Part shown: positions 1-64,000 of the stretch, one piece after another | Numbering within the stretch: the stretch's first letter is position 1 | How the letters are laid out: each line of letters begins with the position of its first letter | Translations under genes and position numbers: made by a program | Assembly: GCF_003073045.1 (NCBI RefSeq) | Contig: NC_037593.1 | Span: 23,803,868 to 23,867,867 of the forward strand | From: Pomacea canaliculata | Lineage: Eukaryota; Mollusca; Gastropoda; Architaenioglossa; Ampullariidae | DNA length: 64,000 nt | Direction of reading: 5' to 3' | Notes under the pieces: generated by a model | Databases searched by the model: none | The model's input: only the letters and a program-made list of their open reading frames with translations | What the model was told of the DNA's origin: nothing

Positions 1-2850
1 TTGCGTCCTCTTCTTCCCATTTAATTATGTTAAAGGAAACTGCATCATTTCCTATTGGCTTCCTTCCTCTCCCCCTCGCCATTGAATCAGGACCTGACAG
101 CACAATGGCCATCGTGCTGCGCTACTGTCGCTATGTACACAGCGATGTCTTCATCCCATGTTTGAACATACCTGCCCACAGTCTGCTTGAGTACATTATA
201 TTCGGGGCGTAGGCTGATGTGAACACGATTATGATGAACATAAGTATGTGACGAGGGGTTCGACAGAGCGTGGGCGGCCACACCTTGATCAACCCCTGTT
301 CGTTCGCAAACGCTCACGGACACACTGACACACCTCTTGAAATTCTTCCACCACCCAAACCCCACCCTCACTCTTTATCTCTTTCTGTTTCCTCTTGCTC
401 TCTCGCTACGTCTCTGTGCGTGTGTGTGTGTGTACATAAAGATTTCCTCACCCTACCCACTCCTTCTTTTTCACTCTGCATTTATTTTTTGTTTCTCATT
501 GCCTTTCAATTCAATTTCTTGACATGGCAGCTGACATAAACCATGGTGGGAGGGGACAGGGAGGGCGGCAAGTGCACATAGAAGGTCCTGCAAGGGGAAG
601 TCTCTCCATCCTTTCCCGTTCGTTTATCATCTATTCACGTGCACACTGGCACACGCACTCGTAACCTTGCCTCATGAGCAAGTCTCCAGGGTGGTAAGAC
701 TTGTCCCACCTCATCTCATTATCCAAGCAGTTCCTTAATTGTCAGTGCTAGCATCAAGAACAAGCCTCTGGCTTGCACTGTCGACACGACCCACGTGACA
801 CGACTTGTTTCAGTCCAACCTCGTGCTGACAGAGGAAGATGTAAAGTTTGACCAACGAAAAAGAAAAAATAGCAAATGCTTTTTTTTTTTTTCTTTTTTC
901 ACTCAAACATCAAATGGGTGCGAGATTCTGAAGATACACGGTGAGCGAAGTGTAGTGAACCTTGAGTGTGTTGACGTACGCAAATCACCCCGCTCATCAA
1001 ACACAAGCCCTGTTGTGAACCAAACTGGTTTTTGATTAAATAAAATGTTGCCGAAACGAAAAACAGAGGTGCTTCTTCTCCTGGAAGGTTTAATACATTA
1101 GTGACAATACAACTGGAATGAAATAGTAGTAAATATTAAGGATCGACAAATAATGGAGGCAGAAAAATCCTGAAATATTGGTGTGAATTTGTTGCTGTTT
1201 CACGGTTTACGCACACGTTTTTTTTTTTTTTAATGAAATAATCTGTCTCTTCAGAGTTGTTAATCATAAACTCATCAAAACTAGTCAGTTATAATAATTA
1301 TTTTAAATGTTGTCGTTCTCGTCCAGTTATTTCATCAACTATTGTGTTTACTTTGGCTAATATGTTCCCGGACATAAATATATAATGTTCTGTGTTGGTG
1401 TGGTTTTGTATTTAACACTAGTTCTAACGAGGTTTTCCTTTTAATTCAGGCTCCAGATTATCAGAATAGTAATTACTGAATAATGTAAAGGGGTCTTGAA
1501 GAGCAATGTATTTAAAGACCTTTATACTAGAAGATGACTTACAGACTTAGGACAAATTTAACTGAGAAATTCTTTTGGTCAGTCAAGAATGGCGTTTAAA
1601 GTCATTGCCGGATAATGATTGCCAGGACACTCATCATTATCATCATCGTCTGGTGGTGTGTCGTTTCCATGATAAACCACTTGCTTCTCTCTATTCTTTG
1701 TTTCATAATTTAGTAGCATCAGTTCTTGCCCTTAATTTCATCCTCAAGCCTTGAGCTAATTTTCATTACTATTAATTATTGGATATGAAAGTAATAAAGC
1801 AGCCACGTCGACAGCAACAACAACGACTTCAGCAAGGTTTCTTTTCCTAAGATATAAAGGTTATGAAGGAGATGGTTATGAGCGCCAATAGGATGAAGGT
1901 GTTGCAAAATCTGGGAAGTCTTTATAGTGTAAAATATTCAAAGTCAAAACCGTTTTCCTAGAAAATATACACGATTGGTAAAATAAGAGACAATAAAATA
2001 CTCACCTGTAAACATAAGCAGAACAAATATCACCATCTTCTGGCAGTTTTCTTGTTTTCTTCCTGGGTATAGTCTAAATGGTCTGAGTTGGATGCAGTTT
2101 ACTTGATACTTGTCCTGTATTTTTCCCTCTCGTTGCCTTCAGCCTGGCTTGTGACTTGTTAGTGTTGTATATCTTCTTAAAGACCTCTTGTCGCCTCGAC
2201 AGCAAAAGGTGACGACAGTTGTGTGTCTGCCTTGTACCTCCAATCTGTTTCTCCTTTCAACCTGCACTTTGGAGGAGGCGAAATGACGCAGGTATGTGGC
2301 GGGTAGCAGGACAGAGAGCGCCCACGTACGCAAAGCAAACATCGGAACGCCCTTTAACCTCTTCTTGGGCATCTCGGAGGAAAAAAGAATTCTAGTTCCA
2401 CTCCCACCCACCCCAACCTTCCGTGATAGGACGGCTGATGGGGAAACAAGAGGTTACGGTCCTTCACGTCAAGCTGTCGATGAAGTGCATCTTGGGAAGA
2501 GGGTAGGGCGGTGATGTGCCACACACCTCAGTATTTGTTTAGTCCCAGAACTAAAAGGTCTTCCACAAAAAAGCACACCTTAAAGTTTAGGCCAGTGAGG
2601 AATCGTGATTGCTAAATGTTGCCACTCCCAGCATATTTTTCACCCAGGAGTCATGATGTGTAGACACGTGGACGTGGTCTACATCACGAAGGCGCAAAAA
2701 AAAAAATCTGAATGACCATTTGGTTTTTAATTTTTAAGAAGGCGCTTGGATAATCTCGAAAGCCCCAGTGTGGGCTACGTTTCTTTGAGTGTAAAGGTTT
2801 AGTTTCTTTTTTAGCATCAGTGAACGTGTGACCCGTCTGATGAGGGGCGC
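1..2850. other. Intergenic sequence, no gene recognised
   Basis: No open frame here resembles a known family. The first 500 bases are relatively GC-rich and carry short pyrimidine-rich and GT-rich stretches around 360-430. The rest is AT-rich with several A or T runs. A minus-strand frame at 87-371 and a ten-codon hydrophobic stretch with a good splice donor at 2,006-2,036 were considered and not accepted as genes. Confidence 0.5.
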
Positions 2851-4975
2851 GGGGGACACATGGCTGAAAGTGTGGAATGTCAGATGTTATCAAGACTGAG
2901 TCAGTACTTTGCGCTTCAACTTAATGAGTCTACTGACATAGCGAACGAAGCAAACCTTTTGGCATGTGTCAGGTATGAATACTTATATAGGTGCTTTTCA
3001 CAATGACTTTCTCTTCTGCAAGCCTGTACCGACCGATACAACTGGAGAGGACATTTTTGAGATAATAATTTATATGCTGAGTAGCACAGTGGCGTAGGAA
3101 GATGTTCGGCGTTGGGGGGGGGCAAACTCCCTGCTGACAGTGAACGGCGTTCGCGCTCGCACATTACGTAAAAAAGGATGGGGGTTGGGGTACTGCACGC
3201 ACGCACGTACACAGTGGTAGCATCACAACATCCTGCTTTATTGTTAAAAGGCAAAGCAGCATTAAATAAGAAAAAACAAATTAAAGAATGACTCCCCGGC
3301 TAAAGCATTCACAAGAAATGTGATAAACGTTATAATCATATAAATCATATTAATCAAGGTTGGCAAGTCAGTGTTCCAAAAAAAACTGCGTCTTCGGTGA
3401 TTTCTATTAATGAACTCCATTGCAGATCAACCCTCTCTTTAAATACATGCATAATGAGACAGTTATTCAAGCGCGTTTGTGTCATGGAGCTTCTCAGTAT
3501 GTTTTTGTTCGTTTTAAGGCAGAAAAAACTGCGTTCTGCATACTGGCCAGGGTAGCCATCGGGTGGAAAAACAAAGGTAAAGATTAATTAAGCCTACTCA
3601 CCCAACGGCTCGTGACGCGCTTGTTCTATCTCACAACAAACGCGGGGAAAATACGCTGGTTGCTGGAACCCTCTTCTAGACACCACGCCAGTTCCAGCGA
3701 CAGTACACACAGCACGTGGCAAACCCCCGACTACTCCAGAGACGGGCACAGGTCTCTCCACCAGCGCAAAAACTCTTCTATAGGCTCTTTCCCTACCCAC
3801 AGGCCCAGCGTCCGCGAGATAATACACGTTACAAAGAGGCACAGCCCCATACCTGAACTCGGTGTCCGCACACCGTGGGAAAATAGCCCCATCCACCCCA
3901 AAGAGAACCAAAGAGACCAGAGAGGAAGGACGCAAGGCTACCGTATAATTAAGGGCCATAAACTGGCCAGACCACCGTGGCCAGGGACGAAACTAGGGGG
4001 GAATGGCCGCAGGGCCACCCCTTCCTCGCTACCCGACGGTGCTGAGCCAGCGATGCGACACGTTCTATGGCCATCTACCAAAACACGGACACATATAGAC
4101 AAACCAAACAGTATAACACAGATAACTTATGTTGAGTACCAGCCACAGTCGTTGATGATAAAAGAGTGCCCTTGTGTAGTTTTAGAAATGTTACTTATGC
4201 ACTTCCCCCTGAGTTGTAGATAGCAATAATACCAGTCTCTCTGTCTCTAAAGAAAACTACCAATATAGGGACTCAGAGTCTTTGCCTTACTTAGGTGAAG
4301 TCAAAGCCGACAATTCGCACTAAACCGTTGGTGTGTAGTAAGATGGAAGTCCTTGTGTTTCGCTAGCTTTTCACAAAGTGTGAGGGTTCCTGTCTGATTG
4401 GCAAGACTGGGGTATTGGTATGCAACTAATTCGTTACTGGCTTTCTGTGTTCCCGATGGCCAGTGCGGCCCCTTTGGTTGTAAGCGATAGCAGATAATTT
4501 TAGGGTGACAGCGAATGGGTGGGGGATGTTTTATGTTGGTCAAACGAAAACCGCCAAAGAAAAGGCGTGGCATTATGGGGGAGGGGGGAGGGAGACCACA
4601 CTCGATGTACCGATGTACTGTCCGGCTGCTTTCTTCGCTCAGGCTTCAACACAGCCTGCAATTAGCATGGCAAAAAATACCAGATCTGATCGTCAGAGGT
4701 GTTAGAGCCTCCACTTGCCTCAGGGCCCGCTTTTGTGACGGTGATGACCGTCTCCTCTCTACGTTCCCCTATCTTTCTTCAGTTCTTTGCTCTTTGTGAG
4801 GAATTACGACTCAAATATTGGGGGGGCAAAAGGATATTCCTGCCCCCCCTGTATTTTCCTTGGGGGGGCGGCTGCCCCCGCTGCCCCCCTGGTTCCTACG
4901 CCACTGTAGCAAAGTTGATCGGATGCAGTGTGTCGGTGTTAGCACTGATGGTGCTGCATCAATGACGAGGAAGAT
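2850..4975 (+). pseudogene. hAT transposase relic (ZBED/SCAND3-like), split by a younger element
   Basis: Two pieces of one old hAT transposase flank the element at 3,087-4,906. The left piece (2,860-3,086) reads DMAESVE, then FALQLNESTDIANEANLL, then after a frame change DFLFCKPVPTDTTGEDIFEI. The right piece (4,907-4,975) continues in the same frame with CVGVSTDGAASMT and then stops. The motifs F-LQLDESTD, DFLFC-PL---TTGEDIF and C-GVCTDGA-SMTG, in this order and spacing, are typical of the hAT transposase catalytic domain of the ZBED5/SCAND3/FAM200 group. Only the central part survives. It has at least one frameshift and a stop and is dead. It is a plain DNA transposon remnant. Confidence 0.8.
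3087..4906 (-). mobile_element. Non-autonomous hAT element with terminal inverted repeats
   Basis: The ends are a perfect 14-bp inverted repeat, CAGTGGCGTAGGAA at 3,087-3,100 and its complement at 4,893-4,906. Five flanking bases, TAGCA, are repeated at 3,082-3,086 and 4,907-4,911. Removing the element and one TAGCA restores the reading frame of the hAT relic, which confirms the boundaries. On the minus strand at about 3,560-3,385 a decayed hAT C-terminal dimerisation domain can be read (LRSSMTQTRLNN and following), so this is probably an internally deleted derivative of a larger hAT. Both ends carry G/C runs near the terminus. The CAGTGGCG-type TIR is usual for hAT, but hAT duplications are normally 8 bp; a 5-bp duplication is unusual. 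Confidence 0.8.
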
Positions 4976-6880
4976 TTAAAAAAAAAAAAAAAAGGCTTGA
5001 CCGCACAAAACCTGCCAAGTGAGTCAGGGACGCAAGGGAGGAAGAGGTATTCAGAAAATTAAAGGATTGTCTGTCTTAACTTCTGGTATTGGTTTTCCAG
5101 ATGTACAAACAATTGTTCGAACTGCACACGGACATTCACTATTCGAGAACATGCAGTAGTGTACCACTACCAGGGCGGCAGGGCCAAGGCAACAAAAAGA
5201 GAGTGGTTTGCTCTGCCAGCATGAGACGGAGCCTTTCTGAGGATAATTACACGGCGTACAAGCTAAAATTCATTGTGCTCACGTGAGTTATCACAGAGAA
5301 AATCCAAGACTATTTACATGGTCACATTTTTTGCAATGTTGACTGACAACAACTCTGTGAACTATACGAGATGGCCTGGTTAGCTGAACTCTCTTCTTAC
5401 GACCGACATCTCGTACCGATCAGAACGGAGACAAAGATCGACGCCCTGTCGAGTGCCTACTCTGGAATGAATCCGGCCATTGCAGAACCACAGTGGCTTC
5501 GTTGGAAAGGAGTCTGTAAAAGCGATATGCGGCTTTCAGCAAGGACCTCCTTATGCAGAGTGCCTGGCATGCTCTGCCACAAAGCCCAAAATGTGATTTT
5601 TAAAATATTTATTTGATTCATGGATGTAAATAACAATAAACAGCAACAATTTTGTAACCATAATAATAGATTTCCCTGAAAATCAAGCTTGAAGTAGGCT
5701 AATGAAGGACAGCCAACAGCAATTTAACTTGACACATAAGCCCCTCTTCTGTACATCGTCTGATGTCCCCCGCCAAAAAAACAAACAAAACAAAACAAAG
5801 TTCAAGCTTTTATCAGAAATAACGCTTGAAAATTTCACTCTGATTTATAGCTCTAAAGATAAAAGTAAACTGGCAAACAATATATAATAAAATAAAAGAT
5901 ATTAGTATCAACAACAGTTAACTTCACATTAGGACAGCAATTTATCTTCCCTGTTGCCAGGTTATCAGTGTGGGCACCTTTTTCTAAAGATCAAAGCATG
6001 AACAGATGTTGACTACACGGAAAATACTGTTTTCTCAATAATCACAACTTTCCACAAGTAATGACAAATTTGTATTTAACTGGACAGAGTTTTCCTTCAC
6101 TAAAAATTCTAAACATGTGCTCATCAGACCAAATCAACAATATAATAAAATGATTGCTTCAAAGAAAAAGCATAAATATCAAATTCAACATTTCACTAGT
6201 CAGAATCTTTTGATTTATTTTGTTATTCATTTGTTAACAACACTATTTTATGTTCTATTAATTTGTAATAAATTTATTGAATGGAGTCATATCCACAGGT
6301 ATTCCTTTGAAGGTAAGAGGAATTCAGTCTCTTGAAACACATAACCAGTAGGATTTTAAGAAAATCAGGTGGCAAAATTCACAGATGCATGCTTTCAGAG
6401 ATTAAGCAAGCAAGCATACACAAATTCTTATGGCCTCGTAGTCAAATATGTTGTATATAATGCAGAAGGATTTTTTTTAATCCTGAAAAAAGGTCTCATA
6501 TTTTAACATCTCTCAACCCTTTTCTTTCTTACATATTTCCATTACTCTCATCCCCCAGACACACAAACACACACAAATTGTTTGCATCTTTCTATCCTGG
6601 TGCCCTATGTCTTAATCATTTGACATTAATGTCTACTCTGGCTTGCAACGTTTTTGTATTTTAAATGCAAATTTTAAATGACAAGAAAAAACACTGGAGT
6701 TTAAATGTACAAGAACAGCTTCCTGCATTCAAGACTCATGTCCCCAGAAATCCCCATCCATAGACAGACATCAAAAACACAGACATCCTTGTACAAGCCT
6801 ACCCCTGGACATTTGTGATATCAGGTTTGATCCCTTTGTAGGTATGTATCTTGACAACAAAGTGATGTTATTCATTCAAA
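4976..6880. other. Intergenic sequence, nothing recognised
   Basis: After the hAT relic there is an A-run near 4,978-4,993 and then AT-rich sequence. Short open frames at 5,089-5,286 and 5,371-5,616 resemble no family I know and have no supporting splice structure. Confidence 0.4.
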
Positions 6881-7079
6881 TTTTGAGTGCATTTACCCAC
6901 ATGCGAGGTCGATGCACTTCACAAGAGACCAGGGAGACCAGGGCCAGTGGGAAAGAGACCGTGTGATGTAGCCGTCGCAATCAAGTACAAACAAGCACAA
7001 CATACAAATGAATATGCACCGGTTAGCAATTCAAGAACACAAAAGAATGCAGAGATAGGGTGTGGGGTTGAAAGGACAA

Positions 7080-7430
7080 CAGGATGGATTAGTTATAGTA
7101 TTTCCAAAGAGATATGTTTTTCAGTTCAGATAGGAAAGCATTGAAGTACTAACTGCACTCTGCAGAGAGATGGAGGCAGGCCATTCCAAATGCTGGGGCC
7201 GGAGAAGGCGAAAGAGCAACAGTCTCCAGTCTGATACATGGAGTAGAGAGAAATCCAGCATGGACTGAACAAACTGACCTATGAGGCTGGTATGGCACCA
7301 CAAGCTCATACAGATTAGGGGCAAGGCCATGAACAACACAACAGCAAAACATGGTGATCTTGAATTTGATGCAAGCCCAAACTGGCAGCCAGTGAAGATG
7401 ATGTAGAATGGTCGGCCTAGCTTGCAATAT
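7080..7430 (-). mobile_element. LINE fragment, 3' end of ORF2 (CR1/L2-like)
   Basis: The minus strand encodes the C-terminal tail common to CR1/L2-like non-LTR retrotransposons: LHWLPVWACIKFKI, then HGLAPNLYELVVPY, then P-R, then a decayed AFxxxxPxLWN-like segment and LHLSAECS. The last part is in a different frame, so it is a frameshifted, 5'-truncated relic. It lies just downstream of the HS1BP3 gene on the same strand. The family name is approximate. Confidence 0.7.
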
Positions 7431-7506
7431 TATTTACACTATAGACCTTCAGAATTTTGTTACAATTCTCTTCAGCTGAATGTTTCTCATATCAATCAAA
7501 CAGACT

Positions 7507-7512
7507 TTTATT
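7507..7512 (-). terminator. Candidate poly(A) signal for HS1BP3
   Basis: AATAAA on the minus strand about 160 bases after the HS1BP3 stop codon. Confidence 0.5.
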
Positions 7513-7669
7513 TTTTAAAAAGCTGCATGAAATTCTTATATTTTTGGAAATCAGTTGCTTAGATTTCAGACTTTTAGTTTAGAGACCTCCTTTCATTAAG
7601 CTGCTGGGTCTTCTTAAACATAGAAGTCTGATTATTTAGTGGGTTATTACTATTTAATTTAGAAAGCAG

Positions 7670-10600
7670 TCATGAAAACAGATCAATGTCTGTATCATCA
7701 CTGGTGTTGGCTGAAATATAGCTCATTATGTCATCAGTCGTAAGTTCAGTCTCCTTGACAGGCAGCTCTGAATTATCTCCTTTTGCCTCTGCACTACTTG
7801 TTGCGACTGAAACCTTGGAGGCTGCTTTTGAAGCTTCGGACTTCACCTTTCGTGGTGCTGGTATAGGTTTTTGTGGTATTGTTGGCATAGGTTTGGATGG
7901 CACGGCTGGTTTCAGCTTGGGTTTTGTGGCTATTGTGGGCTTGTGTGGGGGAGAGGGTTTAGCTGTAACTTGCTTTTGCTGTTGTTGGTCTCTCTGCTGC
8001 TCCTCAGGTTGTTCTTGTTTCTTTTCTGGATTCTGAAGAACCAGCTGCTCAAGTTCCTGTACATCGCCAATACTAAAGGCGAATGATATTCAAACAAATG
8101 ATTGATTTACCAAGATGATCAATATATATTATTACTTGGAATTAATTTAAATACATTCTAGAGGTATATCCATTTTATCATATGTAGCCTTAAGATTGTT
8201 TAGTTTGTACATGATGCAAAATATATATGATTTTCTATGTTCTGCACTTGTGTTTTATGCAGATCATGCTCCCACAGGGAATAATGTGATTGGAACATCT
8301 TTCACATGCTATAACTGCTAATCAGAGGATACAATTTATTAAAGTGACCGACTTGAAACATTACAAATAACTGTACAGCAGATTATCTAAAATAGAATAA
8401 ACTAATGTTAGAGTCACTGCTAACTGAAGTTTACCCGAAGTTCAGTTCAGCATACTTACTTTAAAAGGTCATCATTGTCATCCTCAGCAAAGATAACTAC
8501 ATCTTGCTTCTTGATAATGGCATCAGGGATGAAAGCAAACTCTTTTTCGTCCTCCTCTGTCAGCTCACGTTTCAGGTCTTGTGCTTCAAACAAATGGGCA
8601 CCTAGGAGAGAATGAAATATGCTTAACCCAGTCCTGACATCTCAGCCCTATGCTCTACTGGGGGTGATTAAGAACAAGAAGAAGAAGTCCTGACATCACA
8701 TAGCCCTGAAATTTGTTCTTTGACAACAACACAGACATAATAAAAACTTACTTTTTCAAATACATGATAGCCATGAGTAGATAGCTCTTTAGTCTACAGA
8801 AAAAAATAAAATAAGCACTATGCCAATCAACATTTTCAGTTATGTAAAAGTATATAAAAGTGTACATTAAGAAGAACAAATCATGTGAATGAAATCATAA
8901 CTAAAAAGAAAAATTACCCAAGTGACAAGAGTTAAGGTTATTTTATAAATCAGACTTACTGGCTGAAGATGTTTCTGCTGTTGAAGTAAAAAAGTCAACG
9001 TTTTCACTTCTAGAGGCAATGTCATCATTACCACTAGTGTTGACTGTTGAGGTCAGGAAATCTTCACTGACATCCTCCTCTTCATCAAAAAGATCAGTGC
9101 TGCCCCTGATAAGTTTCATAAATATGAATGAAGAACATAAGCATCTGTTTTCACAACATTTTAAGAGGATTCTACTTTACTGAAAAACAAAATTATTTTT
9201 AAAAAGAAATGTGCTGAACATCTTAAATGGAAAAATTATACAAATAGATCCATATATCTATGCACAATTAAAGCAGAAAGAGCAAGACAATAAGAAAGTG
9301 AAATAGCAACGTAGCCAGATTCCCACAGGCATGAAATCAAAGATTTAACTTACTGTTCCTCTGATTGGTCAGCTTCTTCTTGCGACTCTTTGTTACTCTC
9401 TTTGGATGCTACCTCGTCTGTTTCCGCAGAGAAACGTCTGGCTTTCTGAGGATTCACCTCTTAAACAACCACCATAAATTACCTTTATTTTGTTCAAACG
9501 TTACTACCTGTGCCCATGGTTTTTAATACATTAATGTACACAGTGTCTCTTAAACCACTTTAGTCAATCCTCACTCAAAATGTACACTGTTAAATAAAGT
9601 CTTTAACAGTCAGGCTGAGGAACCTGTCAAGTGCATAGAATGTTTACAAACAATTAGATATACACAATTACAAGAGTACTTTAACTCTTTGCAGTTCACT
9701 TGAACGTGTATAAAATATACCCAACTTTTACTCAGTAACTTAACACAATATTCTCATTTTCAAAAGCCTAATGGCAAGTTGTTGATCAGGAACTCATTAA
9801 TGAACACCCAGATTAGGATTGCTGAGTTCTTACAGCTTACCTAGGAAGGCAAGAACATGATAGCAGGTGGCAATTCGAGGAGCTGCAGCAATGAATTTCA
9901 TGAAAACATCCAAGCTTTTGCGCCTTTCCTTAAGGACAGTCTCATTCACCATGATAGACTTTTTTTCTATGGGTGGAAAGACTGTTCCTGAGTAGGCTTC
10001 ATTTAGTCTTTCTCGTAGTTCTTCAAATTCATTGAATTTCTTGTCAACCTAAATCCATAAAAATGTTTTGCAGTTTCTCCAATATTTCCAACCAATATCT
10101 AGATAAACAGGTTCCTGCTAATGTAAAACTATCATGTCAAATGCTGTGTACTATTATATAAATGTGTGTATATGTAAAAACTCATAACCTCCCTTGGCAA
10201 AGTGTACATAAAGTGAAGGGAAAAGATTAAAAGAATTGTGTTGAAAGCTGACTGCTATCAGCATACTTTCTTAATTGCTATGCACAAAATATTGTAAGTC
10301 TTTGTCTCACAGTGTATTACACTTAAAGTTTTTTTGCGAACTTACTGTAAACTGTACCACATCTGATTCTTTGTGACTGGGTAGTTTGAAGCAAGATAAA
10401 CTGGATACTACAACAATCTGGAATTCATAGGTTGATCGCATGAAACTAGCTGGAAATTCTTTGTATGAAACCACAGCTAAATCTATGCATGTTTCCTTGT
10501 TCTTCAGGTCCCTAAAAACAAAAACAAAAAAAACAACTATAATCTGTGTAGATAATCCACCAATTCTTTGTCTGTTGTAACACAATTCATGAGGTCATTG

Positions 10601-11071
10601 TAACCATATTTGATTACCAAAATTACACGAACATGGTCGCTGAAATTAACCCCTTCTTAACACTTCTTTTTTTTTGCATTAACAACTAAAACAGTATGCA
10701 TTAGCACTGTCAAGTGGAATAGACGCAGAAAGGTATTAACTTATTTTCCATTCTTTCAGCTTTCTGCGGAACAGCCAAACTTAAGTGTGTGTATTCACAA
10801 TCACCGATTAAACCTAAATTATCAAACTAAAAACAATTCTTGTGCACTTACTTTTTGTGTTAGTGCGATATATTTGTGAATCTAATCAATAACAGCATTT
10901 GACTATCGTTAAAAACAACCATGCAAGTTGTGTACACCTCTTCTGGTTTGTGTAGCAGACGACGAAATGCAAATCGATAACACGTAATTACACCATTATC
11001 TAGATAAAACTAACTCTATTTCATTTTATACCTACTGCTACTAACCTGACCGTCACTGTTGCTTTTGGCAT
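7670..11071 (-). CDS. HS1BP3: HCLS1-binding protein 3-like, PX-domain protein
   Basis: Seven exons (11071-11046, 10511-10346, 10048-9841, 9459-9354, 9105-8960, 8601-8460, 8072-7670) join with consistent phases into 398 residues. The N-terminal third is a PX phosphoinositide-binding domain. DVVQFTVDKKFNEFEEL and KERRKSLDVFMKFI closely match the corresponding HS1BP3 segments. The rest is acidic and low-complexity, then a Gln-rich stretch and a Lys/Pro-rich stretch with PxxP motifs (possible SH3 ligands). It ends in an acidic tail with DDIMSYISAN and DIDLF. HS1BP3 is a cytoplasmic/endosomal lipid-binding protein; human HS1BP3 has been linked to control of autophagy through phospholipase D. The start ATG opens a short first exon and is the only plausible one. 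Head-to-head with UQCRB. Intron 5 contains a 44-bp LINE tail. Confidence 0.88.
8642..8685 (+). mobile_element. 44-bp RTE LINE 3' tail insertion with target duplication
   Basis: The 44 bases match the 3' end of the RTE-like LINE at 26,357-27,002 (the segment around CCCTATGCTC, then GATTA-GAACAAGAAGAAG). They are flanked by a perfect 12-bp direct repeat, AGTCCTGACATC, at 8,630-8,641 and 8,686-8,697. This is the signature of target-primed reverse transcription that stopped almost at once. It lies in HS1BP3 intron 5, close to the splice acceptor of exon 6. Confidence 0.85.
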
Positions 11072-11349
11072 GGTTGAAGAAATATAGACAAGGAATAATT
11101 CACAAGAAAAAAAACTGTATGATCACTAGTTGCACACACCCCCTGTCCTCAAACATTCCGCCATGCTCCGCCCGCAGCAACAACAAGAACAACAAAAACT
11201 ATTGTTAAAGTTAAAGAAAGTTAAATGAATTAAATACAAAGAGCATTTGAAAATAAAAAATGTATTTAGTTTATTAAGTACTTTTCCTTTTAAATTTGTG
11301 ACGTTGTTTAACTTCGCTGCATTTCTTCGGGGCACACTACAAAGTGAAA
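11072..11349. promoter_or_regulatory. Bidirectional promoter between HS1BP3 and UQCRB
   Basis: Only 278 bases separate the two divergent start codons. No TATA box is apparent. A GC-box-like CTCCGCCC lies at about 11,165. The UQCRB start codon is embedded in AAAATGGCGAC, which resembles the YY1 site found over the start codons of many nuclear respiratory genes. Promoter function is inferred from the arrangement. Confidence 0.6.
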
Positions 11350-12792
11350 ATGGCGACTCGCAGAGTTGTGGCTGAAGGTCATTTTTCGCTTTGTAACTGG
11401 CTGTAGTTATTGATACAAATGTTTATTTTTTTAAAAAAGAATTTTACATGAGAATTTTAAAAAAATATTATTTTCTTTTAATCGTTTTCATTTTAATAAT
11501 TCTGCTATGAAAATATATACTGTTGTACTGCACTTGCGAAATAACTGTTATAAGAATATGTACATAAAGTGTTTTAATTTTTGTTGTTTCTGACTTTACA
11601 GTTCCTGCATGGAAGCGAGCTTTACAGCGCTGGGCCTACTACAAATCATACTTTCCTACCTTAGGTAAGTGTATTACGAAAATCAAATGAAAATGCACAC
11701 AAATGAGGCAAATACCCAGCATGATTAGAACTGATAATCTGAAGTCATTTAAGTATAAAGATGTTATTATTTATTTTTTTAAATCATCGTTCTAGCCAAA
11801 ACACCATTTCATTTTTTGAACACTTTCTCATTTACTTTTTTGCCTTTTTTTGGTTTTTTTTCACTGATTTTTAGCATCCACAATTTGACATTATGTTCAG
11901 TTAAACCCTGAGCACTTTCTTGTTATTTTTTTTAAAAAAATCTATTATTCAGGTACAAACTATAGGTTGTAATAACTTTGCTTTAAATCTTTTTTTAAAC
12001 CACTAATGTGTTTTTAAAACTATAATCAATGCTTGGTTCAGGCTTGATGAGAGATGACTGTCTGTATGAAACCCCTGCTGTTCAAGAGGCAATTCGCCGT
12101 CTGCCAGCTGATGTGTATGATGCTCGCCAGTTTCGTATCTCGCGGGCTTTGTACCTTTCTGGTCGAAAGGAAATCTTACCAAAGGATGAATGGACCAAGA
12201 TGGAAGAGGTAGTTTATTTATACACATATAAAAACACCTACACTCCACATACATATATTTCTTTTACTGAGCCCAGAAAAAAAGCTACTTTTTAATATAA
12301 TAATTTAAAACAGAACTTTATTTGTTACCTGTTGTTATTTAGTTACTTTTGCAGATACAGTAGTACCTCTGCATGCAAATTCAATTCGTTCCACAACCGA
12401 GCTTGCATGTAAAAAAACTCCTATATTACAACTATTTTTCCCATAAAAATAAAGAAAATAGGATTAATTTGTTTGAACCTTTCGTTAACAACACAATTTA
12501 TATGCAAATATGATATAATATACAGTACTGTATAGTAAATGTTAATGGCCCAATAATATAAATGCTATAGATAATAAAATAATAAAGATTGTTATATTTA
12601 TCATTATTTATGGCACTAGAAGCCCAATTTTTCAAATCCATGTTATTCCAATTCATTCTTTAAGAGGCAGTTTTTGAATATCTTTTTGAACTTAATGAGA
12701 TTTTTCATTTTCAGGATGTTCGATATTTGACGCCTTACATCAAAGAAGTGGAGAAAGAAATCGAAGAGCGAGCAGAGTGGAACAAAAAATAA
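11350..12792 (+). CDS. UQCRB: Cytochrome b-c1 complex subunit 7
   Basis: Four exons (11350-11377, 11602-11664, 12042-12208, 12715-12792) join in frame into 111 residues, the same length as human UQCRB. Family features include [46 protein letters not shown] and a charged C-terminus ending EERAEWNKK. The product is the small matrix-side subunit of respiratory complex III that contacts cytochrome b and supports ubiquinol oxidation in the inner mitochondrial membrane. The start is the first ATG, with the next exon in phase. It shares a divergent promoter with HS1BP3. A poly(A) signal follows at 12,911. The third intron carries a mariner-like repeat remnant. Confidence 0.97.
12361..12470. repeat. 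Mariner/pogo-like MITE remnant in UQCRB intron 3
   Basis: The segment starts CAGTAGTACCTCTGCATG and continues with AATTCGTTCC and a partly palindromic CCGAGCTTGCATG block. This resembles the terminal repeats of mariner/pogo MITEs (CAGT-GTACCTCG-, then TTCGTTCC). A matching right end was not found, so only one terminus can be supported. Confidence 0.45.
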
Positions 12793-12910
12793 CTCTTATT
12801 TTCCACAATGAGTTGCTTAAAATATTAGAAGTCTGACAAGCATGAAAACTTAAGGAATGGAAATTCTTTAGTTTAAAAGAATTTTTTTTGTGAAAGTGTT
12901 AAATTGTGTA

Positions 12911-12916
12911 AATAAA
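12911..12916 (+). terminator. Poly(A) signal of UQCRB
   Basis: AATAAA 119 bases after the UQCRB stop codon. Confidence 0.7.
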
Positions 12917-13329
12917 TCCATTCTAAATCCTGCTTAATGTCAGTGTATTAATTTAGTAATCTTGAAGATATGCTTTATTACTAAGGAGTTCAAGTGTTTA
13001 TTAGTCATGCAGCATGTGGTTTTTACTTAATAAAAAGGACTGCCATACATTTAGTACAATGCTGAACTACATTATCAGTAACATCAACTTTTTCAGGCAG
13101 AAATCTTGTTAATTGCCACTACAAGGATTCTGTCTGAAAAACCTGATATTGATAAATAATAATCATGATCAAATTATTTCATTCAAAATCATGATTCTAC
13201 AGGAAGATTCACTAAGTGCTACAAAAAGTAGGTTAGTGTGTGGTACATGAGTAACAGCGAGACAACAATGAGAATGAAGAACAAAAGACAGAATAACAGT
13301 AACAATCAACAGTTAGCTAAAAAGTAATC

Positions 13330-14225
13330 CAGAAAAGGTACGTTGGCCTCCGGGAGGAGGGTCAGTAGAGGGGACCTGGTTCGCTACTTCTGGAGGCAGC
13401 TATCTCTTTCACGAAGATTGATCTTTTGAGCCTGCCTGAAGATGTATGTGTCAGGTACTCATTAGATGGCCTGTTCTGTGCTTGTGTCTGGTGGCTTGTA
13501 CAATGCTTTACAGTTTCTTCTCTTGCTAAGGGGAGAGATTGCAGTTATCTGCACCATTTTTTTTTTTTTCTATCGATGATGTTTTCATGGCTCCAGTAAT
13601 TAGTGCTCTATTCTGAACTTTATCCAGGGTCTGTTGATGTGTCGGCTGCTATCATCCAAGCTCTTTACCCACATTCATATACAGTTCCTTGATACACAGT
13701 GTTCAGGATTTTTCATTGCCCCTCCCCATTCCCCCATCTGTGCCAGCCAGATTTCTCATGATGTTGAGTTTTCTTCTGGCCTTGCCTTCAAAGCTGGCAA
13801 TATGCTTCTTCCATGTCAGCCATTTGTCAAAGATCAAATCCAGGTAAGTCTGCTGATCTTTCCATTTTAGAAATGTGTCTCCTAGCATTACATTTCCAGC
13901 TTCTGCTTTGGTGGAAAGTGAAAAAAAAGGGTTGCTGTCGTCTTCTCTCTGTTGCCCCAAATCTTCCTTTTTTTTTTAGAATAGGAATCACCCTGGCCTC
14001 CTTCCAACATTTGGGTACAAGTACTTTCCAGATTAGGTTAAAGATGTTTAGTAGTTTGCACTGTTACCAAGGTGTTGTAGCATCTCATTTATAATGTCTG
14101 GGCAGGGATATTTCTTTTTCAATTGCTTAATGGCGTTCTTCAGTTCCTGCATAGCAATGAATTTTTGTCCTGTGTTTGCTGTTTGTTTCTTTTCTCTTCT
14201 GATTGCTTTTTGCAGGTTCTGAGGG
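13330..14225 (-). mobile_element. Internally deleted LINE (jockey-like reverse transcriptase)
   Basis: Reading the minus strand from 14,225 there is an early part of the RT region (AIKQLKKKYPCPDIINEML). A jump then leads to the late part (TYLDLIFDKWLTWKKHI, GKARRKLNIMRNLAGT, THQQTLDKVQNRAL-ITGAMKT), then the region after the RT domain down to about 13,330. The catalytic middle, including the YxDD box, is missing, and there are several stops and frame changes. The motif set is that of jockey-like non-LTR elements. It is a dead copy between UQCRB and GTSF1, antisense to both. Confidence 0.75.
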
Positions 14226-17200
14226 GTGGTTGTAAAATTTTGCGACTCAAAATAATGGTCACGATCTTAGGACAGTCACACGAAAGTCATGTGACTAGGT
14301 GACGCAACTCACCAAATAATACATCATGTCATGACTCGCAAATGACGTCATTTTTAGTTTAGTTTATTCCTTGAGCATAGGGCCGCAACAACACCTCTCC
14401 AGCGGACTCGCAACTCGATCTCCTTTTCCTCTGAGGGTTCCTGCATGGCAGAGGTGTCAGCTGGTTTGCGCAGGGTAAGCTGAGGGAAATAATAAACGAC
14501 GTAGAAACCGGGTAAAACCGCTAAAGAGCTGTGGATCGCGTTAGTTGGGTGGTTCACGACTACTCAGCCGATTTCGTACGTTACCATGCTCTCTAATAGG
14601 TAATTCCTTTCACTCACGTGCACAAACAACTGACAAAAAACTGTCACGAAAACAATTTAAATAAATATTATTAAACTAAAAGGTTTGCACGAAATCAGTT
14701 ACACATATAACGTTCAGCGACAACTATTAAAAGTTAACAGAGTTTTATATATATATATGTAACCGACACGTCAGTCCCTGATGGCTACATACGTAGGGGT
14801 GGGCTAGTCGTACAAGAACACAACAAATATGGAAATTGCCTCTTAACCGTAGATTTTATTCAAACTCTCACTCGGCGACTCTGGCTCTACCCCTACAAAC
14901 ATGACTAGACATATAGAGACATATAACTCAGTACACAAGGACAGTCCTGGGAGCTGTTCGATCTCTATACCCTCAAACAAAGATATAACTTAGTACATTT
15001 AAATAGATTGTTTGCAAGGCAGTTCAAAGAGGATACCGTAGTGATCAGATGATTTTTTTGGTGAATTGGCTGTGTCGCTAACTTGACGGAACAATGTATG
15101 CAGCATCTCTGTCAGTTTGATAGTATCAGGATAAGATGTACTTTCAAAGTGTGCAGTAATACCTCTCAGAAGTGGGGTGAACGATGGTCATGGCGATCGA
15201 GTTAGGACGCGTCGACAGATATGTACCTCGAAGTATAAGAAACACTTAAAGAAAAACTTCTCATGGATTGTTGGTGGATCAACACATATGGGATACAACG
15301 ATCTGTAGATTGTGTCTAAGAAAATTCCATGGATACATTTTTTTTCGGTGAAATTATTGTAAGAGAAAGTATAGAAACTGGGGTAAGACAGCAAAATTGG
15401 TTTAGCTGTACGTCGAATTGTGATCACCTCAGTAGAGGGCCGCGGAGCAGTGTGGTGTTACGCTGTGGTGTTTAATTGTTACTCCTGTTCTTGAAGATAT
15501 TTGATTGCACGAAAGACAATAATGGCTCCAAAAAACATAAATGATGATTGAAAAAAAAAGTAACCAGCACTAGCAAAAGTTTTTCGATTATTCAAGTGCT
15601 TTCTGGCTGCAGACGCATCGATCGTCTCTTAAGTCTATACATTGTTTAGTGGGAGATTTCCGTTATTACTACTAAGTGTATAACAGGGCTAGCAGAATGA
15701 AAAGGGCCACGAACCAAGTATAAATTTCGTCCTTGGCTAACGCACGTACATCTTGCTCTGTGCGCGCATTAGAGAATTTACGTGGATCCGAGTCAATATA
15801 AATACCTGTATCGCGTGACTGATTTTTATAGCAAAAAGTCGTTTCATTCTGTTTACATACAACGTGCAACAATTAAGTGTGAACAGTAACTGTGGTCTTA
15901 GAGTACACTCCCTTTTCGCGGTCTCCCAAAGGAGGGCTAAATGCCTGTTTCGCCGAATAATTTTTAGTTACGTGGTTTTAAAGGATTCGTTTAGTTGTAT
16001 CGGGACCCGTAGGTGGACGAAGCTACGCAAAAGTACTTCAAAAATTTTTACACTTACAGGTAACAATAATAGATTAAATAACACAGTAACTAGGTAGGTG
16101 GACGAAGCTACGCAAAAGTACTTCAAAAATTTTTACACTTACAGGTAACAATAATAGATTAAATAACACAGTAACTAAGTGCTAGGCGTGTATAAATATT
16201 TTTATAATTATTGTTAAAAGCCCCATTATGGTAAATACACTAGTATTTATATTTTATCGAAATTAAAATCACCTTAGTATAGATTATTTACAAAGAAATT
16301 CATGCCCATTTTCTATGGAGCTGGTGTAAGATATATATCAATGCAACAGTCATGAACAGCGAGGCATTTAAATAGCCACTTCAAACTTCATCCTTTTGCA
16401 AATAATACTTCTGTCAGTAATTTCTAGTGACTTATCATCATAGACATATTATTAGACTTCGCATTCTTTTAATTTTGTTTGTGGTATTGTTGATTTTCTA
16501 GGTTCTAGGTTTCATTTGTTACTGTAGTTTTTCTTTTTTAAATAACAAGCGCTCTTATATAAACATACAACAGTATTCATGGAAACAGTAGATTTGATAA
16601 TCCTTCAGCTTGAATGGCAGCTTTTCCCAAAACCAGAGTTGTACTTAAATGGTAAATATTGATGTTTTAAAATGAATTTTCTAAAATTTATGGGTTGTAA
16701 TAGAATCCTTTACTTATATTTGTACCTAATGGACAGCTCATGGTGGTTCAGGGAGATTGCCATGTTATGTTTGCAAGGGACATTGTTGATGGCATCCCAC
16801 CATGATAGCTCACTTTCTGTCACCTAAGTATGGGGACAGAACACTTGTGTCATGGATCTGGGAATATTGCTGTGCAATTTCAAACCAGAATACAGCGAGG
16901 AAGAGCTCTGGAGAATTGAAGAATATTGCCATTCCGTTTTATAAACAGTATATTTAGGAACTGCATGTTCAGTGTGGCAGTTGTTGCTGAAGTAAAATAT
17001 TGTTGTCTTGCCAGAGGAATGCCATTATATTGCATAATGGAATGAACCTCCTCGTGCACTATTTTGTTGAATCTGGTGAAGCAAAATTTGTATAGATTCT
17101 TGCATACATATAAAGCCAGTGCCTCTCATACACTTTTTATTTTAAAAGATAAGACCCAGGACATTTCTGTTTACACCTTTTCCCTATACTTTGTGCTTAT

Positions 17201-17733
17201 GTGATCTGGCATTTTACAAGATATAAACAAGGGTCCAGTTGGCATAACTTATAACAGTCCCCTAGCATCATTCGATGGTTTTGTGGTCAAGTGGTGCCTG
17301 CTACTTTATGGATAAGAATCAGTTTCTTTTCCTGTGCAAGAGTATGCAAACATGGCAAGCTTATAAGAGCTTTGTAGATGTGATTACAAGTAAGCAATTA
17401 TTTTGGAACCTAAAATTATAAACAAAAATATTGCTCGTACCTATCTTATAATACCAGTCTGGTAATGCACGCCTTTCCTTTAATGTGAAGAAATTGTAGA
17501 TCTTAATAATGTATCTAAATAGTTATATCTATCTTGTGGTCTGTATTTCAGGATAGAATTTCTTAGGTAATGACATCAATTTCTGGGTATAGCAACATAA
17601 TACATATGCAGACATCTTTTTGACATAAAGCATGTATTAATTATTACATAAACTGTAAATTATTTATGTTTTGAGTTTACCACTGCACATGCTTAGCATA
17701 GTACTATTATGTTTTACATTTCTGTCTCAAGAA
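14226..17733. other. Region upstream of GTSF1
   Basis: A palindromic CRE-like site, AATGACGTCATT, lies at 14,341-14,352. From about 14,757 to 15,000 the base composition shifts to a GC-richer unidentified stretch. An 85-bp tandem duplication lies at 16,010-16,179. No coding exon is recognised. Untranslated first exons of GTSF1 may lie here, because the coding exon is preceded by a splice acceptor at 17,730-17,731. Confidence 0.4.
16010..16179 (+). repeat. 85-bp tandem duplication containing a splice-donor-like site
   Basis: Bases 16,010-16,094 are repeated almost perfectly at 16,095-16,179. Each copy contains ACTTACAG followed by GTAACA, a plausible donor. The near identity of the copies indicates a recent duplication or an assembly stutter. 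Confidence 0.8.
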
Positions 17734-20700
17734 ATGGCTGAGTATGAAGTACCAGATCCAGAAGATATACTGATCTGCCCCTACAATAATGCACATGCTA
17801 TTCGAGCAAAAAGAATGCAGCATCATCTGGTTAAATGTCGCAAAGTAAGTAATTAATGGTTGCTTATTGTTCTTTGATAAATTTGAATCTAGAACACACA
17901 CAGATATACCTCCCTTTTAAGTATTTGCTAAACATGACAAAAATCTATCATATTAAGTCATAAATTTTTCTTTGGATAATGATGATGGATTTTCACTATA
18001 GAATTTAAAGACAGATGAATAAGGGTAGAAAATTACAGAGTGATTAAAAAAAATAAGCAATTTTAAAGAATGTGGATTTTTTACCTTAATCTCTAGGCAG
18101 CACAACTTAGTTCCCTAAGACGTTAATTCCTTGTTTACTCTTCTAACATACTTGCAACAAAAGCATCTATTAAACATGAGGGTGAATGAATGTATTGGGA
18201 TTAATTTAGATGAATGAATTGCTGAAAAGCCATGGCTGACACTGGGAGCTGTGCTGTGCATGCCTATGGAGCATTGAAATTAAAAATAAAATTCTGTGAT
18301 TACAGCAACATGAAATTAGTCGTCGGTTTGTAGCTTGCCCTTTTAATGCAAAGCATGAGATTCCTAAAGCAGAACTGCGCTACCATCTGACTGTTTGCCC
18401 TGATCGAGTCAGACTGAATGAGAAGTTTTCTCATGGTGAGTGTTTCTATAATAAATAATTTTTTTAATCATTTGCAAGTATGTTGAAGTTTCCATTGTAA
18501 TTAGATGTAAATGATGTTGATAAAATGGATGTACATCCTTCAGGAAAAAAATTGTTAACTTTTTATCAAGAACAAGCAACTTTAATGTTAATCTTTTGTC
18601 TCTTCAAATATTTAGGCTAGTTTTGTACATTATGTACATGCATTTTAATTTTAATATATGCAGTAGATGACAACACAGAATTAAAAGGATGCACAGATGT
18701 ACCAGTCTACACTCCTCTTAATATCGGGGGAGAAAACTGGGATGATGGTGAGTACTTTGCATGTCAGTATAGAAACCCAGGACAGTAAAGTAAACTTTCA
18801 TTTGCTAGATGCATAATTTTTTCGCTTTTTTAGAACATGTATTAAAAAAACTGTATTATATAACATTTGTATGATAATGTAAGAATAATTCTTGTAGCTC
18901 CATGCTTTTTGCTTTTTTTCTTTAAGATTGTGCACTTAGTGGTAGGGAATACATGGAATGAAATCAGGTTATTGATGTGACTTGCATCCTGGAATCTTTT
19001 ATGCACTGTAAAGTAAAACAATCATCTTAAGAGGAAGATCATTTTGTTCTCCAGATATCCCCAAATACACCATACAAAAAACACATGCTGGTTATTTGCC
19101 CAACAGTCAGTTTCTGCGAGTCAGCACCATGGATACACCAGGGTGAGTTTGGGGTCAAGTGTGGTAATTCCTATGCAGAATGAATAAATCATTAAGACAT
19201 AGCACAGCATTTTGATAAATAGGTGGTTTGATATATACGCACACACATAATTTGCATATCTCACTATTCAGATTTACCAAATAGAGATGGAAATACTGGA
19301 TGTGTTACTCTATATAGATCCCCACCCCCCATCCCCCCAGAATTGATTCTTAAGCTGGTTTGTCAATATTTTGCTGTAATACCAATATGCATAACAACTT
19401 TCTTTTTTTTTGCCATTTAAAAATATATGTAATCTTATAGCGATACAAATTTTGGACTTTCTTGAAGGCAGACATTAAGGGCAATTGTATTATTTTTGCC
19501 ATTTTATCATGCCTATGGACTGGGCTACATAGTTGATGTTATATACCAGAATATATTATGTCTTTGATTTTGAATAACTAAGTAGTGCTGTTGATTACTG
19601 CAATAAGAATTTACAAAAATCATCTTTCTGCTTGAGCAGGCTGACAGCAAAGCAGAAAAGGGATCTTTACCTTCAGAGCAAGGAAGCCAGGTTTGTGAGC
19701 AAACATTTTAAAATTTATAATTTTTTTTCTGTTTACTTTTTCAGTGGACAGATACTTGACAGTAGACGGATTGTCATTTGTTGTTTGAAACAGATATTAA
19801 CTGTAAAATACTTGTTAAAGGTGAGGAGAAGTGTTTCTGGAGAAAAATTGCAAAGATATGTTGTATCAATTACTCGAGTTCTCAATATCAGTATATGTAG
19901 TTCATATTGGTGTGAGGCTGGAGACAAGTGACAAAGCTTGGTTCTGTTGCATTACTTGCGAGTTTGGTTGAGATTTTTTAATATCCATCATGTTTGCACT
20001 GTTTTAAGAAAAAAAAAATGCAGTATGAATTAGGTGCGCTTTATTTTCATAACAGGTTGAAATACTGAATAAAACATTGCGGCCAAGACACAGCATGGAG
20101 AAAATATAGTTTTTCTCACATTAAGGTTAAGCCATGCTGAATGTACTGATTATTAATGTTACTGCATTCCAAAAAAATTCTTGATTTTAAAGAAAGTACT
20201 TATGGAACTGTTGTCTGCTCCAGCATATAATGGGATATATTGTATGCAGTCAATGTGACTACATAAATGAGTTGTATTTGGTGGTAAATCTAAGTAATCG
20301 GTTATGTGGCACTGAAAGGATGTTTACTATAAGAAAGAGAAAAATGTAGAAGGCAGTATAAGTTTAACAGCATCACACCTGTTGTATTCATCTCCATTGT
20401 TTTTTCTTAAAATTAAAAATATGTAATGTTGTTTTTATAATCATTCTTTTCATACTATGTGAAACAAAAATTATTGAAATTACCAACATTATAACTGATC
20501 ACTCTTATTCTAAGCAGCAACTGATATAGGATAGGGACCTTTTGTTCAATACTGGTTTTTGCTCAAAGCTTTGGGCAATTAACAAGAAAATAAAAGACCC
20601 CCGCCCCCACCCAATCACCCAAAAAACAATAACCCTGCATGCATACTTTTATATAAGTTGGTGGTGGTGTTCCTATAAAGGGTAGTACCTGTCACCAATA

Positions 20701-23138
20701 CAGTGAAGGTTGGCTGTCCTCAGTTCAGCTGTCATCTTGGGCACGCTGTTCTTTCTCTGTATATGGCATCTGTTAACAGGGCTGGCTGCCTTGCCGTGAT
20801 ATAGCCTTAGTTGCTAGCATGGTGTAAAACACCAATCTCTCCTCCTCCCATAGAGGGTACTTGTTCATGCTATTAATGTTTTAGCTGTTGAATCAGGACT
20901 CTCAGAAATTTTATTCTGTGCCTTTTCTGTTAAATTACTACGACTTAACTAACCCAACTTCCCCTATCACACAAGCATGGGCATGCTTGGCAATAAGAAG
21001 TGTAAAAAAGCACACCTTCTGTCCACTCATTTCTTGTATGAACATGTCTCTTATTTCCCACCAAAGATTCTGTATTGTTACCTTGTGTTGGCCTTAATAT
21101 TGTTTAAAGATGTTTTATTTTGTTAAAACTAAAAAAAGAAAAAAATACCATTCAATTTAGTCATGGATTTTCACGTCTCATTTTTCAGTCAATACAATGA
21201 GGAATCAAAGTTGCGAGCTCCTCAGAAGCCTTCACAAGCTTATTCTATTCATCTTCAGCAAGAGAAACAAAAGAAGGAAAAGCAAGAGATGCCACCAACA
21301 GATATCTATGAATTTGCTTTTAAAAAATGTGCTGGAGGTGAAATTATACATTTCCAAATTTTTAGTCAGGCCATAGATCACTTTTTTCCCTTTTCTTTAT
21401 TTAGTCACTTGAATGTTTGCATTTCAAACTACAATATTTCTAACATTTTTGCTTTCAATAAATGCTTTCTTCCTCATGGAAGATTAATTTGTCGCATGAA
21501 GTATGTATCCTCCAGCAAACTTCCTTATAAACAGAAATTTTTTATACTTAATAAAAATCTTTTTTGGACACATGCTTTGTAAATATTAGTTTTCTGTTCT
21601 ATAAATGGCCATCCTTGGTTAAAATGGATGTGAGAGAAGACTCCTTTGTGTTCAAAGCTATAATAGATCTCTTAAGTTTTGCATTCAATTTACATTTATT
21701 TTTAATTTGATTGTGATCGCCTGCGAATTTGCTGATTTCACTAAATGCATATATAAAAATCTCCTTTTTTATTTTTGGCTTAAGTACCCCCTCTCCTCCC
21801 ACACTAATTTATATAACAGTAAACCTAGTCTATGCATAAAAATTGACTCATCTGATAGCACTGTCACAGATTTGTTTAATCTGTTTCTGTCAGTGATGTC
21901 CTGATAACATCTTTTACATTATACCTTCATTTAAATTTTAGGTCTTGGACGTGGTCGAGGCTTGGTCCAGTCACAGCAGAACACCACTAGCCTTGGTAAA
22001 ACAAATGTAACCCTGATGTCATCATCAGTCACTGGAACCATTTCAAATAAAAACCAGGAATCAGGAGGAAGAGGTGCAATTTTGACTGATGTTGAAAATG
22101 GAGCATGCTGTAATGGAACTGGTACAGGGGATGCAAACAACAAAAGTGCTTGGAAGCCAAGCAGTAATTTTACTGGCACGTGGGATAGGCAGGTTTTCTT
22201 CCGTTGTCCCTACTGCTACCACTGGCTACAGGTTTCCTTGGAGCCATGATCTTCAGAGGTGAGCTGTATAAGACCAAGCTGTATTTATGAATTTATTTGA
22301 AATTATTTATAAATGTAGATATGGCTTCCAAGACTTTGTATATATTGGGTATGATAAGCAAGTCCGTTTTATGATAATTTTGTTCATTGTTTATATTGGG
22401 TATAATAAGGCAAGTTCATTTTATGATAATTTTGTTCATTGTAACTTGTAAATGGTAGTGTGGAGCTAATCTTGGTAGTTGAAAACAATTTGCTAAAGAG
22501 AACTTTATGGACATCTTCTGTAACCTTCTGTCATGCCACTCCTGATGTTTATCCAAGTAGCAGGGAAATTTAATTTCTTTGTGGATTGCATGTTTCTCTA
22601 AAGCTTTGAAACATTTCAGTCAGAGTGGTTTGTTTTCCAGACAGGCAATTTCTCTCCAAAACAGTACCTCACAACCTTTGGTTTGGAACCAGATGAGTTT
22701 AGCAACAGACCTGCTTGGGTTAATGGCGGATACGGCGACAACGGAATAGGTTTGTTACATTGCAGCCTTTTTAAGTTTCCATGTCATGAGATAGCTATGC
22801 TTACATTATTTCCTAGCTGTTATTTCTCTTCAAACAGATTTTGTTGGTTTTTTTTTTGAGCTAGCTCATGTTTTTAAAAAATCATCTCTGATTTAGAGCA
22901 ATTTGTGTTTCGCAGTCCAAATACTTTCTGAAATCATATTTGATTTTGAGGATGCTTGTCCATGTACCTCATGTTATGGTTTTGGTCAAATTTCTGCTAG
23001 AGATTAGCTTTCCTAACTGTAATGACATGAAACTATTATTTATGCACATTATCTCTATTTTTGATACATGGAAATGTTCTGTTCTGTTTTTTTTTTTTTA
23101 AACTAGGGTCATGGGCTGATGAAGATTTTCCAAATTAG
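17734..23138 (+). CDS. GTSF1: Gametocyte-specific factor 1-like, CHHC zinc-finger protein
   Basis: Nine coding exons (17734-17844, 18306-18435, 18664-18747, 19055-19142, 19640-19690, 21189-21337, 21942-22192, 22641-22749, 23107-23138) join with perfect phase into 334 residues. Two tandem U11-48K-type CHHC zinc fingers lie near the N-terminus: CPYNNAHAIRAKRMQHHLVKC and CPFNAKHEIPKAELRYHLTVC. These match vertebrate GTSF1 and Drosophila Asterix. In that family the fingers bind RNA, and an acidic tryptophan-containing tail engages PIWI to aid piRNA-guided silencing. Acidic Trp motifs are visible here (GENWDDD; GSWADEDFPN at the extreme C-terminus). The protein is about twice the length of human GTSF1 (167 residues). 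It has a Lys/Gln-rich middle and a short RGRG stretch after residue 205. A splice acceptor lies just before the ATG, so the 5' UTR is probably split. Confidence 0.9.
20681..20850 (+). repeat. tRNA-like SINE copy
   Basis: Contains the shared block ACCTGTCACCAATACAGTGA, then a -CTGGCTGCCTTGCC- block, then ATATAGC and GGTGTAAAACACCAAT. The same order occurs at 27,176 and, on the minus strand, at 56,500. The copy lies in a GTSF1 intron. Confidence 0.75.
22339..22442 (+). repeat. Tandem duplication of about 52 bp
   Basis: Two adjacent copies of a segment starting TATATTGGGTAT and ending TTTTGTTCATTGT lie in a GTSF1 intron. They differ by a few bases. Confidence 0.75.
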
Positions 23139-26023
23139 GAAAAAAACTTTTCTTCTGAACATGCAGTTTTGCACATGACTTTTAGGCTGATTAATGTTGG
23201 CATTTTAAAATATGTTGTTTTCAATTTGAAATAAAGCTTTACAAAATTATGCATGTTGTGTTTGACTAGTAACCCTGTAAGCACTGGTTGTACCAACACC
23301 TGCAACTTACTCATGGTGACTTTTTTCCTTCACATTTAATTTTGATGCAGGAAGCGTCCTGTGCAAATCATGAACACTTTACCTAGATTAGACAACAGCA
23401 TGTCTAGCATAGTACTGACAATGAAAGATCATTTTCTGCTGTTTCACTTTTGTTCTCTGTGAATGATCTGTGTCTCTGACCACAATTGGTATAGACTAGC
23501 ACTGTTTAGACATTAACAATGACACCACGTAAATAATCACCTGCTGCTCCACTTTTATTGTCTATAAACAATGTGACAGCAGTTCTGCGGTACAATTATT
23601 TTTCTTAAGGTGCTGGAAATGACCGGCAAAAAGTACCGAGATTAAAGATATTTCCCCTCTCCTAACTTTATCAAAACCTAGGGCTGAAGAACACATCGAC
23701 TTCTCAAAATACAACATGCTAAAACCAGCGCAACGAAGGCTGAGACTTCGGTCTGGATTGTCCCTTTCAGCGGTAGTAAGCCAAAAAATAATAATGGAAT
23801 GTCAGTGTGAATAACTGGAGAATAAAGTGATTCGGCTAGCCCTAAAACTGAAAGATGACGCAAAAACCTCAGAGATATTGATGAATCGTGATGGGTAGCT
23901 CACGTTTTCATGTGCTTCCAGACACTGATGGGCCTGAAGTGCAGAGATGCAAAAATGGACCTGGACGGCGGAAACATAACAACAAAACAGAGCTAAGACG
24001 TATATTCGCGGGTGTCTTATATTTAGCCAGTTTTAGATTTAGCTAAAGCTCATCAGAGATGAACAAAAATCGATACTTCAGAGGATTCACACACACCACA
24101 CACACTGATGGTGATGATAAACAGGGTGAAGGAAACTACTTTTTCATTGTACGCCATTGGGGTTCAGCCTTTGTTAAGACAGTTGCGTCCCTTCGAAAGA
24201 GTGCACTTCACACTATAAAGAAGTGTTTAATCTTTGGAGTAAATGTCTAGGTGATGTCTTTTATTGATGAAGAATTGCTTACAAAGTTGACAGCTGACAC
24301 CTACTTTTATAAAATTTCAAAGCATCGAAAAAATCCAACAATTTATGAGAATTTATGACAAGCCACCATATTTTGTATTTCTGTTTACTGGCCATTAGTA
24401 TATAATTTATATACATTCATATCCGATGAAAATTGATAGTAACAGCTATGAAATAGCATATTGATTTAAGATAAAGATTTATAACGATTTTCTTTCACAC
24501 TGTTTCTAACAATTTAAATTACTTTAGTTATAGCATAATTTTTTCGATTTCTTTTTTGTTCCTTTTTCAAAGAAGACACAGAGCTATCTTTAAAATAGAT
24601 TAATCGAGGTGGACTCAATGCTGACAGAAAAGTTGAGATTTAACTTTTTTCCGGAATTAACTGGTCAATATTTTTACTCACACTCTAATATCTTAACAGG
24701 CGACTTTTTTGGGGGTTTGGACAGTTGTACTACTTTCCTCGAAATGGAGCAGAGATAGTATCCTTTTCTATATAACATCAGTCATTTTGTTTCATCATTA
24801 TTTGACCTGTTGTATAATGAGACAATCTACATAAACAAATTTAATAGTAATCATAAGTGAGAATTCTCACAGTATAATCAGTAAAGTCGTTTTAATAATC
24901 AATAGTAAAAGAGCATAGTAGTAAACAGTAGTTATTTAATAGAAAAATTAGCTTATCTCTCTTCGTCCTTTGGGAAATTGTGGAAACGTTTTTCTTTTGA
25001 CTGGCAATCTGACAGTTAATTGCAGAAAAATTTTGCCCACCTCCTAACAGCGTGCTCTTTACCTCTAACGACGCAGCTTTCTAAATAAAGCTCTCTGAAA
25101 GACAGAGAGATGCACTTCACAGGGGAAGCCTCTAGTCACAAAGTATATCACCAAAGGAGACAGTATTTTAGTAACTGCAATTAGCGGAATTGATAGTGAA
25201 TGCATATTGATATTGTCATTAAAAATGTCGCGAGCTTTGATTTGATCGGTTATTTTACCCAAGGGCCGCATAGATATTGGGATGGTTTTAGAGGGCTGCG
25301 GATGCAGCGGCGGGACGGTCAGAGTTTGCCCATGGTCTGCTCTAGGCGTCCTACAGTTCATGAATGTGTCATTATGCACTGTATATATTTTTTATATCAC
25401 CTGTATTTTGTAGCCATAGAACTGAATGTTTCAAAATTGTATAGTAACGACCAAATGGTGAATCGTAGTTGCAAAAATATAGAAGTATATTAAGCTAACT
25501 TGCAGTTTTCTTGATCCCAGACAAAGAAAACTTGGAAAATTTCAGCAGCACAGAGAGTTGATTATTGAAAAGTAGTATACTTTAGCAAGGTTTAATAGCA
25601 GTGTACAATGTTTTGTCGCAATCTTTGCCAAGGATACTGTAACATTAACTTAAACTAAGGCATATCTTGTAAGACATGAGGTGCTTTCGGGTTTTCATAA
25701 TAAGTGTAGCGTTCATTCTGGTTACAGTGTTAAAGGCAGTTACAGGTCCTAGTCAATGTTTATGAATCATTTACATTGTGATCACTTCTTCATTTTTTTT
25801 TTCAAAACACTTGACTTAGGGCAGAACATTTATAATTAACCCAGATTTTTTTTAAAAGAGACAATCAGAAGTGATTACATTGAATCAAGAGGTTTAAATC
25901 TGTATGAATTTTATCAAAATTACAGTAGTATGGAGAAGTTGCTAGTCAACTTGACTTAGTATAAAACAGATCAAGATTAGAAAATCTTCATTAATAAACA
26001 CATTCATTTCAGACTGACTGATC
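23139..26023. other. Intergenic sequence between GTSF1 and the P450 gene
   Basis: The GTSF1 poly(A) signal (AATAAA, 23,230-23,235) is near the left edge. The rest is AT-rich, with small open frames that resemble no family. The P450 ATG is preceded by a splice-acceptor-like TTTCAG at about 26,010, so an untranslated first exon may be hidden here. Confidence 0.5.
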
Positions 26024-29000
26024 ATGGAGGAAAGAGGAACAGATTGGTTTATGTGGCTGGTGTCATGTGCTGTTAGGGAGCTAACCTGGTTTAATATTTT
26101 CGTATATGGGAGTATTCTACTCTTGTCATGGCTGATCTGTAAACTGTTCATTTTACCCCAGCTGTCGCCTCTTCGACAGGTAAACCTCATAATCATTTGT
26201 TTTTTTTTTGGTTTTTTTTGTTCGCTTAATTACTGCTGCGATATCTTCTTCCAGACACAACTCAGTCTTTTTATATAAATATTTTATTCACACACTCTGC
26301 TAGTCAGTTATTCTCAAGCCCATCTTTTATCTACTACCAATCCTTTTCTCAACTCCGCCGGTTCCAAGCCTGGATGAAGAAGGCTAGCAACCCCACCCTG
26401 TAAAACAACCCCCTCTTCGGAAGGGCCTATGATGTGTTTGGCGAAAGCCCTCATAAAGTCAGCTCACCGATCCATCTTCTCACGGCCAAGGCAAAACCCA
26501 GGATAGAGACCTCGAACATCAGAACCCTATACGAGAGAATTAGCACAGGAAATGAAGAACTATGACATCAAGCTCCTTCTATATGGATCTGAGACATGGC
26601 GTCTGACAAACACCATCACCAACAAGATTCAGACATTCGTCAACTGATGTCTGCACCACATCCTCAACATCAGGTGGCCCAAGAAGATCTCCAGTACAGG
26701 CCTGTGGGAGAGAACCATGCAAAAACCTGCCAGCCAAGACACAAAGAAACAGAAGGGCTGGATCGGTTACATATTGTGAAAGCAGGCCAACAATTTAACA
26801 AAACAAGCTGTAGGCTGGAACCCACAGGGGAGGAGCAGGGTTGGGAGACCCAGACAGACACGGAAGAGATCGGTCCACAGTGAGGCAAAGGCAGCTGGTA
26901 TGACATGGACCCAGCTGGAAAGGGATGCCCAGAACCGGGTCCGATGGCGTGGTGTAGTTGTGGCCCTATGCTCCACTGGAGATGATTAGGAACAAGAAGA
27001 AGAATCCTTTTCTCAGCTCCTTGCTTTTAGCTACTCTTCATTCCTGACAAGGCCATTGGCCACTGTCCATAGACTAGTTGTCACTGTCATCTAGACTTTC
27101 TTCCTAATGAGGTCACTCAGATACACGACTAACATTTTGTTATTTTGTACAAACGGACTGTGCTATTATTAAGAGGGTAGTCCAGTAGTGCAAAGGTTAG
27201 TACCTGTCACCAATACAGTGAGGGTTGGTTGTCCTGGGTTCTTCTGCTCTCATCTCAGGCATACTTGTCTTTCTCTGCATGTGGCATCTGTTTACGTGGC
27301 TGGCTGCCTTGCCATGATATAGCATTAGTTTGCTGGCTTGGTGTAAAACACCAATTCTCCTACCTCATCCCTCAAGTTATTATAACATAAATTACTTTTA
27401 CTAGTAGATAATGACAGCGATGAATTCCTGGTAGGAAAATAGTATTTACTTTAAACTAGTTTCTATAAAATTTCTTTTTCTGCAGATACCAGGGCGACCA
27501 AGAGGCAGCCTGTTTTTTGGGTGTTTTTCAGAAATTATGCGAAAGGAAGCTATTGACCCCTATGCAGAGTATGAGTTCTGATGAAGATCTTTCTACGTAT
27601 CTAGCATCACAACTTTCTTCTTCCTTTTTCACTTTCACATGTTTTACTTTTTTTTCCTTACTTTTTTTGTTAAAAAAATAAGAAAGAAAAAGAAACAGCA
27701 GCACCACTATTGCTAGAAAGTCTTGTGACAGATTAAATAACAATATGTGTATTTATATCAAACAGCATCACGACCAAGATAGGTTGCACTCTCTGCACTG
27801 ACCAGTAATCATAAATGAACATTAGGTAATAGCAGTGGCTAGCAAGGGTGGTGCAGTTGGTGCGGGCTGCACCAGGTATCGAGCAAAATTTCTGGGTAAG
27901 GGGCATCAAACTTGTTGGGTTTTTCCCCCTTACTAGAGTCCGTTTGGGGGCATCAACAGCAGGCCTGCATCAGGCAGCAAATACCCTAGCTATGCAACTG
28001 GGTAACAGTGGATGGTGAGATACATGCAGGCACTCTGAACATCAAGATGAAGTATGAGTAGAGCATAATGCAATGGATAAAGGTATGAAGGGATTTATAG
28101 GTACCATAAACAGTGTAGAGATGGAGTAGTTGCATAATGGTTCATATGACAGACAATATTGCAAAAGGAGTTAAGGATAGTAATTAAGTGATACTACTTA
28201 GTGAACAAATATGTAAAGATTTAGTTCATCACCATTGGTTATTTACACTTGCAGTTGTACACTTGTATTTTGGTATTTTATGATTTTCTGACAGATGGAT
28301 GAATGAAATGAAAACGGGAATCATCCGCTATTATCACATTATGGGATCCCAAAGAGTGCTTATTGTGGATGCTGATGCTGTGAAGCATGTCCTGGTTACA
28401 AATGCCAGTAACTACCCTCGGCCTTTCTTCCATTTTAAGTTTGTACCACCAAATATTTTTCTGTGCTTTAGGGTATTCAAGAATTAATTCGTTCTCATAA
28501 TATTAATATAAACTGGTTCATGAATTTGTTCAATCCATTCATCTTTCATTTGTTCATTGATACGAAATGTCGTCCATGAAGAAATCTGGAATGAAATTTG
28601 CTAATTTTATTTTATGTATGTAGGAGAGCATAATGAAGTTCACCAATATGCATGAAACTAAAACTTACTGCGATGTTAGAGTGCTGGAAAAAGTCCTGTA
28701 AAATAAATAAATATGCTTTGCTCACAGACCCCATTGGTATATGCTTGCTTAGAAACATGTGTAGGATGCATACATGCTCACAGAATCCATTGGCATATAC
28801 TTGCTTGGAAACATATATAGGATGCAAAAATGCACACAGGGGTGGTTGGTGATGCAGTAGCTAAAGTGCCTGTCACCATTACAGCGAAAATGGGGCATCG
28901 TGGGCTTATATCTCGGGTCTTACCTTTCTCTGAATGTGACAGCTGTTTACAGGAACAACTGTTACTGGTTTTCTCCTGTATAGTATAGTTTTTTCCCACC

Positions 29001-32000
29001 CTGTGAGCATGTGTTAGAGAGACTTAGTACTTACGATTGGTGAATGAATTTGTATGATGCCTTTGATGCCTGATGATATGTGTGTGTTCGTGCAACTTCA
29101 TGTAAGTGCCTTGAGCCCACCTTTGTTGGTGGAGTAAGATAAACATTTATTGTTATTAATCTATTACCATCTATGTCTGGAGTTGAAATTTACCAGCTGA
29201 TATATTCTGACTTATTGATTTATGATTCCAAGGTTTTTTACGGAGATTGTTGGAACTAGCCTTTTGACATTAGAAGGGCAAGAACATCATGTACAGCGTC
29301 GCCTTTGTAACAGTGCTTTCAAGTTGCCTGAATTGCATCGTAAGTTTTATAAAATATTGATATGTCTTGGGCATGATATAGGGGCATAGTATGAAATATT
29401 TGAGATCTTATCATTTTTCATGTTAAAATGATCTTTTGATTATTGAATTAGTAAAGCTGGAGGATTCAGACTTTTTTTTTTTGTAGTGCTATGACCACAC
29501 CGCAGATAAATCTCATCAGCTATGGTGCCAGCACTGGGCAAAGAAAAAAAATCTGTTAATTGTTAGCCCTAAAATTCCAAATGAAATAATCTATGGCGAT
29601 AATGATAAATTTCTTCTATCAATACACACCAAAGTTTCATGTTTGTGTTGCTAGTTATGATTGGCAAGATTCAACTCCAGCAGATCATCATATGTTGTTG
29701 CAGCTACACAATAGAGGGAAGTTGTACTGGGTATCAGAAGTGTGCATGACTATATGGTATATATATATGTTTGTGTGAATAAATCAGAGTGTAAGGAATC
29801 AATTGGTCATCATGTTCCCTTGGGCCGGTAGCATTTGTTTTCGTTGTCTTACATTTTTATTAACATGGGATTTTAAAAATACAGACCATTTGTCTCATTA
29901 TTGCACAGTTGTTTTTGTGCATGCGTGCATGTGCATGTAAGCATGATTTTTGTTTTCCCAGGCTTACTGCCCACTTTTCAAAGACACTTTGATCATCTGT
30001 GTAAGAAGTGGAATGAACAGGTGAAGATGGGAAAAGAAGGCCCTGTACAGGTGGATGTCACCAGTCATTTAGCAAATGCAGTAAGTCCACAAAATTTTGC
30101 AAATGTAAAAGAGTGCATAATACAGTTTGCATGCTTAGTATATTTGTACCTCTAGAACCCTTAGATTTTATGAAAGCACACTTTAGAGGCATGCATGGGG
30201 TGCATAATTGGTTTCTGTGTCAATATAGCAAGAGTTTTCTCATAATGCATGTATTATGAGCACATCTGTGAATGATGTCTGTAATTCTTTTCCTAAGTAA
30301 ATTTTGCACATCATTCCCCTCTTCCCTTCCCTTGCCCTCACACACACAAACCAGCCAAAAAAAGAAAAAAGACCCCCAACACCCAGAAATGATGGTGTTC
30401 AATCTTTCAGAAGCCTTAGCTTGAAATTCTGGGATAACTCTTTGAAGAGGGAAAAGAAATTGTCTCAACATTTTTTCTACAGCATTTGACGTTATCACAG
30501 AGTCTGGATTTGGGTATGACTGCAATTCTTTAGATGATCCAGAAAACTTCTTTTCAAAAGCCTTTACTTATGTTCTTGGAGGAGGAAAAAAATCTATTGA
30601 CAGGTCAGTAAGACAGAGGACCATGTATATTAATGAATTCATAAAAGTTTTAGGTGAAAGTGGGTATTTTTAAATCACCTATTGAAGTTTACTGATAAAC
30701 TTTCCATCTATTCCCATTTATATTACTGTAAAAAATATATCTCTGTAAAACAGAAAAGAAAGTGTTTTATTTTCTATAGGTGTGATGGCTATGTTTATTT
30801 AAGTCAGAATTAAGTGAGAGTTTTAAGGGTATTAAAAGACAAAACCAAAAGAAAGGAAAGCAAAAGTCACATTTAAATACATTGTGTGAAATTTCATATT
30901 TTACTAAGGTGATATTTCTATAAATCTGTTACATTTCAAAAAGGTTCTGCAATAACAAAGTTTATTTTAATAATTTTTTTGCCAGTTCTGTACTTTGTGC
31001 ATAGTCTAAATCAGTAGACACTATAACCTTTTTACGTACTAGTCTGTTTTTAACTTTATTTCAGACATGTGAGAATTCTGTTGCCAAAGCTTTATCGGTA
31101 CATACCAAATGAAGACAACAAGATGTTCAGAAAAAGCCTTAAATGCCTACATGACCTCATCCAAACTATTATTAGTAGAAAAAGGAAATCTCTAGAGAGC
31201 AAACAATCAGCAGGTAGGTCTTGAAAGTGACGCCTATATTTCATGTTTTCATGTCTTTCAGTACACATTTCAGTGTTGTTTCATTTCTTTAGCAACCCAT
31301 TTTATGCAAAGTGTTTTGTTTTTGGTATTTGTGATTCAATAGTATACACCACATGTATCAACAGTCAGAAATGTCAGGTGTTGAACATTTAGATATTTGT
31401 CTGCACAGTAATGTCGAAACCTACTTTTTAAAGCAGATAGTTACAACTTTTGTATTGAAAAGAAATAGCTCAGAAGTGTGCATTTCTGTTTGTTTTAGGT
31501 GAAGACCACAAACCTGATCTGTTAGAGATACTCTTGAGTGCATCAGATGTGGAGACAGGATTTGGGTTCTCAGAAAAACAGCTGCGAGATCACTCAATGA
31601 CATTTTTAATTGCAGGACATGAGGTTGGTTTGTGCCTTTGTTCAACCACTTATGCTTAGATTATTTCAGCTGGAATATTGAATGAAAACAACCTGAAAAT
31701 AATGAATTAATACTGGCAGCCATAAAAAGATAAATACATTTGCTAAATAGTCATAAAGTAGCTATGTTCTAGGACCAATCAGAGTGTTCTGATACTAATA
31801 GTATTAGTATTTTTATATAGCGGTATTCCCATGTAGGCTCAACTGGGTTTGCTGAATACTATTATCAAGAGTTTCCATGGTTGGTGGCTGAGTGCATTAA
31901 ATAATCAGTGCAGTTGCAGGTGTAACTGTATAGGAAGAGTTAATATGCTTCTGTGTCTAAGATAACTTAAAAATAACTGTGTCTTAGGTAATTGCTAGAA

Positions 32001-34240
32001 TCTCAAGCATCTAGATATGTGAGAAGTTTATGATGACTTTAGGGTGAAGGTCATGCTGTGTGATCTGGGGTGCTATGGTGTTTAGATTAAGCATTAAGGT
32101 GGCCAGAGTTGGTTTGCATGTTCAAGTGTCAAAGTGTTACATCCTTAAAGATGTATTTTTTGCCTGACCAGTTCTGTTCATGTCTGCAGACGTCAGCTAC
32201 AGGACTTAGCTGGATCTTGCTGTGCCTCTCACAGCACCCACACATCCAGCACAAGGCCCGACAAGAAGTACTGTCAGTGCTGCCCCCTAGAGGCCAACCC
32301 ATCACACCACAGCATCTGGACCAGCTGGCTTATGTGACTTGTGTTGTCAAGGAGACACTCAGGTATAATCAGCGGCACCCTTGTGAAGGTTAACTGTAAA
32401 ACTGTCAGTGCAAGCAGATGGCATTACACAAGATTATCCTAAAAAATAACCCCAAAAACAGCCCAACAAAACTTTAGACAGGTGTTCAGCACTGATGCAG
32501 TGTGCCTGAATGTGCTGAAATTTTTAGGGGTTTTTATATAGTTATTTCATGGAGTTCTATATGTTGTCTTACCCAGATTGTACCCACCTGTGCCAACAAT
32601 CATGAGAGAAGCAAAAAACGATGATATTCTCTGTGGTTTTCCCATTCCAAAAGGGACGATCATCAACATTAGTATTGGAGCGTTGCATAGGTGAGTTTTT
32701 TTGTGTGTGAAGCTTTTAGGCACTTTATGTTTTTTTTAATGGATTTCTTCAAATGAAGAAGAAAGGTCATGTTTATAATTTACTATCACAAAGTGTTGCA
32801 TTGTGTCTGGTTTAGAAACGCCCAATGTGAAAGCTAAGAGCAGATGTTTATGAGATATTGCCCAATGAGCAACAGTACCCTACAAGATTTTATATCATGA
32901 CTTCGTATCTTTCATGCACAGACCAAAGGTGCCCATGCAAACCATGTTTTCTGTCACCCTTTTAGACTGAAATTATGAAAAGAAAAAGTATGGTCCTTCT
33001 TAACCAAATACCCAGTGTATGGTGGACAAAATGTTGTAAATTGAATAAAAGTTTTGAGAATTGTTTATGTAAAAGAATTCTGCAGTTGGACTTTATTCCT
33101 CTACTGTGGAGTATATGTGTGTGTTCCCTTTAATATCGAAAGGTTAGAAGCATTGCCATGTTCTTTTAGTGTTGGCTAGAAAATTGGAAACGTCAGGGGT
33201 TTAGTTTATTAATGCCACTGTTTACTAAAATCCAAGTGAAACATGCACATTGTTGTCTTTCTGCCTAAACAAGATCTCATGATCATGTTCTCAAATGTTG
33301 GCTTTCTGATTGGGCAAGATATTATTTTCATATTCTCAAAGCTGTCACATTGGCTATGGCCTTAGGGACATCAGAAATACAAATTTAAGTAAATGAATGT
33401 GTGCCTTTCTTTATAACAAAAGTTTTAAATGCATTACAAATGTTTATAAATTGCTGTATAACTAAAAGCTAGCTGTATCTTCTACTAATTTGCAAGCAAG
33501 TTTTGAGCATATTTGAGGAGCTAGCCTTCAAGTCTGTTGAGTAATAATATACCACACTTGTGCCTGTACTATTTTAAACCTGTCCATATTTGAAGTTCTG
33601 CAGCATGCAAATGTGGTGGTGCACTGGCTTCCTTCTTCGGTGCTTCTAATTCACTTGTGTCAAAATCATTGCCTCCTAGTACATTGGTTACAAAAACTCT
33701 TCCCCTCTTCCTTTATTTTAACACCCAGGATGACTTTTGAAACATTATCATTTGTTTCAAATTATACTTTTTGTATTGGATTATTATTCCAGTAGATCAA
33801 GCCAGTCATTTTGTTTTCACCACTCATTCTGATGAATAGGATATATATAAGAAATGGTAAATTAAAGAACTTGCACTCTGCTTGTGTTGTTAAATCATTG
33901 ATAAACTATTAATAATTTTTTTACACAACTTTTTACTGAATCCATATGTGCTTCAATATATTTCAGAAATCCAGTATATTGGGACAACCCTGAGGACTTC
34001 AGACCAGAAAGATTTATGAATGAGTCGGCGATTCCACCATATGCATACCTGCCCTTCATCAGTGGACCACACATGTGTATTGGCCATCGATTTGCTCTCC
34101 TGGAAATGAAGCTGGCACTGGCCATGCTTTTGAGGCAGTTTGAATTTTCTCCCCTGCCCGATGTTGTCTACAAAAAGAAGCAGTTTATTACAATGCGACC
34201 ATATCCAGCTCTCAAGTTGAATGTCCGATGTCTGAGCTAA
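26024..34240 (+). CDS. Microsomal cytochrome P450
   Basis: Eleven exons: 26024-26179, 27486-27568, 28295-28438, 29233-29339, 29962-30080, 30483-30603, 31065-31213, 31499-31623, 32190-32362, 32577-32690, 33967-34240, giving about 521 residues. An N-terminal membrane anchor (about residues 22-45) precedes a Pro-rich hinge (IPGRPRG). Hallmarks present are the I-helix AGHETS, the K-helix KETLR with YPPVP, the PERF motif (RPERF) and the heme loop FISGPHMCIG with its cysteine ligand. It is probably an ER monooxygenase; the CYP family cannot be fixed by eye, but the anchor and I-helix argue against a mitochondrial type. Exons 5 and 6 do not join in phase: one extra base is needed between 30,080 and 30,483 to give LANA-A-FDVITESGFG. 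This is probably a lost G at the donor, real or from sequencing. The heme loop has His where most animal P450s have Arg. Confidence 0.88.
26357..27002 (+). mobile_element. 5'-truncated RTE-like LINE
   Basis: The plus strand encodes the C-terminal part of an RTE-type ORF2: LYGSETWRLTNTITNKIQTF, then HHILNIRWP, then GWNPQG, VGRPRQTRKRS, AAGMTWTQLERDAQNRVRWR, followed by a GAAGAAGAA tail. It is flanked by an imperfect target duplication of about 18 bp (AATCCTTTTCTCA-CTCC at about 26,339-26,356 and 27,003-27,020). Internal stops show that it is dead. It lies in P450 intron 1. Confidence 0.88.
27176..27368 (+). repeat. tRNA-like SINE copy
   Basis: The most complete copy seen here: GGTAGTCCAGTAGTGCAAAG (box-A-like), the ACCTGTCACCAATACAGTGA block, then GTCCTGGGTTC (box-B-like), then the shared GGCTGGCTGCCTTGCCATGA body and the GGTGTAAAACACCAAT end. 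It lies in P450 intron 1, downstream of the RTE copy. Confidence 0.8.
28718..28828 (+). repeat. Tandem duplication, period about 55 bp
   Basis: Two adjacent diverged copies, each running from TGCTCACAGA through CCATTGG to ATAGGATGCA or GTAGGATGCA, lie in P450 intron 3. Confidence 0.7.
28846..29010 (+). repeat. Diverged tRNA-like SINE copy
   Basis: Shares GCCTGTCACCATTACAG, CTTTCTCTGAATGTG and CTGTTTACAGG with the SINE copies at 20,681 and 27,176, but is more diverged. It lies in P450 intron 3. Confidence 0.6.
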
Positions 34241-35410
34241 AGCTGGAAGGATAGCTGGAGAGCCAATCAATGGGACAGCGAAATCAGACACACATATATA
34301 CGTATATACATATTTGCCTGTGAGTACACTTATGCTCATGCATTAAAAAAGTTGTTAAAGTAGTGCTTACAGTAGTTTAAAAATGCACCTTAATAGCATT
34401 TGATACCAGTTTGCAACAACATTTTTCTGAAAACTGCAGCATCCCTATATCCAAGCGTTTAAACATTTGTATTTTTAGGTCTGCAGTACTCATACATCAG
34501 AACTGCTTTTTATTCTCTTCTATCGTTATATACTTGTATATGAAATCAAGGCATATGACAAAAATACAGAAATGGAACTTGGGGCCTGTCCTCCAATATT
34601 CTTCCATATGCCAAACTGGCACATAAGGTTGTGCTATTGTAGGAGTACAATATGTTATAGTGAACCATCATTGCTGGCTCGTCTCATTCCGCACTGTTTG
34701 ATTGTGCAGCAGCTTTGTGGACTAAATATAGAATGATTCTGCAACTCTTTATGAAAACCAAGATTTGTAAAGATCACAAAAGCAAATTGATTAAACACCT
34801 GATTTGTTTAAATAATGTACTTAATGGCATGTATATGTTTTTATCTACTCAGATTTGTTTTATGTACTCTTGTAAATGCCTAGTAATTGCAAGTATCGAC
34901 AGCTACATAAATCCCTGTGTGCAGCATATTCATGCATGACATTGCTAAATAGTATTATTTTTAGCTCTTTATAGCACTGAGAAGTTATATATATATTTTG
35001 CATAATGAACAATACCAAGCTTCTTTGATCACTTTGAGATGCTTTCTTATACACGTGATAAGGACAACAGATATGCATCTAAACCCTCGAGGCATATGGT
35101 TTGTTGGCGGAGCTTTTAATGTGAATGAGGTTACTTGCAGTGAAAACCCTTTGTTGATGAAAGGAAGCGGTTGATTTCAAATGATCTTACATCTGTAAAC
35201 ATCTGGGTTATATATATATATGTTAAGCTATTTAGTGTTAAAAGGGGAAACACACAGCTTACATTAGATGAGATCATAGTTATCAAGATTTAATCAGGTT
35301 TAATCCTCAGGAATTTGTGAATCTTTTGAAATAACTTTTTTACGTTATCTTTATAAACTATTTTTTGTATTATGATGCACATATTAAAATAAACTATCAT
35401 AATGTTGTGT
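34241..35410 (+). other. P450 3' untranslated region
   Basis: There is no open frame of note from the stop codon to the AATAAA at 35,388-35,393, so this is probably a 3' UTR of about 1.15 kb. Bases about 34,717-35,188 recur in degraded form at 63,534-64,000. Confidence 0.65.
35388..35393 (+). terminator. Candidate poly(A) signal of the P450 gene
   Basis: AATAAA followed within about 20 bases by a GT-rich stretch (TGTTGTGTGTGTTT), the usual downstream element. Confidence 0.65.
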
Positions 35411-37924
35411 GTGTTTTATTTTTGGTGGGTAGCACTTGAAAACTTGTACAAATCCACATTGCTTGTGTGAATCTCACCAAATTTGGGAGGAATATTCCTA
35501 CTGATATGGTTCTTTCATGGACCATTTGGTTGGTGCATGCTAGACTGCATTTATTTTCCTCTTTGATAAATAATATAAATTATATGAAAGAGAAACTGCG
35601 ACTTGCAGAACAAATGCAGACAACATTGTTATTTGAGATGGTACTGATGACGCTAGGAATGGGAGGGGAAGAAAGCAAGTTATATGGAAACATCACTCAG
35701 AACATCATGCACCCATTAGAAGAAATCAGGAGTACAAGTTTTTCCCTATTACATCTTTGAGTACCTACAAGATGTCATGACCCACTAGCTTTAGTTAAAA
35801 AGTGATATTTCATTTGTAGTTATCTGGTACCATTTCAAGTACTTACCAGATGATTACTATCAGTTATAGTTCTGCCACAATAAGTTGCTCCTACCAAAAC
35901 TCTTGATCTAGTTTTCTTTTCACATTTTTATCTAATGAGTAAATTCGATAACTTGCAGTTGCAACATTCAAGTTATGGTGTACAAAAGAAAGATGCTTAA
36001 TGAACCTTACATTTGTTGCTCTTGATTAATGCCATCAGAAACTCTTGAAAATTTTATACAGTGGGAAAAAAAACCTTTCATGTTAAATGGTGCTTAACTG
36101 AGTTATAACTTCATCACAATTTGAACAATTTCACTTCCGCTAGCCTGTAATTGTGGCTTGTGAAAGTTTGAAAGTCACCAAGTCCAAGTTACGTCATCAA
36201 TGCATATTGAAAAAAAGGATATGCATAGTCAAAACCATATTTTTGCACACACCAGGCATTAAACCAACTGCTTTACTGCTTTTTGTGATGATGGTTGCTA
36301 CGTGCAAAGCTTGTTCATGTCCCTTTTAAAAGTCCAATGCTTTCTTTGCAACTTTTCAGTGGTGTTGGGGGGTGGGGTGGGGAGAATGCAACTTACAGAG
36401 TTTTAGTTTTTAAAAATAGTTTTTAAGTCTCATTATAAACAAACCACTTGACTAAATAATGGTATGCCATGCAGACACAGAAGTGACTTTCAGGGCCATT
36501 ATCTGTGTTGGGGAGTAGGTGACAAAAATGGCTGCTTCTTTTTCACACTTGTGGTTAGTAGTCACCACGATGACTTTAATCTAACCCTCATTTCAGTGAC
36601 GCCTGGTAGCTTTCTGCTCTACACATTTTCTATTAAAAAAGAAATTAAAAAGCATAAGACCAATAGAATGTAAACATTCAACACATTACAAGCCTTCCTA
36701 GAAGGCTCTGTGCCTTTTATTTTTGAATGGTGAAAATGGGTAGAGCAATAGTAAAATCCCAAATTTTGGATCCATGCATACACAAATATATACAGGAATC
36801 CACAGTTTCCCAGCTAAAATATTCTGAAAAAAAGAAACATGAACAGGATCCTTATTTTTTTTTGTTTTTGTATCCATATATCTTTTTAAAAACAGTGATA
36901 TTTAGGAATGTCATCAAGCTGACACAATAGGCCACAAAAATGCATGCTGAGTCTACAAAAGATTGCACTCTCATCAGAATATAGCTGTGCTGTTTTCTTA
37001 ATCTGCTGCATGCTAGTAGACATGATGATTCAAATTGTGTGACAAGGTTCCTGCACAAGAAGAATGTTAAACTCAAAAATGTTTTCCACAAACAAGGAAG
37101 TAATCTTGGGCCTGCCAACACACCCAGCAAAGTATATGCTATGCAGTCTTGCATTTTGAATGTGTCTTATGAATTCCATAATGTCAAAATTAAAAAAGAC
37201 ATGCAAAATGATGTTATGACCCACATGCATGCATGCTATAATAATGACAGGTTATCTTACAGTTCTGAAACTTCCTTTACATTATCACAGCATTCTTCCT
37301 GTAAAACCTGGAACTATATAACAGAACATAAACTCTAAAATATTTTAACAATCATAAAACCCCACATATAAACAGAACTGTGAAACTTCATAATTGGTCA
37401 TTTAAAATGTTCTTTGTCCAACACATTTAATATTGAAAATTGAACAAGCCACATATTTTGTTTAAAAAAAATTTTGCTCAACTTATCACATCCAAAATTT
37501 ATTCCACAAGAAATAATAAACATGTAATTTTTTTTTAACTTCTCCATAGCATTTACTTTTCACAAAGAGAAGAGAATGGCTCAAGATAAGCCCCAAAAGT
37601 ATGGAATACTATTGGCTTTGTCCGGAATGTCAATTATCAGCTGCTCAATTACACTTTGTAAGCAAAAGCTTTTATGTATTGGTCCCCACTTGCTTTCAAC
37701 CAGTTCTTTCAAACAAGCTATCCAATATGATAAAATACTCATAAATAATGTTAGGTATTTTAATGTTAGTTGTCATGAAAATGATAGTGGAATAAAGGGG
37801 AAACAAATCTTGACAGGACATCGCTTGTACTCCTCTTCAGGCTCTTGCATACGATTGGCTAAATGTTCACAAAAGATCCGAACAGTTGCTGCAGGTGTTT
37901 TCATATAATATGTTAGTCAAAACT

Positions 37925-38040
37925 TTGGGGATGCAGACAGCTGAGTGGTTAGAACACTCACGCTGTATTTCCCCAGTTGACCCAGCTGGGTACTTGAACT
38001 CCCAGAGGATTGAAGAAAGAAAAGGCTGCGCAGGAACAAA
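37925..38040 (+). repeat. Possible tRNA-derived SINE fragment
   Basis: AGCTGAGTGGTTAGAACACT resembles a tRNA box A, and GGTACTTGAACTCCC about 50 bases later resembles a box B. It is a different family from the SINE at 27,176. Confidence 0.4.
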
Positions 38041-39329
38041 AAAACCTGGCATGAGAGAAGTATGGTTTCTAACAACTCACTTTCACATGTTATGGGTCTA
38101 CCTTTACCTTCTGAACAAAAGCCTGGACATCTAACAAAGTATTTTCAACAGCCCAAAGGCAATAGATTTTCTTCACATCCCTGAGCTGGTCTGTTTGGCA
38201 GCTTAGTAATCGTCACTTACATATTGCACAATATGAAATGAGACATGGCACAACTAGATGGTAAAGAAGTTTGCACCAGCAAATAACTCTTTGTAAGGCA
38301 AAGTGCATGATATAATGCAGTGCGAAGATGATGCATGATCCTCAATGTGTTGCACTACAGGACTGTCTCTTATTCTTTAGCTGTCATTGGTTGCTAGGAG
38401 CACTTATTTTAAATGAACATATAATGTATTCAAATGAGATTCAAATGATCATACCAAATTTTCCAATAAAGCATAACAGTTTATGTGCATCATTAAGAGT
38501 GTTAACACTTTCTATGAACAACAAAAATGAATAATTTTTCTTTTCTCTTGGTTCTGTGTGATTTGATACAAATCTACATGAGTGAGCCTAGCATCTAATG
38601 CTGACAAAAACAATAACAAGCTGCTTCTCCTATTACAGGACTTATTCACCACTGATTCAGCCATTAACAAGCATATTGCAAATGCTGCTGTTCTTCCCAC
38701 TATACTTAAAGAAATGGATTAGAAGTGTGCACCTGAAAACTCTGCTAGCCTTAAGTGCATGTTTATAACAGCACTAAGACAGCAGCCAAAAAAAGAATTA
38801 CGACTGTCCCCTAAATTTCTGAAACATAAAAGACTTGGAAATGTTCATCTGAAAATGAGGTTTTTTCCCGTCTTAAGGTGACAGTACACACTAGAAAAGT
38901 GTTTTGTTTTAAAGATTTCTAATAACATTTTGTGAATTTGGAATAATCAAATATAAAATAACAATCTAAAAATATATGTTTTATGTAGTTACAAGGAAAA
39001 TTTATCATCAATCTGTAATCAATGATTTTTTTTTTACTGTACTATTTTTTTTCAAAATAACTTTCAAACAGTACTCAAAAACATAGATCATTGATTTTAG
39101 TGTCTTTGTAAAGTGTAAACTATTATCTAAATTTTCAAGCATGTTCTTTAAAAGTCTTGGAGATATGTGTGGTCAAAGTGTTAATGTTATAAAAAATCTT
39201 TAAAACAAACTGTTTTCTAGAGTGTACCATCACTTTAAATCATCTGTGTCATGCTTTGATACTATAAATGTTGTAAGGACAAAACACAGTCAGCTGACAG
39301 TATGCGTGAGGAACAATGATATAAGAGGC

Positions 39330-39402
39330 AGTCAAATGAAATGTGGATGCTCGACTGACATCTGCCCGCCATCTGCAACATTTCATTTGAATGCCCATCG
39401 TA
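39330..39402. repeat. Short inverted repeat, possible MITE remnant
   Basis: GGCAGTCAAATGAAATGT near 39,331 pairs with ACATTTCATTTGAATGCC near 39,380, with one mismatch and a loop of about 30 bases. No target duplication was identified. Confidence 0.45.
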
Positions 39403-41309
39403 ATAAAGTGTAAACAGCTGCAAAAATACTCCACTGGTGACAAAGAAAACAGCTGTAAATATGCTTACCCTGTAGAAACATGGTAAGGAGCTGTTGATAT
39501 GCTTATACTACATACTATGATCATGATATAAACAATTATGACCATAACTACCATACAGTGACAAGCTTATCATCATACAAGAGTGCTGTACATTCATGTT
39601 CACTGCTCATAGATTCTTCTGACAACTAAACATTTGCTAGAGACTCAACAGTCATATTGATTCCAAGGCGCTGTACAGGTGATGGGACAAATTTCAGTTG
39701 TGCATTACAGATACCTACCACTCACACAACTGTTAGGTACTGTTGTATCACACAGACAAAGCACACCTAGTTCTTTTGAAAATCATTCAAGTGTATACAT
39801 TGTACTGACAGAAATGAAGGCATGTACACAGACCCTATATGGGTTAGAACATTCAAAGTGTTTTAGACTGTGATAATGTTAAATGAGCTCAAAACAAAAA
39901 GCTACAAATAGCAAAATGTATCATAGCACCACTAGGCACAATAGCTTCAGAAATAAAACTGAGAATGCTGAAACAATATATACAATACCTGGAATTGATA
40001 CAGATTTATACTATTTCATTTTTCATGGAAAAGGAAGCCAGTGAAGCACACTCCCCTTCCAAAAAAAGGAAAAAACAAAGATCTGTTATGATGAAAATGG
40101 CAGATAAACTAACTCTAACATGTGAATGTTGGTGCTCTGAGGGTTTTACTTTTGACAAAGGGAACTTCAGCATTTTAGGGATAGTTGGTTATTATCATAT
40201 GAATAATACAAAAAGTTAAGAAACATGCTGCAAAATATACCCAACTTTATAAAACATGCTCTAACACACTGTCTCTTGTCTTCTGCAACATGTGACTGAA
40301 GCAGACTAGGATGCTGATACTATCCATGAAGTGCAATGTGACAAACATCATCATACATATTTCTGTAAAACAGCAGATGGCAGTTACACCTGCTAGTATG
40401 TGCATACCACTCATACATCTGAATGCATGCACCTAGTGCACATCTATATTTGCAAAAACATAAATGTTTGCCTGGAAATATGGACCTGAACAAGCAGATA
40501 CAAAAGCAAATATTTTTTTTTTATCACAAATCACATCTCAACCATGATAGCACATATGACATAATCACTGGAGACTATATGCTGTATTTCAGTCTGAATA
40601 CAAAATGTCAGTCATAAACAGAACACATCACATAATATGCAGCACATCAAGTCTATATACCTCACACACAGTGTGCATGCATCACAGCAGCAATTATAAT
40701 TATTACACAGTATGCCATGTCCTCTCTCTTGCACACCATACATTATGACAAGCTTTATATGGCAATAACTTACATTTTCACTCCTACACCTGACTAGCAA
40801 GACATGCACCCTCCGAGCACTCAAAGTGTTTTACAGCTAAAAATATATCATTAGTTAGTGGACATATTTAGGACAGGGTGCTACAAATACCAGGATCCAG
40901 GGCTCAACAACACTGCATCATGTAAGGACTCGACTCTGGAAGCTAGGGTCCAACATCTCCGGAAATAGTTTTTCCAAAAGTTTATCCAGGGATGAATAGA
41001 GGAAGTGCCTGGAACAGATTATGCTGACACTAATAAGTTAGACATAATGAAAGAGACTGGAAATACAGACATGATGGTGCCATGTGAAACATGCTTACTA
41101 CTGGCACAGCTTGAGGACATTGTACTCTCAAAAGAAACTCTTCTGGTCTATGTGACTGACTAATAATAAAACATCTATGCAGCATGAAACAGCTTTTATA
41201 TCACAATAAAATCTGTTGCTGTTATGAATTCATGCACAAAGATGTATGTCAATTTGGCTTCTCAAAAAACAATAACCTTTTCAACAACAAAAAAAAAAAA
41301 AAAAGTTTC

Positions 41310-44300
41310 TCACTTATTTAGTCTGCGGTTTTGGAAAGACCCCAAGAATTTGTCCACTGCACTGTCCACACTCTCTGTGCCCAGCAAGTGCTGCACCACA
41401 CCTGCAAAATTAAATACTGGCTGTCAGTCACAACTTTATACCTGCAAGTAAATACTAGCTGTGTCAGTCACAACCATAAGTCCAGCCTGGCACTTTCTGA
41501 TGTACTCTAAGCAATGCTGGTAATTGTGATCAGACTCAGAAATGCTCAGACCAAGTTTGATCTAACAGATGCAAACATTAACATGCCTTTGCATCATACC
41601 ACAAACACTCATCTACGTCTCTCTCCTCCATCAAATATATTAGCCACAGCCCTCATGGCTCTCCCATTCACTTACACAGAACTAAGGCATGCTCCATGAA
41701 ATGACCTGCTTTTATGCATACACTACATTTACTTGCCATCCACTCAATCGTTTGGTTAATCCAATAACATTAATATTCAATTTATAGAAGTAAAATTAAA
41801 AAATGGCAGAGGGATTTTTTCCCCCCTCTCACACCATCTTGATTCCACATGCACACCTTAGCAAATTCACCTAAGTTATTCACACATGCAAACCAAACCT
41901 AAAAAGACAAAGTGAATTTACCTGGAAAGAATTCCAGAAGGAGACATTTTGCCACAGCCTTTGTAGCCAGTTTTTCCTCCATTGATTTTTCTGTTCTCCC
42001 TCCTGACATGAAAGTTCCACCTGGCCAAACGTTTTCTCGGAGCAAGCGGATGTAGTACAGGCACCTTTCCTCAGTTGTCAGGCTTGACACTGAGTTGCGT
42101 AGCCACCTGTAAGTCAGAGCTGACAAGTTCAGTGCAGCTATAGCTGGTCACAGTTAGGGTCAATGTCTTTAAAACAGAGCATGTAATTTAACTTTAAATA
42201 GGAAGTAAGGTAGCAAAGGCACCTTTTCCTCTGTTGTCAGACTAGACACTGAGTTGCACAGCCATTTGTAAGTCAAAGCTGACAAGTGCAGTGCAGTTAC
42301 ATTTAGGGTCAATGTCTTTATGACAGGATGTGATTAACCTTCGATTAGGAAGAAGGGTAGGCACATGCATTTAAAAAAAATATGGAACACTGTCAAATTG
42401 CAAATTTTTCAATGCACTGCTTTCATTTCTATTGTGTGCATCGGCCAATCCAAATTATCTCAGAGGAGTTTTTCAATCTTAAGACTTTGATATTCTAAAA
42501 TGAAAAAAAACTCAGGATGTAAAAAGGTTGGTCAAATTGCTATGACAATTAAAAGAACCTATCATTTTAAAGTTTTCAAAAAGTTGTCCCTATTCTTCCC
42601 TCTTCCCTAGCCAAAAAGAAAGCAAACAAATAAACAAAAACATACACACACAAAATTTCCAGAGCTGAATTCTGAGTCATTTTCCATTTTCATATTTTGC
42701 CATGTTCTTTCTCATCCTTCTAAAAGTCATAAACCTGACTTACATATTCAAGAGCTGTCCTAAAATATTTCATAAAATTGGTTGAAAATTTTGTTGCTTA
42801 CTCTTTTTAGTCTCTACTCTGCAAAGTTGAGAAGAGCAGAATGCAAAAATCATGATAGAAAATTCAAAGAAAACAACACCACAATAAAATTTAAAATATT
42901 TTAGTCACCTATCTATCTTTCTGCCGAGAAGATTACGCATGCCTCTCATGACTCTCTCGTGGCACAACCAATGCTGACTAGGAAGAAGCTGCACTAGTAG
43001 ACTCGCTCCTGCATCATACATTGTGAGTCCTTCTGCAGAATTCCCTGTACCGGAGTCACCTTCAGTGGCACCTGCTCACAGGAACCATGTATACATAAGC
43101 ACATGTATGCATAGGTCATATATTTATCACCTTTGTTTTTATTCCATTCATTCATTAATTCCTTGACTGGTACCAGCTGGAAAAGAGCTATGCTGGTCTG
43201 TTGGAACTTACTGCTGAGAACAATGGGACAACACAGTGGCTGAGTTACAGGCTGCCTACTTTGGCTTGTCAAGTGGAATGGAGAGGTCCTTCATGTTTAA
43301 TCCTTAATGTTTGCAAGCCAATTCTTCTTCAGTCCACCTTGGCATGGACCCCCTCCAAGGTACTCTGAAGGTCAGTCTTAGCGTGTCGAGCTGCCTTACA
43401 TGGGCAACCAGACCAGCCTGTGCTGCTTCACTGTTGTGAGAATGGGTTCCTAGTGCTCCACTAAATGGCAACTGTATTCTATACAAAGTCACTGATTTTG
43501 CATTCCATGTTAGAGATTTGGAGCAGCTTCCTCAGGCACTTGGTCTTGCATGCCTATAACTTCCTCTCTATTATCGGCAATCAGAGTCTGTGTCTCACAT
43601 GTGTACCACAGGGGCTGTGATCTACATACTGCTATGCAACTTCAGAGACCAGATGTTTGTCACTGGTTTCCCCACTCGTGGAACAACACTTCATCTTCAG
43701 GGCTTCTGCTTACGCAAAAATTTGCGTACAGTATGCATTAAAAGTTCGGAGGACCCCTTCAATTTTCATCGATGGGGTCCCATTCAAAGTTGGGCGAAGA
43801 ACAGGGACCCCTTAAAAATCTGAAGAAGGGGTCCCTGGGACCCCAAAGAACTTAGCCTTAGCAGAAGCCCTGATCTTGCTTCATAACTTTGTCTCAAGGA
43901 GTTGAGACTTGTACGGTTTGGGTAGCAAAACTGATGGTGTTGTAGAACAAGACTCTAAAGACTTTGCTTTAATTAACTGACTGCACTTTCTTCTTCATCT
44001 CGATTATTGGAAAAAGCTATAAACATTCACATAAAATTTTCATGTGTAAAAGAAATGAAAAAGCACATTTTCCCAGGCTGCAGCAACAAACATAAACCAG
44101 TCATATAGCTGTTTGACTATTTGACAATGAGTCACACTGTCACAAAGCCAAAGCAAAACTGTCCAGTCAAAAGGTTGTTTTGTGTTAAAAACCAACTCAT
44201 GTGGACCAAAAGTATCTGGACATGGGAGGTGTTTAATGGTCAGAGGGTGTGCACATAACAGGTGTTGATGCATGCATGCATACACCTACAAGATGGGTTG

Positions 44301-47300
44301 AGCATGTCATTCAACAAATAGATGATGATTATGATGACGATGATAAAAATGTTCATACTCTGTGAGGGCTATGCATGGAAAAAAGAAAAATTCAGGACCA
44401 AAAAATACCCACTAGCTTCTTGCTTTGATGACTCTGCTCCGCTGCTATCCAGTCTGGGCACCTGAGCAAGCATGTGGTCTGAGAGATTTAAACTCTCATC
44501 CTGTAGCAAAAGTGTCAAAGGAGAGGCAGGGCTCCTGGGAATAAGACCCTCTAGTTGAACATCACTGACAAATTTCTCACAAAAGTCCTTCATAAGGTTG
44601 CTGTGAGGCTGCATACAAGAGTTCATTATAAAGTGTGAAAAAGTATTAAATGACTAAATGACTTCTAGTTAAACAGCTGCTGGCTATGTACTCTCCACAT
44701 CTACTTCACAGTAAAACTGTTTTAGTCCGTCTTACCTAAATCTTTGTAAGGAAGTAGCAAACACTTTCATACATATGAATAGTGATCTTTATAATGATAT
44801 ATCTGTCTTGTAAACTGCCTTTAATAAACTTTCTTTCTGCAAGAAATTTATTCATAGGATAAAATATACCTCTTAAACATCATAAGTCATATTTCTTCTA
44901 CAATAAATAAAACACAAATCTACCATGTGTGTTCTCTGTTCTTCATCTCAAAAGGTTAAAATTTCATACCATTTGTTGGGAAAATTCCGTGGTCAGCACT
45001 ATGCCATCTGCATCCCGAAGAAGGTGAGCATCATCTTTTTTATCAGCTGTGTTATCACGACCACGAATGCCTGAGATGACCTCCTGAGGTAGGCTGGGAA
45101 GATTCTTGAGCTTATCAAAGACACCTGACATGGTTTTGACCAGCATCTGTTGGCAAGTTTAGACTGCAGGTAACAAGGGTTTTACTGTCTACCATGTACT
45201 CAGGCAGGTTTAAACTATATAAACAGATAGGAGACAAAGAGCTTTTAATCATGGAGAGATTTCTTGGTTCTTTTTCAACAGATGCCATTAGAGGATATTT
45301 TCTTGTCCACTAAAAAATATTTAAACAAAGAAATAGGTGCATTTTAGGAAGATGAACAAACATGAATCATTTCTATCTTTTTCTAGGTGTGTGTATGTGT
45401 TAGGTGTGTGTGTGCATCCACAAGTCTGTTACCTGCATGCATACAAAAATATGCACAAGCTTATTGATGCATGTGACACCATGATTACCTTGTCCAGGCG
45501 AGGAACATTGATTTCTGTAGTTCTGCGGACAAATGCAATGTGGGAGTCACCTTCATAAGCCAGGAATTCCCGCAGTTCTGGGCCATTACACACAGCCTCC
45601 ACTTGTATCAAGGCCTGCAAGTCCCAGCAGTGAACTTTGTTAGACGTCTAATTGTCAAAACAGACCTAAAAATGGATGGTCGAAGTAATCCAATGAATAT
45701 GACCATCACTTTAAAAAAAAAATGAGCCTTTCCCCTGCATTTCAGACAAAATTAAGTATCCAAATAACTGTCACCACCATTTATGAATCCATTTCTTTAG
45801 CAGGTATTTTTATGGTTATTTTCCTTATCTAATTTAAGGTTATGCTATTCTGTCAAACTTAACAGACCACCTAGTGTAGATAATCAAATGTAATCACATA
45901 TCCAGAGAAAATATTGGCTACAGTGGAATATATATTATGACATTAAGTCTGTAGTGGAATAAGACAAGAACTTGGCTACTACTGTCTTTCTATAGTCTGT
46001 GATCACTATTTCCACATCAACCTGGCTGACTGATGGAGCTTGCAGTCTGTTCAGATGGAGGTAACTATTTTCACTCAAATAAATGGGATCGAACTGGTTA
46101 GCAGAAGTGACCAAACAAACTAGTTACTGTAATGCTTAATAATCTTCTGCAATGTATAGAGTTACATATGCTGTATACTTGCAGCACATGCAGGAGAAGG
46201 GATGCAAAAGAGAAAAAAAACTAGAGGATGAGTAAGGGAGAGACAGAGAGAGAGATACATAAAAGAAAAAGAGAGTGTGTGTGGCAGAACTTCTTCAAAT
46301 TCCATTTTACAAGTTGTTATTTTAGATGGGTAAAAATCTAAAAAATTACTTAAGTTAAAAGTTTATACAGAAAACTCAGACTGATTCACATTGGCAATAC
46401 TGTCAAGTTCAAAATGCAAATTTACTAAGGATATGTGATAAAATGGGAGACACAAAAACTGTAGTACAGCAACAGCCAAATTATAACTGAATTTACAATA
46501 CCTTTAGAAACTGCTCCAGTGTCTTTTGACGAGTAGATATGTTTTCTTATCCATGTTCTTAAATGGTAATGACACCCAGCGCTTGGGGCCCTTTATATCT
46601 GCCAAATGCCAGTTAACATGTTGGTAGATAATGCATGTCAGTCACAAATAACACCACATATCAGTCACTAACACAACATACCATTCACAAATAACACCAA
46701 ATTTGCCAGATATTTGCAATACACTATGTTACAACTCTAAATCTGCTAAGACAAGGTCAAATCATTTTTGTTAACAAGTAGTCACTGACACAGATCATGT
46801 GTGTGTGTGAGTGAGAAAGTGTATTTGCATACATATAATGCATTTTCTCTGTTGTGCAGTTCAAAAAGTTACAATTATATATCACTTGTTGGGAAAAATC
46901 GGAGGCCAATGCAATGTTGTCTGAAGTTGTGCAAGAGCAGGTGGAAGGGGTGTGTGTGTGTGAGATAGAAAACGCAGGCATAAATGAAAAAGAGGATGAA
47001 AGAGAGAGATAAAAACTCAACTGATTTCCAGAATTCTGAGCCACTGTCATGTTTTCTAAAAGAGAACGCCTGCGACAATGACTTGTAATTACTAATGTGG
47101 GACCACAAAGATCTCTTGGCTGTATGCCTCCTGCATTATTTACTCTGCCAATCAGTTTACAGAGAAATGCTTCTGAGCTGGATGAGACTGACAAAGTATC
47201 ACAGCACAGGAGGCTGCAGTCACTGGGGCAGTCAATAACATCAAGCTGCACCAAAGATAATGACAAAGCTGGGATTATAAATGATGACACTGTTTAGATG

Positions 47301-50300
47301 ACAGTTCATTACCAACACCAACATGAATGATCCCCAAAGTGCATCAAATGGTTGTATACCATTTATTTATGATTTTTTTATGGTAGAGGTTGCAAAAAAA
47401 TCCATTTTTTTAAGCACCTGACACTTGTCCTTTTCTCTGACCTTTAAGGCCCTGCATTACCCTATTCAATGGATTACTGATGAGAAGATGTTTCTAAGGC
47501 ACATTCTGATCAACATTTTTCTCAATGTAAATCACTTTTCAATTCCAGTGATAATAGGTGAGAAGCATTATCCAACACTAAAATATTGTATACAACTTTT
47601 TCAATCTACCAGTCAATAACCTGTAATATTTTGTCATCATTCTGGACAAATTTAAGGGGTGCCTTTCAGTCTCAATTTATTACTGAATGCAGTTCATGTT
47701 TATGGCTGATTTATAATGAGTGACAATATAATGTATAGCCAGAAAAATCTGTAGGACTGTCTGCATTGCCTACAAATGCTAACTCAGCAACATATTTAAT
47801 CTACCTGTAAACGTACTGCATAGCTAGAATAAATTTTAATGACATAACATGCCAAGCATAACTTTTCAGACCTGAATCCAGTTGTGCCAACTTTTTGTGG
47901 CACTGCTAATCTAAATTTAACATAATGAAGCAGTTGAAGAACAACTCTTTGTGGATATATGCATGCGTAGACACCTGTCTATGCAACTTATGACCTGATG
48001 GTACTAAGTAAATGACATCTGCCTTCAGATTAGTTGTATGAGGTGTTGAGATAGGTCAGATTAGGAAGCCTTAGTCTCCACCTAAACCACAGATTTTGTA
48101 GCTCTCCATTTCTAAGACCTCTGTTTTCAGATGTTTTTGGAATTAGATGGATTGTATTCTGATATGATTGTAAATATCAGGGGTACAGAACACTGAAGTT
48201 CTACTGCTCTGCAGTCCAATCTGGAACGTTTCATGAAGCCAGTAATAGCTAATACTTGATGGTTTGAAACCAACTGATGGACTGACTAAACAAACTTCCA
48301 AAATAAGAAATTGACTAAATGGGCTTTGATCCTCAAATGATTGATCCAGACATCTGCCAGACTTGGTGCCAGATACACTGTCCCATTCCAGTTTCAACAT
48401 AAGATCACATTTTTTAAATAATAAATTTCTGACTTGGAATACCTGACTTCATGCTGCTGAACATAAATTAATTCAGGAAATTCTACAAACCTTTTAGTAG
48501 CTTTTTGTATGCGGAGTTATCTTCCAGGCGTAACATCAAGTTGACAAATTCTCGATAACGACGTTTAACACATCCTGTTCGTAGAACTGGTATACCCGTA
48601 TCAGAGAAGTGAAGAGCTTCATACTTTCCACAAAAATAAAGAAAACTTTTTATTTGTACATTGCCCATAAACTCATAGTGCACTGTATAACACTACATAT
48701 TATATACCACTTGTACTTATATACATTTATATTCACAGTTCTCTCTTAGTCTAAGGAGGGTCATGTTACAACATAGAAGTATCATTTTCTGCTAAAACAA
48801 ATAATAAAGATTAAAGTTTTTTCATAAACTAGATCCCCTCATTTACAAACATATCCCCACATATACTCTACAGCAGTATTACATTATTCCCTGAACAATA
48901 CATTCATTTTGACAAGCAATACACTGATGTTACCCACAACAATTTCATGGAACTTAAAATTGATTTATTGAGGAAAAAGTCACTAAAAGTCAATTTTAAT
49001 CAAGCTGTGAGTTCAGCCACAGTAATTTCAATAAACATCTCTACAATACATATACACAGTGTAATAAATCTGTAATCTCACCATAACAAACTTGTTACCA
49101 CATCATTTTACAACAGTATGAATTAAGATGTGACACCACCGATCCCAATCTGGTTCAAGCTTTAGATGAATGGTAATGTGGTCAAATGCTGTCATTAATT
49201 TGTAATTAATTAATTTCACAAGTTTATACATGTAGCCACAGATTTTCCCTCTCTAACATGCGCACACACACACAAAACAGGCAAGCTCAAATAATACTCA
49301 AACAACACCCTCTCCCTACCATACCTCGTATTATTCTTACTATAAAAAAAATGCCCTACCTCAATTTGGTAAAGAGTGAACTGAGAATTGCTGCGGAACT
49401 GTTGGCACGTCATTGTCCAAGCAATGGAGATGTCCTGGAAGATGAAGGAACTATCCAGTGATGGCCCTGACCTTCCATCACTAATCTCCCTGCTCTCCTC
49501 CCCCTCCTCATTCAGGTCAAATGCAACATCTGTGTTTTTCTGATTTTCTTGGGCATTGTTTTCTGTTGGCATAACATCATATGACGACACACCAATTACA
49601 CTGTAGAAGGGGGAAGAGTTGAGGCTCGAGCTTGAGCTCGAGACAATATCATCCTCGTGCTTATCACTTTCATCAGTCACTTGCACAGATGGCACCACTA
49701 ACCCCGTTACAGACTGATCTGTGGAGACTGCACAGGATGTAGTGCTATCAAGAGAACTGAAACTGAAAGCATTATTTTCCAAGTCAGCTGGTGGAGATCC
49801 CAATGATTTTACTTCAGCAGGAGAGAGAGACATTTTCTTAGGTTCAGCTGATGCCTTGCGTATGCGCTGAAAGAATTTGATTAACTGGGTTGGACTAGGT
49901 GTCGTTAGAGTGCCTGGAGAGTGCTTGCCTTGTTCTCTTTCTGTCTCTGAGGACAGAGAGTCACTTGATGGGTCTCTACATCAGTTTTACCTTCTGCTGC
50001 TTGTATCACAATTTTGTCTTGTTTGCTACCAAAGTCTAAAAACTTGTTTGACCTGCTCAGCAGGGGGCTGAGACGCAAAGATTTCAGTTTCTGAACAGAA
50101 GATATATTGTCACTTGATACTTTGCTTGTCCCTTCTTGGCCTTCTTGTTCCATCTTCATTTCACTTGCAATTTCTACCTTTTCTACTTGCTGCTGTTTGG
50201 ATTTTTTAGGCCGAAAGAGATCTTTGAAAGCTCGAAGTTTGGGTCCTAAGGCTGGAACAGTTGTTACAATTTCACCATAAATGTTCTGTCTTTGTTCTGA

Positions 50301-51884
50301 ATATTCACCACTCCCATCAAGAATAACTGAAGATTCAACTGATTCTTGTGCACTCTTTGCAAGATCTAAGTTACCATTTCCAGTTTCATTATTAGAATCA
50401 TCAACACCAGTGGCATCAGACACAACAGGAGTTACAACTGTTGTGTCTGTTATTGAACGGTCATTAGAATGGGACTGATCTGTCATAATTGAAGTAGAAT
50501 CTAGTAGTGTAAACGATGGGCTGCCTTTGATTGCCTCATTCTCCTGTGCAACTTCTGAGCTTTCTTTACCATCTGCCACCCTTCTGCTTTCAGAATCTTT
50601 GTCAGTTTTAGTCTCTCTCACAATTAATTGCAAGGACTCTGTTTGAGAAATGTTCTTCTTTGAGTTTTCCTCCCAGGACTTTTCTTGTGAAAATCCCTGA
50701 CTTGATACTGGCTGTCTGCCTGCTGCACATTCAACATATTTGTTTGGTTCAAGCTTCATCGTATCTAATTTGCTGTCCAGCGACTCCATATGAGAACTTT
50801 CTGGGTTTTTTTGGCATGTATGTAACTGGGACTTAACTTTGCTAACCTCATCATCAATCAGCTGCCTCATAACATCATCACTCAGAATGACATTATCCCC
50901 ATTGTATGTTAGTCTTATCAAAAGTTCATAGAGTCGGTCGGGTGTGCTCAGCATTTCCATTACTGGAAGTACAACATTCATGGACAAAACTTCAGTAAGA
51001 AAAATCACCGTACTTCTGGTTGACGTAACATCTGGAGCACAAGTACCCATCAAAATCACTTTTGTTACTGCACGCAAGTATTGCCGTTCTGATTCTGCGC
51101 TCTCAAGTGCGTAGTGAAGCTGGAACTTTTCCTGAAACACTTCCTCCACCACCGTCCACCAATCATGATCCATCTCATCCTTTCCATCGTTGTATGTTGA
51201 CTTTTCAGAATGACTATCCTCAACACACATATAGAATGATGCCAGGTGTTGTTGATAGGAATCAACAAGTTCTGAGACAGTCTCGTGAGCAGACAGTCGT
51301 GAAATACGTTCCACAACATTGTGGATGGCTTTGAACAGAAACACCCGTGAGTCTTTCGGAAATTGTGGGTTGTAGCTGAATTTGTGATACCATACGTGCA
51401 CAAAGTCTCTAATTATGAGCAACGCTATTGAATTGAGCTCTAATCGAATGGCTTTATTGAAAATACCGCTAAAACTTGATTCTCCGTCGACGTCCAGGTC
51501 AGGTATTGCTGGAGAAGCGATCGACTCGCTGCGGGCTCGCAGTTCTGTACATGGTTCATGGCTCTCCGAGTTCTGTATACGATGTTTGATCCCCTTCAGA
51601 GTTTCGATCAATTGAAATAGCTTCTCTAGATGCTGTGCTATTGGCTCTGTATCCGAGTGTGACACATCGATTGATAGTATCCAGTTTGTAGCTTTGATTG
51701 TCAACACAATACTGACAATCAATAACACAAACAGACCATACTGACCAAACAAAACAGCTGCAAAAGCGCCTGCAACGATGATTATTATCAGTTTCTGTGT
51801 AGATGTATAACGGTTCCATTTACAAAATTCTCGAATAAAGTTTGCTACTCTTTGAATCACTATCGATTCTTCTGTCAGAGACAT
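41310..51884 (-). CDS. SNX19: Sorting nexin 19
   Basis: Nine exons (51884-49360, 48623-48491, 46598-46502, 45614-45489, 45146-44970, 44608-44413, 43071-42909, 42106-41922, 41401-41310) give about 1,231 residues. Order: two hydrophobic segments (about residues 32-64) likely anchoring it to the ER; a PXA domain (about 135-330; LLIIRDFVHVWYHKF); a long disordered linker; a PX domain (from about 815; VKRRYREFVNLMLRLED, KGPKRWVSLPF, ELREFLAY); and a C-terminal nexin domain (LRENVWPGG). The order and motifs match vertebrate SNX19, which acts at membrane contact sites and in endolysosomal positioning. Two single-base frame changes are needed: one between 49,905 and 49,980 in exon 1, one in exon 3 near 46,535-46,545. 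Outside these the protein is well conserved, so I favour sequence errors over a pseudogene. The exon 8 edge and the exon 9 acceptor region are tandemly duplicated. Confidence 0.92.
41400..41480. repeat. 40-bp duplication over the SNX19 last-exon acceptor
   Basis: ACCTGCAA followed by TAAATACT-GCTG-TCAGTCACAA occurs at about 41,400 and again at about 41,441. On the minus strand both copies contain a TTGCAG acceptor; the first copy is the one used by exon 9. Confidence 0.65.
42058..42362. repeat. Tandem duplication of the 5' edge of SNX19 exon 8
   Basis: Bases from about 42,060 to 42,216 are repeated, diverged, at about 42,219-42,361. The segment holds the start of exon 8 and part of intron 7. 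In the second copy the coding sense still reads WLCNSVSSLTTEEK. The acceptor AG has become AA, so that copy should not be spliced in. Confidence 0.75.
43698..43872. mobile_element. 175-bp MITE with terminal inverted repeats
   Basis: The ends are CAGGGCTTCTGCT and AGCAGAAGCCCTG, with an imperfect inner hairpin rich in GGGGTCCC/GGGACCCC blocks. Five bases, ATCTT, are duplicated at 43,693-43,697 and 43,873-43,877. It lies in the SNX19 intron between exons 6 and 7. It has no coding capacity. Confidence 0.8.
44196..44226. repeat. Tc1/mariner-like terminus
   Basis: TGGACCAAAAGTATCTGGAC resembles the reverse of the widespread Tc1/mariner end TGTCCAGATACTTTTGG. Only one end was seen. It lies in a SNX19 intron. 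Confidence 0.4.
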
Positions 51885-54829
51885 ATTGTTAAAGTCATGG
51901 TGCTAGTTTAACGTGTGTAGCACTCGAAATGCATACTCCTTTTAATGTGGTCCTCCATGTTGGAAAGTCGCTGTACTCGCCGGATCATGTGACAGTCATG
52001 TGATGACTAACCCACTAGACGTCTGCTCGTTTTCATTGGTAACAGTGGTAAGGCGGCCTGAAAGGGAAAACCGCGATTTCAACCTATATAACTGTGGTTA
52101 TACTGAATCTTCATGCCTAGCGGACAGTATTTAAGGTTAATGGATTCCTTTGGGTAATGCTTATTTTATAACGTTGACATTTTCGAAGACACGCTGTCGG
52201 ACGGAAAAGATCAGATAGAGAAGTGAGGACCAGATCAAGTCCCTTAATGTCCATCTACACATCGATTACTTCTAGACGAGACCAACAGACATTGTACTTG
52301 AGATAGTCGATCCCTTGTCTATCTAGATATCGATTACTTCTACTAGACGAGACCATGAGACGATGAATTTGTTGAAAGGGAAAGGTCGACATACCGCGTT
52401 TAACAGTTTCTGCACAGCGTAACGTTCTGCTTGGGTGCAGACTGATATGATCAATGTTGTAATTATCAGTTGCTGTCTCTTGAAAACATCTCGTAATTGG
52501 TCCCGTCATACTGTCAAAGAACTAAAATAATTTTGATAATGTTTTTATTATATTTATGCATAGTTCAGTGTACGTCGCAGCAATTTATAAGATGTACAAT
52601 GTCAAAATGAAATATTTACCATTAGCTGTAGGTGATAAAAAGCATTTTAAAATATGCATAGTTGTGGCCAAATGTGTTCATCCATGTAGCATTTCTATTA
52701 ATTAGAAATTAATCAAATTTTAACAGATTACAGGCTTTATTTAATGTTACTTTTTCTTTTATATACATACATATGCACACTATATTTATGTTATATATAC
52801 ACATGCATACACGTACACTTGAGATTGATAAATGCTATTGCAATTTTTGTTGTTGATAGATTATTTATGGTGAGCATGAAAAGTATATTTGAATATTTCT
52901 TCATTCAACTCTTAATATTATCAAAAGTACTGAAAGGTACATGCTATACTTCCTCTTTAAGAATATATAAGCAGGTATATGCATTGATTACCTAATGACC
53001 AGCATTGTGTACATTAAGGTATTTTATAAGGTATTACTAATAAGGTAAAAATTGAAACTTTTTGTGGGATATTATGCATGTTTTTAATAGGACACCAAAA
53101 GAGATTCACTCCACTTAATGGAAACACTCAAAAACATTCACCAAAATATTATATTCTTTCCTTGGCATTTCTCAAGAACACAAATAAAGCTACATCTGAA
53201 ATTTCATGCATGCCTCAAAATATGACTAAAAATAAACATATAAATCAACTTTTTATCAGCATTCTATTTCACTTCACATAATCTCCAATTTCAAATCCTT
53301 AAAATATCTAAAGACAGGCAGAAAACAATGTATTTAGATTTTCTGCAGACTTCTGGTTAAAGAAAGGTGAACACTCTACAAAGGGTTAGGGGGCTAAAGT
53401 TCATTCAAAAACAAGTTTCATCATGCTAACAAAACACACAAATTTTCAAATTGAGGGAAATGGTATGTCAACCTGTTATTCCATGAATATGTATATATGT
53501 GTCCGTGGTTATTCACCCTTTTTCCTTCTTTGCCCAATTTCTTGAAAGATACATTTTTTGTTTAATAAGATAGAAGCTTCTTTATTTGGTAAGTCATCCA
53601 GGGTTGGTATTCATATGATGTCTGCAACTATTGACCTCATAAAAGTTGCTCAATGCAAAACAAAGAAAAACTGTCAGTCATACACATATTTTTGTAAGTC
53701 AGTTTCTTCATGCTTATATACTCATTACACACACACACACACAAAATCAACCAGAAATGTACCTGAAACCTGAAGAAAGGACATGACTAGTCCATAACCA
53801 ACCTTTACTGGATCAACTGGTCATATGCCCATAAGGCTAGGCTATCCCTATCAGTGAAAACAAACATGACTACATCCACATAGGTTGTTTCTGTGAAGAA
53901 AAAGATCTGCCTCCTTAAAGGTTCTTTTTAATTCAACAGGTATGAATAAAGTTAGGCAACGTTTTTATATAACTGTTGTGTAAAGTTGCCTAACTTGGTC
54001 AAATATTCACCCATATATGTCTAATTAAGAAGGACCTTTAGCTGAACTAACCTGAGAGTTTGCAGATCAAAGTCATGGCTCAAACAACAAATATACCACA
54101 CAAAATTATTTACAATTCAGCACCAATGTTTCAATGATGAAGCGTGCATAGGAAATTTACATAGGAACGATATAAGTGATACATTTCAATAACAGCTTAT
54201 AACAAAAGCAACAATATATCAACAACAACCATTTCTCAAAACTTCAAACCACCTTCATGCTGCACTCTTTCATGACAGAGAATAATTTAAATAGCAAATA
54301 TTTCTGTCTGGCGTTTAGCTCAGGTATGTTTTGGGGGCAGCAATGATTGACTCAGCTTCTGAAACAGCAAACAACAAGCAACAGTATTTAAATAAAAAAA
54401 GAATACCCAGTTACTCTTCCTCAACTTAGCATTTTTACTGGATGTTTCTCTTTGGGGTTTTATAACAGTTATTGCTTTAATAACACAGATCAGTGCACAC
54501 ATGAAAAATTACAGAAAATTTGGTAAACTGCACAATGGTGTTCATAAGTACTGCCTTGATCAATTTTTACAGTCACTTTCTAGAAAAGTCTGTTTTTCAT
54601 GATTATGTAGCACAATATCCACTACTGATGACTGGCTATTAGTTTCTGAAGTTTTGCTTCATTTTAAATCATACATTGACTGAACCAATCTTTACACAGC
54701 ACCTTCATAGACTCACAACTTTCTTATATCAGGTAGATCAAAATACCAGGCACTATACATCTGTCTAAATATCCCATGCAACAACTTCAGCATAAGTAGT
54801 GCCACATTTTGTCAAAACACTTCAATAGT
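51885..54829. other. Intergenic sequence between SNX19 and the CULT gene
   Basis: The SNX19 promoter should lie just right of 51,884; no TATA box is obvious. A motif of about 22 bases (CGATTACTTCTAGACGAGAC) recurs with small changes at about 52,262 and 52,330. The rest is AT-rich with short CA and TA microsatellites. The left part of the stretch ending at 54,829 is presumably the 3' UTR of the CULT gene. Confidence 0.45.
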
Positions 54830-57800
54830 TTAGAGAAATTTCTTGCCTTGTTCATGAAGCAGATTTCCTAAAATGAGTCCAATAAACTGCTGCATGTAAT
54901 TAGTTCTATGCATTGAATCGCTCATCACAGATGTACTAACAGGTTTGAACACCCTGCAATACATAAATTATTTGATTATTGTGCATCCCTCTATTCTAAA
55001 TTAAAATTTATTCACCAAAAAATCTAACAAGGTTTGAAGAAAAAAAGAATCATTAACTAGCATCATTTTAAAGAAATCTCACTCTCTCTTTTTTTCTCTC
55101 TCATGCTGCTTCTATGCATTTATGCTGAGAATCTCAGATGACAATTTCATATACCATCCTAAATGATATCCACAGCGAGGACAAACAGCTATTGTCCAGG
55201 TAAAACCAGGAAACCAGGAATCAGCTAAGTGAGGCTGCAACACGAGCCAATCATACATTGTTAAAATAATTTATTACAAATAAATAACTTATATAGCACC
55301 AAATCTTGGCAGGCTGATAGAGAATACCATAGGAGGCAATATATGTATCCAGCAGATGCTCCCACTTTGCTCAATTCATTACAATTAAAATATATGTATT
55401 GCAATTTATTATTATGTATTACAAACTACTTTTACCTGCAAGATGCATAGCTAATCAGTATAATAGCCATAGGGAACATGAAATTACTTTGTCAGATGTC
55501 TTCATGGCCTTGTCTGATCATGTGCCATGATATAGTCTTAGTTACTGGCATGGCTTTAAATATAAACATTGTCTGATCATGCCTATCAGAGCTACTCTAT
55601 CATCCATGATGATCTCTTCCATCAGCTAATGCTGATTTTCATGAGCCACAAATTAGATAGCAGAATTTCAGCCAACTTTCCTTCTTCTTAGGCTCTGGAA
55701 TTTGGAATCTCCTGCCTCTTTCTCTTTAAACTGTGATTATGTTTAAAGTTTTTACATCCAGTTTCAAAACACCTAATTATTTTTGTCAAAACTGAGAAAA
55801 TGAGGAATAAAGGAAGATGGGTTTGGGGAGCCTTTACCCTTCTTGTTTACCTGTTCAACTTCTTGCACATCTGCTTCAGAAGATGTGATCAGTTCAAAAT
55901 ATTTTCCTGTAAATATCAATAAAAAAAAATGATCTGATAAATCTGAAACAAACAAAGCAATTGTTACTGCTGACCAGGATGATATATGCACATCAAGAAT
56001 AAGATACAGCAAATAACAGCTCAAATGACATTGAAAACGAAGACTTAAATTTTTTTCCCCAGAAAATAGGAAAATAAACCCTATATCAAACCGCATTCTA
56101 ATACTCTTTCTCTCAAAAATAGTGCTTTCTAGGGAAGATTAAATACCTTGTGGATTTTTAAACAGCTGTATAAGTACACCTTTTGCACCAGCAAGTGTAT
56201 CATTTCGTTGTCTGTGTGCCAATTGACTTGGAATTTTTACTAGGCTGTCTGCTCTTGTTACTTCCAGTCCACAATGTCTACAGAGCAGGAAACCTAATCA
56301 CAAAAAGAGATGGAGGATAAGGTGAGGATATAAGTAACAAAATTAATCTAACCTTTCAAAACAGCCTCAAAGCTGCTGGGAAACAAAGTTTAGCAAATTA
56401 AAGACAAGGAGACATATGCTAGTCTAGCAAGTCAGCGACAAGTACACAGGTCAAGAGAAAACATGCCCAGCCTTTCTCAACCTTTTCTTATTACCCTGGA
56501 GGGGAGAGGGACAAGCAACTAAGGCTATATCATGTCAAGGCAACCACCCCTGTAAACAGATACCACATGCAGAGAAAGAACAGTGTGACAGAGATGAGAG
56601 AGCTGAACCCTGGACAGCCAGCCTTCACCAAATTGGTGACAGGTGCTAACCATTGCAGGACCGGGCTGCCTGACTCTGGAGAGACTGTGTTAATTATTTT
56701 CAGATTCTAAAAAACCTTCTGCAGGAAAAAAAAATCATACAGCTCATTCTATGGTAGTATGATCAACAAATTGTAGATATAATAATTGATATAATTATGC
56801 TGCAAGTACAATTGCAATTCACTTATCTGCCACAGATGAGACACAGGCAGTGAAATAAATGGTTTGAAGGTTTAAATTCTTTATCACTTACCCACATTGT
56901 CTATGTGTGACTATGGATAGCAATGCTCAAAAGTGAAGTTTTTTTAAAAATGATCTCATGGAACATGAGCAACTTTTCATGGAACTCTTGGTTTCTACAT
57001 AACTCTGATTTGAAAAAAAAAGGTTGCTTAAGTCTGTTGAAGACCATGTGTGTTGGAAGAGAGAATAGAATAGTAGGAAATATTAAATAAAGAAGTGAGC
57101 AATGTAAACAATGAGAGGTAGGTCTCAGAATAAGACTAATATGAAGATATGGGGAACTAAAATTAGCCAAGCCCATTTAAAATTCATTTGCACAAATAAA
57201 AATAGAACAGCTCAAGTTTCAAAGCAAAATTAATTACTATAACAATTCTCCTGTTAATTAAAAAATGATCATGCTGGAGATCCTACCAAACAGAGAAAGA
57301 CTACAGCTGTGCAGTTTGACATCAGAAATGCACAAGTTTCATGGATACAAAACCTTCTGCTCTCATAAAAATCTATCATCATTCAAAAGCGCCCTAAGCT
57401 GCATCACAGGCAATGCAAACGAATAAGCTAAATGTTACAAAACATAATTATCGGCTGCATCTCTAGATGAAAATATTGTGATAAAATAATTAGTTAATAA
57501 GTTAATGAAACCTTGGCTTTAAAAAGTGCTTTTGGTGCCATCTGACAAATTACATAGCCGATTATCAACTTCATATATCTGTTAAAATTTTGCCTCTACC
57601 ACAATGTTCTCTTAAAGTTGTGCATGTGTGCACAGATCATGCAGTAGCAAAGAGTATTCAAGTTTCCAACGCACACAAACACCTACATTGGAGGGGAAAA
57701 CCCACTAATGTGGTTGACAACCTTTGTTTCTCTGTATGCAGTTCACAGATGCATTTTTTTCTTTCCTCACACCTTCCATTACCAACACTTCCTATTATTA

Positions 57801-58624
57801 GTATATAGAGATATCACAAAAATATTCTCTTTGTTTTTGGTCTATCAATTATTGCTTTGGTTTTCCTTCATGGACAGTCTTCTGTTTATTCCATATGTTA
57901 AAAATGCAAACATTCATTTTCAAGCATGATGCCTTTTTCCCTCCAACAAAATCACACAAACCATCCCTCGACCATTTGTGTTGACTGTGAAAACTTTAGT
58001 GCATAATTCCTCCTACCCGTTGGGTAGTTGCTGGCACAGAGTAAAACAACCAACCAACCCTGTATCCTACCCGTTGGAGGGTATACTGTTCTCTGTACAA
58101 AGCTAAATGAATAAAATCTAGCATCAACGAATCTTTTCGTCAACGAATCTTTCGGGTGGTGAGGGAGATATGAAGTGGGGAGGGGAGATGCATGTGAGGG
58201 TGAATGGAAAAAAGTTTTAACTAAACCTTGGAAACTGAAAGCATGTGACTTTGCTGCCCTGAAAATATCGATCGTAAAAGACAGGATCTGCGCCTAACCT
58301 GCTCACGACACAGGACTGAATCTTGTGTGTGTGTGTGTGCTATTTGTTCACTTTACACACCACACTTGAACAGTAACCGTTGCTGCTGACGCCGAACAAA
58401 AGCTTAAAATGTGATAAGCATATGGATTTGATGAAACATCCATGCAGTCTAATCACACCCTTTCACTTTGAAGCTACATATAATGGCCATGCAGTCACAC
58501 CTTCAAAGTGGTCAGCAGTGTTGCACATTGTGCTTGCAAGCAGTTGCGCCAGACAAACAACGTACAGCATCTCTATCGAACTAGCCAGCATTGCAGACGC
58601 CCTGCAAGACCAGGGCGCAGACAT
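54830..58624 (-). CDS. Secreted single-domain CULT (cereblon-like) protein
   Basis: Five exons (58624 or 58591-58501, 56293-56147, 55906-55851, 55234-55155, 54953-54830) join in perfect phase. Starting at 58,591 gives 165 residues; the ATG at 58,624 adds 11. A hydrophobic signal peptide (MLYVVCLAQLLAS) is followed directly by a CULT domain, the ligand-binding domain of cereblon. It shows the zinc pairs CRHC and CPRC, the NPQGKYFELIT strand, and SWFPGFTW with HLGW. The last two place three tryptophans as in the cereblon drug pocket (W380, W386, W400 in human). There is no LON domain or DDB1-binding region, so it is not cereblon. Secreted single-CULT proteins are known in animals, but their role is not established. 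The C-terminal 40 residues are helical and unlike cereblon. Head-to-head with the HDBP-like gene about 0.8 kb away. Confidence 0.82.
55527..55557 (+). repeat. Short SINE 3' fragment
   Basis: TGCCATGATATAGTCTTAGT and following bases match the 3' part of the SINE at 27,176. Confidence 0.5.
56500..56672 (-). repeat. tRNA-like SINE copy
   Basis: The minus strand reads CCTGCAATGGTTAGCACCTG, then TCACCAATTTGGTGAAGG, then GTCCAGGGTTCAGC (box-B-like), then the same body and end as at 27,176. It lies in intron 1 of the CULT gene. Confidence 0.8.
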
Positions 58625-59429
58625 TATGGCAGGTGAATTGTGGGAAAAGCAGCGCGAGCGGCAAAGTTGTGACCGAGTTTTCCCCGCCCCCATTTTGTTC
58701 CTAGCTGTTCCGTTTACCGTACTTGATTGACGATACGATTGCATTGTTTTTATGTTCAACTAGTAAAACATATGTGATATTAACTTTTGATAATATAAAC
58801 TAAATGCTTATATTTCTAGTACTTTATAATATATTAAGTCACATTGTTTACTGTCATATCTATAGAAGTACCATACATATTGTTTTTTTAAAAAAAATGT
58901 GACGCTGTTGAAGTCAGCACCGGTATAGATATCAGGACATTAATTCTTTACTATCAAAAGTACTTTATTTTTGAGACAAAATTTTAAATTGCAATAGCAG
59001 ACGGTGCACATACTCAATTTCAACCCTGTTAGATGAAAAATGTGCAGAAAGCTTTCGTCTGACTAAAACAGAAAATCGGTGGCAACTGTACCAAACTTGC
59101 GCTGACCTTTGCACTCAACTTTCAACCTTCAAGTTGAGTGGCAGCTACGGAGAGCTAGCCAACCAAACCCAGGAGGTGTGGCTAGGCCGCCCAACTAGAC
59201 TACGTTCTGCTGATCATGTGGCCGTGTTGACGTTGCGCGAAAGCTCCGCCTTTGCCAGCACCAAAACAAACCGGCGCAGTTCGCCGGCATTTGGTTTACA
59301 TCCAGTGGTACTGCTGCGGGACGTCAGCGATTGCTGTTGCATACCTGCGCATTTGGAAAATTGGGGAAAGACGCCAACTTTAATTTTCATTGTAATTGTT
59401 ACCTTGATCTCATGATCACTTAATAAGTT
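58625..59429. promoter_or_regulatory. Region between the divergent CULT and HDBP-like genes
   Basis: About 800 bases separate the two start codons. The right half (59,100-59,430) becomes GC- and CpG-richer, as expected for a promoter. No TATA box stands out. The open frames at 59,134-59,564 on both strands look like by-products of this composition. Confidence 0.4.
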
Positions 59430-61271
59430 ATGTCTGGGACAAAAACGATTGGCAAGCGATCTATCGTTGGGACTCGAGTGAGTGCCTTGTGGCAAAGATG
59501 GCGGTTTTACCCTGGCGTTATTCGTGCCCAAGTGGCCGAAGAAACAACTCTTCTTCAGCCACATACACTATCCATTTTGACGACGGGTTCGAAGGCAGAT
59601 GTGCCGACTTCACATGTGATCGGTCCTGGATTTCAGACAGGACCGGCTTGGTTTCGTCTAAAAAAAAGCACAAAGGGTCTATGTCACGATGAACGGTCGA
59701 GAAAAGTGTCCGGCTTAGTGGTGTTATCATAACGAGAGTCGGACGAGGTGATAAATCACCGTCAAACACGGCAACACAGAGAATGTCAACATCTGCCGCA
59801 GACTTGAAGACGTTCGTCTGATGGAAAGTCGAAAATCTGCCAGGCTTGTTGATCAGGACACAGACTATTCAAAGCTGGCCGATTTACAGCTCAGCGAACC
59901 CAAACGCCGGGCTGTTTTCCCACAATATTGACGTTCCAGCACAGGCTTTCAAACAGGCAGTAAGTGTGGTTTTACGGTTTTTTTTTTCCTCTTTTAAATC
60001 GTGTGAACACTCCTCTTTCTCTATATGTTACAGTCTTACTGCCTTTGTTAACGTGCTTACGCCACTTCAATGCCTTCGTTTACAATGTTTTGCGCAAAGC
60101 AGGCGGTCCGGTAAAGCGGACACAAAAGTAAGGTCAAGTCACAGGCCCCAGCTGATTCTTGCGTAACTTAGCCGGCCACCAAACGTGGCTTGCCCGCAGT
60201 CATTAAAAGAAGTGTTTTTCTTCCACGTGTAGTCAAAATAATTATTTGATCCCTAGGGAACGGGTATTTTAATCGCAAAATGCTGTTCTTTAAAACCCTT
60301 ATCTTACGCGTTGGCTGCGCACTTTATGGGCGTTTACAAGTGACTGCACTGGACTTTCACGGCAGCCGGTGGTTCGAGGCCCAGCAACCAAAGAACCGAG
60401 CCGTGATGACGTTAGCATTTTCTTTAGCGAGCGGGACTTTTCGCAATGTGTGTGTGCGTGACTGAAGAGTTGAATATTATTTACTTTTAACTGTTGAAAC
60501 AGGATATGATCATTTATGATAGTTTAGCTTTTGCTGAAATGAATGTGCGTGATGGTCGGGCGGCCTGTTTAACGAGCGTTAGCATATGTTTGTCCTGATA
60601 CTTTGCGACAGGCGCAAAGACGCACCGCGATAGCTCAGGGGACACAGAAGGGTCGAGCGAGAACGGCGGAAACTTCGACGATGTTGAGATGATGGACGAA
60701 ACCATTGCTGCCATGGTGCTCACCTCATTGTCTGTCAGTCCCAAGTCGCCAACGTTCCCCAGCAATTACAGAGGTACCTGGGCTGTCTTCTCTTGCGCCG
60801 GCTCTTACACCATTTAGAAACCTATACTTTTTCATGCCCCATGTTTATGCCAGAGATTACGGAAAAGTTATTATCTCACATACAGACATTATCATCACAT
60901 AAAAAGTTATCACAAATGTTTATGGAACCAAAGTCTGAAAAAAGATATGCACTTTGCCAAATAATGGGGAGGTTAGGACATTCATATCCCAAACAACAAG
61001 TTGTGAGACAACAACATCCAAAGCTACTTTTTTCATCAGGTGCATGCAGCAGCTGGGAATCATCTTCAAGAACTTCAAGCCCTGCATGCTCCAGTAGTGT
61101 AGCAAGTAGTGGTTTTTCTACAGTGGTCATTAAAAGAGATGACCTTCCGGCACCAACATATGGGTGGCAGTGGCTCCATCCCCCCTGCTCCCTTTGAATT
61201 TCAGGTTCGGTCAGATGCTGGTGCTTGACAAGACAGCACAAGCCCTGCTTGACTCCAACATTAGTGGCAAG
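59430..61271 (+). CDS. 5' part of a ZNF395/ZNF704 (HDBP family)-like transcription factor
   Basis: Exon 1 (59430-59959) opens with GKRSIVGTRVSALWQ, as in ZNF395 (GKRSLLGARV). A Tudor-like stretch follows (RFYPGVI; TYTIHFDDGFEG), then LEDVRLMESRKSARL and NIDVPAQAFKQA; NIDVP is a family signature. Exon 2 (60620 or 60612-60773) carries MDETIAAMVLTSLSVSP, matching the conserved MDEMMAAMVLTSLSCSP of ZNF395. Exon 3 (61040 to about 61271) is Ser-rich like the family (SSSVASSGFST). The C2H2 zinc-finger exon is not present and should lie beyond the gap. Exon 1 changes frame about six times within 530 bp while each segment keeps family motifs. At least one homopolymer (TTTT at about 59,915) is involved. 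This looks like uncorrected sequencing indels. Gene model incomplete. Confidence 0.72.
59495..59504 (+). promoter_or_regulatory. YY1-like site inside exon 1
   Basis: AAGATGGCGG matches the YY1 core consensus and lies 65 bases after the HDBP-like start codon. Downstream YY1 sites are common in CpG promoters. It is also part of the coding sequence (WQRWRF), so function is uncertain. Confidence 0.4.
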
Positions 61272-63433
<2,162 letters not shown>

Positions 63434-63533
63434 NNNNNNNNNNNNNNNNNNNNNNNNNNNNNNNNNNNNNNNNNNNNNNNNNNNNNNNNNNNNNNNNNNN
63501 NNNNNNNNNNNNNNNNNNNNNNNNNNNNNNNNN
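63434..63533. other. Assembly gap of exactly 100 N
   Basis: One hundred N bases, the conventional placeholder for a scaffold join of unknown size. Confidence 0.99.
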
Positions 63534-64000
63534 TGGACTAATATTAGATGATTCTGCAACTCTTTATGAAAACCCAGATTTGTACTAAGATCACAAAACA
63601 AATGATTAAAACACCTATTTGTTAAATAATGACTTAATCTGCATGTATATGTTTTATCTCCTCAATTTGTTGTACTCTTGTAAATGCCCTCACTGGAGTT
63701 CCTAATTGCAAGTATCACAAGCTACATAAATCCCGTGTGCAGCAATTCATGGCATACAGCATTCATATATTATTTTTACTCTTTATAAGCACTAAAGTTA
63801 GTATATATATTTGCATAGATGAACAATACCCAAGCTTCTTTGATCACTTTGAGATGCTTTCCGTTATTACACTGATAAGGCAACAGATATATTCATCTAA
63901 ACCCTCGAGGCACTGATGTTTTTGCGGAGCTTTAATTAATGAGGTTTACTTGCAGTGAAACCCTTTGTTGATGAAAAGAGCGGTGATTTCAATGATCTTA
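63534..64000 (+). repeat. Degraded second copy of the P450 3' UTR
   Basis: The whole segment aligns, in the same orientation, to about 34,717-35,188. Long exact words are shared (for example GATTCTGCAACTCTTTATGA, GCTACATAAATCC, CTTCTTTGATCACTTTGAGA and TCTAAACCCTCGAGGCA). Dozens of one- to few-base indels separate them, many at short homopolymers, with relatively few substitutions. That error profile is typical of raw single-molecule reads rather than evolutionary divergence. Confidence 0.92.

Follow-up and report, generated by a model that had tools for sequence, protein, structure and literature searches.

A predicted secreted single-domain CULT protein, separate from cereblon, in the gastropod Pomacea canaliculata

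The gastropod Pomacea canaliculata carries a minus-strand gene that is predicted to encode a small protein made of one complete CULT domain behind a candidate signal peptide. On sequence grounds it is a gene separate from the snail's own cereblon gene, most likely an old one, and it is probably a further member of the secreted animal CULT family; as this family is already published, the gene would extend it without founding a new one. Thalidomide-type drugs act on cereblon, which also serves widely as a handle in targeted protein degradation, and many animals possess in addition a secreted counterpart of its drug-binding domain. The snail gene model, which can be set against the cereblon of the same animal, provides a tractable protein for approaching the purpose of the extracellular pocket.

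The window, meaning the whole stretch of DNA that was analysed, spans 64,000 nucleotides (C4:23803868-23867867) of a genome of 440,159,624 bases in 24 contigs. Six minus-strand exons extending from 58,693 to 54,315 form the predicted CULT gene, five of them taken from a preliminary description of this DNA and joined here by a likely sixth. The features, in window positions, are the following:

58700..61500, no strand assigned: CpG-rich 5' flank, CpG observed/expected 0.85 versus 0.20 in the gene body (54315-58500)
58501..58624, minus strand: coding portion of exon 1, counted from the likelier ATGs; candidate signal peptide MLASSIEMLYVVCLAQLLAS(TMC), then NTADHFE
56147..56293, minus strand: exon 2; CRHC as the first zinc CxxC, followed by an insert and the beginning of the NPxG hairpin
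55851..55906, minus strand: exon 3; GKYFELITSSEADVQEVEQ, return strand of the hairpin
55155..55234, minus strand: exon 4; SWFPGFTW, CPRC (second zinc CxxC), HLGW
54847..54953, minus strand: exon 5; final base of the third Trp codon, then VFKP, an insert some 14 residues long and FIGLILGNLL
54315..54358, minus strand: likely exon 6; EAESIIAAPKTYLS and stop, behind a GC-AG intron

Exons 1 to 5 keep the borders first proposed for them, with coordinates, phases and introns in agreement at the sequence level: the exon ends have compatible phases (1, 1, 0 and 2) and introns 1-4 are all GT-AG. Scored with a textbook splice-site matrix, donors 1-4 outscore 89.5 to 98.6% of same-strand GT sites and acceptors 2-6 outscore 83.2 to 99.3% of same-strand AG sites, the weakest acceptor and the weakest donor both being found at exon 4. 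The predicted five-exon products are 176 or 165 residues long, matching the 165-176 residues given previously, and become 185 or 174 residues with the sixth exon. The likelier start codons of exon 1 are the ATGs at 58624 or 58591; other in-frame ATGs are located at 58744, 58693, 58570 and 58528, and an in-frame stop (TAG, 58762) lies upstream of the exon. Without exon 6 the frame terminates with GKKFL and a stop at 54830, while with it the protein ends in EAESIIAAPKTYLS. Continuation of the frame by this exon is likely, because its GC donor (CAAG/GCAAGA) outscores 99.8% of same-strand GC sites by the same matrix, a good acceptor follows 488 bases past the donor and opens onto 14 codons before a stop, and the sole difference between the two assembled copies of the exon is a change of TAA to TGA, stop to stop.

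The second copy is a set of matching exons 29.3 kb from the CULT gene, contained in a repeat block that begins immediately past a gap of 100 N (63434-63533) and matches the window from 34718 on, thereby repeating the 28.7 kb preceding the gap and aligning up to 63415, just before it. Very many one-base gaps separate the copies, and the four long stretches of alignment each hold 82 to 164 mismatches against 183 to 538 gap openings. The published genome of P. canaliculata is described with a heterozygosity of 1-2%, alternative contigs having been removed only if under 200 kb (PMC6129957). A tandem gene duplication was considered and rejected, given the repeat at the gap edge, the gap-rich alignment and this heterozygosity. 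Since the repeat flanks the gap, gap openings dominate and longer alternative contigs would escape the removal rule, the copy is probably an assembly duplicate formed by two overlapping contig ends, which may well represent two alleles. The copies differ at 3 of 627 positions in the six exons versus 70 of 3722 in the five introns (Fisher p 0.007), and the three exon differences comprise one synonymous change, one Ser to Gly and the stop to stop change; exon 1 (58693-58501) is without differences (0/193). The lower exon count suggests that the exons are under constraint, with the provision that differences between the copies may include sequencing errors.

Assignment to the CULT family draws on bacterial sequences, fetched by two short motifs (SWFPG and NPxG); 49 stretches matched, 29 were confirmed and 28 of these were used, L022 being dropped as the motif filter found no frame there. 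A profile search of the kind suggested in the preliminary description, with a profile made from these bacterial sequences only, gives 74.0 bits on the 174-residue product versus 11.2 bits for the best of 1000 shuffles. Across the six frames of the window, which hold 2864 open stretches of 15 or more amino acids, the same profile ranks exon 4 first (44.5 bits), exon 2 second (12.9 bits) and exon 5 fourth (6.2 bits), all on the minus strand and in the right order; exon 3 is absent among the profile matches listed. Conservation of 80% or more among the 28 bacterial rows is seen in 28 columns, of which the snail protein matches 24, with 302 shuffles reaching 5 or fewer, and it matches all 15 of the columns that are invariant in those rows. 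Agreement at the SWFPG and NPxG columns is partly due to selection, because these motifs were used to find the bacterial loci. The CxxC pairs, the GW and the C-terminal segment lie outside them, and CRHC and CPRC align with columns conserved in 28/28 bacterial rows. In the 174-residue numbering the cage tryptophans W105, W111 and W125 and the hairpin N77-P78-x-G80 are present, exon 4 holding the first two tryptophans together with the first two bases of the third. Profile and alignment thus bear out the complete CULT domain that had been claimed, including both CxxC pairs, the NPxG, the SWFPG-x-x-W and the GW with its third cage tryptophan.

Comparison with PDB sequences by phmmer leads to the same family, with 46 distinct sequences at E <= 0.001 (best 4.5e-10), all named cereblon or cereblon isoform 4. 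In general domain collections, at E <= 0.001 no Pfam family was found in the 208-residue form, and an NCBIfam scan of the protein returned six matches (best E 0.059), all far under the cut-off. A weak match to Yippee / Mis18 (PF03226; E 0.0028, 18.2 bits) did not reach the cut-off of 26.6 bits; this family has a beta-tent fold described as related to that of CULT (PMC4287342). A Pfam scan of six other frames of the window found one P450. A pattern search of a viral collection matched 4 stretches, of which 0 encode a relative.

According to the preliminary description the protein ended in a 40-residue extension unlike cereblon. This has to be abandoned, as the region contains the conserved last CULT segment that is common to cereblon: FIGLILGNLL, encoded by exon 5, stands in register with the bacterial F-x-GLI-x-x-x-L and with human QKFWGLTRSALL. 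Two inserts set the snail protein apart from the bacterial and cereblon rows, one of about 14 residues ahead of this segment and one of about 16 residues ahead of the NPxG hairpin, the latter encoded in exon 2 and carrying one N-glycosylation sequon (NDT). Two pocket positions also deserve mention. Two residues before the first cage Trp the snail protein has Asp where human cereblon has His, which we take to be H378; in the 28 bacterial rows this position is Asp in 2 (L008 and L012) and Phe in 16. After WFPG the snail protein has Phe at the place of the human Tyr Y384, a position that is Phe in 11 and Tyr in 17 of the same rows, and the human cereblon mutant Y384A is reported as thalidomide-binding-deficient (PMC4449219).

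No LON domain was found by tblastn, with human cereblon as the probe, in the window (best E 1.2) or in the 39.2 kb beyond it, upstream of the CULT gene (best E 4.0), in keeping with the earlier statement that the gene lacks this part. The same probe finds exon 4 (E 4.9e-9) and locates the true cereblon of the snail on the plus strand of contig C9, as LON pieces followed by CULT. Its LON-side matches start at 17,873,032, 17,874,994, 17,883,247 and 17,885,584 (E 2.9e-12 to 3.3e-4) and its CULT matches lie at 17,889,838 (E 3.3e-26) and 17,893,568 (E 6.6e-17). A Pfam LON search alone would have misled, because its 4 genome matches, 0 of them on the contig of the CULT gene, also missed this true cereblon; in three regions around the Pfam matches, cereblon LON reached no better than E 0.17 and the CULT profile no better than E 0.19. 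Searching the genome with cereblon fragments at E <= 10 identified five places: two lie on C9, two correspond to the CULT gene and its copy, and the fifth match (E 4.8) is at the level of chance.

The presence of a separate cereblon on C9 upholds the description of a CULT-only protein distinct from it, and the divergence between the two is considerable. The C9 CULT is identical to human cereblon at 66/109 positions (61%), while the window protein is identical to the C9 CULT at 30/107 (28.0%) and to human cereblon at 29.6%. In a tree of 31 rows, with the window protein as the one animal CULT-only row, an unsettled bootstrap and many long branches, the snail and human cereblons pair with support 100/98, and the window protein lies outside this pair, on a long branch with no supported neighbour. 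Intron positions differ as well: a cereblon intron separates SWFPG from YSW, while the introns of the window gene fall before PHLADSWFPG and inside the Trp codon of GW. From identities, tree pairing and intron positions together, the split between the two genes most likely predates that between snail and human. Further remote CULT genes may exist in the genome, because the window protein, used as a query at E <= 0.001, gave six matches, three in the gene and three in the near-identical copy, and did not list cereblon itself.

Animal proteins composed of CULT with a secretion signal have been described from placozoans to fishes (Lupas, Zhu and Korycinski 2015, PMC4287342), where they form group II, with zebrafish NP_001121712.1 and Trichoplax XP_002115135.1 among the examples. 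The assignment of the preliminary description to a known secreted family thus agrees with a published group, beside which the snail gene is placed by published description rather than by sequence: group II proteins have one CULT after an N-terminal secretion signal and are without LON, and the snail gene is arranged likewise, its signal being a candidate. One member was recognised among the salivary proteins of a sand fly (PMC4287342), and the sand fly paper lists secreted proteins whose function is not known (PMC2714351). Searches of titles and abstracts in the open-licence literature found no functional study of the group, and no ligand of any animal secreted CULT protein was found in the literature searched. 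With cereblon the snail protein has in common the zinc CxxC pairs, the NPxG, the three cage tryptophans and the C-terminal F-x-G-L segment; unlike cereblon it has a candidate signal peptide, two inserts and other intron positions, with no LON found. The stand-alone CULT proteins of bacteria (Magnetospirillum MsCI4, PDB 4V2Y, and the 28 loci) resemble it in consisting of CULT alone, although they are without the larger insert and without most of the second; the snail protein is 30.1-41.2% identical to the bacterial rows and, in the same alignment, 30.4% to human cereblon.

Secretion, as proposed in the preliminary description, is likely, with evidence on either side. The signal peptide, judged by hydropathy and (-3,-1) sites, is a candidate: the stretch MLYVVCLAQLLA is moderately hydrophobic (mean Kyte-Doolittle 2.23 over 12 residues), a value equalled or beaten by 5.1% of 591 ATG-started frames of the window. 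This stretch and the precedent of the family stand in favour of the claim, while the moderate hydropathy and the upstream in-frame ATGs, which would bury the stretch, weaken it. Eight possible phase-1 first exons, with 4 different donors, exist between 56.3 and 64 kb, and the top three in hydropathy are the forms starting at 58624, 58591 and 58570, all ending at 58,501. The drop in CpG at exon 1 makes a promoter edge there probable; a TATAAA occurs at 58828 and a GC box, GGGCGGGG, at 58689. The upstream start at 58693 is mildly disfavoured because this GC box directly follows its ATG.

A signal peptide would likely route the CULT protein into the secretory pathway. By homology, its four cysteines would bind a single zinc ion at the tip of the beta-tent. 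The cage that receives thalidomide consists of three tryptophans stabilised by the NPxG hairpin (PMC4449219), and the aligned residues of the snail protein may form an aromatic cage like the one that receives the glutarimide of thalidomide, if their geometry is also alike. Without LON and the DDB1-binding part the protein should not recruit a ubiquitin ligase, and hence would most likely act by binding alone. The favoured proposal, held with reasonable though far from full confidence, is that of a secreted single-domain CULT protein which, in the secretory lumen or outside the cell, captures ligands that bear a cyclic imide or ureide ring. These could be small molecules of the uracil, uridine or hydantoin type, or the cyclic imides that damaged or aged proteins carry at the C-terminus. 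Such binding is the most likely function because a bacterial stand-alone CULT protein binds thalidomide and uridine with low micromolar affinity (PMC4449219) and human cereblon recognises C-terminal cyclic imides, which form when the backbone is cleaved during ageing or stress, or by way of PCMT1 (PMC11974815). In that work phage display of the isolated thalidomide-binding domain gave mutations for a cereblon-derived detection reagent, and enrichment of cyclic-imide substrates by the reagent was abolished by lenalidomide, an occupant of the CULT domain; neither "extracellular" nor "secreted" occurs in its main text (PMC11974815). A narrower and rather doubtful version would make the protein an extracellular damage reader, which binds C-terminal cyclic imides on fragmented or aged proteins and clears them or signals without ubiquitin, its pocket retuned by the Asp and the inserts. 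If true, it would recognise the same mark as intracellular cereblon, while the pocket, through both inserts and the Asp at the place of His378, would be adapted to a different ligand from that of cereblon.

Against secretion it may be argued that translation begins at 58693 or 58744, which would place the hydrophobic stretch away from the N-terminus and leave a basic, Arg/Ser-rich leader directing the protein to mitochondria or the cytosol, as a stand-alone imide binder or a competitor of cereblon. Both ATGs precede the stretch in frame and the TATAAA at 58828 would suit them; however, the GC box just after the 58693 ATG would fit a transcription start downstream of it, the later ATGs with the same donor yield the three most signal-like of the 8 candidates, and published animal CULT-only proteins have secretion signals (PMC4287342), which together leave a non-secreted protein improbable. 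Far less probable still is that the gene represents a cereblon copy in decay or cut short, or an isoform of cereblon with missed LON exons. The shared domain and the exon 4 match of the cereblon probe would be expected of such a fragment, but it is ruled out largely by the cereblon found elsewhere, on C9, where LON pieces and CULT follow one another in the expected order, and by the failure to find LON in the window or in the 39.2 kb that follow it; the pairing of the snail and human cereblons apart from the CULT gene, the different intron positions and the intact coding exons, with fewer copy differences than the introns, point in the same direction.

The favoured proposal, that of imide or ureide capture after secretion, is also confronted with the idea that the cage no longer binds imides and serves another purpose, such as a structural or metal-binding role outside the cell or the binding of methylated or heterocyclic side chains. 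The inserts of about 16 and 14 residues and the Asp for His378 could reshape the pocket to this effect, and other ligands of aromatic cages were considered by Lupas et al. (PMC4287342). This change of function is nevertheless unlikely, as the three tryptophans, the NPxG and the SWFPG are all retained, and Asp at the place of His378 also occurs in two of the 28 bacterial rows.

The single-domain CULT gene, located on the minus strand (54315-58693), has predicted spliced products that include forms of 208 and 174 residues. Pfam-A returned no model at E ≤ 0.001 for the 208-residue form, and the top match of the 174-residue form had an E value of 0.0028, so that routine annotation may overlook CULT genes of this type. 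Judged by record title, the bacterial loci L002, L006, L014, L017, L021, L023, L025, L026 and L029 place CULT-only genes in Eremiobacterota, Cyanobacteria, Limisphaera (Verrucomicrobia), Chloroflexi and Acidobacteria. This bacterial range is wider than that in the 2015 description of CULT families (PMC4287342), which names proteobacteria and a single spirochete; the loci come from metagenome bins, in which misbinning is possible.

The surrounding features are as follows.

33908-34240, plus strand, cytochrome P450 exon (match E 6.3e-25)
49905-51902, minus strand, open frame encoding 665 aa, PXA domain (match E 5e-27)
63434-63533, scaffold gap of 100 N

The PXA-domain frame, whose product resembles the sorting-nexin type, is the next gene to the CULT gene and lies on the same strand. 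Sequence alignment demonstrated that the 28.7 kb preceding the gap (34718-63433) recur from 63534, the first base past it, the two copies showing a mismatch rate of approximately 1-2% together with one-base gaps that number in the hundreds. This repeated block probably represents two overlapping contig ends, in which case the CULT gene and its neighbour are doubled in the assembly.

Around exon 1, the CpG observed/expected ratio shifts abruptly, from 0.20 over 54315-58500 to 0.85 over 58700-61500, consistent with a germline-methylated gene body adjoining an unmethylated promoter region.
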